Notes under the pieces: model-generated
What the model was told of the DNA's origin: nothing
Seen by the model: the letters and a program-made list of their open reading frames with translations, nothing else
The model's database searches: none
Assembly: GCA_021030905.1 (NCBI GenBank)
Contig: JAGFMI010000025.1
Location: 372,001-436,000 of the forward strand
Origin: Pyrenula massariospora
Taxonomy: Eukaryota > Ascomycota > Eurotiomycetes > Pyrenulales > Pyrenulaceae
Length of the DNA stretch: 64,000 nt
Reading direction: 5' to 3'
Shown: positions 1 through 64,000 of the stretch, piece by piece
How the letters are laid out: every line of letters starts with the position of its first letter
How positions within the stretch are numbered: the stretch's first letter is position 1
Program-made: the position numbers and the translations under genes

Positions 1-149
1 AGCCTCTTCGTAACCTCGCGGACTTGATTGCAGCCCAACTGGAATACCACAAGAAGGCTTACGAGATCCTGAGCGAGCTAGCACCAGTTGTTGACGGTCT
101 CCAGGTGGAGCAGGAGGCCAGTTACCGCAAGAGCCGCGAGGGAGCCTAA
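1..149 (+). CDS. BAR-domain protein, C-terminal end (partial)
   Basis: The reading frame starting at base 3 is open to a TAA at 147-149 and encodes the last 48 residues of a protein whose start lies left of the window. The peptide contains LRNLADLIAAQLEYHKKAYE followed by an EASYRKSRE tail. This matches the end of the third helix of BAR/endophilin-type domains, which form crescent dimers that bind curved membranes during endocytosis and vesicle traffic. No SH3 domain follows the helix, so a BAR-only protein (Gvp36-like) is more likely than an Rvs167-type protein. The family call rests on this short pattern alone. Confidence 0.6.
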   Translation, partial: PLRNLADLIAAQLEYHKKAYEILSELAPVVDGLQVEQEASYRKSREGA

Positions 150-713
150 GTCCAGCCGTGAAAGTCTCTCGCCTCTACTTGTAATGAATAAGCGTTACAG
201 CTGAGCTGAAAATGCTTGAATTCATACATCGCTAGGACTAAATGCTAGAGGTCTAGATTGGTAGTTGATAGCTTCGGGAGGCAAGATGGCGTTTCTCTCC
301 GTAGCACTTAGGGTAGCTTCCTCTGGCGCACAATAAGATTTTCAAATACATTGCAATTTCTTTTCAACGTCTATATTGAGAATTCGTGAAGTTCTAGCCT
401 GCGCGTGAGAAAGATCTCCTGTATCTGGCGGCGGCACTGTAGGTCGCTGCCTCGCTGGGTCATACCCAGGCAGGTTTAACCGAGGCCTCTGATGACATTC
501 GATACAAGCTCCGAAAACAACGCTGACGACACTTTTCATACTACAATTCATCAGCGCCCTTCCCGGTTCACATATACTGTCGAAAATCGTAAGCCCACAA
601 GCTCCACTGCTTCCACCTCTTTTCATTGTTCAAATACTGCCGAACATCAAAAAACAACAAGGTCATTCGTCCCGTCAGAGCATCGACAGCTGTCTCTACC
701 TCACTGATCAGCA
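150..713. other. Intergenic, nothing recognised
   Basis: This holds the 3' flank of the BAR gene and the 5' flank of VMA9, both on the plus strand. Short open frames occur on both strands but none resembles a protein family. No repeat or RNA gene was seen. Confidence 0.5.
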
Positions 714-1472
714 ATGGCAAACGGGTACGTTCCCAATCCACCCAGCTCTTTGTATCAATCCCGCCGCAATCCATATGCTCCTGGTCCTCGAGGCCCAATG
801 TTCCCCATCCAGCAAAGTTCAGACGATTATGGCGGACCCCCTGCATTCTGTCTTTTTGGCGACTCCTCCTCTTCCTCCTCTACTGGCATCTCCCGCAGCG
901 CTGGCGGCGGATCTAAAATAAACATCTCTGAAGCTCTACATATCATTATGCGAAAAACTCAATATACAGATATTCATGAGGAGCCACCTTTGTGGTGGAT
1001 GGTGCAACGAGGCTGGAGCAGAATACTGCGGCGATGGAGAGACGCATTGCTTGAGAAGGCCAGCTTTGGTGTCAATACGCTGACGAATACTGTTTTCTGG
1101 GAGTATAGATGGTCAATCTTAATTGGGTTCATTGTTACGGTCTTAGCGAGTGTCGTGGCTTGGATTTTTGCCCCGCGAGAGAACAAGACGTACGTACTGA
1201 ACACTTATCAGCATATACACAAGCTTCGAGGAGATGTCCGTCTTTGCGGTTTTAAGCTAATGGGACCCTTGCAACAGGATCTGGAGGAGCTCACTCGTCC
1301 TCAGTTTTGCTAGCTGTTACATCATGTGGGGTAAGTACAACATATCTTTCGGTGATTCCATTATCGTTTGAAATCATGGGGAAGACTGATTGATGTAGCT
1401 ATTACATTTATGGCGCAATGGCACCCTTTAATACAGCCGCAGAGGCCTGACCTACGACCAGGATATGATTGA
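714..1472 (+). CDS. VMA9: V-type proton ATPase subunit e
   Basis: Four exons (714-724, 1109-1189, 1278-1330, 1399-1472) join to a 72-residue protein. It begins MANGWSILIGFIV and ends with MWAITFMAQWHPLIQP and a short polar tail. The two hydrophobic segments (about 5-23 and 34-54), the WAIT..AQ.HPL signature and the length all match subunit e of the membrane Vo sector. That sector translocates protons into vacuoles and endosomes. All three introns have good borders: GTACGT, GTACGT and GTAAGT donors, CTGAC or CTAAT branch sites, and AG acceptors. The first intron is 384 nt, long for this window, and is open in frame with the start codon, so a 199-codon ORF (714-1313) hides the real gene. Confidence 0.9.
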
Positions 1473-3469
1473 AAGGAGCCCGGAATTTGGAATGCTTCAG
1501 ACTTTACTTAGGGGGCGCCTTGTCTTTACAGCGTTGGTAAGATTAATTGTTGCATTTGCATCAGCGAACTTAGGGGATGGAGTTGGGATGAAAGGGGTAG
1601 GCAGCCTAGTATGCTGGACTGGACTGGTTGTAAGACGAGAATATATTTTGTGCCTAATTCATGCTTCTCAGATTATCTTGCTCTTTCTGCATTTCGTATC
1701 CTTCTTTTGTTAGTGCTTTCGGTTATGCCTCTAGTTTCCTCTAAACTTCCTGTGTTCATTCTGCTTGTCATCGAAGTTGGTGTGTCCTGACTTTTAGAGC
1801 TCTATGACATGACCTCATCGCTTGCTGAATGTTAGTGTCAGGCTTTGCTCTCTTATGCTCAATTCTAGCCTTCTTTCGCAATTGATGATTATGATATTCA
1901 TGCATTGATTTCGTATGGTCCTCAGGATTCAAAGGTGTGCGGACTGCTTGACTTGCTTTGACGGCTTTGTCCACAATCTCTACTTCATTTTAACTTTGCT
2001 TCTGCACGACCTCTGCTTTTCCTCTTTTGCGGTCCAACGGCTGTCAAGCGTATCTCCGAATTTCTTCTACGTGTTGACGCAGTATGAGTTTAGAAGAATC
2101 CGGGTCTGGTCCATCCCACCCCTATAAATCTGGCAAATTTAGTGCGTTTGACTTCTCGTCAGTCAAATAGAAGACATCAGAGCGAATACATATTAAAGCA
2201 TTGCCCACGTACTACGATGATCTAAATTCTGATCTTACCTCCTGGCAAAGGCTGTGGGAGGATAGGATATAATCCTCGAGGAGGTAAGTGGATTGGGTGG
2301 GAGTCTAGGGAAGGTGACGAGGCTGGGTTTTGCAAGGCTTAGGCTTAGACATAGGATTAGACTAGCATGACATCTTTGGATTACCGTGAAATCAACTGAG
2401 CTATCCCATTTGATCAAGATGCGCAATGAAAAGTGAAACTACTTCTCTGTCCACACCAACGGCGCAGCCTTGAAACGCGGCTGGCATCTCTCGAACCTCC
2501 AGCAGCTCAGCAGTTGCACCAAATCGTGGAGTGTCTCAAAGGATTCAAGCTGAAGCTTGATATCATCAACAACGAGGCGCGGTTGGCCAATTCGGTGCCG
2601 GGAGAGGACGCTGCCGAGCACAGACCATGTGCGGCCTGAAATGTCAAACAGCATGTCAACGCCGCTTGTAGTGACTTGCTCATTGCATTGCCAATCACAC
2701 ACTCAAGCGGCGGCGACATTTGCATGATGAAGTGGAAAAAGCGTCCACTACTCAGCATATTCTTTTCATTGTGACAATCACACCTCGATAGGTCTCTTCC
2801 ATGAACCTGGGAATAAGACCGCCATCGCGTATCTCGCGTATCAAGTCTGCCAAAGTCAGCCTTCCTGCGCCCCCACCGTTGGATCTATGTCCTTAATCTC
2901 CTCCGCCTCAGAATCCGGAAAGGCGTGCCTCAATTGGCCGCGAGACACCTTCTACTGCCGGAAAGGTACAAGGTGCCGCAGAGCTTTAATTTTGGGTGCG
3001 CGCCTAGGGCTTGCTGAACGAGGGCGGGACGACGATTTGCGGCACAACAAAGCATCTCTGGGCCTTACTCCTCTACCATGTCCTTGACTCTATCCGAAAG
3101 GGGTAAGTAGTCTGTTTCTGTTGCTTCTTTGTTCTTCCAGAGACCATTGAAAGCCCTATTGCCCGCGCCGCAGCCTCCACATGGCGTGTCTTAGCCAATC
3201 CTTTCGCAGATCATGAGCTTTCGCAAAGGTACGTGGCCAAGCTGGCTGGCTGGCTGGCATATACTCTCGACCAAGAGGGGCGGTGTTGATACGGCAATTT
3301 CTTTCTCTCGCTTTCGGGCCAATGTATATATCCCCAGATTGTTTCTATCTTATCTCCTTGCAAGCTCTCCTCGAGTGTGCCACAGTTTTTCAGCCTTCAC
3401 TATAACAAATTTTTGGAGCCAGAAGCTCATACTAATCAACATCTCATCTGTCTCCTATCTCCTCCATTC
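1473..3469. other. Intergenic, no gene recognised; possible decayed coding sequence
   Basis: About 2 kb with no supported gene. Between about 2430 and 3290, several overlapping open frames of 60-90 codons lie on both strands and read protein-like, for example a short frame from ATG 3078 with a possible 38-nt intron. None could be matched to a family. A perfect GGCT tetranucleotide run (four to five copies) sits at about 3240-3259. The last few hundred bases are the promoter and leader of the SUR7-like gene. Confidence 0.4.
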
Positions 3470-4567
3470 ATGTTTGGATCAGGATCAGCAGGGAAGAGGA
3501 CCTCAATCCTCAAGGGTCCTCCTTCTCGTCAAGCTCAGAAGCGACTGAAGAGGTTGTCCAAATTCACATCTGGAATATCATGGGCTGTGAGCGCCTTGTC
3601 AATTCTTGTCATTCTCCTCATCACAACTGCGGGCACATCCCTCGACAAGGGCGGCACACCCTCCGACACCGTCATCACTGGTCAGGTCTTCTCAATCATC
3701 TCCATTACAACACCATACAAAGACGTTGCGGATGATGGCTCTTTGGCTTGGACATACCGCATGTATCTTAGTGCTGGATGTGCGCAACCAAAGAAAAAGA
3801 TCGCTTCTGACGTTGGGGCATACTGTAACTACAATACCCCCGGACGGACCTTTGACCTGCATCAGCTACTTGTCAAAGGAGACGAGTGGGTGGAGAATTA
3901 CCAAAAGAATGTCCGTCACTTCTTCGACTTCACGACCCCTACCCTCACTGCCAAGAACACTGTTCCAGAAACAATTGAAACTGTACTACCATTCTCTCTT
4001 TACATGGCAAGCATGGTCTTCTCGGCTCTGTTGCTTGCAACCCTACCCCGAGGTTGCTGTGGCGTCAAATGGTTCTTCGGCAGAAAGCTGTTGAACATGA
4101 TTCTTGCAATCTGTTCCCTCGCTTTTACTACCGCGGCATCTGCAGTCCTGACGGTCAAGGTTTTGAATCTCAAGCACCAGCTCCAGACGGGCGGTTTCCC
4201 CAAATGGGTGACGGACGTCACAATCGGTAAGACATGGCTCGGGATGACGTACGGCTCCATGATTCTCATGTTCATCGCTGTTATCCTCCTCACAATCGAG
4301 TTTATGTTCGAGGACCGACACATTAGACAGGAAGGGAGAGGGGGGGTGCTTGGAGTGTTCCAGAAGCGGCCAACGTTTATGCGTGTCCCAGCGCCGGAGG
4401 ACGATGAGAAGCATCTGACGATGGAGGATTTCGCTAGTGGAAGAAGCAGGAGCACATCTACCGCATCAAATGTACCGCCGACCGTGACAGTGACACCAGA
4501 CGAGAGCGTACCGTCGGGATATGAGCCATATCGTGGGCAGGCCGTGGATCCAAGGCAGGCCGTTTGA
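3470..4567 (+). CDS. SUR7/PalI-type four-span membrane protein
   Basis: One exon of 365 residues. The frame is open upstream to 3377, but the ATG at 3470 gives the usual layout of a short basic cytoplasmic tail before the first span. Hydrophobic segments lie at about 34-54, 172-192, 207-229 and 257-279. The roughly 115-residue loop after span 1 contains two cysteines (104 and 119) in a spaced pair typical of SUR7/PalI proteins. These sit in eisosome-associated plasma-membrane domains or act in pH sensing. The C-terminal 85 residues are polar, Ser/Thr-rich and probably cytoplasmic. The exact branch of the family (Sur7, PalI or a fungal paralogue) cannot be set from the sequence alone. Confidence 0.7.
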   Translation: MFGSGSAGKRTSILKGPPSRQAQKRLKRLSKFTSGISWAVSALSILVILLITTAGTSLDKGGTPSDTVITGQVFSIISITTPYKDVADDGSLAWTYRMYLSAGCAQPKKKIASDVGAYCNYNTPGRTFDLHQLLVKGDEWVENYQKNVRHFFDFTTPTLTAKNTVPETIETVLPFSLYMASMVFSALLLATLPRGCCGVKWFFGRKLLNMILAICSLAFTTAASAVLTVKVLNLKHQLQTGGFPKWVTDVTIGKTWLGMTYGSMILMFIAVILLTIEFMFEDRHIRQEGRGGVLGVFQKRPTFMRVPAPEDDEKHLTMEDFASGRSRSTSTASNVPPTVTVTPDESVPSGYEPYRGQAVDPRQAV

Positions 4568-5108
4568 TAAATGAGTGAAACGCTGCTTTGTAGTCAAGAC
4601 GTCTGGTCTAAATTTGGAATTTGTTGTCATGTATATGCGTAGAGCACGTATAGATACCCTGGTTACTTAGCTATTCAAGTACATTAATGTCGTGCAGTTT
4701 CGGACGATCTATGCGAAACGATTTACTAAGCACGTGTGAAAAGATGTAGTGAAATGCGAGCCCGCGCGACTGACTTAGGCGCAGGTGAGAAGGCTCCGGA
4801 ATTGGCGACCGCTTTTGACGCTTTCTTGGAGTTGATCTTCGCCGCTTGGTGATCTACGCAACATCAATCTGACATTAGGTGAACATGCTCTCAGCCTTGT
4901 GTCCAAATGATGACACGACTCAGTGATAAAATGGAATTAATCCCTACCTTTGAGAGGTATAGCTGAAGATTGAGGCTCTCTTGACAGTACATGATGGTCG
5001 GTTTGCCTAGACTTAGCCTGTCAGTGTGACCAGGATCCTGCATCTCATTTTTGTAAACGCTCTCTAGCTCAAGCACAAGTTGGGACTCTCTGCGCTCCTG
5101 CCTAAGAC
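4568..5108. other. Intergenic, nothing recognised
   Basis: This holds the 3' flank of the SUR7-like gene and the promoter of the STAND-N/ULD_2 gene. No repeat, RNA gene or further coding exon was recognised. Confidence 0.5.
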
Positions 5109-6938
5109 ATGTCATTCGGATTCTCTGTGGGTGATTTTGTTGCTGCTACAAAACTCATCAAAGATGTTATCGTCGCGCTCCGCTCCTCGTCAACGTCCGA
5201 GTACCGTGAGGTGCTCCTTGAGTTACATTCCCTTGAACGTGCACTCTATGAAATTGAGCATTTGGAATGCGATCCTGGAGAAGAGGCCGTACTCAATGCT
5301 GTCAAGGCGGCAGCCCTTATGTGTCAGCATCCGCTGGGCGAATTTGCAGATAAATTCAAGAAATATGAGGGGCTGGACCGTTTAGTAGGAGGGAATCAAG
5401 TCAGCAATCTTACCACCTGGCAGTCAAAATTGCGATGGAAGTTTTCAATGGAGGACGAAGTGCGGAAGTTACAAGCCTATCTCATAGCACACGTGGGAAG
5501 CCTAAATATGCGTTTGGCCACCCTAAATTTGTGAGCTTGATGGTATTTGACGGTCCCTCAAGGACGGAAGACTAATATGAAACGTTTTCTTAGAAAGTCG
5601 TCCAGAGATATCGCAAGAGAGCTTGCTACACAAAAAGCTGCTGTCTATCAAAATGCTCAGAGGTCGGCATTGCAATTTGATAGTCTGTCAACACAATTGC
5701 AAACACAACAAAGAATCCTTTTAGAGAGCAAGTCATGGGTCGATCGACTGGTAGATCTACTGCATGGGTCTGCGAGTATTGAATATAGTGAAAACGTTTC
5801 GAAGACGCTGACTTTACTACAGAACCTTGATGCCAAAGGTCGGCATGCTTCTTGACCTGGCCAACAGAATTTGGACAACAAATGGGCAGATCGTTGACAT
5901 CTTAGTGAAGCTGCAGAATGCGGGACCTGGGCCAAATACTCGGTACACGTGGTTTCAACAGCCTGTGAAATTTGAGGATGGTCTCGGCCGGTTATTGCCT
6001 GTGCCATCCGAATACAACTGGGGCGTATGAATTCTTGAATAGCCAACCCTCTCAGGGCTGATACGGATGTAGCTGCTCAACGCTATTATATCGAGCCAAT
6101 TTCGAACAGGTCCAGGGCACCAGAAAGTTGAGAGCGGCGAGTATGAGCTATATGACTCACTTGACACACGACAACCGCTGTCCACCGATGAGTCTGAGAA
6201 GCTGAAGCCTGGCATGAACGTCACAATGGCCTTTGTCATCGGTAGATACCAACGAACGCCAATCGACTGCTGTCCAAGACCTGGATGTCAAAATCATGAC
6301 TTCATCGTGCAGACTACAGGAGGAAGAATATGGTACGACGTTCTCAAATCTTGATCTCATTTACTAGTATTTTAATTTGGTTCAGTCCTGCCTGCAATGT
6401 TTGGTTCGATGTTACTCATTTAAAGATCCCTCGACCCTTTCGAATTCCGCTGGGGCAAGATGCTTTTCAGAACATACGTTCGGAAAGAAAGTGGTTCAAA
6501 AACGTTCGAATTTGTCACAGCGAGCCCTCCCATTTCGAAGCTAGGATGGCCGATTTCCGCACAATGTCAATACCGCGTTCAGCAATACGTCCAACATCAT
6601 CCGACAAGAGTCTTGACCTGTCTCGAAAGGCGGCGCCGAATTTCGATTTGGTCCATCTCTGTGGCGTTACTGTTCGTGAAGATAAAGCTAGAAAAGCGCT
6701 TCTGATATTTTCAAAGTCCCTGGGACTAGATGTTGCCCATCTTCAAGAGATGCTTGCTCAAGGGCACATCTCGGGCAACTGGGGAATCGATTCACTTCTA
6801 GCTCCCGAGCTCTTTTTTGAATTTGAGGCATTAGGAATCAAGCTATCTGAAAAGTGGCAGGATTTTTTGTTTGAGCCCGAGGTTTTGACCAGCTTTATCA
6901 GAGCTCTCGTTCTGGAATTTGGCGATGAGATTGACTAG
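5109..6938 (+). CDS. STAND-N/ULD_2 ubiquitin-like protein with carrier-like C-terminus
   Basis: Proposed exons are 5109-5530, 5594-5767, 5823-6024, 6073-6332 and 6386-6938 (536 residues). The N-terminus, MSFGFSVGDFVAATKLIKDV, is the hallmark of the fungal STAND N-terminal helical domain. The central part, EDGLGRLLPVPSEYNWGLL to GEYELYDS and LKPGMNVTMAF, matches the ubiquitin-like ULD_2 domain. It is followed by a cysteine module (CPRPGC ... ICPACNVWFD) that could bind zinc. The last 85 residues contain NWGIDSLLAPELFFEFEALG, which resembles the phosphopantetheine site of carrier proteins, with Ser at codon 6792-6794. The intron at 5768-5822 has a weak GTCTGC donor. If it is not used, a single-base frameshift near 5838 must be assumed. 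Function is unknown. Related fungal proteins often accompany NLR-like self-recognition systems. Confidence 0.7.
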
Positions 6939-8705
6939 TCATGAGTACCTAGAGAGCACACCTTGACATAGCCTAGATGAGTTCATCCATACTTTATGAA
7001 TCCAGAGAAATCAATACCCTAGATTTTTTGTGGTATCTTCATGTGCTTTTGAGCGGCCAAATATTAAGCTATAAAGGATTCGAACAAGGTTTATTTTAAC
7101 GGAGAAATAATGAGTATCCGAGTAGCCAGCCGAGATCGAAGGTCAAAGGGGAAGGCAGAGGGTCGCAGGCTGATCAGTACAGACACTTTAGCACCGCAAA
7201 AGGGAATTTTGCCTGTACGCAACATGCACACCACGCGTCGAGCTAGCCCTATCCGTTACTTATTATTGCGACCCAAGTCCGAACTTCACATCCCTACTGC
7301 GACTCTGGCTAATTCTAGCCATGCCTACGTCAACAATATTATCCAAATCGCCAGTTGATGCCCTATCCATGTGCTATTATTTGGAGTCAACGGAGCTGAA
7401 CCTTGGGCTCGGTATCCAGTCGCAATTCTTCCGGCGCGGGTGGAGTTGTCTGCACATAGGCCACTTCGGTAACTAGCGACCTGCACGACGACCGCTAGAT
7501 CTGCAAATCCAGGACCCGAAATAGCAAACCTAGAATCTTATAGAGCCTAGATTTCGGAACAACCGTCTTTTGACCAAAAAAGATTATGCGGGATGACAAG
7601 GACGCGTCTGCACTCCTCTTGACTGCATCCATCACCACTCGTCTGTTGGAGATCCGAATCCGAAGGTACGTACAACTGGTTCTACTGACCCTTATGAAGT
7701 TATTATTCTATGAAGCATGCACCCTCAATTAAGCGGGTTGGAGATTGGCCTATACATTTGCCCTTCTGGTACTCAAGCCACAGAGGCTATTGCATGCTCC
7801 ACGTTTCAAAGACGGCCCCAAAAGAGCACATCTCGTCGGGAAGAGAGAGGATTTCTACCACTCAAACGCACAGATGCTGGCTGCTAAGCCTATTCCAAGA
7901 CGTGCTTACGGTTTAGCAGCCCGACGGGACGGCGTGGGCTTGTTTAAGCTTGATTATCGATGCGCTTCTCTCTCGATAGGGGAATGATTCGTTCCATAGT
8001 ATACAGGAGAGTGCGGTCCTGCGTTGGTTTTTGGCTTTCGTGCTGGATGGGTCTTGCGGAAAACGCCGGGCTGCCGGTGGGTAGTATGTATGCAGTAGTG
8101 GCAGGCGAGACGGTATGATTTGACCCGTGGCTGCACTGGGAAAGAAATCATGTTACCGGCGCTGGAGGGCATTTCGAGTGTCTCGCTGGATAGCATGGGT
8201 CCCCTCTGCGTTCGTTGCAAACCGGGCTGAGACTTGGCTGACCGAAGTCCTGCAAATTCCCATTATTGTGCGGGATAAGGGCCGGGGATAGGTACTCTTG
8301 ACCCTGGCTGCAAGGCTTCGCATGGTTGCTTTTTGTGTAATACTATTTCTGATTATCAATGATTGCGTGGGCACAAGGCGCGCCTGACGGCAGCATCAAT
8401 CCGGCGGTCTTGGCGCGTCTCCCCCTTCTTCTTATCTCTGTCGCTCTCTGTCTCTGCAGCTGGTCTGACCGCCTGTCCCCCTCCCTTTCCCCTGTCCTCC
8501 CCCCCCGACCCTGACTCCTCGAGCCAAAAGTCGGGGCTGCTTGGCCTTGCCCAAACCTACTCAACCCCGAGCGCCGACATCCACTTTCACTTTACGGCGT
8601 AGTTAGCCTTTCCCCATCCTCCATCGCCCATCACCATCTCTCTCCCACTCTTTCCCGTCTCTATCCCCCCAATCCAACCGGCTTTTCCATCACACGCCAT
8701 CAAAC
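6939..8705. other. Intergenic, long promoter region
   Basis: About 1.8 kb without a supported gene. Short open frames (for example 7110-7358 and 7710-7987) have no family resemblance. From about 8400 to 8700 the plus strand is strongly pyrimidine-rich, with C/T tracts such as those at 8415-8515. This is common directly upstream of fungal start sites and fits a core promoter for the Clr5 gene at 8706. Confidence 0.5.
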
Positions 8706-10537
8706 ATGACCGCCGTCATGTATGCGCCGTCCCTCACGACGCAGACCTCTGTCAATAGTGATAATTTCGAGATCGAGTCTGATCACCTCCTGTCCATCGA
8801 CCGCGTCTCCAACCCCTCATCCCTCAGTGAGCCGGCCACTAAATCCGCTCGTTCAGCTCCGCAGATCTACAAAGCCGCGGGTCTGCGGCCTCCAAGCCAT
8901 CCTCCGACCGCAAAGGATTGGGATCTATATCGCGATGTGATCCTGCACACGTACAAAACAGAGGCGACTTCTGTCAAGGACCTGAAGGCTATTCTTGATG
9001 ACCGACATGGGTTCAAAGCATCGTGAGTTGTATCCACAAAAACACAGATTCAATATACTGAATCCCTCGTAGGGAGACTTCGTATCGCAAGAAAATCCTT
9101 GAACCGAGCGGCATTGTTGTACCGGACGACAAATCCAGCAGCCAAGCCGTTGCCAAGTCGAAGCCTGTCAAGAACGCCGCAGTGAGAAAAGCGTCAGCCG
9201 TCAAGAAACCAAAGAACGTACTCGAGGAAACGCTGAAATCATGGAGAACTGCTGCTTCGCCAGATGAGCCCCAAACGTCTCCACAGTCGATCAGTCTGTA
9301 TCGGAAGAATATGGTTCAAAAAGCACAATGGGACAACGAGAAGCTGAACATGTTCTTCGCGAGAGTTATCAGTCCACAACCTTTCAGACCCCTCGACATG
9401 CCTGGTGATGCTCAAAGTCTTCACTTGGCTCTTGTGGAGATTGAAAAGTATTACAACAACTTCTTTAGCGGCGAGCAATATACACCAGATAATCTTCAGA
9501 GGGAGTTTGCGCAAATGCAAATACAAAAACAGCCACGGACACCACCTCAATTAGATCCCCTTATCTGTCTTCTCAACGATTACAACGCCGCAATTCTTTT
9601 TGCTCAGCAGCAAAAGTACTCAGACGCCAGACTTGCCGTCGAAAGCATCTCGGAGCGGACGAAACATGCGCTCAAAAATCAGGGACCGCATTTACTGATT
9701 TACCTGCTCATCATGATATGCGACGGTGATTGCCCGGCAGAATTCATCTTCAACAATTACCTAAATAGGTATCTGGTGGATTTGTGCAAGATTGTCGTCG
9801 GCGACTCACATCCCATCACTGTCATTCTCTGGCATATTTTGTTGGCAGAGACCAAGATTCAAATGGGCGAAGTTCTTGTCAGATTTGCCCTTGATGTCTT
9901 TAAGAAGGTGTTTGGAGTGGCTCATGGAGAGACCTTCCTCCTCCAAATCAGCGTGACAAACATTCTCTGGCAGCAAAAGCTTTACCCAGAGGCAGAGGTA
10001 TTCCTACTTGAATGTCTGCAGCATTCCGTGCCCCTGCTTGGCGGCTCAGACTTCTATTCGTGCCATGCAAGGTATTCACTGACCTACTGCTACGCCCTGA
10101 TCCGTGATTGGGACAAGGTCAGAGCTTCCATTGACGATATCTTCTTCTTTAACAAGGAAGGCACCATGTATGAACTTGGGTGCGTGTTACTGGAAGCAAT
10201 CGCAGACATGTTCCGGGAAATCGAGGATTACGAATATGCCTCCTGGTTACTGAGCAAAGTCGTCGTTGAAAGTGCCACGCTCAGAGGGGAAAATCATACT
10301 TTCACGGAAACGATGCGGACAAATCTTAAGACGCTTAAGCGTTTGCAGGCGGAGAAAGAGTTAGTGCAAGCCCAATCAAGCTTCCCGCCCGTCCTCGATG
10401 ATACCCAGGTCTTCTACGGCAGTCTTGATACACAGCCTGTACTAGTATCATCCGACACGGTTTCAATGCCCTCACAGCCTATGTCGGTACCGTCGCATTC
10501 TGTGTCTCCGCCTTCGCACTATGGTTCGATGCCTTGA
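8706..10537 (+). CDS. Clr5-domain protein with helical repeats
   Basis: Two exons (8706-9022 and 9073-10537; donor GTGAGT, acceptor CGTAG) encode 593 residues. Residues about 70-115 (DWDLYRDVILHTYK ... DDRHGFKAS followed by ETSYRKKI) are a Clr5 domain, a fungal helical module named after an S. pombe silencing factor. The intron falls inside this domain, as it often does. Residues from about 230 to 540 are rich in amphipathic helices with paired aromatic and small residues, as in TPR-like arrays. The last 60 residues are a low-complexity Ser/Pro/Met/Val tail. Clr5 proteins of this type are abundant in Pezizomycotina and mostly uncharacterised. A nuclear role is inferred only from the founding member. 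Confidence 0.75.
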
Positions 10538-12530
10538 TGTGGATTTCCACACAAGGCAGACAGGGTTCGAGTATACCAACCAAGATACTATCTCCATTTT
10601 TAACCAGAGTTTGGTGCAACAAGAAGGTATTGATAGAAAAGATGAGTCGACTATTTCCGCCTTTTTCACAGTTCACATTTTCTTGGACACCAACTTATTC
10701 GGCAAATGTCACCTCATATACAATCCCGCTTACCGTCATACGAAAGTCGCTGTTTATTTCCGAAAAGTTCCCATAAATCGACCCAACTCTTCAGTATGAG
10801 GGGAATTGCGGAATGGAGACCTGACGTGCGAAATACCTTCTTGCAAGGTTACTCTTTCCGTGATAGGTCAACGTGGTGTCACCAGTTTGTCCACGCAATT
10901 GTTGACGACATGGCAAATCAATGGTTTCTGTGTCCCTCGCGACCAGTAGTTCGGCATGATGCCACGATCATCATCGCCGCTCTCACTATCGCACTATGAC
11001 AGGCCGCAGAGAGTCCAGATTTCGTTGCTTGCATTGCCTGTTCAATTCCTGCGTGACATGAAGCTTTTGTCACCCCTCTACTACTACTGGATCCTGATCT
11101 TCGAATGCCTTTGCGACTGCTGTGACGATCTACTTGCATATATCACGAGATTACGCATCATCTGTCATTTCTGCTCGGTTTCCGTGATACCCACGGCAAT
11201 CGTTCAAGCGATCAATGCCGTGACGACATAATGACCACTCACCAATGATTAACTTGTGACCGGACGAATCTCCGGCGTTGAGTCAATGAGGAAATTTATC
11301 AACGAATTCACGGTCATGTCGATATCTCTAAATTTGCTATTTTTAGGGCATGAAGCCTTTGGAAAACTACATGTAAAACATTTCGGGCAACTTTTCTGAG
11401 CGCAATGTCTGGATTCATGTTTGCATTTTCCGTGATTGTTCTTGTATGCGTCGCGTAGGTGGCTATTGCTGTTGGCGAATACTGGACGAGATCTGACGTG
11501 GAGCGGAGCATTGGAGCATCTTTTGATAAGATGAAGAGATACCCAAATTATCAATGATACAGGAGCTGAATACTGCGTAAATTTGTAATTTTCAAGGGCC
11601 GACTTTCAGCCTCTCCATACTTGGAAAGTCATGAGAGTGTCTCGCTCATAGCAGTGCAGGACAGCTTGTACAGCATTTTTAATGAGTGAAGGTACTGTTA
11701 ACAGGAGTCGATGAACTAGCATGACGCCAAACACCGTCACGTCCAGCCGGCCAGAGAGGCCCACGCACAAGCTGTTCTTTTGTACAGCTGTGCCCAGCCT
11801 TGTTCTATGGATCCTACGCAACTGAACCTTTGTCATAGCCTTCAGCGGACAAGAAGTACAATATGAATTCGCTCGGCTTTTCGAGCCGCGCCCTATAAAC
11901 CAGACCATTCGGGGATGATTGTTGGAAAAAGCCAAGTTCTTAAATATACCTCGGCGATGTCTTGAAATCAAAACCCCTGAAACCCAGAACGATCAGCGTG
12001 ACTAGAGGGGCCACTTTACCTACCCGGGTTTGGTACCAGGCGGCTGTCAACGTTCATGGGAGCTAACAGCTATTTCTGGGCGTTGGGCAATTTGAAATCC
12101 CCTGAATTTGGGGGTTTTTGCAATTTTGCCAATTACCATCACGAGATGCTCAAGGAATGCACTCTAGGCTGGAGCTCACGTGCACGTCTCTCGAGAATGC
12201 CTAGCCTGTAACGGGAACCTTTTTGCGAGTCCCCAGTGGATCTTTGGAAAGACTCAAGCAGTCCGACTTGCTCGGTTTCTACCGTCCCCTGGAAGTGAGA
12301 TCCACTACGGGGAGTTCTAGAAGGGCGAGATGAAAACATGGGCTGTGCTGCCTGCTGGTGAGGGTCAGAGAAGGGAAGTATAAAATGCAAGCACCGTGCT
12401 TTTTTGATTTACAATCAGGTAGAAGACTCTTACTGTCTATCTCTTCGTTTCTTGCTCCTTAGCTTCCCTCTCGTCAATCCGCAATTCCTACTCTTCTCTA
12501 AATTCCATTTCTAAAATTTCTATTACCACG
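10538..12530. other. Intergenic, no gene recognised
   Basis: About 2 kb. Many short open frames on both strands between 10,520 and 11,970 give peptides without family resemblance. No repeat or RNA gene was seen. The last 150 bases hold the core promoter of the secreted-protein gene, with a TATA box and a T/C-rich leader. Confidence 0.5.
12379..12385 (+). promoter_or_regulatory. TATA box of the secreted-protein gene
   Basis: A perfect TATAAAA lies 146-152 bases upstream of the ATG at 12531 and is followed by a C/T-rich leader. Spacing and context suit a core promoter. Such a strong TATA box suggests a regulated rather than constitutive gene. Confidence 0.5.
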
Positions 12531-13348
12531 ATGTTCACCACCCTCTCCCTAACCTTTTCCCTCCTCCTCCCCCTCCTCCCCTCCCTTACCACTGCTACCC
12601 CAAACGTAACCGCCACCGCCCTCGATCCCGGCTGTGCCTCTTACCCAGGCTTCAACGCAGCAAGCGGCACCGCCGGGCCCTGGACCGTCGCCCTCGTCGC
12701 CTCCGACAACACCACAATGGAAGGCTTCTCCGACACGTCCGAGTTCTCCCGCGGTGCGACGGGGGTTCGATGGAGCTATGTACGTCCCCGCTCTCCTCCC
12801 ACCCCGATTCTGTCATTCCTTCCTCCCTCCCTCTACCCTTCTATTCTATCCTTGTCCTTTCCCCTCCCTAACACCTCCCCGCAGATAACATTCCCAACCC
12901 GCAACGACATCGCCAAAACCCCGCTCCAGTGCGCCTCCAACACCCTCCAGGGCCGCCTCCCCTCCGGCGTCAGCGGGGTCACCTGGCAGAACCTCGTCAT
13001 CTCCCCGTACCCCTACGACGCTACCCTGATCGCCGGCGTGGCGGGGAACGAGGTTGTGCCGTATAGTATTGAGGGGTATGAGGGGGTTTTTATTGGCGGG
13101 GAGGGAGAGGTGGTGGAGTGGGGGTTGCGGTATGAGCCGGCGGGGAGTGGGGGGGATGGATTGGTACGTGCAGCCGCCGTGCGGTGGTATAAAGTAGAAG
13201 AAGAATTTTAGAAAGGCTGAAGCTAATGTGTTGTGGTGGGCAGGATTTCTTCTACATCCGCCTCCTGGGGCCTGACTCTGCGGATCCGAGTACAGGGCAG
13301 GCCTTGTATCCCGGCGAGTTTACGTCGTTCATCAAAGTCAATGCATGA
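12531..13348 (+). CDS. Small secreted protein, family unknown
   Basis: Three exons (12531-12779, 12885-13163, 13244-13348) encode 210 residues. The introns have GTACGT donors and branch sites CTAAC or CTAAT. The N-terminus is a clear signal peptide (hydrophobic residues about 4-17, then SLTTA before a likely cleavage site near 22). The mature part has two cysteines (near 35 and 96), several N-glycosylation sequons near its start, and alternating beta-type hydrophobics. It has no membrane span, so it is probably an extracellular or wall-associated beta-rich protein. Both introns keep the frame nearly open, which can mislead prediction. I do not recognise the family. An effector role would be speculation. 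Confidence 0.75.
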
Positions 13349-14303
13349 GCTATCGGGTCGTAGCAGAGATCTTGGAGCATGGGGGAAGGGAAGGGAAGGG
13401 AAGGGGAGGGAAGGGACGGGAAGCGATAATGGATTCAATACGACCTACCTATCTCAAGCGGCTATCAAGATCGGAAAGAGCACGACAAATTGTATGTACG
13501 TGGTTCGACGGGACGGTAATGTTCCTTCTAGACAACAACCACAACAACCACAGCAGATAGGAAAATTGATAGGACAGGTCCACCTGCTACTCCTGCACGT
13601 TGGATACCGGTACCGAGAAATAGGTGAACGGTGGCACAGTCAGGAGACATGCTATACCCCTCTCACTTACACTCGTCCACAGCCAACCCTCCACCCTTGA
13701 ACCAATCTCCCTTCTAAGCCTTCATCTCTCCCATCAAACCCCTGGCATTTTACTGTTCTTCTCCAGCCTACCAAATCTCCGCACTCAGAGCCTATAACCA
13801 TACCCAGCGATGGATACAGCCGCAATCCCTCCCAGCTCTACAATCTTCGCCCCCCGGGGCAAACCCAACCGTCCTTCCCTTCCCTTCCAATCTCCGCTCC
13901 GCTCTCGGCTGGACTATATCGTTTAGAGTGGGTACCCACGGAGCTTCATGACATTCCCACAGACTGTCTAGCTTAGATCTGTCATGGAAGAAGTTTGGCC
14001 GTTTAGTTGCGGGATATCTATGTATGCAGGCGAGTTAACAGCGATCCACGAACTCGCAAACAACTTAGTCTACAGGTCAAAGAACCACACGACATTTACA
14101 GCGCGCTTCACTGACCCGCTAATGAATACACTAAAAATACGCCTCCCCCTTTTCTCTCTTCACCTCACCTCACCCATCCCCGCCTCACCCATCCCCTCTG
14201 CAATCTGTTGACAGGACGTCCCCTCCAATCCACCACCGCACCTCTCGCCTCTACCTAGCCAGTTACGCCAAATCCACCTCACCTCCCTCATCCAATCCCC
14301 CCC
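13349..14303. other. Convergent intergenic region with G-rich tract
   Basis: This lies between the 3' ends of the secreted-protein gene (plus) and the large disordered-protein gene (minus). It begins with a G-run tract at 13381-13420 and has C-rich stretches near its right end (14,150-14,300). A 38-codon frame from ATG 13810 has no support. Confidence 0.5.
13381..13420 (+). repeat. G-run microsatellite, potential G-quadruplex
   Basis: Eight runs of three to five G, separated by one or two bases (mostly AA), fill 40 bases on the plus strand. This greatly exceeds the four-run pattern of a G-quadruplex. It begins 33 bases after the stop codon of the secreted-protein gene, so it would lie in that transcript's 3' UTR. 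Confidence 0.7.
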
Positions 14304-17300
14304 CTACCCCACCACCCCACACAACCACCCAACGCCCACCAAAACCCCAACCTCAACCCCGACCCTAACCCCCTCCCCAAAAACCCTCCACCCCCCGCCC
14401 CTGACCCGTACTTCCCCGGTCCTCTTGTACTCCGCCGCTACGCCGTACGCCTCGACTGTGAGGGTTAGGATGTGCAGGATCATGTCGCCCAGGAGTTGGG
14501 CTGCGAGGTATGCTGCGCCGAGGAGGTCGGGGTGGAGGTATTGCGTTAGGGTTGCCGAGAGGGAGGAGGGGAGGGGGACGGGTTGGGGGCTGGCGGAGGA
14601 GGCGCTGCGAGTGGGGGTATTGCTACTGTCACTGCCAATTCTAGGATGAGGAACGTCGCGGTGGCGGCGGCAACGGGGCTGGATCGCAGCCACATGGGCG
14701 GGATTGAGCCGTGATGGCGTGGACGTTGGTGATGACGATAACGACTCAGTTAGAGATGTGTGGCCGAGGCAGGAGTTGTGAAAGCCTTCTGTACAGCAGG
14801 TCGGACAACAGGTCGCGTGATAGTTGAAGTCCTCTTCGTCGTCGTCCAGATGCGAGTCTTCGATGGTTGACAGTCGAACGTGAGTGAGCTCCAGTCTTCC
14901 GGTTTGACGTTCATCATTTCCTCCGCCGACGCGATTCACAGCTCGAGCTTGGTAGGGGGCGAGAACAGACGTGGCGCGGTTCTCGCACGTAGGGATGCAC
15001 CCAAGCGTATCGTGTTGACTCTCTTTGGAAAGACATCGACATCTGTACACGCTCTCGCGTTCGGGACAATTCCTATTCGTCATCTGATAGGGACTTTCGA
15101 TCGTTGATCCATCTGCGTATCTGTCGTGAAAGCCCACCTCCCGGTAGAGGCCTTGGAGAGGGGCTCCGCGGTCTCCGTGCGCTACCCAGTTGCTTTCCGT
15201 ATGAGTCGCCATCTGGAACGTGCTGCTGGACGTGCTTTGGTCGGTGCAGCCTCCTTGGCCTCTCACTTTGGTGGTATGGTTGGTTTCGTTTCGTTTGCGG
15301 AGCAGTGACATCTGTGATTTTTGAAGGGGAACTGTCAAATCTGATTTGCTCATCTGAAATGCGTCGTCGGTGTCTCCTCCGAGATCTTGAAGGCTCGATG
15401 GTGTAGTGGAAGTGCTCGTGTTGGTGCTTATGCGAGTGGTGGTAGACGATGTTGGACTGGTCGAGGCTTCTTCGCTTTCTGTGCTCCATCTGGAGCGCTT
15501 CACCGCCATTGATGCCGTGCCATTTGCTATTGGCCTCTTTCTCTGGCCCGCGTCCTGGTGCCGATGGATTTCTTGACATATACGCGGGCGGAACTTCATC
15601 ATCCAGGGCTGCGAATGGATCCAAGTCGCAAGATTCGGCCGCTCTTCGCATGGCGTCCCACATTGGTGGCGCTTCCATTTGGAGCCGGGTCGTACTCTGT
15701 CTCCTTGCTGATGGCTTTCGCGGTGTTGGTGACCCGGCCAGTGTGCTTCTGTTTGGGTGAGACCATTGACTTCTGATGCCATGATGCGGGTTTTGTTGGG
15801 CCACCGTTTCATCAAGACTGGCAACTGGGATTGGCCATTGCTCGTCGGCAGATCTGGCAGAGACTTGTCGAACCTTCTCTGCGGTCGCGGAGCCTGGAAG
15901 CGTACGGGCATGTCCTCGTAACAGACTCCGCGACCTCGGCCTAAAAAAGAGCCTTGTGTAGGTTTGTCTGCAATTTGCGAAGTACTTGCTTCCATTACTT
16001 TCTTGGGAAGGTTTGGCAAATCCTTGCCAATATCATCAGGACTGAAATATCTCTGATATACTGGTTGCTCTGGACTCGTAGGAGCTATTTGGCTAGTGCT
16101 GTCATTTAAATTTCGCTCTATCGGGACTTTTGTCGGCGCAGGTGGTGTCCACGCCTTAGAAAGTCCTGCTGAAACGAACTTAGAGTAAGGCGTCGACGGA
16201 GGACTACCGACCGCTTTCCTTGGGATAGTGTTCGTGCTTGGTCTGAGACGAGGATTCATGGGTGAAATTGCACTTGATGGTGTCGGTATCAGATGATCCT
16301 TCGGGAGAGGTGCCACCTCATGGCCAAATCCGTTCTGGCCCACCTCCTTATTCCGTTTGGGAAATACTGTTCTAGGAGACGATTTATTCTTAATGGATCT
16401 AGACGGTGATGAAATTTGTATATTTGGCACAGCCTTGACATAGCGATCCTGTACGTCTTTTGCTGGTGCTCTATTCTTCGGCGACAATTTGGGCGGTGTG
16501 CGTAACCCAAACCTGTTCCGTGCAGGCAACTGAGAAGCTGGCATCTGAGGCCGCGTTTCGCCTATTTCTGATGGTGGAGGGGTTGTGTTAGGTGTGGGTT
16601 GGCCCACGTCTAAACTGATCCATTGATCTCCGAGACGCCGCCATTTGGCAGAAGAAGAGACACCGCGTGGTGTTACGTGATTCATTTCGTCAGTCGGACT
16701 GGAAGTATTGCTACTGTGCACGCTAGGAGTCACAACACCGGTTCGAGGGTTAGCAGCTCTTACCAGAAGGTAATCATCTCCAGAGACAGTTCGCATCTTG
16801 TGAGGGCGATAACGAACAGTGCTGTCTTGAAATGGGTTGTGTGAAGAGTCTGCGTTATCAATTGTGGTGACAATCTTCAATTTTGGAAGGCTCTTTTTTT
16901 CACTGTCTCGAGACGTAGGAGACGCTGTCGTACCATCCAGGAATACCGTTCTCTTCTGGGCCGAGCCTGGAAAGGGAGATGTAACTGCATTATCGCTGCA
17001 CCTCTTCATTTGCCCCAGTCCTACACTCTCTTGATGTATGCGTCTTGATTCAGGGCACGGAGGGCTGGTAGAGAAGATGTAAGGAGACTCCTCATGAACC
17101 TCAGACCAACTCCTTCGTTGAAATTCCCGCAGTCGAAATTGACGAGAAGCTTCTTCGACAGGTGTGCCTGAGATGTTTGTTTCTGCACTGTCTCTCTGAA
17201 TGCTGGAATTCTCCTTCTCTTCCCCTTCAAGTCCTCGACCTCCACTTCTGATGGACTTTCCCTGACTTCTGATCTGTTTCGGCTCACCAACCCCACCAGA

Positions 17301-17468
17301 TATTTTCGCTAAGCTTGACGTCGAGGTCAGTGAAGACCTTGGCGAGCTCCAGGATGACAATGAACTAGATCGCTGGACGGGATGGTATCTCGGCCGTGGT
17401 GAAATGAAAGGTAACTTCAAATGAATACGACGGCTCGAGTCTGTTTCCTCCTGCTCAGCTCGATCCAT
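14304..17468 (-). CDS. Large Ser/Pro/Thr-rich disordered protein, function unknown
   Basis: One uninterrupted frame of 1,054 codons. The protein is low in hydrophobics for about 850 residues and rich in Ser, Pro, Thr and Arg, with repeated short motifs such as KDLPNLPKK and KSLPDLPTS. This suggests a scaffold or a phosphorylated disordered protein. Near the C-terminus there is a cysteine cluster (CCPTCCTEGFHNSCLGH), then a hydrophobic stretch around LGAAYLAAQLLGDMILHILT and a Gly/Val/Arg-rich end. No catalytic domain is visible. Between about 15073 and 15900 a second minus-strand frame is also open and protein-like, so a frameshift or unrecognised introns cannot be excluded there. Homologues were not recognised. 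Confidence 0.55.
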   Translation of the reverse strand: MDRAEQEETDSSRRIHLKLPFISPRPRYHPVQRSSSLSSWSSPRSSLTSTSSLAKISGGVGEPKQIRSQGKSIRSGGRGLEGEEKENSSIQRDSAETNISGTPVEEASRQFRLREFQRRSWSEVHEESPYIFSTSPPCPESRRIHQESVGLGQMKRCSDNAVTSPFPGSAQKRTVFLDGTTASPTSRDSEKKSLPKLKIVTTIDNADSSHNPFQDSTVRYRPHKMRTVSGDDYLLVRAANPRTGVVTPSVHSSNTSSPTDEMNHVTPRGVSSSAKWRRLGDQWISLDVGQPTPNTTPPPSEIGETRPQMPASQLPARNRFGLRTPPKLSPKNRAPAKDVQDRYVKAVPNIQISSPSRSIKNKSSPRTVFPKRNKEVGQNGFGHEVAPLPKDHLIPTPSSAISPMNPRLRPSTNTIPRKAVGSPPSTPYSKFVSAGLSKAWTPPAPTKVPIERNLNDSTSQIAPTSPEQPVYQRYFSPDDIGKDLPNLPKKVMEASTSQIADKPTQGSFLGRGRGVCYEDMPVRFQAPRPQRRFDKSLPDLPTSNGQSQLPVLMKRWPNKTRIMASEVNGLTQTEAHWPGHQHRESHQQGDRVRPGSKWKRHQCGTPCEERPNLATWIHSQPWMMKFRPRICQEIHRHQDAGQRKRPIANGTASMAVKRSRWSTESEEASTSPTSSTTTRISTNTSTSTTPSSLQDLGGDTDDAFQMSKSDLTVPLQKSQMSLLRKRNETNHTTKVRGQGGCTDQSTSSSTFQMATHTESNWVAHGDRGAPLQGLYREVGFHDRYADGSTIESPYQMTNRNCPERESVYRCRCLSKESQHDTLGCIPTCENRATSVLAPYQARAVNRVGGGNDERQTGRLELTHVRLSTIEDSHLDDDEEDFNYHATCCPTCCTEGFHNSCLGHTSLTESLSSSPTSTPSRLNPAHVAAIQPRCRRHRDVPHPRIGSDSSNTPTRSASSASPQPVPLPSSLSATLTQYLHPDLLGAAYLAAQLLGDMILHILTLTVEAYGVAAEYKRTGEVRVRGGGWRVFGEGVRVGVEVGVLVGVGWLCGVVG

Positions 17469-17725
17469 GTTGATGTAAACGATAGTTGCTGGGTAAGAGA
17501 TGTGGAATGTGGGGGAATTGAAATTTTAGGGAATCTTTGCGATGGCCGAGGAAAAAATTCATCAAGGAAAGGACTACCCTCTCGTCAACACAATTCTGAG
17601 CAAAATAGGAATTCTCAGGGCCTGGCCCATAAAGCAAAATGCGGAACAGCACCGTAGTCATTTTTACCGAAGAGCCTACGCTATGCAGTAAGAAGATCAA
17701 ACCGACCTGGATGCCCTACACTAGC

Positions 17726-19152
17726 TCAGAATCTTCCACTCTCCCTCCTTCCCTGTCCTAAATGGCCCCAACGCCTCGCTGCATCGATTGTCTTCACTCC
17801 TGAGCCTGGCATTGAGCTCCTTGGTAATCTTTTATCTGGGCTCATGCTCGCCCGCTCCCTCGCGGCGATAGACTCATTCGTGTACCCAGTACTTCGCACG
17901 TCAAAGTTTGTCGACTGAGTTTTTCGAAGTGGAGACTGTGCATGCGTAAACACTCCTAGGCTTCCTCCATCCCCGCACCCTGGCCCGGCTGAAGAACGGA
18001 ACTGAGGTTGACGGATGGCGGTATTTGGACGCACTGGGGAAGACGAATCTCGTAGGTGAGCGGGTGTTTGAAAAGGTTGATCCCGTGGTGTTGGCTGAAG
18101 GCTAGGCGTGGCTGATAGTCTTCTGGTCGGCGCCGGATGGCGGGCCAGAGGATCGGGATTGATATGCTTTGAGTATGCTGGATTGGGATTGGCTTGGAAG
18201 CCGCGGTTGATGACGAACATTGGAGTGTAGGTATCGATTGTATTGTACTTCTCATCTCGCATCGTGCTATGCTGGGCTTCTGTGCTGAACTGGGTGGCAA
18301 CATCTCGGTACAATGGCTGTGTTCGCAGATGTACGTATTTCGTGTCATACTCATTCAAAACTTCCTTATGTATCAAAGCGGCATCCTTTGTCTGCTGTGA
18401 AAAATATATATGCAATGCAGAAAGCTGCACGGAAAGAAGGATTCCAGCTACAATGGCCGTAGCAATTGTCGTAGATGGGCGAGGATCGTTTAATGACGTA
18501 GGAAGAGACAACCGGTAAATTAAGACATGGCCCGGACTGAAGTAGCAGAACAATCGCAGGCAGACAGGCAAAGGATCCCAGACTGCGACTTCCCAAACGT
18601 CCCGGGTCTGATCTGGATGTGCTCTTGATTCCGCTGTCTCTGCACCAATCATGCTGGAAAGAAAACGCAGCGGTGACGATGACACAGGCGACGAGTCGAC
18701 GCGAACTCTGCGAGCTGAAGGCGTGCTGGGGACTTTGTCGACACTGGCTTCAAATAGCCGGTAATGCCGCTTGCGGAGGAACGTAAGGGCGGTGTTTGCG
18801 ATAGAAAGAAGGGTCAGGATATTAACCGCGAACCAGCACTAATCCAAGAATTAGCAATCGAATCTGTTATAGGACTGTAGGTGTGAAGACTTACAAGGTA
18901 ACTAATCCCACCACTGTTGCCAGCATCGTCTTCGAAAACACCATCCCCGTTGGTGGAAGAAGAGCCAGCATTGGCTCTGCAGATCAAGAAAAGAAGATTC
19001 AGTCCAACACCAAGTGCTATAGCCCACTCTTTATCAATCTGATCCCATCCACTTGTCTCAATTTCCTCAGACAGCCAAAGGTAGAAATCATGCGGGTTAA
19101 AGAAGGCCTTGAGCCTTTGCATGAGACTCTGACGGCGGACTAAAGGCGGCAT
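17726..19152 (-). CDS. NUR1: Nuclear rim protein 1
   Basis: Two exons (19152-18895 and 18838-17726; donor GTAAGT, branch GCTAAT) encode 456 residues. The start, MPPLVRRQSLMQRLKAFFNP, and the following WLSEEIETSGWDQIDKEWA match the conserved head of Nur1-family proteins. Hydrophobic segments occur near 45-60, 87-105 and about 180-200. A VLNEYDTKYVHLRTQPLYRD motif follows the last span. The remaining C-terminal half is polar and Pro/Ser-rich. In yeast, Nur1 with Heh1 forms the inner-nuclear-membrane CLIP complex that tethers rDNA and silent chromatin. The gene is divergent from VMA7, with 353 bp between start codons. Confidence 0.82.
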
Positions 19153-19505
19153 GACGGATTGCTGTAGAAAGAAATGGAGGATTCAGGTTCCGAAAATTGA
19201 GCATTCTGTGTTTTGGGCACCTCGCTCCAGCAGTGGTTCACCACCCGTGCCTATTCGCATCACATAGGATGCTCGTGTAAACAAAGGCGGGAAGATGTCA
19301 CTTTGCCCGCACCGCGTCCGAGCTCCAATTTCTTGCAGGGATACGGCGGGGCCGGGATTGTTGGAGCTCTCGGATGATGCAGCTGTCGTCTCTTCACTCC
19401 AGCTCAACTTTCAACAATTCCACGCCAATCATGCGGTGATAGCTTGAGAAAGAACTGTGTCGTCAATAAATTTCGAGCCGTATTTTCACCTGTCTCCTGA
19501 TCGCC
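19153..19505. promoter_or_regulatory. Shared divergent promoter of NUR1 and VMA7
   Basis: Only 353 bases separate the two opposite start codons, so both promoters must overlap here. No perfect TATA box is visible on either side. Particular factor sites could not be assigned. Confidence 0.5.
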
Positions 19506-20210
19506 ATGGCTGCTCCCGCCTCGGCTTACAAGGTACCTAGCTCTACACGGTCCCAGATAGCTCACCCGCTGATCTCCATTTACAGGACAGGCAATTCTTA
19601 GCAGTCATTGGTGACGAAGAGTGTGTTCCTCCCACCTCTAGCTCTATTATCTTTCTACCTTCATCGCCGGCCCCTTGAGTCACGAAGCGGGCTATGTCAC
19701 ACTATGATACAGCCAGCTTTGATGTGTTTTATAGATTCTCTATCCACACTCCCCATACAAGATCCCAACCATCTCCCAGTGCGTTCCTCATATGGGCACG
19801 TCTTGCTAATGATTATTCTATTCTATACAGTTCTGTCACAGGCCTCCTCCTCGCCGGTATAGGCCACGTCACCGACCCTCCAGACTCTGCCCGCAACTTT
19901 CTTGTCGTCGACTCCAAAACCGAGACCTCTACTATCGAGCGCTCATTTCAAGACTTTACCAAATCGCGCAAGGACATTGGCATCCTTCTAATAAACCAGC
20001 ATGTACGTCTGAGCAACTCGTGCAGCGTTCTTGGAAGAAAGTCGACGTGCTGACATTTTCGTCAACTAGATCGCAGAGCGTATACGAAATACCGTCGACT
20101 CGTATACAGAGGCTTTTCCAGCGGTGCTGGAGATCCCAAGTAAAGACCATCCATATGACCCGGAGAAGGATAGTGTCCTGAAAAGAGTGAGGATGTTCTT
20201 CGGAGAATAG
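19506..20210 (+). CDS. VMA7: V-type proton ATPase subunit F
   Basis: Four exons (19506-19532, 19586-19620, 19831-20002, 20070-20210) encode 124 residues, the normal size for subunit F. The protein starts [20 protein letters not shown] and contains [10 protein letters not shown] and [12 protein letters not shown]. It ends with [17 protein letters not shown] and FFGE, all diagnostic of Vma7. Subunit F sits on the central stalk of the V1 sector with subunit D and couples ATP hydrolysis to rotation. The first exons are very small (27 and 35 nt), and intron 2 is 210 nt. All borders are GT-AG with clear branch sites. This is the second V-ATPase subunit gene in the window, after VMA9. Confidence 0.95.
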
Positions 20211-20617
20211 TTGTTGTCCTCCTTCGGTTCTTTATTGTAAATATTACTGCAAAGGCGAACCTTCTAAATCTGTTAAGGGAGTAAATATAAACTATATGGG
20301 TAGATAGATGAGTGAAAAACACCGAGATGTCATGCAATATCAACATAATGTGTATGAACCCCAATTAACAATGCCTGCGAGGTCGTGCCTCTACTATCAG
20401 AATCTGTCGCAAATCTACCACTTCCTCTATGTGGCAGGGGGTCCAGGCGTTTTGTCGGCCGACCTTCCGCGACGCGCAACACAAGGCCCGTGCATACGAC
20501 ATCATCTGCCATCCAGATACAGCTCTTCCTGATAACTACACGATCTGGCACACTTCCGCCTGTGCTTTCTCACATCCTCCCTTCACACCCTCAAGTGGCC
20601 AAAGAACAGCATCGCAC
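20211..20617. other. Intergenic between VMA7 and NPC2
   Basis: About 400 bases holding the 3' flank of VMA7 and the promoter of NPC2. Nothing else was recognised. Confidence 0.5.
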
Positions 20618-21264
20618 ATGATGAAGTCCCTCACCCAAGTTCTCTTCCTCTACACCGCCCTCGTCTCATCCTTTTCCTTTAACTACAACGGCTCGCCGCA
20701 GAAGCCCCTCTCCGTGGGCGATGAGGCGTTGAAGGTCCCCGGCGAGAACCCATTATACGTATGTCACAATCCCCTGCCCCAAATCATCTCTTTACATATC
20801 TGGGAAGAGTCCTAACATACCTCTCCACACCCTCCAGTTCTGCGCCGACCCAAAAGACAACATCCTCCAAATCCGCTACGCCGACCTCTCGCCCAACCCC
20901 CCCAAACCGTATGTCCCCTCCACCAATCCCCTCTAAAACCTCAAGTAATCCTAACCCATCACACAGCGGCTCAACCCTCACAATCTCCGCCTCGGGCACC
21001 CTCTCCCAACCCATCACCGACGGCTCCCAGGTCCAGCTCCAAGTCAAATACGGTCTCGTCACCCTCATCAACCAGAAGGCCGACTTCTGCGACGCCATTG
21101 ACAACGTCGAGCTCAAGTGCCCGCTGGAGAAGGGCCTGGTAACGCTCGTCAAGGACGTCGAGATCCCGAAGGAGGTGCCCAAGGGGAAGTATACCGTGAT
21201 GGCGGATGTAATAAATGCGGACGGGGCGGCGGTTACATGTATGGAAGCAGTTGTTTATTTTTAG
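20618..21264 (+). CDS. NPC2: NPC2-type ML-domain lipid transfer protein (PG/PI-TP)
   Basis: Three exons (20618-20758, 20838-20908, 20967-21264) encode 169 residues. A second ATG follows directly at 20621, so the true start could be one codon later. A signal peptide spans about 1-19. The mature protein has the ML-domain layout: CADPKDNILQIRYADLSP, GSTLTISASGTL, FCDAIDNVELKCPLEKG, and IPKEVPKGKYTVMADVINAD followed by CMEAVVYF. The cysteines near 49, 120, 129 and 163 suit the conserved disulfides. The family carries sterols or phospholipids in the vacuole lumen and hands them to NCR1/NPC1. Intron borders are GTATGT donors with CTAAC branch sites. Confidence 0.92.
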
Positions 21265-21693
21265 GGAGTTGGGATGGGGATTGGAGGGTGAGTTGGGGAT
21301 GTGAGATGAATGGGAAGAGGGGGGACGGGTGTGAAGTAAAGATGGGGCTTGTGGAGTAAGGTTCTAAACGGTATTAGATAATAATATAATGGGGTCTGGC
21401 GAGACCGGTAGTATTGGTACAGGGGATCTATATCGATTCATCGCAAAGGAAATAACAACCCAGATCATCCATTATCCTCATATTCTCATACATCCTAACA
21501 GCAATGCCGCCCCCCACAGAATGCCAATACCATGCCATCCCATGCCAGAAAAATCTAACCAGACCTACCGGAACATCAATCATAGGTAGTATGCCACTAA
21601 CTATCCTAATCCAGGCTTCTCGCGTAACGTACTTACATACATATACCTGTAAGATCAGCCCCCCTTCTCTCTTTTATGTGTGAGTGTGAGAAC
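21265..21693. other. Convergent intergenic region
   Basis: This is the 3' flank of NPC2 (plus) and of the Zn2Cys6 regulator (minus). Nothing further was recognised. Confidence 0.5.
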
Positions 21694-24600
21694 TTATTCC
21701 CCGTCCCTCCCCAAATCCAACTTCTGAATATCCTCCTCCACGCTCAAGATCCCCAGCGCCCAATGCACCCGCGCATTTGCATTTGTGTTGATAAAGCGCC
21801 GCTCATGATTGATCATCGACGGCGCGCCCTCTTCCTCCACCTTTTCCTTCCCCTCCTCGCCTTTCCCGGCATCCTCTCCCTCCCCCTGCCCCTCCCCATC
21901 CCCACCAACCACCTCAACATCCTCCTCCGCATCCACGCTCCTCTCCCCCACCAAGATCCCCACCCGCCCCTCCCGCATCCTCTTCTCCCTCTCCCTCCCC
22001 GCCACCCTCTCATCCCGATTCCCCCGATCCATCGTCGGCGCATACCGCGGCCCCCGCCCCACCTTCCCCATCCGCTCCCACGTCACCTCGCACCCCGCCG
22101 CGATCGCCGCGCTACTCTGCCACCCGGTCAGCCTCGCAATATCCCTCAACTTCGCGATCGTCCACCCTCTTTGCCCCGGGTCCTGGAACTGCACCGCCGC
22201 AAAGAAGAGCGGGAAGGTGGACTCGATCAGCGCGGCGCCGAGGCTGGGGTTGAGCGACCCGGACCGCAGCGAGTCGCGTTGAGGGTAGTACAGCCCTGCG
22301 CAGATCTTGCCGATGTTCTGGGCAAAGGCCATGGTGTGGGGCGCGGTCATGCCCGCCGCGATCATGGCTGCAGGGTGTTGGTGAGGGTGCATGCGTGCGA
22401 GGAGGATGCGGCCGGCGTAGTACAGGGTCCAGACGCAGGCGATATGGTGGGTGCGGTATTGGAGGGCGGGACCGAAGGGGGTGGCGATTGGGGGTGCAGC
22501 GTCCGGGGCGAGGGGGTGGTATTCAGGGGTTAGGGCGTGGAGGTAGAGGTCGAAGGCGGCGGCGATGGAGGCGTGTTCTTGGAGTGCGGCTTCGAGATCG
22601 GATTCTAGGTCGGCGGTGGGGTCGTCGGTGGATTCGGAGGGTTGAGGAGTGAAGTCTGGGTTGGATTGGGAGGATAAATCGTCAGCGGATTCGTAGGCAG
22701 AGTAGAGGCCAGGATCGTTGAGGTTGTTGGTCATGGTTGTGAAAGCGGCAGGCATCCGAATGGGCCCTGGAGGCGGAGGCATCATCCCGTACATTGGCGG
22801 CTCACCGGGACCGGCACTAGGTGCAGTAGGTGCGCCTGTTGGCATACGGGGTGGCGGTCCGGGTTGTCCAGCATTGGACGGTGGTCCGCCGTTCATCGTT
22901 GTTGCAGCGGGATTGGAGCCACTGTGGGCCTGTGACGGTGGTGGGTCTTTCGTTCCTGTTGCACTTGTTTTGCTGCCAGTGCTTGTACTGGATCCCTGCT
23001 GACCTGTAGATGTGCCTTGAGGTGGGCCGAACATGCCAGGAGCAGGCTTCCATTGACCGCCATTAGCTGCAATATATTTTCGCTTCCTAATTTGATCCTT
23101 CGCACCGAAGTCGGTCAGTCGGGCTATCAACAAACACAGATGGTCATAGGTCGCGTATATTGCGTCAAGCCGACCGATTCGCCCCCTTGGCGGGCAGTAT
23201 ATCCAATGCTCATATGGCATGAGGAGCCGATTGCCACTTATCATACTTTGGAAGACATCTTGCTTGCAGTACCACCAATACAGGTCTGCTTGCGTTTTGT
23301 AATTCACAACATCTTTGGATGTGAGGTCTTCCCTGGGGTAGTAGGACGGCCCGTTCGTCTGCCACTGCTCGTCATACCGCACGTGAAATCCAGTCAGACC
23401 CGAGACAAGATCTTGATCGATGTCCCAGTCTTTGTCTGGCAGGAGCTCATCCGGGACTCCAGACGCGGCATATGGATCACCATATCCGACTTCCCTGGCG
23501 ATCGCTATTCGAGCTTTAGCCTGAGCCCTCATGCGCCGGATCATGCGCGTTCTCCCGGCAAAGTCAATCTCCATGACCAGAATCTTCGAGCCTGCAAGAT
23601 GGATGCTCCACTTTGAGTGCTCTGCACACATGACTTCGTAGAAGCAAATTGCAAGGCTGGTTGCTAACGTTGTTACTTCATGCCTTCTTTTTGGCAACCC
23701 GATAAGTCGCCCAACTCGGCGTAGTGCATACTGAAAATGTTTGATCGAGGGACCAGCTGAGGTACCTTGGAGCTTGGATATGTGTAGGGCCGCAAGAGCA
23801 AGGATGGCGTGCATGAGGGGTGGATGGTTCAAGGCCATTGTTGGTAAGGTATATGTCCACAACGCTTGCTGAGAAATGGGAATAGGTAAACCAGAAAACA
23901 TCATGGACGGGTTGGCTATAGACCTTTCGTAGATGGAGAGACTAGGTCCCGTTGAAGTAACGAAATGACAAAATATTCTCGCTGTCTTCTCGTCTGTAAG
24001 TGGAGACACTGAGTGCCCTGGCCGATAAGTAGCCAGTACATTTGGCTCGTTCAGAAAAGTGGTGAACGTTCTGTATTTCCTTTCATCTTGACTGGCATGT
24101 ACGGTGAGCAGTAAGCCAAGGTCATTCTTTGCTTGGACAGGTGAAGTTGGAGGGCTGTGGACAACATCCATTTCCACGTCGAATGGGTCATCATCGTCAT
24201 CATCTTCATCCATGGTTGCCGAATCAGGCAGCTGTGCCACGGGGAAGCTGTTGGATATTGGAAGAGTCATGTCAAAAGAAGCGCGCTCTGGGAAGCCAAA
24301 GCTATTGAAATCTGTACGTTCTGTAGAGTAGTTTCAGCAATCATGAACCAAGACATCATCAAGCTACGCTCCTTACCTGCACGATGGACTTTCTCATTCT
24401 TCATCGCATGTATCTGGGCTTGGATATCGACATAGTCTGAAAAATCGGTGGAGCCTGGCTGGCTACGATTGGATGCTTGCTGATGCGATCCACTGGCATG
24501 AAAATCCTCCGTCGTGGAGTCTCGTCGTCCAGGAAGTTGGGTAGTACTTTGTCCAGAGCCTTGCGACGTCTGGCCTGAGGGCGAATCTGAGGAATGTCTA

Positions 24601-25127
24601 GTTCCGGAAACGGAGGCTTGGTGGCCGTATTCTTGAGCTTGCATTGAAGGATCCCAGACTGCGGTAGATCGTGCGATGGCGTTGCTCTGCGGTACGGGGA
24701 CCAAGTTTCCTGCAGCATCGTACTGCAATCCATAGCCCAGAGGCTGACCAGGCATTGGCTGAAGCGGACGTGGCGCAATGGGATGAAGAGCCGCACCAGG
24801 TCCCGACCCGACACCTGGACCATAGAAAACGCCATCGCTGAACGGATCCTGCTGATCGAATGGCCCTGCAGGCCCAAATGCCCCAGCCGGGCGTTTGAAG
24901 ATGACACGCTGGTTGTAACCTTCGCAAAGCCTCTTCGACTTGATGCAATTGTTGCAGACGGGCTTCTCCTCGCCGCATTTGATGCGGCGCTTTCGGCAAG
25001 TTAGACATCCAGTCTTGGTTCTCTTCTTCGACAGCCTCTGAGCAAGTCGAGCGGCATTATCGGACGGGTTAGCTGATTCACCCGCATCTGGGGCGTCCTG
25101 CTGTTGATCGTCAAAGGTTTCTGTCAT
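21694..25127 (-). CDS. Zn2Cys6 transcription factor with fungal-specific regulatory domain
   Basis: Two exons (25127-24377 and 24320-21694; donor GTAAGG, branch GCTGAA, acceptor CTACAG) encode 1,125 residues. Cysteines 41, 44, 51, 58, 61 and 68 form a perfect CX2CX6CX6CX2CX6C zinc cluster (GCLTCRKRRIKC ...), which binds CGG-type DNA half sites. A Gln/Ser/Pro-rich linker follows. An acidic stretch (MDEDDDDDDPFDVEMD) comes before a long helical region of the fungal-specific transcription factor type, with an inserted Pro/Gly/Ser-rich disordered segment near its middle. The ATG at 25127 was chosen because the frame upstream has no other ATG. The C-terminus is highly charged. The target pathway is not evident, and no metabolite cluster adjoins it. 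Confidence 0.85.
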
Positions 25128-26440
25128 CTCCAAATTGGGGTTCTTTTAGAGCCAATTGGGCTAATGAAGGAAACGCTAGGTCCAAAATAGAGAAACAGGC
25201 TGCCTTATCATCTCTGAATTGTCGCGTCGGCTTGGATAACCTTCCACCGTCTGCTGAGGCAGCGAGGTCTCGTCTCGGACTTGTCGCGCCAGGGATCGTG
25301 TGTACTCGTGAAAAAGTGGGAGATTGGAGCAGGCGCATTTATTTAATTCGGATCATTCTTAAAAAGTCGAATTCCGTTCGTGTAAGAGGATATTGCAAGC
25401 ACATGCAAAGTCGTTGAATTTAATAATCGCAATGAACATTCATCATAATTATGGCGTTTCGGCTCACACAGTAGCCGCCAGTGGATTGAGCGTCCGAGGA
25501 TGGTCTCTGATCCCAATACTTGCCTTGAAGGCGCACCGCAGCGGGTATTGTCAAGGGTACTAGGATTCCTCGGATCTTGTGGGACCAAATAAGCATGTCC
25601 AAGCCCAGGGGGTTACTGCACAATGCACGATGGTCGTCAAAAGCTTCCCACCCCTGCGAGAAGTAGGAGAAGAAGAGGAAGGACGTGCAAGAGTCGCGGC
25701 CGAGAAGGTGAGGAATTCCTCCGAGCCTCAAATCCAGCAGCCGGCGCTCGGGCCAGCCATCACAAATGCTTGGCATCTTGCGTCAAACCTTCCGAAACCC
25801 AGCCTGCCAATCATCCTTCTCACTAAGCATCGACCCCCCGCGATGACTAGGACAATAGGGTGAAGGGGCGGTCCGAAAATAGGCCCAAGGTTTGAGAAAC
25901 GGCCTCTAAATGAACGGTCCGGGTGGGAAGGATTCGTGAAAATGGCCCCCGCAAGGACCAAGATGATGGAAACCGTCTGAAATCGTGCAGGGGCGTTGAG
26001 ATCTGGCATGAGAATCTCGATACGAAATGCACAACATACCTCGGAGCCTGTCAAGATGTCATTGTGGTCATTGGGCCGGAACATGAAAGTCAATATGCAT
26101 AATACAACGTCCTATTCATGGGCAAGGAAAATTATCTGAGTAAGATATGAGAAATCCGGGGATCGACGAAAAGTCCTGCATGGGATCTTACCGGCTAACG
26201 GTGATACGCCTGCATCTGACTCTGTACGGAAGCTACTCCTACGCTTACTGCTCACCTGGTTAACAAGGGTTTGAAGTTACATTTGGGTATCGACTCCCAT
26301 AAATCGGGCCTGGTAAAGGCTGCCCATGGTCTTGGGATGCTACGGTCGAGCCGGTTTCATGGACAACCAAGATTGAGTTCAATGACCTTGTAAGGCCCAT
26401 GGATCGGCAATTGCCCCATCGCCAAACCTTGAAAAAGCTA
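25128..26440. other. Long upstream region of the Zn2Cys6 regulator
   Basis: About 1.3 kb between the start of the regulator and the stop of RRP8, both on the minus strand. Short open frames such as 25420-25776 have no family resemblance. An A/T-rich stretch at about 25328-25345 could serve as a core promoter. Nothing else was recognised. Confidence 0.45.
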
Positions 26441-28111
26441 TCACCGCATCTTATAGACACACGGCTTCAAGACCCTGCCCTCATCCTCAACCGACAGGTT
26501 CAGATCTCCCTCATTCTCGATAAATCGTCTCTTTCCCCGATCATCCGCGCTGACTCTCTCGTATTTTGCTCCTGTCCATTTCATGCCCGTCCACTTGCCC
26601 CGACTCGGTATTCCGGCCTTGACAAATACCATGCTCACAAACATCTTGTTTCGGCGGTCAACCGACTCTGGCCGTAGAATGAATCCGCGGCGTTGAAAGA
26701 CTCCTACAAAGGCAGAGATGTCTGTCTGATCTGCTGTTTCAGGGTCGTGGTTGTCTTCTGCATAGATCTCATGGTTCGGTATCTCATCTTCACCTACAAT
26801 CAATTCATGCTGCATCTTTTTCTTCTTGTCCTGCTTTTCCTTCCTTCTTGACGTAGACCCTTGATTGGTAGCCCCACCCCTCTTGCCCTTATCTACCCTT
26901 CCAAACCGGCTCTTCACCTCACTAACCCAGCACTCTCCCCTCCCATCACCCCTCAACACTCTCCACGCCTCCTCCACAAACTCAACCCAGTTCGTCCCCA
27001 TCAAGCTCAAGCAGAACACCGCGATGTCAACCTCCCCATCCTTCAATGGCAAAGCGGAAATATCCGCCTTCGTCACCCCCGGGCTCTGCGAATGCAAGTC
27101 GAAATTCCGAAACCGGAGCTGCGTTTTCTTTGCCTCCGCCTGTAATGCCTGCGAGAGCTTCGCGTCTCCACATCCAAGATCGGCGATAGTACAAGTGCCG
27201 TTCGGTCGACGTGGTAGAGATGAAGTCGATGAGACCTTCTGTCCCACATCATTCCTTCCGCCGAGCTTGAATTGAACTTTCGCTCTGCTTCTAATTGTAG
27301 AGATATATATGTTCACTGGGTTTTCAGGCCAACTGTCTTTGACCTGTTGGGCAAAGCCGGCATGGTAATCTGCATAGAGTTCCGGGGAAGAGGAGAATAG
27401 AGAAAGTGCTTCAGAGGATGGCGTCTTGTAGAGGGTCTCGTTGAGATGACGGAAGCGGGCGGAAATTAGACGTGAGCGCATAGTCTGCTGTAGGGGAGTG
27501 AGGGATGACGGAGGCTTCACAACTGGTTGCCTGGCAGGGACTGCATCTTGGACTTTTTGTGCCGTAGGGTTCGAGGTGTCTCTATCCTGTGCCTCGCCGT
27601 GATTCTTCTTATGCTTCTTTCTCTTCTTTTTAAAAGAATCCCCATGGGCCGCCTCAACGTCTCGAGGCTGCGTTTCAGGCCGCGGGACATGGATAGTAGT
27701 CTGTGATTTGCCGGTAGTCTTGTCCCTCTTCCTTTTCTTCTCATCCCTAGGCGCTTTCGCAAATGGTTCTTCAGATGCCTGGTCTCTTGAAGAAGCTTCT
27801 GTCCCACGTATGCTCTGGCCGTTCTGATGTCCCATGGCAAGATCTGCCGCCGCACCAACTCTCGGCCTTATATCACCTTTATCTTTCTTCCTTCTCTTCT
27901 TCCCTCCTCTATATTCATCTGGTTTCTTTTGAGGATCGAAATGCTTGTTCCATAGCTTCTCCAAGTTATCCGCCGTGACGTTCACCTTCCCGTCCCTCTT
28001 CCTCTTATTGCTCTTCCTCGTTTCTCCTTCATCCCTCCGACGCTCTTCTTTCGACGACTTCTGTGTGACTAGGTTATCTCCTGACACGGACCATCCGGGC
28101 ACGGCGAACAT
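26441..28111 (-). CDS. RRP8: 25S rRNA adenine-N1 methyltransferase
   Basis: One exon of 556 residues. Residues 1-200 are a disordered, lysine-rich nucleolar-type extension with many KKRK patches. The methyltransferase domain starts near PSSLTPLQQTMRSRLISARF, a conserved Rrp8 entry motif. It has the SAM-binding motif IADLGCGDAKL at about 309-319, then FDLHSQ, and AVFCLSLMGTNWVEFVEEA followed by WRVLRGDGRG. It ends with FQRRGFILRPESVDRRNKMF. The yeast protein makes m1A645 in helix 25.1 of 25S rRNA during 60S assembly. The N-terminal extension carries the basic localisation signals and varies freely between species. An insert of basic residues after SEVKSRF lies in the usual variable loop. Confidence 0.95.
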   Translation of the reverse strand: MFAVPGWSVSGDNLVTQKSSKEERRRDEGETRKSNKRKRDGKVNVTADNLEKLWNKHFDPQKKPDEYRGGKKRRKKDKGDIRPRVGAAADLAMGHQNGQSIRGTEASSRDQASEEPFAKAPRDEKKRKRDKTTGKSQTTIHVPRPETQPRDVEAAHGDSFKKKRKKHKKNHGEAQDRDTSNPTAQKVQDAVPARQPVVKPPSSLTPLQQTMRSRLISARFRHLNETLYKTPSSEALSLFSSSPELYADYHAGFAQQVKDSWPENPVNIYISTIRSRAKVQFKLGGRNDVGQKVSSTSSLPRRPNGTCTIADLGCGDAKLSQALQAEAKKTQLRFRNFDLHSQSPGVTKADISALPLKDGEVDIAVFCLSLMGTNWVEFVEEAWRVLRGDGRGECWVSEVKSRFGRVDKGKRGGATNQGSTSRRKEKQDKKKKMQHELIVGEDEIPNHEIYAEDNHDPETADQTDISAFVGVFQRRGFILRPESVDRRNKMFVSMVFVKAGIPSRGKWTGMKWTGAKYERVSADDRGKRRFIENEGDLNLSVEDEGRVLKPCVYKMR

Positions 28112-28689
28112 ATCCAGCTATGCCCAGCACCAGATTGTCAGGTGGGTAGATTTGCGAAAATATTGATGGTTAAACTTGATCAAGTGCGGGGGAGCTTGGG
28201 CCACTGACCTCGGCCCCTAAAAAGCTAGGGCCGCTTGAGGCTGAGCACGGGGATCATAAGGCTGAACCCTCGTGTTAAGAATCACGGAAACACTTGTTCT
28301 GGTAATAGGACATTTCTATATTAAGCCGCTCTGGTGGATGAAAGTCTCAAACCGGACATGTCAATATTCTTTTAGACTAGAATAGGGGTATCTAATATGT
28401 TGAAATTCTTCTACTCCTTGACATGCAAATCCATACTTTTGGTCTGGTCCCAAATAGATGGCCTGTTGAAATGCGGCCCAATAATTCATATCTTCATCTC
28501 ACGTTACCCTCTATTCAGTCATATAACCAAGCGCCATATCTAAAACGCCGTTCCCAGATGTAAAAGTGTTACCTTCGTCTTTAGGTTGGGCAATTTGGCT
28601 GTAAAAGTGTAAATACGGAGCTTTTCGGAAAATGTTGAATGATGCCCAATCCAAGAACGCGGATCCGTTTCCACAAAGAATGCTTGACA
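28112..28689. other. Intergenic between MET13 and RRP8
   Basis: About 580 bases: the 3' flank of MET13 and the promoter of RRP8, both on the minus strand. Nothing further was recognised. Confidence 0.5.
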
Positions 28690-30666
28690 TTAATTCCGTA
28701 ATGGGCTCTTCATTCGTTCTTCCGCCTTCGTAATATGAGACCTTTCGCCATTGACCACTGGGTCTCCGACAGCAGCCGAGCTTGTCTTGTCCGATTTCTG
28801 GGTTGTCTCGCCGTTGACGGCTGGTATCGCGCCCTCGACATTTAGATCCATGTCTGGCGTTTCGAGATCTCTGAAGACGTCATAGATGCGCTGCCCTTCA
28901 TGGAAATCATTGTCGACCAAGTTGACGAGCCACCACTGGTCGATAACACTATCGATGAGCCTCCTGCTCGCACTTTCGGGAGGGTAGCATTTCGACCAGT
29001 CTTCACCTAATCGGAAAGCTTCGTCCTTCCAGGCAAGGAAGCTAACGGTCTCCACGATAGTAGGTTGTACGATCTCGCGGTTAGGGAATATTCCCCAAGT
29101 CACAGCGTTTGGACCTTCGTCTCGAGTATTGGTTTTCAATTCACCTTCTCTGTTGACTGCATAATACGTAAAGTCTCTGTTCTTCGAAACTCGATCCAAA
29201 ACCGTGTCGATCAAGGCCGGTGACACCAGAAGCTCCAAATAAGCTTTCTGATAGACGAAGCCATTCGGCGGACCCCAACCATGAACCTGATGTGACGAAG
29301 AGGCTCCGTCAACTGCTGGCTGAGAATTGATGGTCAAAAGACATCGTCGATTCAAATCTACCAACGCTGGTTGGATGGAGTCTGCTTCTGGAGCGATGGC
29401 GGATTCGCTCCATGGGAGACGGTCAAGGTCCTTCGACATGTAGCGCAAAAACAGCTTTGACAGATCGCGAAGGGAGACGGGTGTTCCCCATAGCTTGATG
29501 TTCTGTTCATTGCTTCCCTTGAGACCAATCCCATATGCGTCTAACTCTCCAAAGGCAGGAGACCTGGAATCACCCCACCGACCGTTAGGAAACTCGTCCC
29601 AGTCTTGAGTTCTTGCAATGTAGCTATGATTTCGATTCCTCCAAAAGATCGGCCGAACATCTTCTTCACGCCTTCTCAAGCCAAGAGATTGTCGCCACGG
29701 GAGCGGCTTCTTCAGTGGTGACGACGTTGTTGGCGTGAGCCCAAGCTCTTCCAGAACCATGCGTGTAGCCTGTGCGAGATTCATGGTATAGCTGGGAAGA
29801 TTAGACAAAAATGACGGGTACTATTCGCCCTTATTGACTCACAAATGAAGATGTATTATTCCTGCATTGATGATCTTGCGGCACATCTCTGCTACCAGGC
29901 TCTTTCCAACTTCTCTAACAGCAGCATCGTCGTTCTTAATAGGCTCCAGAGCCTGAGTCCAGCTGTCTGGGACGTGGCAATTCGACCATTGAGCGCGTCT
30001 CACAAAGGCCTGATGCGTGTGTATCGGCATAATACCTGGTATGATAGGCACTGTAATGCCCTTTGCCTTGCATTTCTCGACCCAGGTGAGAAAGTTATCC
30101 ACATCATAGAACATTTGAGTCACAACAAAAGTGCCGCCGGCGTCAATCTTCTCTTTTAGATGGTCAATCAAGACATCGGTATCTCGATTATCATCACAGC
30201 CCTCGGGATATCCAGCAACGCCAATATCAAAGTGGTTCCCGTATCTGCTTTTGATGTACTTGACCAGGTCTTTAGCGTATTGAAATCCCCCTTCCACCGC
30301 ACTCCAGGCTTCCTTTTCTCTCGGTGGATCCCCTCGCAAGGCAAGAATATTTGTGCACCCTGCCTTGTAAGCTTGTTCAAGAGCTTGATCAACCTTGTCT
30401 TTCCCCATGTCGGTACAGGTTAAATGCATGCATGTTTCGAGGCCATACAGAGACTGTGCAACGCTAACCATCTCACAGGTCAGCTGAGAGTGTCTGCCCC
30501 CAGCACCCCATGTAATATCGATAAATGCAGGCCCAAAGTCGTGCATGCGGTCCATCCGGTCGTAGAGATTCTGCACACCTTGGGCGGTCTTAGGAGGGAA
30601 GAACTCGAAGGAGAACATGGGTTTGCCTGAGGCGTGGGCCTCGGCGAGCTTGTCTTTGATATGCAT
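28690..30666 (-). CDS. MET13: Methylenetetrahydrofolate reductase
   Basis: Two exons (30666-29843 and 29791-28690; donor GTGAGT, acceptor TTCCCAG) encode 641 residues. The catalytic barrel holds FSFEFFPPKTAQGVQNLYDR (18-37), IDITWGAGG, MHLTCTDM, NILALRGDPP and GGTFVVTQMFYD, which carry the catalytic Glu and the FAD- and folate-binding residues. The intron falls just before FYTMNLAQ, at the end of the barrel. The C-terminal half (from about 300) is the eukaryotic regulatory domain, which binds S-adenosylmethionine in the enzyme class. The enzyme reduces 5,10-methylene-THF to 5-methyl-THF for methionine synthesis. The AQGVQNLYDRMDRM start fits the Met13 rather than the Met12 paralogue. A splice-acceptor-like sequence sits 17 bases upstream of the ATG, so the 5' UTR may contain an intron. 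Confidence 0.95.
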
Positions 30667-32266
30667 CGCGAAGTGGAATACCTGTACATTAGAAATTAGC
30701 TCATAGTTGTAAGTGACGCAAATGTGGATGGGGGTTCGAAGTTAACCGCGCTCTTCTGCACAAGAAGATGGGTTGAATAGGCGGCTGAGAGTAGGCTGTG
30801 CGTAATGCAAACATGAGCTGTTGAAGCTTACATGTGATTGCAGGAAAAGGATCTTCTTTTCATGTATCCATTGTCAGACATTAGAGAACAAACTCCTCCT
30901 CACCGTCCACCGATCATTCAACGTAACGAATTCGAGCCCACCGGTCCGCCAATTGCCGCAACATGAACCACTAGGACTCCTAGCTAGTTGTAGACAGGGA
31001 AAAAGACCGTTGGGTCAATTAGAGCAGAGAGAGAAAGAAGGTCAGGCTGGGCCAAAGCGTGTGGGAAGGATTGGCTCCCAAGTCCGTAAGACTCGGCGAC
31101 TTCTCCAGCTCTGATAGTGGGGGAAATGTTCCGGAGACAGACGGTGAAGCACGGGCGGATGCTCTTCCCGAGATGACGTTCTAAATGCGAATCGCGGGGT
31201 CTAACCATAACATCTTCCTATCAAAGACATGAAAATGGAGTGATTTTATGAAGACCTATGCAACGATAGCTTCGACCGCAGAGAAGAGGGTTTCACAACC
31301 CTAACGATGAGTACCTTGGTGGTAGAATGTTAGGGTGAGCTGAAGAAAGAGATCATAATTCTACCCTAGTCCTATATGTCCAAGCAACCTTTCTATACAT
31401 GTTCGCGCGGGAACACTTCTGACAGCTCTGGCTTTCCGGATGAGCCAGTCAGAGGGCTACGATTGGACTGATGGAGGGCACAAGTGTGAGGACCTCAAAT
31501 GCGACAATGAAAGTGTAGTAAGGGGAGCGTGTTGGATAGATTGTAGACAGAAATCGTGCTTTTCTCAAAAGCCACCTCGCTGCAAATGTTCCACAAGTGA
31601 TTCTCGCCATTGATCATCATGAGAGTACTAGATGGCTATGTGCATCAAGCGCGATGCGTCACTAGAAGAGGGAAGTTATTGTTCCTATATACCTTTTCCA
31701 GTAGCTGGTAGCTGCAGATTGCAATGTGATACTGAGTCTGGGATGGAGTGAACGCTCTATGAGTTCCGGCGGAAACATTACAGCCTCACTTTCCGGGATG
31801 CGGAGAGCTATCGATGAGTCTGGTCTTTCTTAATGACGGCTAATAGAGCCTATCCTAGACGTTTTATGCATGTTGAACGTTGCCTCTTAGCAAATCCAGC
31901 CTTTCAAAAGCCTTTGAACGCGCATATCTGAGTAAATACCTAGGATGGCATATTTGGCCAAAGTTGGTCTCCAACAAATATCGCTCATGTTTCTTGGTTA
32001 AAGAGAGTCCGCTTGCTTTCAACAACCATTCCCATCAAACATGAATTACTCAAGGGTCCCGCACATCCGATGTTCTGGTCGCTCAGACAACGTCCTGCTC
32101 ATGCTTCATGTGCTCGACGCTGAGCTGACCGGCTCATGGAACTTAGATTGATCCGATGACAGTGCGGGATAGAGAACGTGCTTCGCTTCGAACCTAATCA
32201 TCAGCATGGGGTTCAGTACTGATCATCTAGGTCGAAATGCCATCAATTAAAAAAAAGCTGCTCGTC
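30667..32266. other. Intergenic, no gene recognised
   Basis: About 1.6 kb between the start of MET13 and the stop of the next minus-strand gene. Short open frames near 30,821-31,208 have no family resemblance. No repeat or RNA gene was recognised. Confidence 0.45.
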
Positions 32267-34786
32267 TTAAGGGAGATCTGCCCCAACTGCTCCCTCAACT
32301 TCATGGCCCCCCGTCTCTTTAGGGGACGGACCATACGGATATTGTTCGTCATGGACTTGACCTTCACTGTCAACGCCAGTTGTCTCACCACTTTGCAGTT
32401 GCTGAATCTTATCAGTTGTTGCCGCAATGCATGTCCTAACCAGAACTCGGCTCTTTCCAGAGAAACGCAGCTCATCATCGGACAGAGGGGCACTACCTCG
32501 ATTTCCCCCTTCTTGACTCTCCACTTGAGTGGAACTCGATCCAGCCCCCGCAGCCGTATCGTCGTCGTCTTCATCTTCAGACGGGACCGTCAACCGCGGG
32601 TGCTTGGGATCGCTAATGTCCAGTCTTGCAAGTAACTGGTCTTTGTCGACCGTTGGAGTAGCGCCAACCCCAGAGCAATCGTACCACGTACCAATTCCGA
32701 GTTCTTCATGCGCAATGCGTTGCATCTGCAGGACATGGTTGGTGGACCATTCAAGGCGTGAGTATTTAGTTATACGGCGACGACGCTCGATCAAGTCTAT
32801 GAGGCGCTCGAGAGTATATGCCAAGAGAACAATAGTACCGCCCATAGCTAGGAGAAGGGCAAGCCCGAGGACGGAGAAATTGGTATACGATGAGGACCGG
32901 ATTTTCTGTGAGCCATCAGCCTCGAGTTCTGACTCAGAAGCAGAGATATCCATTCCAAGCATCTTCGGAACATGGTCGCTCATAATTTTAAGGACCTGCC
33001 AATGTCACATCGACTTCCATTGGGCTATCCGCTGGAGGAACGTTTCAAAGACTGAGGGACAAGAACTGTTGTACATACCTGATTCTTGCAAAGATATCTT
33101 TGCTCTTCCGTCTCCGGGGCCGCCCAAAAATACTTAAGTATATTGGGATCACTAGGCTTCATGCTGGATGCTACAACATTTTGGATAGAGGTGAGGGCTA
33201 CATTGTGTAGATTCTCAACTTCCAGCTGCCACTGATTATCTGGGAGCGGACCTTGAATACCACCATTCATACTGTACTTCGATTTCAGTGATGCCGCCAT
33301 CAACCCGCTGAAAACTTGTTGAATGTCCACAAAGGTATTCGTAACCCATGGAATGATGCTATAGGCCTTATCAGTTTTGGGTATACCAGGATCAACGAGA
33401 TCTTCGTAGCCACCAGAGATAATGCAGTCTTGGCCCATGGGGGTACTAGGATTACAGAACTCGTAGTGTGCTTTACATCCAAGCGTTGATCCGGCTTCGT
33501 CTGCAAAGTATAGTGGTGTACTCCCACCACGGATGGATGTGGCACTCTTTGCAGTTCTCAGAAATCTGTGAGCAGCATACCAGTCGTCGTTGACCTCGCT
33601 TGTATAAAGAACCCTGTTCGCGGCCAAGACCATCAGGAACAGATCGCTATCCCTTGTAGTTGGCGCGAGTTCATCAATCGGTAGGAAATTTCCAAAACTA
33701 GGGTAGGGGGACCCATGGTAAGTATAAGCTGCTGAACTACTTCATGATATTAGTCTTGGTACAAGTATCGATCTAGGGCTCCTAGACTCACGCTACAAGG
33801 TAATTATCGAACACTGCAGTATTGTCCTCCCACAGAAATTGAGACGTGGAGGGTATTTGAAACTGATAAGTAAAGTTTAGGTCCTTGATGCTAGAGTCGT
33901 TTCGATTTGCACGTCCGTAGAAATATCTCATATAGGAGATATCGCTAGAATAATTATAGGTCTGTCGATATCCTTCCGTAGCTAATGGTGCGCAGTGATT
34001 AATTATTCTCAGACTATACTGAAGATGTGGTGGTACGTTGAAACCGAGATCAGAGCCTATAGAGAGGTATCCTGTGTCGAGCTTGACGTTTCTATCGTCA
34101 TGGCGGCAAATTTTACCTGTGAACGGACAAGTTGCATTGCGATCCACCGAAGTAGACAGTTGCCTTTTAACGAAGAGATCGCACCCATCCGCGTCTGATA
34201 TGTTCGTATAGCACGTCTGGACATAATTAGCCCACGAATTAAGCAGCTTAGCAATATAGGGATTGAATATATTTTGAATCATATCCCAATTAACAGCGTG
34301 TGGGTCACCTGGATAAATTTGCCCACAAGAATTCCCAGTGACAAGTACTTCATTACCCATTCCTGAGCTGATTCTAGGAGAAATTATACCGGTTATCGCG
34401 AAGACTGCGGTGCTTAAAGCAGCTAAGGTAATAAGCGGTAGAACTCGATAAAATGGTTGATTAGCCTTGCGGCGCCATGCCCACAAAATAGAGAGGAGAT
34501 TGAAGAAGCTGTCAGTTCCGTTGCTCGAATTCCGTAAAACTGCCTGGACTTGGTGGTAGAGTCCATCCCGCCGCTTTGGAGAAGAGAGTAACTGATGTAA
34601 GATGAAGCTCAAAATTCGCCAAAAGCACGTTCCAACGAACGTAAGGAAGATGGCCAGGAAAGCAGTTAGAAAGGCTCCATTCCTGTGAGTTAGAGTGAGC
34701 GTTACGCCCGCTATTGGCCCATGTGACCAATTTGTCCAGACACCAAGGTAGACCGGGACATCTGTAGTGGCTCCGAGATTAGACAT
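32267..34786 (-). CDS. Fungal multi-domain membrane protein with large lumenal/extracellular region
   Basis: Three exons (34786-33792, 33736-33079, 32995-32267) encode 793 residues. The introns have GTGAGT and GTATGT donors. The frame is open upstream to 34861, but the ATG at 34786 (MSNLGATTDVPVYLGVWTNW) matches the usual start of this family as I know it. Hydrophobic segments lie near 30-55 and 118-140, and one more follows a long loop (FSVLGLALLLAMGGTIVLLA, about 590-610). The loop of roughly 430 residues has many cysteines and N-glycosylation sequons, so it probably faces outside. The C-terminal 170 residues are acidic and disordered. I know this architecture only as conserved hypothetical proteins of Pezizomycotina. 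No function can be assigned. Confidence 0.7.
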
Positions 34787-36695
34787 GCTTTGAATGCTCC
34801 CTCTCCCTCTCTCAATTCTAGGTAGCCAGGGAAAACCTGTTTGGAATAGGATCCTGAGCACAGCGAGACGTCGGGAGCATCGCTCAGGTTTAAAAGGCTG
34901 TGCAGATTGCCGCTCCTGCGCTCGGGCTCAAAGCATAGGGTGAGTCTTTGAGCCGAACTCCCCTCTCTTAGATCTGGGGGCGTTACTGTGGGTTCGTTCA
35001 AAGGCACGTCGGTTGCAAACTCAAGTTCAGCACGTTGGGAGGTGAAACATGAGTGCCTACCTGCCTCATATACGCTCAAGCCTCAGACACTTCTCCGTTC
35101 AGACACGCCATAGTGGAGCTGATGAACTGCATCTTTGCGCAACGTTTAGCGTCGGTTGGAGCTCGTTTCCCTTCAGTAGTTGCAGGCTGCATGAAACCTT
35201 GCGTACATGTGCAGAAGAACGCCGCTGACCAGGATGTCACAGTACACCCATCAGTGAACTCTGCTGATCCGATTCGATTGTTAGAGTCGGGCGAAAAGAT
35301 TGCCCCACTCTGTTCTGAAATATGCAAAGAGATTGTCTGAATACTAGACGTGGTGTTGACCTGAAGGTGCATAGTATATCTTACAGCCCCTTAGCTGCCG
35401 TGACTCCAAAGGGGAACATCCTAGATAGAGCTGACGAAAATTTGAGGTAACCACGGACGTTCATTAGCTCCTCTGTTGCGAAGCGAATTGGCAACACGAC
35501 TGCCTTAAGAATCCTACTTCGTACACCATGAACGCGAGAGAGTATTTTGGTTCAGGGCTGCCAGGTCCCTACATTTCCACCAGACAGACGTCTCTGGTAC
35601 TCAATAAACATGCAACCTGCCTTGATCTGCACTAGTCTCGTGAGGCTGAAAGCTGTTTGTGCATAGGTAGTTAGGAAGATGCGTTAGGTTTGCGTCCAAT
35701 GCCATCGCCTCCCGCACCCGGACGGAAGCTTCCATTGAACCTCAACCTCTTCTCATATAACCCTACTGCTTGAGAGCTTGTCATGCTGCGGCTCCAAGTT
35801 GATCGCTCTCTGCGTAGAAACTTCTCGCTCTCGCGCCTCAATTTTGAACTTAATGGCTTCTAGATTCCGCTGTTCCGCCCACACTTGTCGTACCGCCTTT
35901 GTAAAAACTTTCGGCGGGCTCTTCAGCGGCCGACAACAGTTTCGCGATGGGTCGAAGTCCTCAACATTGCCCCATGCTCACTGTAGTAGCCTTCAGCGGA
36001 GGACTCATCCCGGGTATGAGTCCTGCCCGTCGATTCAATATTATGCATGTTTCAGCATGCACCGATGGCGACATGCGTCTTCAAAACGGCCCCCGATTTT
36101 TTGAGGGGCCACATGTGAGAGAAGAACATAGTCCGTTACTAAATTTTCGAGATAGCTGCGACAGCCCAGAATGACAACGCAAGCAGAAAGCGCAGCTCTG
36201 ATCATGATGTTTGCTAAGTACCGAGTAAGGTGTATACCTTTTCAAACCCGACCATACTGCGCAAAGTTCAACTTTTTGTTTATCATGAATTCTAATGAAA
36301 AACCATCAATTACATCCCTTCGAACCATACAGATTCGCAAGCCTTTCGAGGCCTGCTTTTCCCGAAATCATCTTTCCTACCACTTCTCTGTAGCGTTGAT
36401 CGACAATCCTGTTGAGAAGCCTAGTTATTAACGTGAGGATCATGGCCTGCGGCTTATGATCTTTTGCTATTGATGATGGTGGCTCTCGGAAATATGTAGA
36501 TAGGTTCAGATAGAATCTGCATAAGGGAAAGGGGGAGGAGGCGGCACAGTGACTATAATAGGTGTAGAAAATCATCGACATCAGTAATACCGTAAGGGAT
36601 AGGGAATGGAACTCCCCAACGCCATGCTAATTCCAAACACATCATCAGCAATATATCTGCGCCATCCCGTCCCCCTTCTCTCTACATCACGTTCT
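34787..36695. other. Intergenic, no gene recognised
   Basis: About 1.9 kb between the start of the 793-residue membrane protein and the stop of the GCP2 gene, both on the minus strand. Frames such as 35076-35372 (minus) and 35778-36104 (plus) lack family resemblance and splice support. Nothing else was recognised. Confidence 0.45.
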
Positions 36696-39549
36696 TTATC
36701 TGATCACCATCCCGATACCCTCTCTTTCCTTCCCACCGGCACCTTCCTCAGCAGCCGTCAATCTTGCACACAGCCCTAGTAGCACAACCGTTTCCGTCGC
36801 CGCGTAGTAATTTAACGAGTCGACTAGGATCCGTAGGTGTCTGTTGAAGTGTGCTTCGTATTTCTTGAGCGTGTCGTCCATGCGGGCTAACCTAGCTTCG
36901 TCGATGGATTGATTGGAAGGTTCTAGAGTCGTGGAAGAAGGGGTTTGTTGGAGTGAGGAAAGGGAGCGGGAGAGGTTGGAAGTGTATGTTGCGAACATGG
37001 TGCAGCCAGTCATGAGCTTGGAGTGGATCTGCAATAACTGGGTCAGCGTTTATGGATCATCGAACAGAGGATAACATCAGAAGCGGAAGGTAACTGAAGC
37101 ATCAAAAGAAAAACAAGACTTACCCGAAGCAACTTCCCCTGTGTCAATCCCAGGTCCTTCATACACGAATCCAGCATGTCAAGATGATCTTGCATTAATT
37201 CATCCACCGTCCTCTTTCCCTTTCCTACCCCTTCTGTCCCGCTTTCGGCCTCGTCCACTCTGCCCATCAGCCGTCTCCAATTGCCTTCCAACACCTCCTC
37301 GGTACAGAAAAATAATAATTGTTGCACGAAGACCAGCATCCTACTTCGCAAACACCACGCTCTCCTTTTCCATGCCTCGACCCGCCGTTCTACGGATCGA
37401 TCAATCCAGGCCGATGCCTTGGAGTGTTCGGCCCAGCAGTCTACGAGGAGCGTTTCCAAGTGGCGGAGGGAGATGGTGTAGCGGAAGAGAAGTTGGTATC
37501 GTAGCACTGTCTTGCGGGAGATGACGAGGGATAGGGGAAAGGGGACTTTGTAGTCGAGAGTTAGGGAGGCGAAGCCGTTGAGGTCTTTGTCGTCTGGTAA
37601 TTTTCCGTCCGCGACAGCGGGAGTCTGGGTCTGGAGAGATGAGAGAGCGGCATCAGGGTTATCCTGATCAATGCCCTGCACGCTGACGATTTTCATGAGG
37701 AATTGTGTTAAGCCCATATCGTTCATCTGGACACTGACGTCTTCTTTGAAGGGGTCTGCCGCGGCGATGGATCCTGGTTGGCGGAGCACGAGATCGAGGA
37801 GGGATTGGAGTTTGCCGACGTTGACAGCGCGATGCGGTTTACGGAGTTCGGACGCGGAAAGTTCGAGGAAGTAGAGGAAAAATTCGGCGCGGTCAAGGAA
37901 GAAGTAATGCTTGAGGGAGCGAAGCCGGGAGCGGAGGGAATTTTTAGTTAGGAGGAGGGAAAGTAGGGATGCGTTAGCGAATGTGTAAGCTGTGGTAACG
38001 TTGTCGAGAAAGGATGGATCTGAGAAAGTTTGAGGGACGTTGGTGGAATGGGAAAGGTTATTGTCGCTGATGTTTACACCACCGCACTCGCGGACTACAT
38101 TGAGATATTTTCCAGCAAGGAGGACCTTTTCTTTGACATCTTCGAGTTGTGGGGGTACTTCACGGTCGCGGATGTAGTATCGCTTTTCCCAGTACTCGTC
38201 TGTATAGTCTTCATCCATACGTTCACGCTTTATGCCGGAACGTTCGCCAATGAGGAATTCGGAGTGCGAGTCTTTGATACCGCCGTGATGAAGCCATTCG
38301 TTTAACATGGCGACGTAAGGTCTGCTGGCTTCTTTCAGGAGCATTTCGAGGAGGGAGCGGGCAGCAGGATCGCCGGAGTAGGTCGTGAGTCTCTGCGTCA
38401 CTAGAGCTAGGACATTGCCACCTACGCAGCGCCTTTTGGTCATACTTCCTGGTATTAGATCACCTCCCTCACGGAGCCTCTCTAGGATGTTATCCGCATC
38501 GAAGTCGTCTACTGAATCATCAACGTCTTCTTCTACTAGAGAATTCTTCTTCAATAACTCCTGGGCTAGACCATATATGTGGAACAAGCTTTGAGCTGTT
38601 GGGATTGTGTGAAGGTGCATTTGATGGAGGGTGTATGAAGGGTCGTTGATGACCTTGTTTTCAAGTTGTGCTCCGAGAATCATATAGTCTTTGAGAAGCT
38701 TTCTGATAGCGGCACATAGTGCATGATTGACCGAGCCAAATTCTGAGCGGCTTTGCACTTCAACAAAAGCTGTAATCGCGAGGTGATGTGTTGCCATTTT
38801 CAACATTGACATGCTAAGATCTCTCAGACTTGGATCCAGTCCAGGAAGAATACGAAAATCGGGGCCAGCAAGCCTGTCCTTCTCCTCCATAGGCCGGTAT
38901 GAGTCCACAAACCGGATGTATTGGCTCTCATAGCCCATGAACACATAGAGAAGGTCATCGATGATCGCGGTCTCCTGTTCTTGTATGGTCATCTCTTTGA
39001 GCGGTCGTGGTTGGAGCGAGCTAGGAGCGCTCAGAGCAAGCGGTGGAGCTGAGACTCGAACAGCTAGTGGAGCTGATGAGTGTGGTATTAGGTTGGCTTG
39101 GGGATTCCATGGCACTGTCTGTCATGTCAGTGCCGAGTCTCTTTTGCACAAGATCGCCTTCACAGACCTTCCTCCGCTTCCTTTTCCTTAGGAATTTTCA
39201 CGGCAGGCGTCTCGGGGCCTGTCCTTCGCTTGTCTACTTCCCCTCGATTGCCCGCGCTGCTGCTCTCCTTTACAGGACTCCTAGTCCTAACCCATCTCTC
39301 CTTTGTGGTCGTAGTATTCTTCTCTATTCTCCTCTCGGCGACGCTCATGTCCCTACTCTCTCTACTCTTCCGTGTTGTCGCATTTTCGTCCGGGGTTACT
39401 CCTCGACCGATCGAAGAGATGCTGTCCCTTACTGGATTCCTCTCGCTATCTCCGGCGCGTCCTGAAGGCTGGCGCGTCCGTACCCCGCTCAAGTTTGCAC
39501 TGCGGCGGTTGTCGGCCGCGGAGGCGGTCCGGGAATGAGCAGAGGCCAT
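36696..39549 (-). CDS. SPC97: Gamma-tubulin complex component 2 (Spc97-type)
   Basis: Three exons (39549-39168, 39114-37124, 37028-36696) encode 901 residues. After a disordered basic N-terminus of about 130 residues, the sequence VPWNPQANLIPH leads into the GRIP1 region. This begins QETAIIDDLLYVFMGYESQY and runs to ARSLLEMLLKEASRPYVAML. The GRIP2 region follows (LRSLKHYFFLDRAEFFLYFL; KVPFPLSLVISRKTVLRYQL; WCLRSRMLVFVQQLLFFC). The last exon holds the terminal helices. With GCP3 and gamma-tubulin this protein forms the small complex that nucleates microtubules at spindle pole bodies. Intron 1 has the less common donor GTCTGT, and it is the only choice that restores the VPWNP frame. Intron 2 is standard. 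The gene is divergent from PUP2. Confidence 0.93.
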
Positions 39550-39914
39550 GAGGAGGCGGCATTGATGGCAAGTTCAGGTGTAAAAGAAGGGAAGGGGATT
39601 ATGCAAAGTTTTGTAGTTGCATCGAATAGCAAACGCTGAACCGCAATTCTCGAGACCGCGCTGCGGAGAGCAGATCTGTGTATCTGTCTCCTTTTGGATT
39701 AGCGTATCTAACGGAATTGCTTGCGCGGAGGAAGCTTGCCTGGCCGTAGCATAGGAACAACAGAGTCAAGAAGAGGACATCCGAATTGCAGCCGCTCAAA
39801 AACCTGCCAACCCAATAATCTACCCTCGCTCCAAGATCCAAGAAGTGATTGAATCAATTCCGAACTCCTGGGCTGATCCTCCCTGTCCCTCCGCATTCAC
39901 TTCAGTAGCACAAA
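39550..39914. promoter_or_regulatory. Shared divergent promoter of GCP2 and PUP2
   Basis: Only 365 bases separate the two opposite start codons. I found no exact copy of the yeast proteasome-associated control element GGTGGCAAA. Confidence 0.5.
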
Positions 39915-40870
39915 ATGTTCATAGCTCGGTCAGAATATGGTATGGAGCTTTAGATACTTGCCTGACAAGCCTTCGCTGACCATTTGTGCTCAGATCGAGG
40001 GATCAAGTATGCAGTTCTTGCTTTCTTCGCAGCAATTAAATCTGACAGCGCTCCTACAGCACCTTCTCCCCCGAAGGCCGCCTCTTCCAAGTCGAATACT
40101 CTCTCGAAGCCATCAAACTCGGCTCAACAGCAATAGGAGTATGTCCACTCCCCGCCAAGCTCACTATTTGGCAAGTTTTCCTCTTCGGAACGATCATCTG
40201 ACATCTCGACATCCAGGTTGCAACATCCCATGGCATCCTCCTCGCGGTCGAAAAACGCGCCACCTCCCCCCTCCTCCTAACCTCCTCCCTCGAGAAAATC
40301 GTCCAGATCGACTCCCACATCGGGTGCGCCATGTCCGGCCTCCAGGCCGACGCACGAAGTATGATCGAGCATGCCCGCGTCGAGACCCAGAACCACCGCT
40401 TCCACTACAACGAGTCTTTATCCGTCGAGTCCACCGTGCAGGCCATCTGCGACCTGGCGCTGCGCTTCGGTGAAGGTGCGGACGGGGAGGAAAGCGTCAT
40501 GTCCCGACCCTTCGGCGTCGCGTTGCTGGTGGCAGGATGGGACGATGACGGGCCAGCGCTGTATCACGCCGAGCCCAGCGGGACTTTTTACAGATACGAT
40601 GCAAAGGCGATCGGGAGCGGGAGTGAAGGCGCGCAGGCGGAATTACAGAGCGAGTACCATACCAGTCTGACGCTGGAGGAGGCGGAGACGCTGGTACTTA
40701 AGACGCTGAAGCAGGTTATGGAGGAGAAGTTGGATGCGAAGAATGTGCAATTGGCGAGCGTGACGAGGGGAATCGTGGATGAAGGAGTTGGTGGAGGGAA
40801 GAAGGAGGGTGGACTGTTTAGGATCTATGGGGAGGACGAGATGAAGACAGTAGTCGAGAGGTTGAATTAA
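39915..40870 (+). CDS. PUP2: 20S proteasome subunit alpha type-5
   Basis: Five coding pieces were considered and four retained: 39915-39939, 39994-40006, 40060-40138 and 40217-40870, encoding 256 residues. The start [20 protein letters not shown] and [20 protein letters not shown] are diagnostic of an alpha subunit. [20 protein letters not shown] and the acidic [20 protein letters not shown] identify alpha-5 (Pup2/PSMA5). Alpha subunits form the outer gated rings of the 20S core and lack protease residues. The second exon is only 13 nt long, flanked by GTATGG and GTATGC donors. The borders are fixed by the invariant DRGINTFSPEGR. The C-terminus has a Gly/Lys-rich insert ([11 protein letters not shown]) before the final helix. 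Confidence 0.95.
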
Positions 40871-41192
40871 GAATGGTGTCCGGTGGGAGTGAGCATCTTC
40901 TGGCGTCCTATGGGAGAGATACATCTTCTAGCCCTGTTGAAAACCTTTAGAACGACATTTCTGCAAGTGCAATTTCTTGGCTAGCTTCCGATTTTGTTGT
41001 CTGGTCGGTAGATCTTAAGTGCACTTGTTGGATCTCAGTTCATCGCTAACAGTTCCTTCATTGTAAGCGTAAAGCTCTCGCTCAACGCGTCAGACGCAAT
41101 CTAATCTGCGAGCGTAATATGCTATCCGAGCTTTACGCCATACCATGCTAAAAGCTCGATCTCATCACGACATAAAATCACGAAAGCCCCAT
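40871..41192. other. Convergent intergenic region
   Basis: The 3' flanks of PUP2 (plus) and NOG1 (minus). Nothing further was recognised. Confidence 0.5.
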
Positions 41193-43321
41193 CTAACGTC
41201 TATTCGTTTTGCCAACTCCCCTTTTACCCGTGACAAGGTGCTTGACTAATGCTCCCGTCGTATGCCTATCCGCCTCTCCCTGCCTGGCCATCCTATTCAT
41301 CTTCCTCTGGCTCAGCTTCGCCAATCTTGCCGCCTTCTCCTTCACCTTCGCCGGATCGCCTACGGCTGTACTATTCCCCTGGGTCAGGCCGTCTGTCAGA
41401 CGGTTCGATGTCGGGCCTCGGTTCTGTGATTTCGCGCGAATGTGTGCGCGTGCGGCAGCGTGATTCGAGCCAGGGTCAATGTCCATGGCGTCTGCGTCGT
41501 TCTTGAGTAAATCGGAGAGAGATTGAGCGGGTTGTGGACGGCCGCGGGACTGACTACGTGCGCGGGCAGATGCGGCAGCAGAATCAAGGCCGATGTTGTT
41601 GAGGTGTTTCTCCATGGCGCTCGCTTTCCTTGGTTGCAGTTTTCTCGGGATGACTGCACGATTTTTGAGACTTTTTCTCATTCTTGCCTCGTTGCGTATA
41701 AGAGCCTGCTTCTCGCGAATCAAGTCGGCTTTCATACGCAAGTCCGCGTCGGCCGCGTCTTCAATGCTTTCATCGCTATCGTAGTAGCCTTCAGCTTCGA
41801 GTTTTTCTTCCTCTGCTTCCAACGCTTCTAATTTAGATTCAATATCGGGGTCAATGAAGTCATAGACGTTCCTGCCATTGAAAATCTCTGGCACCTTGTC
41901 GTGTTTCCATTCCGGGTCTGCAAGGTCGTAAGATGATTTAAGATCAATGTTGTAGACTCCGGCGCCACCATTTTCTTCCTCGATATCTCTCTGCAGCTTT
42001 CTCCTTTCAGGATCATTCTTGTCGTATTTCTTCAGATTCTTGACAGCTTCAGGTATAAATGTCTCGCGAGTGATACCGCCTAATGGTTGGGCGACATGTA
42101 TACGAGTAAGAAGGTCACCAAGACGGCCTGTTGGTGCCCCGCTGCTGTCCTTGGTACCAGCTTTCAATTTCTGAGATACTCTCTCCGCGATCAACCTATC
42201 GCATGCAGCATTTTTGACCTGGGTAACACCTTCGGTCGTTATACAAGACAGTTGGAGCAGCTCCACATTGGACTCTTTTGTTAAAGCTTGAATCTCTTCC
42301 TGCGTCTCAGAATCCAGGTCCTCAGGCTTCATGACGTCGATCTTGTTGATAACCAAGAATACAAGCTTGTTGGCAAATAGAGGTTTAATAGATCGGAACA
42401 ACTGTATCTGGGCTTGTACACTGTAACCGCATTGTTCTGACAAATCCATAAAATAAAGAATAGCTGACCGAAGATGGGCAATTGCAGTGATTGACTGCAT
42501 TTCAATGGTATTCATCTCCTCAAGTGGGTGATCCAGTATACCTGGTGTATCGATGGCTTGAAATCGCAAATATTTGTAGTCAAAATGACCTACAAATAAA
42601 GATTTCGTTGTGAATGCGTACGGCTGTACGTCAACATCTGCGCGCGTGATACTTCGCAAGAATGATGACTTGCCAACGTTGGGGTATCCACATATGAGGA
42701 GAGTTCTAGTATTAGGGTCGATCGACGGAAGCCGCCCAAGGTGCATACGGACCTGTTCAAGGTAAAGCAATGGATCTTTTAACCTTTTACATATTGTTGC
42801 CATGCGTCCAAGAGCAGCTTTCTTGAGTTGCTTGCATTGAAAGAGTGACTGAGCATATTTGAGTAGGCGAACGTAATCTCGCGACACGGTCTCAATCAAT
42901 CGCTTTGCGGTTGAGATCTGGCCCAACGCAATCTTGAAATGATCCGCATCATAGAGGGTATTGAGGAGGTCTTTGTGGAAAGGATGGATATCTTGTAGTC
43001 TCGGGAATCCGTCGAGGATTGACTGAAATTTTTCGCAGAAGGTCTCTTGAGTGAACTTAACTTTCCGAGTATAGAAACCTGCGGTCACGTTAGCGCGTCT
43101 GCGACGACATCTCTGATTATGTGACTCAAAGCATACTTCGTATTCGAGTGATCTTAAAGCCTGATCTGATTTGTGTTGGTAATCGCCGTTGAGTACGACT
43201 TAGTACGATGTCGATAAACTCTTGACTAGTCGGCACTGGTTGGATCTGGCACTTATTATGAGAAATAATTAGAGTATTGATCTTTCGCGTCGAGTCTCAC
43301 CTCTTTCCATGTGGTTTTCAT
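41193..43321 (-). CDS. NOG1: Nucleolar GTP-binding protein 1
   Basis: Three exons (43321-43301, 43245-43137, 43078-41193) encode 671 residues. The first exon is only 21 nt (MKTTWKE) and matches the conserved Nog1 N-terminus. The second gives [18 protein letters not shown]. The G domain shows GYPNVGKSS (174-182, P-loop), DTPG (220-223) and NKID (288-291). The NOG1 family block [17 protein letters not shown] precedes it, and a basic C-terminal third follows. Nog1 is a GTPase of pre-60S particles whose C-terminal tail inserts into the peptide exit tunnel and is checked before export. Size and domain order are normal. Introns have GTGAGA and GTATGC donors. The second joins phase 1 to give RIRSFYTRK, where other species have a small residue. 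Confidence 0.96.
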
Positions 43322-43794
43322 GTTTGTGAGATAGTCGTATTTATCCGTCTGTCCGGTCTTGTCTACAGTGCAGCAAGTGGGATGGTGGGACGAAATTTTG
43401 AGCGTGGCCGCGGTGGAGAAAGTAGGGTAATTTTTCCCGCGCCAAGCGAATATAAAGTGGAAAGTATAGACGACTGCTAAAGACCATTCACTCTGCAAAA
43501 TCATATTTACATCCACACACGAATCGTGGTATTGAGAGCACGTGGACTACCTATGTATACCGATCATTTTCGCCTTGAAGTCGACCGAGACTTTTTGTAT
43601 ATGAGCGCCATGAGAAAATCATTAAAACCACTAACCATTCTACTAGTCCCAATGCCGCGTCAACATAGACATATGCGTACTTTTGATATCGTTCATGCTC
43701 CATTTATGGCTTTTTCCGGACAGGAGAAGGTGAGAAAGCATGATGATCACGAGGCTCCATAGTGTGGAGGACTGGGAGGCTCAAAGTCGATGCT
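43322..43794. other. Intergenic between PAA1-like gene and NOG1
   Basis: The promoter of NOG1 and the 3' flank of the acetyltransferase gene, both on the minus strand. A short plus-strand frame at 43526-43762 has no support. Confidence 0.5.
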
Positions 43795-44916
43795 CTAAGC
43801 GCTATTGTTAGCTAGTTCAGGTTTAATGACTCCTCGTATTCTTACCATATTATACCACCCGCCGCCGCCATATCTCACATCACTCTTGCCCTTATTCTGG
43901 AATCCCAATTTCTCGTAGAATGGAATGAGCGGTTGATGCGCGATTAAGACCACTCGGTCGGCGATTCTAGCATCTTTGATACGGTCCGTGTACGATTTAA
44001 GAAGCGTAGCGCCAAGGCCTTTTCCGCGATGTTCAGGAAGCACTGCAAGAGAATGAATAGCAATGGTGCCTCCTTGGTCTTCATGGCCGAGGAATTCTTC
44101 TTCCTTCTCCGAGGGTAGAGTTTTCTTGGTTTCCCAGTTTGGTGGCAAGGCCATTGAAGCGTCCGTCACATACTCCTTGGAGGTTCTTGTTGCGATTACC
44201 TGCGCTACTAGCTGAGCAGCTGCTTCGGAATTCTTTCCTTTGCTTTGCGATAGCGGTGTCCGTGAGAAGATTCCGAAAGAGAGTTCTGGGCATTTCGTTA
44301 AACGATAGATAAACTGTGGTTAAGTTAGAACGTGAATGTGACTGGCCATCATTGCTGTAACACAAGTATTATAATTCACAAAAAGGTCACAACGCATGCT
44401 CATATCTTTTAGTCCTATCCAAGCGCGCTCTTAGAGGCACGGTGGTCATAATGTAGGTCACGTGCGCAAGAAGAAATGCAGGTACAATAAAAGCAGCTCG
44501 ATGTCGAAAGGGCAAAAGAGCAGATAACCGCGGCTCACCTTCTCTCTCGAACATCTTTCGTTCTCTGAGAATGCCGAATTCTCTAAGTCAACACAGCTTT
44601 CTAAATTCGACAAGGACAAGACTGCTGTATACGGATGCACTTCGTCTCTTTTCGATGGCGTACGTTTCTGGGCTTGTCTCCTACCAGCTCCGAAGAAAGC
44701 ACTGATCGGCGAAAAACCCCCTTCCTCCTCCTCATCATCCTCCCAATTTGCTTCATCATCGTGGCTCTCCTCTTTAGGAGGAGGATGGTCTTGTTGCGCG
44801 TCTTCATGATGGATGTCCACAAATTCCTCGTCTTCCTTCTTTGCCACACCGCTCACCGAGCTAGGGTTCTGGTTTCCTTTGGGTTTCGATTGGTCGGACA
44901 AGAGTTCGCGAAGCAT
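43795..44916 (-). CDS. PAA1: GNAT acetyltransferase, polyamine/arylalkylamine type
   Basis: Two exons (44916-44539 and 44313-43795) encode 298 residues. The GNAT fold runs from VHPYTAVLSLSNLESCVDLE and NERCSREK at the end of exon 1, across the intron, into FIYRLTKCPELSFGIFSRTP. Motif A follows as IHSLAVLPEHRGKGLGATLL (acetyl-CoA pyrophosphate loop RGKGLG), then VLIAHQPLIPFYEKLGF. This is the Paa1/AANAT family, which acetylates polyamines or arylalkylamines. The intron is 225 nt, longer than its neighbours, and splitting here explains why the two halves look like separate genes. The first 90 residues are an acidic disordered extension not expected in the yeast enzyme. The family is secure, but the substrate is not. 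Confidence 0.85.
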
Positions 44917-46239
44917 GTTGAATTCCTTTCACAACGTTATGAAATATCAGTCGATGATGTTATGGTCAAGCCAGGCTGATGGGACCCGAGAAGCCACCGA
45001 AGCGGCCCGCCACCACCTGCCGTGTGACTAAACTTGGATGTGGGAGTGATAAGCGGCGATGCATGTCTCTAGTCCGCTTTGTAAATTTTCTACTATGTTC
45101 CTTAAACCAAGCCTAATGTTGAAGGAAGTCTACTGGTAATATCGAGAATATAGTACCGATTGACTTCCACAGTCTGGCCAGACAGTGATTTCATGAAAGG
45201 CCGCTGTTACTATCTGGACGCCTAAAGAAGAGTGTGTAGAGCCCACTCGGAGACGGCAAGTCTACGGTTAAGGACAGGCCCAAGTTTGGAAAATGGTTCC
45301 TCTTCAAGCCCATGCAGGATACGCAAAGCACTGCAGTGCAATGCCGGCCTAGATTGCAATGTCGGTCCCACAGCTCGCTCAGGTATTGGTAACCGCCATC
45401 CTGGAACCGACGGCGAAGATAGCCATGCAGCTATCCTATCTGAACCGGTGCATAAAATTCAATCTTCATACGTAGGCAGCTCTTTCGCCTTGCATTTACC
45501 TACGCAATCACTTCAGTGTTTGCTGTATTCCTTGCAGGCTCAGTAGATCCCAATGGAAAGCAGAGTTCAGATGACATGACAGACACTTCCTTGATCGACG
45601 ATCCACATCTGGCACGGCTCAGGAACGGATGTTATCGGCCAATATCAGGCACTTGCGTTGCAGCCAAAGGTGCTCGCAATGCGCTGGAAGCTTCAAGCCT
45701 ATCTTGCGGCATCACCGTGTGGGCGGCGCTTTGCGAGACATGTTAGCGGTAGTAGAGCCCCCTTCAGATTCTTGAGATCCACGAAGGCCTCGATGTCGCT
45801 AAATACAAGCTTCGAAGTCCTTCCGGGACATTCTATGAAAGGGGGCAGATTGGGACTAGATGGGTTGGTAAGAGAGGGACTCCGCAGGTTCCACGGGTCG
45901 AAGGCTGGCCCAAGTTTCTCCGCTCCGCAAGGCACCTCCAAGCAGCGTCATCTGGCAGTGCTGGGGTTTGGTAAACCTGCATGCTATACCAACGCCTCCA
46001 CCACTCATGGCCACTTAATCTTACCCTCTACATTTGTCCATTTCTACTTTCTGCACATAGATTTCTTCTTCTCAGGTGATAGATATCTCATTCAACCAAT
46101 CCATCTTGTAATTTCCACGTCCTCTGTACAGACAAAGCCTCATCAAGCGTCTCCGAAGAAGAGAGTCACAACACAAAGTCGGGCAGGTCGTTGTATACTT
46201 CGCTAATCAAAACAGCACTATCGAATTGCTTCCTTCGCC
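44917..46239. other. Divergent intergenic region, no gene recognised
   Basis: About 1.3 kb between the start codons of the PAA1-like gene (minus) and DDI1 (plus). Plus-strand frames at 45232-45546, 45516-45746 and 45658-46206 are short and lack family resemblance. They probably reflect the leader of DDI1. Confidence 0.5.
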
Positions 46240-47787
46240 ATGTACGACGCCAACCTGATAATTTGCTTGGTCCTGGAAAATTTCACTGACATCTCTCACA
46301 GGCACATATCTGTGTCCATAGTAGACTCCAATGTCCAGGTGGACCGAGACATTTGCTCATTCGACGTCTTCCCTGACATGACCCTCGCCGACATAAAAGC
46401 TCTTGTGGAGAGCGAAACATCAATACCCTCCGCCAAGCAACACCTCTTCCTCAACCAGCAACCGCTCGCGGACAACACCAAAAGCCTTCAGCAATTGAAC
46501 GTGCAGGAAAATGATGTCTTGATGCTAGTCGTCCGAGATCCGGGACAAATCGCCGAGCAGACAAGGCAAGACCGGCAACCTGCGACGTCGAGGCCAGCTG
46601 CTCCAAGGCAACAACGGCAAGCTTCGAACGCGGAAATGATTCGTCTACAAGCGCTGAGCACACCTGCCATCATGCAGCAGATGAGACAAGGCTACCCAGA
46701 ATTAGCTGATGCTGTCAACGATCCAGGGAGATTCAGTACACTATGGGATGAGATGCAAAAAAGAATTGCCGACTCCGAAGCGCAGAAACACGCTCGACTT
46801 GCTTACATCAATGCTAATCCTTTCGACGCCGAGGCGCAGAAAGAGATAGAGGAGATGATTCAGGAAGAGCGAGTACGGGACAACCTAGAAAAGGCGCTGG
46901 AGAATCATCCTGAAGGTAAGCTCCCCCACTTCTACTCCCTTCTCATGCAGTTCCGCTGATTTCTTGTCCATCCAGTCTTCGGCCGCGTAAATATGCTCTA
47001 CATCGAAGTCACAGTCAACAAACAACCGGTAAAAGCTTTCGTTGACTCCGGCGCCCAGACAACAATCATGTCTCCCGCCTGTGCTGAACGCTGTAATATT
47101 CGCCATCTCATCGATCGCCGCTATGCCGGAATTGCCCGAGGGGTAGGTACGGCGCGCATACTAGGCCGAGTCCACAGTGCCGATATCGAAATTGGCAGTT
47201 ACAGCCTCCCGTGCTCATTTACCGTCATGGAGGGCAAAGATGTTGATTTGCTCCTTGGACTAGACATGCTGAAACGGCATCAGATGTGCATCGATCTCCG
47301 CAAGGAGGCACTGCTCGTCGGCGACGAAGAAGTCAGATTCCTTGGTGAGGCCGAGATCCCCAAATACGACTACGAGAATGAACCCACGGTCGATGGACCC
47401 GACGGTATCAAAGTCGGAACAAAGACCGGCGCTTTACATACCGATGGCGCTGCCGTCAATGAATCTAAACCGTCATCGAGCTCAATACAGAACGCGTCCC
47501 TCGGCGCCTCAGGCCAAAAGAAGCCTGAGCCTGAGAAAGCTGCAAACGGCCTCCCCAAGATCAACATTCGCCCGGCCCAGAAACCAGCGACCTCTGCGAC
47601 TCCACAGCAGAGCAGTGTCAAACCTATACCTCAGCCTCAACAGGTCGCTGCTACAGCATCGGTACCGCCTGAAGCGGTCAATAGAATTGTCGAGATGGGT
47701 TTCTCAAGACAGCAGGCTTTGGCAGCTTTGCAGAGCGCGGGAGGGAATCTCGATTTGGCGCTTTCATTGTTGATGTACGGAGAATAA
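46240..47787 (+). CDS. DDI1: DNA damage-inducible protein 1, ubiquitin shuttle and aspartic protease
   Basis: Three exons (46240-46241, 46302-46915, 46976-47787) encode 475 residues. Exon 1 contributes only A and T of the start codon. The intron (GTACGA ... CTGAC ... CACAG) supplies the G from exon 2, giving [15 protein letters not shown], the expected first strand of the ubiquitin-like domain (about 1-75). The central helical domain is followed by the retropepsin-like domain, with [15 protein letters not shown] (catalytic Asp229) and [14 protein letters not shown] Pro/Lys/Ser linker leads to a C-terminal UBA domain (about 435-475, [20 protein letters not shown]). Ddi1 carries ubiquitinated clients to the proteasome and cleaves some of them. 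It is a normal cellular gene. Unspliced, the first intron would keep the frame and add 20 residues. Confidence 0.94.
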
Positions 47788-48634
47788 TGGCAAGGTGTTA
47801 AAGGGAAGAGTGGATATATTTTGAGTATGCCGGCAATAGGAATTTCAATATGGCCTCCTAGCAAGGCGCTCAGGAGTCTTGCGACGGGAAAACGGGTAAC
47901 GACGGGCCGAAATGCGGAAACATGAAACGATACATAGACCAGCACATATCATAGACTTGCATAAATCAAGGACGTTTGCATTCACGGTTATCTTCCTACA
48001 GTCACTCTACTTCAGATCTAGCAGTGATGGCCAATTCGATATCTTTTCACCTTGTATGATCCGGAACATAATTGGATCAAGGGGCTCCCTTCCACCCCTT
48101 AAGGTAGGTCTTCTCCTACTTTCTTCCCGGATTAATAGTCGAAATTCCTTCGACGCCGCATGAGAAGCAAGAGGAAAGCTCTTGAGATCGATGTGGACAT
48201 TCTATATAATCGGCGGGAGATTGAATGAACTTCAATTATTTTAATCACGCGTCTTACACAGGATAACGTAATGACAGCCAAAGCTTTCGTACAAGGATCG
48301 GCGTTGAAGTAGGTATCCTAGCTCTAACTAGTTCCAGAGCGTTTGTTCCTAGTTTGAAGATGCTGTTTTGTTATGAATAAGGTGAATGATGATTCCCGAG
48401 GATAGAGGTTCAGCTTTTAAACAAAGTAGACTATTCGGGGGACATCATACCTAAGATCTCTTATTTCAGGTCTATTTGTCTCTTGTACGACCATGCTGTC
48501 ATCCTTTAGCGCAGAGCTCTATTGTAAGAGGAAGCCTCTCCGTTCGGACAAACTTTATGGGCCTCTAGAAAGATGCTAATCTCAGTACTCCCTGGCGTCG
48601 AATGTCAATTCGTTTTCCTCCCTCTTCAACTGGT
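47788..48634. other. Convergent intergenic region
   Basis: About 850 bases between the 3' ends of DDI1 (plus) and URA5 (minus). No repeat, RNA gene or supported frame was recognised. Confidence 0.5.
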
Positions 48635-49357
48635 TCAATCTACACTTCCATATCTCTCCCTATATTCCTTTAGCTTCTTGACTTCCTCCGGCCCCACCCC
48701 TTCCGCCGCCCCCTTTTCAAAGACCTCAATCAAATCCCCCAACTCTACCACCGCCTGAACCGGCACGCCCAGATCCGCCCTCGCAACCCCAACCGCACTC
48801 CTACTCTCCGTCTCGCTGACCCTCTCCTGCCGGTCCAACAGCAGAACCACCCCGACCACCACCCCTCCCTGGGCCCTGATAATCTCCACCGCCTGCCTCA
48901 TCGCCTTCCCACTCGTAATCACATCATCCACAATCACCACCCTCTTCCCCGCCAACGGACACCCCACGATCGCGCCCCCCTCCCCATGATCCTTCACCTC
49001 CTTCCGATTAAAACTATAACTCACCCCCTTCATCCCCTCGCCGCCGCCGTGCGCCAGCTCCGTCGTGACCGCCGCGCATAGCGGGATGCCCTTGTACGCG
49101 GGGCCGAAGAGCACGTCGAAGGCGGGCCGGCCGCCGGCGGCGTCCGTGAAGGGCGGCTGGGAGAGCAGGGAGGCGTAGGCGGCGCTGACGGCGGAGAGGT
49201 GGGCGGCGGTGTAGAGGCGCGAGGAGGTGAAGAAGTAGGGGGATGTGCGGCCGGAGTTGAGGGTGTAGGTGCCGAAGGTGAGGACGGAGTTGGTGAGGAG
49301 GAGGGGGAGGAGGTGCTCCTTGTAGGGCTTGGTGGGCTGTGGGGATTTGGCGGACAT
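48635..49357 (-). CDS. URA5: Orotate phosphoribosyltransferase
   Basis: One exon of 240 residues, the usual length. It has FGTYTLNSGRTSPYFFTS near 28-45, VLFGPAYKGIPLCAA (82-96), the flexible-loop region FNRKEVKDHGEGG, and the PRPP-binding motif VVIVDDVITSGKA (140-152). The enzyme joins orotate to PRPP to give orotidine 5'-phosphate in pyrimidine synthesis. The coding sequence is markedly richer in G and C than its flanks, particularly in the first half, with strong C/G preference at third positions. That suggests high expression. The C-terminal helix KEYRERYG is normal. Confidence 0.96.
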   Translation of the reverse strand: MSAKSPQPTKPYKEHLLPLLLTNSVLTFGTYTLNSGRTSPYFFTSSRLYTAAHLSAVSAAYASLLSQPPFTDAAGGRPAFDVLFGPAYKGIPLCAAVTTELAHGGGEGMKGVSYSFNRKEVKDHGEGGAIVGCPLAGKRVVIVDDVITSGKAMRQAVEIIRAQGGVVVGVVLLLDRQERVSETESRSAVGVARADLGVPVQAVVELGDLIEVFEKGAAEGVGPEEVKKLKEYRERYGSVD

Positions 49358-50370
49358 GGTTACTGCGGCGGTGTGATCAATTGGGATAATTGGGGATTGT
49401 AGATGTGCTTTGCCTACCTTTTGACAGCTATCACAAAGGAAAAGGCTTTAATTTATCACTATCCGAATATAGGATCAAGCGTTGCTTTCCAGAAAAACGG
49501 TCACCATTGAAGTTTTCGCAGAGATCCCTCAAACAAAGATTTAGATATAAGAACGGAAACGCAAAGTCTTACCTACGATTTTTCTCAATACGAACGTTAT
49601 CGGCAGTCGGCAGATTTTTGAGAAATTGGTGTTTCCGTTGTTGAGGCAGCGAAGGGAGTGAAAGCGCATAGGACGCTGCCAAAATCATTTACCCCTTTCC
49701 GGCCTGGGATCATGAGTAGGCAGGCGGGCGCCTGCAGTGTAATTTGAGCAAATTTCCAGCGGATAAGTCTTGAACACCCTTGGATGAGAATCAAAGCGTT
49801 CAACTTGTTAGTGAGTGGTAATAGATCTGATTGCATGACTTCCTGTGCGGCCTGTGGAACCCACCAGCTCTGCGGCTTGGCGAAATATTTACCGTCATGA
49901 CTTCAACACAGGGAGGAACACTTCACAAAGCACATCTAATCCACTACAATCGTGTTTTTTATACTCTAGGGCCTTTATTAATATATAATCGGAGCTTAAG
50001 TCTTGCCACTTAAAAATCCCGAACTCCGATGGAAAAGGGCAGATTTTGCAGACACATGAGCATATTTCACCATCGCGTCATTCAATTTCATTGTTGAAAT
50101 ATTAAACGGACGAAAGCCTTACAGAGCTTCTCTTTTCCTTAGCCTGTGGAGATCGCTTGAAATAAACACCTGCTCTTAAAAAGACTCCAAATTTTCCTCT
50201 CTTCCAACCACAGTCGTTACATCACCACCACTGCCTCTTGACCACGTTCCCTCTTACGACAAATCTTGCCGAGCGTGCACAAAGTCGACAAACCTCTAAT
50301 GGTTGCCTGAACTCACAAACCTCGAGTTGTTTCACATTCTTCCCCGCAAGACCAGCTTAGTCAAGATAAG
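49358..50370. other. Divergent intergenic region
   Basis: About 1 kb between the starts of URA5 (minus) and the CCCH gene (plus). It is notably A/T-rich around 49,960-50,120. Short open frames have no support. Confidence 0.5.
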
Positions 50371-52979
50371 ATGGGCTGGCTGTCAAGCAAGCTTGACCTT
50401 AGACAGCACCAGCGTCTGCAGGCCGCATCAGATCGCATATCCGAGCTTGAGAGTAAATTAAATCGCGAAAAGACCGACAATGAAGCTCTTCGAGCTACTA
50501 ATGCGGACCTCGAGGCCTCTGTCACCAATGGCCGTGTGAAGCTACGGGAAGCATCCCGTGATCATAATGCTGCCATTACCGCCCTGGAGCAGACTATTGA
50601 CGAACAAAGAGCAGACCACGAGGCCCAATCTGATCAGACTCTTGCACTCCTTGAAAATGAGACTGCGACACGGTTTAAGCTGCATCGTGAGGCTCTGCTC
50701 GCGGAAGAAAGGGCTATTCGCGCTGAAAGGGCTTTGGCTTTGGCTTCCAGCAAAAGCCCGAATCTGAGCATAGTCGAAAGACGTCAAAGCAATCTTATCT
50801 CAAAAATCGACCAGCCGTTTGTCGTTGTTCTCATTGATGGTGATGCCTATTACGTAAGCTGTCTATCCCAAAACTCATAGGTAGAGTTGGTGGTATGTAT
50901 CCCGGCTAATTCTTTGGGAAGTTTCAGGATAGATATATTCAAGCCGGAAAGGCCGGCGGCGGCAGTCTTGCTCAAGAAATCCTGACAGAAGTTTCTAAAT
51001 ACCTCGCTAAGCAGCCCAAAATCCCAACACGTTGCTCGGTTGTCGCCAGAATCTTTATGAACAAGGCCAATGCCTGTATGTCAACTACCGAACGGCTTGG
51101 TGAAGGCCTGACTCGTCCATTTGACGCGTGTTTTACAAACGTTAGCCAGACAACGCCTCTATTTGACATTATCGACTGTGGATCTGGAAAAGAGCGGGTC
51201 GATCAGAAAATCCACGGTGAGCGTGACTACAACCAATCCTTCCTAATGTTGTATCTAGGATCAAGTGACAGAATTCATTCTAAAATCAAGGCCAATAGCC
51301 GCTGCACTACAGTTCAGTCACGATTTCTGTCAAAAAACCTCAATGCCTTGCACCTGTGCTGATCTGATATTCTCTCAATCCAGCAAACTTTGATCTATTC
51401 ATTAATAATTCCCAATGTCATGCTGTCATGTTGGCAGCTTGTCATGATAATGGTTATGTGCGACTGCTCGAACCGTACATTAGGAATCCAGTTCTACAGC
51501 CCAAGATTGCTCTCATCACGCTTGGTTCAATTGGATCCGAATTTCGAGACATAATGCTTCCCCACGGTCCGCTTGACAGAGTGGAGTGGCCAATGATATT
51601 CAGTAATACCTCATCGAGGCTTTCAATGAAAAAAGCCACAGGAAAGCGTGGTGCGTTAGCCGCAGAAAGCCAATGGGAACAGTCACTCCAACGACGTCAA
51701 AGCCAGATGTCCCAGAATAAAACCACATCAAAAGACCATCTTGCGGCTTCTGGTCCTAAGTTTCTTTCTGAAGTTAGTGAAAATGCACCTATCAGCTTCT
51801 TGACCTTCTTACATAACTACTGACCCAGAGCTCAAGTCTTATGCCGCTCTCAAGCTGCCCTCGAGCGTCAAACTTCTCCCTCCCACGAAACGTCTGCATC
51901 CTACCACCGCTCTCTGGCAACCTGTCGCCATTGATTTGGAAACGAACATGCGCATTAATCTGCCGTGGAAGCCCGCGACTCGTTCCTATCAGGATCTCGA
52001 ATCTTATATTAAGAAGAACTGTTATGAACATATTGTGTTCGCCCATTGTACGAGAGGTACGTATTAATTCTATACATCTGAGCCTCATTATCAGCGATCG
52101 ACGCTACTTCAATTGTAATGGTCTTAAAGCGACCAGGCTTCGTTCGCTTTGAACTGGCCCCGTGAACGTATTACCTACCCGGTGAAGAGATTGACTGCAC
52201 ACTGTTTAAATTCCGTTTAGTTAGCTGGCTTTTATATTTGGTCTTCAAAGGGCTGCACGTGTCGAGCTTTTGATGTGTAGCTAAAGCTCGATGAAAGCGT
52301 TAGGATTGTGCATTTTAAATGGTTTCCTTACTGGTCAAGAGATCTTCTTCTCGTCTCCAACGACCTTCGTCCGGAGATCTGAAATTCATGGAGATTGAGT
52401 TAATTACTTTGTGAGGAAATTTGACAAAAAAGGCGGCAGGCGGGTTACATGAGAGTTTCGCAATGCTGTACTTGATCATTTCTATTTCTCACCTAGTTTC
52501 TGAAAGTTTCTGCAAAGCTAATACCCTCTACGCATAGGGATCAAATGCGGTTATCAACATGAGGAAATAGACAATGATCTTAGGGAAGAAATTCGTTGGG
52601 CAATGCAAAATGAATATGAATGCCGCCGAGGTATGTGCACCCATGGGCATGTAAAACTCGCTGAGAGCACAGAGTAAGTCGACACCTTCTGTAACCATAT
52701 CCACATAATAGCTGCTGAAACTTTCGGTAAAGGCCTCTCGTGAATGTCGACAGCGAGCCTCGCGGTGGTCCTTCGGCCCCACCTGCAGCCAATGACAATG
52801 ATCAGCCGTCTCTGGAGCCGCAATTCTCGACGGGACCTCAAGTATTTCCAGATCCGCAGTCTCAACAACGTGGTCGTTCATGGAATTTTTTCAGCCCACG
52901 TTCACGGTCATCTACTTCGACGAGCAAGAGGGAAAACTCTATTGGAGATATCGATCGGATGTTGCAGCTGGATGAGTAG
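50371..52979 (+). CDS. CCCH zinc-finger protein with DUF7923-type domain
   Basis: Six exons (50371-50853, 50928-51216, 51384-51772, 51831-52056, 52538-52673, 52733-52979) encode 589 residues. Residues about 10-130 form a coiled coil. The next domain starts PFVVVLIDGDAY and includes KAGGGSLAQEI, TPLFDIIDCGSGKE and AACHDNGYVRLLEPY, typical of the fungal DUF7923 family. A perfect C-x8-C-x5-C-x3-H finger is formed only after splicing the 481-nt intron: NCYEHIVFAHC continues into TRGIKCGYQHE. A second knuckle, ECRRGMCTHGH, follows. The C-terminus is Pro/Ser-rich and ends RENSIGDIDRMLQLDE. RNA binding is inferred from the finger type. The exon 3/4 border has two possible placements a few bases apart. 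Confidence 0.8.
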
Positions 52980-54560
52980 CTCCAGAAGTATTGTTTGCGA
53001 CGATTAAGGAGCTAAGAGGCACTTGGATGCTTTTTCGGCAGGGCATTTTGAAAAGCTATTTTAATTACCTTAAGCGGTCGACTTTCATTTCTGCTTTAAT
53101 CCAGACGGACAGTCTCTGTTTGTTGAAAGTCGACCGCCATGAATCAGCGAACATGTTCTCGACCGATTCGAGCTTTATTGATCCTTCAAAATCCATCCAT
53201 TACTCATGCCACTCTGCCCCAATTCTCCATTCCTCACATCCGAGAACCTCCGCCCCTAAGTTAGTCCTTCCGGTACAATACTTAGAGGGATTTGGACCCC
53301 AAAGAAGGCATCCTCCCCTTCCATCGTTGACTAATCCCCTGCCTTTGTCACCGCTGCCGGCCGGGAGAGCTCCCTCCCGTCAGGATTTATTTTACGAGCA
53401 CCAACACCCAGCGTCGATCTTGAGTTCCGGACCACTTGCCATGCTTGACCCGTTTCGGTCTTCGCAAACCTTGGCCGGACCCATCCGAGAATAGTCCCAG
53501 ATCTTACATCCAGAGTTTAGGAAAACATGAATATACTCCTTCCGGAAAACATTCCCAAATCCGGGAACCACCACGCATGAATTTTCCTCCCTCCCTGGTT
53601 GCCTGATCCCTCGTCTTATTCTTCCCGGCTCCCCCATCTAGCTCCCTAAAACATGAAACAACAGCACATTCTCCACGTGCTCACTCTTCTATCGTCCTAG
53701 CCCTCCTGGCTTTCGACTTCCCCACAACTCCCACCATCCATCCACCCATCTAATACCATACCAATCCTCACGCCGCCCTCGCCTTACCACGCCCTTTGCA
53801 CAACACATTCTCTTCTCTTCGGTTTGGTTTCATCCCATCGTTCGTTCGTCTCAGCCCTACTATGCCCTACCATGCCCTACCCTACCCTACACCCCCACAA
53901 TCCCATCACGACCCCATCACAATCCCCATCACGGCCCCTAATCCCATCCCATTCCATCCCTTGCAACCCCATTTCTCCCGTTCTCGGCTCCTCGCATCCG
54001 AACCCTCCCATCCCACAAACGGTCATGGTGGCGGCGAGAAACGCCTTCCTTCGAGTTTCTGCGCATGCCGGTGCCGCCCCGGCCACCGGTTCGCTTGCCC
54101 GCGTCAGTGCCGCGGCGCGGTGCCGGAACTGGAAATGGAAGTCGATGCGGGAGAGAGGAGGGAGAGAGGGGTCTGGATTCCAGTCTAGACGGCTCGTTCG
54201 TTCTTGGTGGCTAACAAGTGAGGAGAGAAGGAGGGGGGAAGGTGCTTGTGTGGGTGTGCATGGAGGAGAAGGCGGGGACGGGGTTTTGTTGTGATCGCGT
54301 GGGGTAGGTGGCTAGCCATATAGGTGCAGGGGATCTGTTCTTATGTTAGAGGACCGGTTTGTCGATCTGGACGCTGACGGTCTCCTGTGACGTGAATGTC
54401 GTCTGCAGGTCGAGGTGGTTAGATTCCATGTGACATGACCATACCCCGCCATTCAATTCGCGTCCCGGAAAAAGCTGTTGAGATAATCTGTTCCCTCCAA
54501 ATTTCCAATCAACAACGCCCGGTCCATGCAAAACCACATATCCACCCTAAGACACCCCAT
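52980..54560. other. Convergent intergenic region with C-rich repeats
   Basis: About 1.6 kb between the 3' ends of the CCCH gene (plus) and SEH1 (minus). A run of CCTAC/ATGCCCTAC units lies at 53855-53890, and CCCAT-rich sequence continues to about 53970. Plus-strand frames at 53796-54188 and 53824-54294 translate these repeats and are not convincing genes. Confidence 0.5.
53855..53890 (+). repeat. CCTAC-type short tandem repeat
   Basis: Units of CCCTAC alternating with ATGCCCTAC make up about 36 bases on the plus strand. It is a degenerate microsatellite with no visible coding role. Confidence 0.6.
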
Positions 54561-55828
54561 CTACTCCTCCCCCTCGCCCTCCCCCTCGCCCTCCTCCAAT
54601 CCCCTCGCCTCAACCTCCGTCGCCAGCACCCACCGATCCTCCCACCCCACCCCCCTTGCCCAGATCTTGTCCACCCCGTCATCCCCGCCGCTGGCCAGCA
54701 GCCGCCCCGCGTGGTTGAAGGTCACGTTCCAGCACTCGTGGTGCGCGGTGGTGTCGGCCAGGAGCTCCCTGATGGTCTCCTTGAAGGGGCTCGTGACAGC
54801 GTTGGTGTTGGCGTTGATGTTCTGTGCCGGGTTGGGGAAGGCGGCGCTGCTGCTGCTGCCGGCGATGGCGGATGTGAGGGAGCTCTGGGGGGCGCGGGAG
54901 GAAGGGGGTTGATGGTGCGGTGGGGGTTTGGGGTTGGCGTCTGCGGCGGTCTCGAGCTTGTAGATCCGGACGCCGCCGTCGCCGCAGCCGGTGGCGAGGA
55001 GGTCGTAGCCGCGTTCGGAGCCGGGCGCCCAGGATATGGAGCGGATGATGGCGGGGTGGGTGGGGAGAGTGGTTGCGAGGCAGAGGCGGGCCTTGGGGTC
55101 GCTGGAGAAGGCGCCTTGGGTTGTGGAGGCTTCGGGCATCGTGCGGTAGATTTTTACCGTGTCGATGGCTGTGACTGCTAGGGATGTTATTCGCTGTTCG
55201 CTGGTTAAGCCCAAGGTGTAGGGTACGGGGAGAGGGTTTGGATCGAAGGTCACGCAAAAGTTGGTCTCGTCTGAGCGTTGTGGGGTAGGGCTGACGACGG
55301 TCACCTTGTCGACGACGGAAAGCTCCTTGAAGCTATCTGGGTTTGATGGCTCGAGAAGGGTAAGTTCACCGAGCTTGTCGATTACGGCGATGAAGTCGAG
55401 GTGGGATGGGATGACGTGCTTGACAGAGACAGATACGAACGGGACGCCATGGCCGTTGGCGACAGTCGTGATGTTCCGGAACCGGCGGCCAGAGCTTTCG
55501 GCTTGAGTGGGATCTTCCTCCCACAGCTTCAACTTTAGGTCGTTGCCAACTGACACCATGTACTGCCCGTTGTATGGATGGAGCCATTTGACCTGGAAGA
55601 TGGGTTAAAATTACAGCGAGAAGATAAGTCAAGCAGTCTTACATCGAAAAGGTGGGCATCGTGGGCGGTCCAGCTATCAACTTCGTGAAGTGATCTATCG
55701 TCCTGGATCTCGAATACCTTGAGCTTGTGGTCAAACGAGCCCGTCACAAGACGTTTTCCATAGAAGTTGCTGTCAATCGTGGTGATACGATCATCGTGGT
55801 TGGTCTTGATCAAACGGATATTCGCCAT
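54561..55828 (-). CDS. SEH1: Nucleoporin SEH1, WD40 protein
   Basis: Two exons (55828-55643 and 55592-54561; donor GTAAGA, acceptor CTTCCAG) encode 405 residues. WD40 blades are visible as GKRLVTGSFDHKLKVFEIQ, HDAHLFDVKWLHPYNGQYMV then GNDLKLKLWEED, RSISWAPGSERGYDLLATGC then GDGGVRIYKLE, and ECWNVTFNHAGRLLASGGDD. The order and the APGSERGYDLLATGC motif match Seh1, which sits in the Y-shaped Nup84/Nup107 scaffold of the nuclear pore and in the SEA/GATOR complex on vacuoles. Two Ser/Ala/Asn-rich loops and a Glu-rich tail (EEGEGEGEGEE) are species-specific. The frame continues upstream of the ATG without another ATG, and a short 5' exon cannot be excluded. Confidence 0.9.
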
Positions 55829-56098
55829 TCTCACTTTGATGGTGGAAAGCTTGATGCGATCCTGCGTAGGAATGCCTGCAGACTGGCATATCAAGTATTC
55901 TGCATTGCGAGTGACTCCGCAAGCTTGGTGTAAGCTAAAGCCATGGCGTGCGGTTCCTTACAGATCCAGCCTCCCCCACAACCAGAGCCCGAAGAAAAGA
56001 CAATTACACATTTACAGCCGGATCTCATGAGAAAGAATAAGGACATTTAAAGATACGTCCACCACGGAGCCAGCTTCGGCAAGGAGTAACGGTATCAG

Positions 56099-56105
56099 GC
56101 TAGTT
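56099..56105. repeat. Left copy of the element's 7-bp direct repeat
   Basis: GCTAGTT directly abuts the left terminal inverted repeat and recurs at 56599-56605 directly after the right one. It is probably the target-site duplication of the foldback element. Confidence 0.65.
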
Positions 56106-56146
56106 TACGGAAGCCGATAGGTGGCATCCGGCCAAATCAATTTTTG
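56106..56146 (+). repeat. Left terminal inverted repeat
   Basis: 41 bases whose reverse complement occurs at 56558-56598 with one difference (position 19, G versus A). Confidence 0.9.
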
Positions 56147-56172
56147 TGCTAGAAGGTGCGTTATTTTAGAGT

Positions 56173-56272
56173 CACCCCTATAGACACCCCCACAAGCCAC
56201 CCCTATAGGCACCCCCACAAGCTACCCCTATATGCACCCCCACAAGCCACCTCTATAGGCATTTCTATAAGG
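56173..56272 (+). repeat. Left 25-bp array, four units
   Basis: Units start at 56173, 56198, 56223 and 56248. The consensus is CACCCCTATAGGCACCCCCA followed by CAAGC. The first three are nearly identical and the fourth has diverged in its second half. Each contains the palindromic core CCTATAGG or a variant. Confidence 0.85.
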
Positions 56273-56325
56273 ACCGAATAGAGGCAGGATACAGAGACAG
56301 CTTATAGAAACAGCTTATAGAAGCA

Positions 56326-56475
56326 GCTTATAGAGGTGCCTATAGGGGTGGCTTGTGGGGGTGCCTATAGGGATGGCTTGTAGGGGTGTCTATAGAGGTG
56401 GCTTATAAAGGTGCCTATAGGGGTAGCTTGTGGGGATACCTATAAGGGTGGCTTATAGAGATGCCTATAGGGGCG
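56326..56475 (-). repeat. Right 25-bp array, six units, inverted
   Basis: Units start at 56326, 56351, 56376, 56401, 56426 and 56451. Each is the reverse complement of the left-array unit, with scattered differences. Shorter CAGCTTATAGAA units lie just to the left (56299-56325). The two arrays can pair over about 100 bp. Confidence 0.85.
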
Positions 56476-56557
56476 CCTTTATAAACCATCTCTATAAGCT
56501 GCTTTATAATGACGCACCTTATATAGACGCAAAATTTTTCTTGAAATATGATTGGTC

Positions 56558-56598
56558 CAAAAATTGATTTGGCCGGATGTCACCTATCGGCTTCCGTA
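56558..56598 (-). repeat. Right terminal inverted repeat
   Basis: Inverted copy of 56106-56146, ending CGGCTTCCGTA and directly followed by the second GCTAGTT. Confidence 0.9.
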
Positions 56599-56605
56599 GC
56601 TAGTT
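56599..56605. repeat. Right copy of the element's 7-bp direct repeat
   Basis: GCTAGTT, identical to 56099-56105. Confidence 0.65.
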
Positions 56606-56875
56606 GCCGTCGGGAGGAAGCTTCGAAGCGTGGTTCCTAAGTTCAGGTCGGGGGAATTCTGCCGCTCCTCACCGCCGACCACTTGAAATCTTCTGAACCA
56701 TTTTTTGAGATCGGATGGTTGTCTTTTCGCGCGCTTTCAAGATGAGGGTCCATGCTCTTCACAAAAGAGGAGGGTCTGTCAATGTATCATTATGCGAGAG
56801 CTGATATTTGCATCCACCCTTCTTGTGAACCTTTTTGAAATTTGAAGATTCCCTGTCTCGGCTCGAGATCGCACC

Positions 56876-58387
56876 ATGTCCTCAAGCTTGTCGACCACTG
56901 AAGCTCGAACATTACTTGGCATCTCGACTGCGTCTCTCGCTATCATCTTCAATGCAGTGAGAGCAGATGGTGGACCCATCGTTGTATCTATTGCCTTTCT
57001 CGGGCTGGCGTTTTCAGCAACTTTCGCTCTAGTACGATGGCTAGGTCCAGTGTTCATACGAGCCGGCTGGAAAGGCATAGACATGTCAAAGACAAACAAA
57101 GCTGAGAAGTGAGCGCATATTTCACACTATTGACACGGATACTGATGTAATTGAACAGGCCGGAAATGATGGGAGCTGTCTGCGCTGTCGTTTTCCTCCT
57201 CTCTACGATCACTCTGATTCCCTTTATTGTGTACAAAGATATTGTTGCAGCCACTTCAGGAGGTGGAAACCGGGATGTCGTTGTGAAAATAGAACAAGTC
57301 GAAACCGGACGCTTTTTACACCGCTTTCCCCACAGCAAGGCAGGCAAATTCTGGATCCTCTACCCCTACGTTCTATCGCTGACCCGATCTCCAGCTGGCC
57401 TCATATCTCTCGGCTATCCTCTGTCTCGAAAGCATCACACTTCTCGGCATTATCGATGATCTGCTCGACCTCAGGTGGCGACACAAAGTTCTCATACCGG
57501 CGTTTGCAGCCATCCCCATGCTGATAGTCTATTCGGTCGACTTTGGAGTCACGTCTGTCATTGTTCCATCACCGCTACAGAAATATCTCGGCCTTCAAGT
57601 GGAGCTTGGGGGACTCTACTATACCTACATGGCAGCTATAGCCATCTTCTGTCCGAATTCGATCAATATCCTCGCTGGAGTTAATGGCGTGGAAGTATCC
57701 CAGTCATTGGTCATCGCAGGCTTGCTTGTCTTAAATTCTTCGCTCTACGTCTTTGGCCAGCCCGCTGCCCACCCGGCATTGGACTCTCACCTGTTCTCCT
57801 TGGTCCTTCTCTTGCCATTTATCGGGTCCTCTCTGGCGCTCTGGTTTCATAACCGCTATCCAGCAAAAGTATTTGTCGGTGATACATATTGCTATTTCGC
57901 TGGCATGGTGTTTGCCGTCGTCGGCATATTGGGTCATTTCAGTAAGACCTTGCTACTTTTATTTGTCCCACAAATGTTCAATTTTGCATACTCGGCGCCT
58001 CAGTTATTCGGCATTATGCCTTGTCCCCGACATCGGCTTCCTAAATTTAATGCTCGGAGTGGCTTGCTTGAGCCATCTGTCACTCAGTGGGAAAACCCCC
58101 CATCTCGGCTGCAAGCTCTCATTCTCACCATGCTTGAGCGTATGTATCTTATTCGGCTTACGAGGGATGATCACGGACAGATCTCACAATGTTCAAACTT
58201 CACGATCTTGAATCTCTGGCTCGTGTGGTTCGGGCCGTTACGCGAAGACCAGCTCGTGCATCGGATAGTCTTGCTACAGGCATGCTGCGGGGTGGCGGGA
58301 TTGCTTGTACGGCACAAACTGGCGTTGTTTATTTTTCCATCTGATAATCGAGCTTTCACTAGCTTTCAGGGTTCAAGCTCTGTCTAA
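56876..58387 (+). CDS. ALG7: UDP-GlcNAc:dolichyl-phosphate GlcNAc-1-phosphate transferase
   Basis: Three exons (56876-57108, 57159-57339, 57395-58387) encode 468 residues with about ten membrane spans. Diagnostic motifs are KPEMMGAVC (near 78), GIIDDLLDLRWRHK (DD about 159-160), NSINILAGVNGVE (227-239), GDTYCYFAGM (300-309) and PCPRHRLPKFN. The enzyme starts the N-glycan precursor on the cytosolic face of the ER by adding GlcNAc-1-phosphate to dolichyl phosphate, and is the tunicamycin target. The second intron has a GC donor (AAG then GCAGGC), a CTGAC branch site and acceptor CTCCAG. The junction HSKLASYLSAILCL is required by the family. The C-terminus is a little longer and more polar than usual. 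Confidence 0.93.
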
Positions 58388-60464
58388 TCCAATTGCTCTA
58401 ACCCTAAAAATGGCCGCAGTGACCTTTTGCCACGCTATACGTGGGTACTTGATGGTGCTAACAAATAGTGGACAAACTAGTCCGTGCACTTGCGCCGAAC
58501 AGCGGTCGATGATCGCGTGTACATTGCTTTTTCGTCCTTACTATGTTTGTTTCAGGATTTGACGCAACATTTGCCAGAAAGTATTGCTTCTTTCAGAACG
58601 TGGCATCTGCTCTCTTTAGGGAAGATTAACATCGGCACTTCTTGTCCAGCGACGAAAAAAATCTTTAACACTATTGATTGTTGCCATGCGTCCGAGGAGA
58701 CGAAAATGCTGTCCTTCAGACTATGTGTTTCCGTGTAACTTCTTCTGCAGACCTATGGCGGCCTTGGGTGGAGCTGCGCCCTAAGGCGCAAGATAGTTGC
58801 CGATGCTGCGTACGAGTCAATAACCTAGCAATGGATCTGACTGGACAGAGAGGGTTCTTTATCTTTCCCCCTTAGACTCGCAGATACGGAAAGCGAAAGG
58901 CTATCCTTCATTCGTTCATGTTCTACCTTATAGGTCTGTAATGGGATGCATCTGAAACGTCGCAGGCTGAGATTATTCATGTGTATTCTATGACTCGTAC
59001 CGGCGTATCGTTAGCCTCATGCTCACTGAGACCACGTCTGTCAGAGTCCTGTCGAGTCAATTGCCAAGCAGGCCAGCGTGCATGTCATTTGGCTCGTTCA
59101 AGAGCCACCCGTTCTCACTTAGGCCGGCCCCATCCGCTTCGTCGCTATCTTCATGGTGATCGGGGGCTAAGTCACTCGGAATAATACTCGTTTGCGTAAT
59201 GGGCTGACGGCTCGATGATATGACGCCATGATCTCGCAGACACATGCTGTTCCTGCTGCGGCCCGTGGTGCAGCGCTGCGTCCAGCCTTCTTTCAACTCC
59301 TGCTATTTCGTTCACACCCTCAGAACAGCTCTTTGCCTCATCTCCCAACCCACAAAGTTCCAGACCCTGGAGCCTGAGTTAGGCAGATACGACGTATCGT
59401 CTCGGAACGCTTGGAACCGTCCCAACCCAACGTCATGGCATTAGCAACGTTCCTTAGCTCTCCAATCTCGCGGTTCGGGATGCGTGGCGATCACCACCAC
59501 AAATAGCATGGTCGGTTGCTCGTCGGCCACAAAGACCGTTGTGCTCCATGCAGTCCATGCAGAAGATCCCCCGATGATGGTCCCCCCGGAGCCTTTCCGT
59601 ATGGTGGCACGGTTTGGGGGAGATCGACCTGGCCGTCCAACATCAAGAGGCCTTGGGGATAGATGTGGCAGCTTGGACACCTTTGCTGGGACCAACAAAT
59701 CCCAATTCGAGGCGAAGGTGACATCCTGGACGCTGCCGCCGGCTCCCTGTTCCGACTGGTGTCGTTGATTTGCTGCTCTGCCTCCTTCGGCATGTGTGCC
59801 TGTCCTTTCCGTGGGGGCCGAGCCGCCATCCATTCCGCCGTTGAAAAACAAACACCACAAACCAACCCGCCCTTCGACTACTCCATCTCAGGTAGCCAGC
59901 CTGCAAGCACTTGATCTTCCGCACCCACCACCCCTCCCCCCTCTCTCGCCATGATGTGGAGGCTGGGCCACGGCTCGCTCATTGCTAATTCCAGGAATAC
60001 TGCTACTATCTTTGCCGCGCTATTGGCTTGACGCGATCGAGTCCGACTGGTTCTCCCCCATCAGACTCGCTTGGGAAGGCGATTTCTTCCAATCAAAAAC
60101 TGCCATGCTCGACATACCTTCAGTCGCATCGAGCTTGCCGTTACAGCAGCTGGGTAAAGATCCCCGGACGGTGGAGTCCTCCCTCCTCGCCTCCCCAGCC
60201 TGATAGCCCTAGTAAGTCTAGATATCGCGTCAGCAGATATCACAGAAGCAGCCCCCAACATGACAATCTGTCTCGCCTGGACACCATCAACGATGACAAG
60301 GTAACCTTTATGCGAGTACAGGCTTAGTACCCTGGACGCTGGGGCTTTGAAAGACCAGTGCAACGGGCTCCCACTCTTATGTAACGCTTTTTTCCTCTTA
60401 TTCTCTCGCTCCCTTCTATTTCTTTCGATTGTACGTTTTAGACATCCGTACCCTTCCTGTTGAG
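58388..60464. other. Intergenic, no gene recognised
   Basis: About 2.1 kb between ALG7 and the receptor gene, both on the plus strand. Overlapping open frames at 59441-59924 (both strands) are short and without family resemblance. The last 150 bases are C/T-rich, as in a fungal promoter. Confidence 0.45.
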
Positions 60465-61817
60465 ATGGGAGAGAACCCTTCGAGTCCCAACGACAGACAA
60501 AACCTCTCTGTTTCACCCAATGTCCTGCCACCTCTCTGCTGGGCTGGTGTCGCCCTCGCCGCCATCTTTGTCGCGACAAGAACCTACATTCGCTTTCGTA
60601 TCATCCCTCACCACAAGCACATTGCGGCCGACCTGTGGCTTTACCATGCCTTCGCCTTCCTCATCGTCAACGCCGCCCTTACCACCGCCCTCACTCCTCA
60701 TATCAATGACATAAGTAATGCCAGGCCTGATCAATTTTCGAGCCTGATGAGCTATGTCCGGCTTCAATTTGCATCTATGGTATTCTTCTGGACGATTCTG
60801 TGGTGCATCAAGGCCGCCTTCCTCTCTCTCTTCTACGGCTTTCTTGCTTCGACATCATTTCGACCAGCTTGGTATGCTGTTTCTATTTTCACATTTGCGA
60901 CATGGATAGGATGCATAGTTGTCGCATTCCTTACCTCCCACTCTCTGCCTTGGCATCGGCCTTCCGACTTCGGGATGTTCCATAAACATGACCGCGTTGT
61001 TCTCATCGGCTACACCACAGCTGCGGACATTCTCACCGACGTTCTTATTATGGCCCTTCCCCTACGAGTCATCTGGAATACGAAACTGTCCCGAGCACAG
61101 CAGTGGGGGCTTACGGGTGTGTTTGCGGTATCTATCATCACCATTGCATTTTCCATGGTGCGTTCTATTGAAATCTTGGATGACTCAAGGAATGGCCCCG
61201 TGTGGTGCAATCTCTGGTCGATTGTCGAGTCATCTGTTGCTGTCATTGTTGGGTGTTTGCCTAGTTTCAAAGCCCTCTTTTCGGCACAGAATCCACGATC
61301 GCGAAAGTCTTATGCTAGCTCAAGGTATAGTAACGCACCATTACAAGGGCACAAAGCCTTGTCTTCGTTCCCAGATGAGGACGATGAGTCGATTGTCGGC
61401 GCCACTGCAAACAAGGAGAACGCTTCCAGCGATGATACTATCCTGCCGCTCGGTCCCCAAAGCCCACGCAATTTGTGGTCTCCGTTTCCATCTCAGCGCG
61501 GCCCGGCACGTGAAAGCCTGTCAGCGGCCCCATCAGCCCGCGGCCCCAATATCGCTGGCACCGATCCCTCCGCATCGATCAATTCGTCCAAGAATGTCTC
61601 CTTTGGACAGACTATGACACATATTCGCACTCCGTCGCCTCAAATTTCGCCTCCTTTAACACCGCCAGAGGAGTATGATGAAAATGCCTTACGCGGGTCT
61701 GTTCATCGACCGCTCCGAAGCTCATCCGATGAGCCAATCATCCCCGAAGAAATGCGCGACCATTCCGAGCTCGACGTTTGGATATCGAGAAGCTTTATCG
61801 TGACCAAATACTGCTGA
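60465..61817 (+). CDS. Pth11-like seven-span receptor (rhodopsin-domain family)
   Basis: One exon of 450 residues from the ATG at 60465. Seven hydrophobic segments fall between about 15 and 265, among them WAGVALAAIFVATRTYIRFR, LQFASMVFFWTILWCIKAAF, SIFTFATWIGCIVVAFLTSH, AADILTDVLIMALPLRVIWN and IVESSVAVIVGCLPSFKALF. The order, the WCIKAAFLSLFYG motif and the late ESSVAVIVGCLPS motif are typical of the fungal rhodopsin-like/Pth11-related integral membrane family. Pth11 itself senses surface cues in rice blast, but most paralogues are uncharacterised. The classical CFEM cysteine domain is absent. The C-terminal 180 residues are a cytoplasmic Ser/Pro tail with SP/TP sites, probably phosphorylated. 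Confidence 0.8.
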   Translation: MGENPSSPNDRQNLSVSPNVLPPLCWAGVALAAIFVATRTYIRFRIIPHHKHIAADLWLYHAFAFLIVNAALTTALTPHINDISNARPDQFSSLMSYVRLQFASMVFFWTILWCIKAAFLSLFYGFLASTSFRPAWYAVSIFTFATWIGCIVVAFLTSHSLPWHRPSDFGMFHKHDRVVLIGYTTAADILTDVLIMALPLRVIWNTKLSRAQQWGLTGVFAVSIITIAFSMVRSIEILDDSRNGPVWCNLWSIVESSVAVIVGCLPSFKALFSAQNPRSRKSYASSRYSNAPLQGHKALSSFPDEDDESIVGATANKENASSDDTILPLGPQSPRNLWSPFPSQRGPARESLSAAPSARGPNIAGTDPSASINSSKNVSFGQTMTHIRTPSPQISPPLTPPEEYDENALRGSVHRPLRSSSDEPIIPEEMRDHSELDVWISRSFIVTKYC

Positions 61818-62552
61818 AATATGGACATGAGAAGATTTAGGACCCGTCGAGGCGACCGAAAAGTGTCTTGAAAGTTTTACTCCACAATTGTCGCAGTCCG
61901 GGTGGGCGAAATGCCTCGCCATAGCCAGCAACACCTAGCCGACTCAGATGGACTCCAAGCAGGAATGGAAGATATCATGAGTGACATCGCCGTCACTGGC
62001 AATGTACCCACGCAGATTCATTGTCTATCGAGCCGGTCAGCAATGCCGTCACGTGAGTCTGCGCGTATAGTAGGCATTACTATGTCGCAACCTACCGAGC
62101 TAAACAACTCGAAGACGTGCGTGAGACCTTTGCGACGGTGCTATAGACAGCGACGGTGGAAGTCTAATGGAGGTGTGACCGGCGTTCCTTCCTCTTTCAT
62201 TGACGATCGTGAGGGAAGGGAAGGGAAGGAACGATGCTGCTCAGGCAACGATGGCTGCCGGCTCTCAGGCGCTCTTTCCTCTCGTCCCCGGCTTTGTTGA
62301 GCATCGGCGGCGTTGAGGGTTTTGACTCGCATTCTTCGCTTCTTGTACATACTACTATGCATTGCGCCGATTTGTCCTGAGGACTCTCTGGCCAGCTCAT
62401 CAAGCTTGTCTTCTTGGTACATCCTTAGAGCATATGGCGCACGTCGCTCTCGAAGTAATCACACTTTCTTCCACAAATCTTTCTTAGTGCCTGCGACTTC
62501 GTATGATCGTCTCTATGCTTCATACTGTCCTTAAACACAGGCATCATCTTCA
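61818..62552. other. Intergenic between receptor gene and serine-rich gene
   Basis: About 735 bases. Frames at 61902-62300 and 62313-62534 have no support. Nothing else was recognised. Confidence 0.45.
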
Positions 62553-64000
62553 ATGGCCGCACAACCTGGTCAACCCGGCCCTTCACTCAATCCTCAACAA
62601 CCCTCCTACTTCACAGCATGGAGTCTTCATGAACAGAGCCGCGAGAAACATAGCTCTGGAAGCGCAGAAAGCAATTCAGCAAAGCGATCTGGTAGTTCCC
62701 CACACGTAAGTCCGTCTACACGTATCTCCACTAGACAAGAAAGACGAAGCCGCACGAGAAGCGATTCCATCGGCGCCGTGATCCCCGCGGTTGTACCTAG
62801 TGCTCCTACAAGTCATTCCGCACCGGCGACGGCTTTGTCGAGTATTGATGAGATAGACCGTACTATCGCCGATCTTTCACATACTCTAGCAAGTAGCCCA
62901 ACCGTTGGTAACAGCTCTAAAAACTCGTCCGGTAGTCGGAAGATTGGATTGCTTCGTGGGGTCTCTCACCGAGCGACGCTTTCGAAGACTGCTACTCGCG
63001 ACTTCTCGGTAGCGCCGTACCGCCCACCTCTACGCACTGGTATAAGCGAGCCTCCACCCCGTAGGAGAAGTCTTCGCAGAACTTTGACCGCTCACAAGGC
63101 TGCCGCAAGCTCAAGAACTGATACCAAGGGCCATACAACTGATCAAAAGAGTGCTGGAGTAAGGGCCTTTTCTCGGATATGGAAATCAAAGATCAGGCCA
63201 CAGAAGTCTCGAGTTCAAAGTCCGAAGCCTCTTCGACCACCCCCACGGCCATCTGGTAGTGATCGTCATAGCTCTGGAAACATTGTTACACTTGAGTCAG
63301 ACTTCAGAAGACTTACAGCACATTTAGATCGCTCCACTGAAGAGTCGACTCAAAGTACAAATACGCGAAAGCCAAGCACACAAAGCAACAAGGCGCATAT
63401 ATCCACGGCGGTCTCGCAATTTCTACCTAGCCGTCAAGATAGGGGAAGTAGGCGGAGACTGAGTCTTATCCGCAATGCCAGCACAGCGGCGACTGATCTT
63501 GGCTCTGGGGAATCCAGACGCCAGAGCAAAAGGGTTTACCTTAGCAACAGCAAGGCCGCTCGAGTATCGTCAGTGGCCTACAGCCACATCAGAGACCCAA
63601 CTTCACGGATGCTTGAGAGAGTAAGCGCCGTGCTCGAAAGCATACAGGTCGACTCACACACAAAGGCTGCCTTATCCCCCGGTGAATTGGCGAATCCAGG
63701 AGCCTTTACTTGCACACCATCTGCTGCAAATGTACCTAAAAGCGATTATTTCCAAAGAACGAAGGTCACTCAAGGGCAGCCCCCGAGCAAAACCAGTTCC
63801 AATCAGTCCCCGGCGAGACCAGTTTACCCTCTGGATCCGGCCCGCCTGGCTTCTTACTCTCATATTCTAGACCTTCCGGACACTGCCAGAAGCTTTGAAT
63901 CTCAAGACCTATCTTACACATCAAGTCTCCTCGAGCTTCGCCTCGGTGCCATGCCATATAACTCACCGGCGCCAAATGCCACGTATAAGGTAATTTTTGG
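62553..64000 (+). CDS. Serine/arginine-rich disordered protein (partial, runs off the right edge)
   Basis: The frame from the ATG at 62553 stays open for 482 codons to the end of the window. It encodes MAAQPGQPGPSLNPQQPSYF at the start and then a Ser/Arg/Thr/Pro-rich sequence. Features are a short helical segment (SIDEIDRTIADLSHTL), several basic RRRS patches that could be nuclear-localisation or kinase sites, and many SP/TP pairs. No folded domain is seen in the visible part. A GTAATT at the very end (63990-63995) could be a splice donor. The ATG is preceded by a C/A-rich leader. I do not recognise the protein. It may be a cell-cycle or polarity scaffold, but that is a guess. Confidence 0.6.
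   Translation, partial: MAAQPGQPGPSLNPQQPSYFTAWSLHEQSREKHSSGSAESNSAKRSGSSPHVSPSTRISTRQERRSRTRSDSIGAVIPAVVPSAPTSHSAPATALSSIDEIDRTIADLSHTLASSPTVGNSSKNSSGSRKIGLLRGVSHRATLSKTATRDFSVAPYRPPLRTGISEPPPRRRSLRRTLTAHKAAASSRTDTKGHTTDQKSAGVRAFSRIWKSKIRPQKSRVQSPKPLRPPPRPSGSDRHSSGNIVTLESDFRRLTAHLDRSTEESTQSTNTRKPSTQSNKAHISTAVSQFLPSRQDRGSRRRLSLIRNASTAATDLGSGESRRQSKRVYLSNSKAARVSSVAYSHIRDPTSRMLERVSAVLESIQVDSHTKAALSPGELANPGAFTCTPSAANVPKSDYFQRTKVTQGQPPSKTSSNQSPARPVYPLDPARLASYSHILDLPDTARSFESQDLSYTSSLLELRLGAMPYNSPAPNATYKVIF

Follow-up and report, generated by a model that had tools for sequence, protein, structure and literature searches.

A foldback MITE of Pyrenula massariospora as a candidate member of the IS3EU superfamily

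The IS3EU transposons of rust fungi have TIRs of more than 30 bp, ends of the form TAYGG..CCRTA and target-site duplications (TSDs) of 6 bp (PMC12730594), and complete IS3EU families are described as always having TA..TA termini, with TSDs that are usually 6 bp long (PMC10045372). The authors of the work on Styx, an element of Zymoseptoria, link it to IS3EU; it combines 36-bp TIRs and 6-bp TSDs with solo ends and two types of end (PMC10853768), and IS3EU has also been annotated in an ascomycete, Colletotrichum lupini (PMC11645255). The excerpts considered here from the literature on IS3EU, MITEs and fungi name Styx as IS3EU and name no IS3EU MITE.

We compare with these systems a 493-bp element at 56106-56598 of a 64-kb window, by which we mean the whole stretch of DNA that was analysed (positions 372001-436000 of contig C17, in a genome of 37.8 Mb and 33 contigs). 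The element is a transposon insertion, a MITE: it has TIRs, a TSD and several dispersed copies, and is without a transposase gene. Its outermost bases are TACGG..CCGTA and its TIRs are 41 bp long, as expected of IS3EU, and ends of the TAYGG..CCRTA form suggest an IS3EU transposase. IS3EU, a known group on which little work has been done, is the best match to the element, which would work like an IS3EU MITE and, to judge from its sequence, probably belongs there. With a probability of roughly 60%, we understand it as a non-autonomous cut-and-paste MITE moved by an IS3EU-superfamily DDE transposase.

Structure and surroundings of the element

An earlier note on this DNA had described a foldback with 41-bp inverted ends, differing at one base and bracketed by GCTAGTT, and its coordinates proved exact (Table 1): the two arms, of 41 nt each, are complementary at 40 of 41 positions (98%), with one difference, and GCTAGTT lies directly outside both. 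Between the arms there are two oppositely oriented arrays of 12-13/25-bp repeats, and the whole element is predicted to form one long DNA hairpin with a folding energy of -163 kcal/mol, where 100 dinucleotide shuffles average -64.2 (sd 4.7; z -20.9). It contains TIRs and short repeat arrays, and its 493 bp are free of any overlap with ORFs of at least 150 aa, in agreement with the statement of the note that it has no coding capacity; in positions 55600-57100 all Rfam families remained below the gathering score. As the flanking frames, a WD40-repeat open frame at 54561-55559 and a PF00953 (glycosyl transferase family 4) open frame at 57518-58387, are on the minus and plus strands, respectively, the element apparently sits between two divergent genes.

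Table 1. Features of the element and of its flanks, in positions of the window
Feature	Position	Strand	Remark
Left TSD, GCTAGTT	56099..56105	.	7/7 against right flank
Left TIR, starts TACGG	56106..56146	+	
Left subterminal block, CTAGAAGGTGCGT (family version about GCYGAAGGTGCGT)	56149..56161	+	block in 16/27 family ends, at most 4 mismatches
Left array, 3.6 copies of a 25-bp unit that is itself two 12-13-bp units	56173..56261	+	
Central spacer / hairpin loop region	56262..56325	.	includes part of a short 13-bp array, 56293-56334
Right array, left-array unit inverted, 5.9 copies	56326..56473	-	mostly inside the stretch that C9 and C6 lack
Right subterminal block, ATATAAGGTGCGT on the minus strand	56512..56524	-	
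Right TIR, ends CCGTA	56558..56598	-	
Right TSD, GCTAGTT	56599..56605	.	

A family of ends in the genome

At full length the element matches only itself, while parts of it, mainly the ends, recur in the genome, a query with the whole element giving partial matches at C9, C2, C6, C29, C22 and C10 (loci are called here by their contigs). The core of the end, 19 bases with up to three mismatches allowed, has 30 matches in the genome, against 7 for a control in which the pattern was reversed. An end matrix retained 23 of the 30; the other seven scored below 12 and were dropped (C2:370100, C30:317899, C1:638287, C11:2870403, C22:2856342, C23:5908 and C33:988749). Together with the partner ends that the matrix found, the retained matches make up 27 ends at 17 loci, ten with both ends and seven with one; weak ends among them are C20R (29.2), C27bL (26.0), C27cR (25.7), C16R (17.9), C1bL (17.2) and C27bR (16.1). 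The training set of the matrix was 17 ends of this same family, the two ends of the window among them, so that the scores of those ends are inflated. In the 64-kb window only the two ends of the element exceed 12 (65.3 and 61.8, inflated as members of the training set), and 20 shuffled windows gave no score higher than 10.7. With 197 bases of the C18 end as query, the self-match was the only one up to E 10, and C10 too was missed; DNA searches therefore miss diverged copies, and the family counts are lower bounds. The earlier note had called for a search of the source genome with the 41-bp end, and the end family at 17 loci, the window included, disposes of the objection that there might be no other copy.

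The family is small and old. Position 1 of the end is T in 22 of 27 cases and position 2 is A in as many; TAYGG is exact in 14/27, its commonest form being TACGG (11/27), and positions 13-15 (TAG) are each identical in 26 of the 27. The subterminal block, about GCYGAAGGTGCGT, starts 42-76 bases from the terminus in 16/27 ends. Two main types of end could be told apart by eye from what follows the core, CATCCGG and CATGCTG, with C2R, C20R, C1bL and C16R fitting neither. The exact 19-base core occurred nowhere in viral contigs and nowhere in the running text of the papers searched. The family copy of C13 was seen to harbour, nested at about 2102-2206 of C13:276600-283600, a hairpin element of ~100 bp (GAGGCTGGGAGACAGAA...), and this stretch has matches at 33 or more further sites of the genome (40 of 54 candidates scored); this is a separate MITE of higher copy number.

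Comparison of the copies bears on the origin of the foldback. When aligned with the C9 (279 bp) and C6 (326 bp) copies, the window copy shares the outer ends, in the same orientation, whereas it has in its middle roughly 160-190 extra bases that hold most of the inverse array. An 11-base repeat core, counted with at most two mismatches, occurs in both directions in the window copy (8 forward, 10 reverse) and is forward only in C9 (4 times) and in C6 (8 times), with no reverse match in either. Because the C9 and C6 copies carry the repeat of the array in one orientation only, the foldback looks secondary, its hairpin arms having presumably arisen by inverted duplication of the internal 12-13-bp repeat array. 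As to age, the arms of the window copy, compared without gaps over their first 35 bases, agree at 34/35, against 18-31 matches in the nine remaining pairs (the next best, C13, having 31/35). With the highest arm agreement among the ten pairs, the window copy looks the youngest of the paired copies, and its TSD is intact; the proposal of a recent insertion thus holds only relative to the other pairs.

Target-site duplications and the boundary of the element

Left and right flanks were compared at the ten paired loci, against 90 mismatched left-right pairings. With the boundary placed at TA..TA, five of the ten pairs beat all 90: the window (GCTAGTT, 7/7 at 7 bp, other lengths being poor at 0/5, 1/6, 2/8, 0/9, 2/10, 3/11 and 3/12), C9 (GGCATAT, 7/7), C16 (GAAGCT, 6/6), C29 (CCGCTG/CCACTG, 5/6) and C10 (ATATTATC/GTATTATC, 7/8). 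The C13 and C22 pairs reach 4/6 at 6 bp, which is equalled by 6/90 mismatched pairings, or 8/90 with one more length allowed, and at C6, C27b and C27c the comparison of flanks gave no TSD. The TSD signal summed over the ten pairs was reached by none of 7,419 derangements. Moving the boundary one base in gives 9/9 for C9, 7/8 for C16 and 8/10 for C10, and the window drops to 7/9; the pairs unmatched by any mismatched pairing number five with TA..TA, three with the boundary one base in and two with it two bases in. Since TA..TA is the published rule and has the most supported pairs, we favour this boundary, and hence TSDs of 6 to 8 bp. The 7-bp duplication given in the earlier note is accordingly right for the window and C9 copies, and does not extend to the family, where 6 and 8 bp are also found.

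All three strong cases with 7 or 8 bp (the window on C17, C9 and C10) have ends of the CCGG type, and both strong cases with 6 bp (C16 and C29) have the CTG type. We may have to do with a single family of the IS3EU type whose target cut was staggered differently according to the end, CATCCGG or a near form leading to 7-8 bp and CATGCTG to 6 bp, a proposal that we regard as doubtful. The split concerns five pairs, for C16 only the left end gives the type, the boundary is ambiguous, and there is a counter-case in the weak C22 pair, which is of the CCGG type with 4/6 at 6 bp; with only five cases, the association of TSD length with end type is a lead only. If it were true, one could ask which change in the transposase alters the stagger. 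The mixture of 6-8-bp TSDs is a warning against assigning a superfamily by TSD length alone.

Candidate sources, rival explanations and described systems

The likeness to IS3EU is judged from published descriptions of termini, TIR and TSD. Termini and TIR length match, and TSD length does so in part, with 6 bp at C16 and C29, 7 at the window and C9, and 8 at C10; against IS3EU stand the TSD of the window, 7 bp and not 6, and five of the ten pairs, in which the TSD is weak or missing. A further point against IS3EU is that searches of the whole genome with the rve, rva_4 and alpha-kinase profiles gave no match, the rva_4 profile being the one that we take to cover IS3EU transposases. These searches were blunt, as rve missed even the decayed Ty3/Gypsy element of C10, and the two others were silent in the controls (rva_4 above cut-off in 0/14, alpha-kinase matching 0/14). 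Matches to the hAT dimerisation domain were seen at C1:302116, C22:1266630, C5:1179022 and C11:3291052, the last of these weak (E 0.007) and located in a stop-free frame of 415 codons.

Family ends that could delimit a larger, coding relative were inspected at three loci. At C10:99748-117386 they lie 17.6 kb apart, with the 7/8 flanking repeat. The interior has a G+C content of 7-28% in 500-base windows, an AT-richness consistent with RIP, and contains no open frame of 100 codons. In the region 99500-118000 a stretch present in duplicate breaks up this large, extremely AT-rich copy, and one of the two duplicates is Ty3/Gypsy-like. The outer parts had no Pfam match; a Ty3/Gypsy-type element occupies the middle, whose minus-strand frames gave nothing. 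C10 is likely a source element, now dead. The C16 pair, with ends 5.56 kb apart (2509-8070 of C16:509900-519899) and a 6/6 TSD, was considered as an autonomous element and rejected as a source of transposase: it encloses an aspartic-protease gene in otherwise mostly single-copy DNA, a small hairpin being the exception, and apart from the aspartic protease no Pfam family came above cut-off among the seven open frames tested. It may be an element that carries a gene, or two insertions that became joined. A hairpin with 29-nt arms, at 7135-7212 of the same C16 stretch, has relatives at C9:147908 and C30:261016 and is probably another small MITE. The C18 end (position 104 of C18:250200-260199), with an inner flank that looks by eye like the one in C10, lies ~195 bp from the stop codon of an inward open frame of 502 codons. 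That frame had no Pfam match and the next one matched PigL_N, these being the frames scanned; no partner end scoring above 12 was present within 9.9 kb, and the C18 end, rejected as part of an autonomous element, was taken as a solo end. The transposase-bearing element with the same ends that the earlier note had proposed to look for was thus found neither by the genome profile searches nor at the C10, C16 and C18 loci.

Other explanations have to be weighed against this background. The element might belong, as a MITE, to some superfamily, already described or new, that is neither IS3EU nor hAT, that arrived at TA..TA ends by convergence and that makes TSDs of 6-8 bp; no transposase is tied to the ends of the family, and TSD length varies within it, both of which would suit this explanation, but the published IS3EU group agrees with the five-base rule at the termini, with the length of the TIR and with the relatives that have 6 bp, and we hold this alternative to be unlikely. 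Rather improbable is a MITE of the hAT lineage with 7-bp TSDs, akin to the hAT7 of rust fungi, where TSDs of that length are described (PMC12730594). The genome has its four hAT dimerisation-domain matches, yet 0/30 end-pattern matches (at most three mismatches in 19) lie within 300 kb of them, in what is a test of distance only, and relatives within the family fit TSDs of 6 and 8 bp.

Foldback elements of the Mutator (MULE) or P/Galileo type come to mind, as Galileo, of the P superfamily, combines 7-bp TSDs with inverted arms that are long and repetitive inside (PMC3573991), and as the C9 flanks agree at 9/9 when the ends are set one base in. Such an origin is nevertheless very improbable: no match to the PF10551 transposase domain was present in the genome (the profile matched 3/14 controls), and the inverted arms are missing from the sister copies C9 and C6. 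With TA..TA ends, moreover, no supported pair has a TSD of 9-11 bp, the length that the earlier note gives for Mutator, the window having 7 bp, and with the boundary one base in, lengths of 9 bp or more exceed every mismatched pairing only at C9 (9/9) and C10 (8/10). Finally, an inverted duplication that arose locally and is flanked by repeats by chance, hence no transposon at all, would agree with the full-length element being single-copy; it is already contradicted by ends at 16 other loci, four of these with TSDs, and its probability is next to nil. The same further ends, with TSDs demonstrable at 5/10 paired loci, bear out the transposon insertion claimed at the outset.

We can therefore return to the preferred reading, that of a non-autonomous MITE moved by an IS3EU transposase. 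A larger relative with the same ends would encode the DDE transposase, which would have bound the 41-bp ends and cut outside TA..TA; the cut ends would have been joined across a staggered target cut, and repair would have left GCTAGTT on both sides. The source elements would by now be gone or RIP-mutated, C10 probably so, and the element would as a consequence no longer move by itself. This scenario offers an answer to the puzzle raised in the earlier note, namely which transposase was at work and why the TSD has a non-standard length. The element is ordinary in kind, and its use is as a candidate IS3EU MITE, which would add a candidate family of this sort in a genome whose gene content and RIP-like C10 copy suggest a filamentous ascomycete and where the coding partner was not found.

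How it stands among named systems can now be summarized. Galileo/Foldback of Drosophila has, as here, long, internally repetitive inverted arms and a 7-bp TSD; it is an animal element of the P superfamily (PMC3573991), whereas the arms look secondary here and the TSDs of the family are of 6-8 bp. The hAT7 of rust fungi (PMC12730594) shares a 7-bp TSD, a likeness of TSD length alone, and differs in that the hAT matches of this genome are not near the family ends. From fungal IS3EU (Pucciniales and Tuber; PMC12730594) the element differs in being non-coding, in the 7-bp TSD of the window and C9 copies and in that no transposase or alpha-kinase was found; it is like the rust families in its TAYGG..CCRTA ends and its TIR of more than 30 bp, and the 6-bp TSD of that group fits two relatives here, C16 and C29. 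Insertions of Styx (PMC10853768), compared by description, are of about 7.9 kb, coding and active, unlike the element studied here; the two are alike in a long TIR (36 bp in Styx, about 40 here), in solo TIRs and in TIR subtypes that differ at an internal motif.
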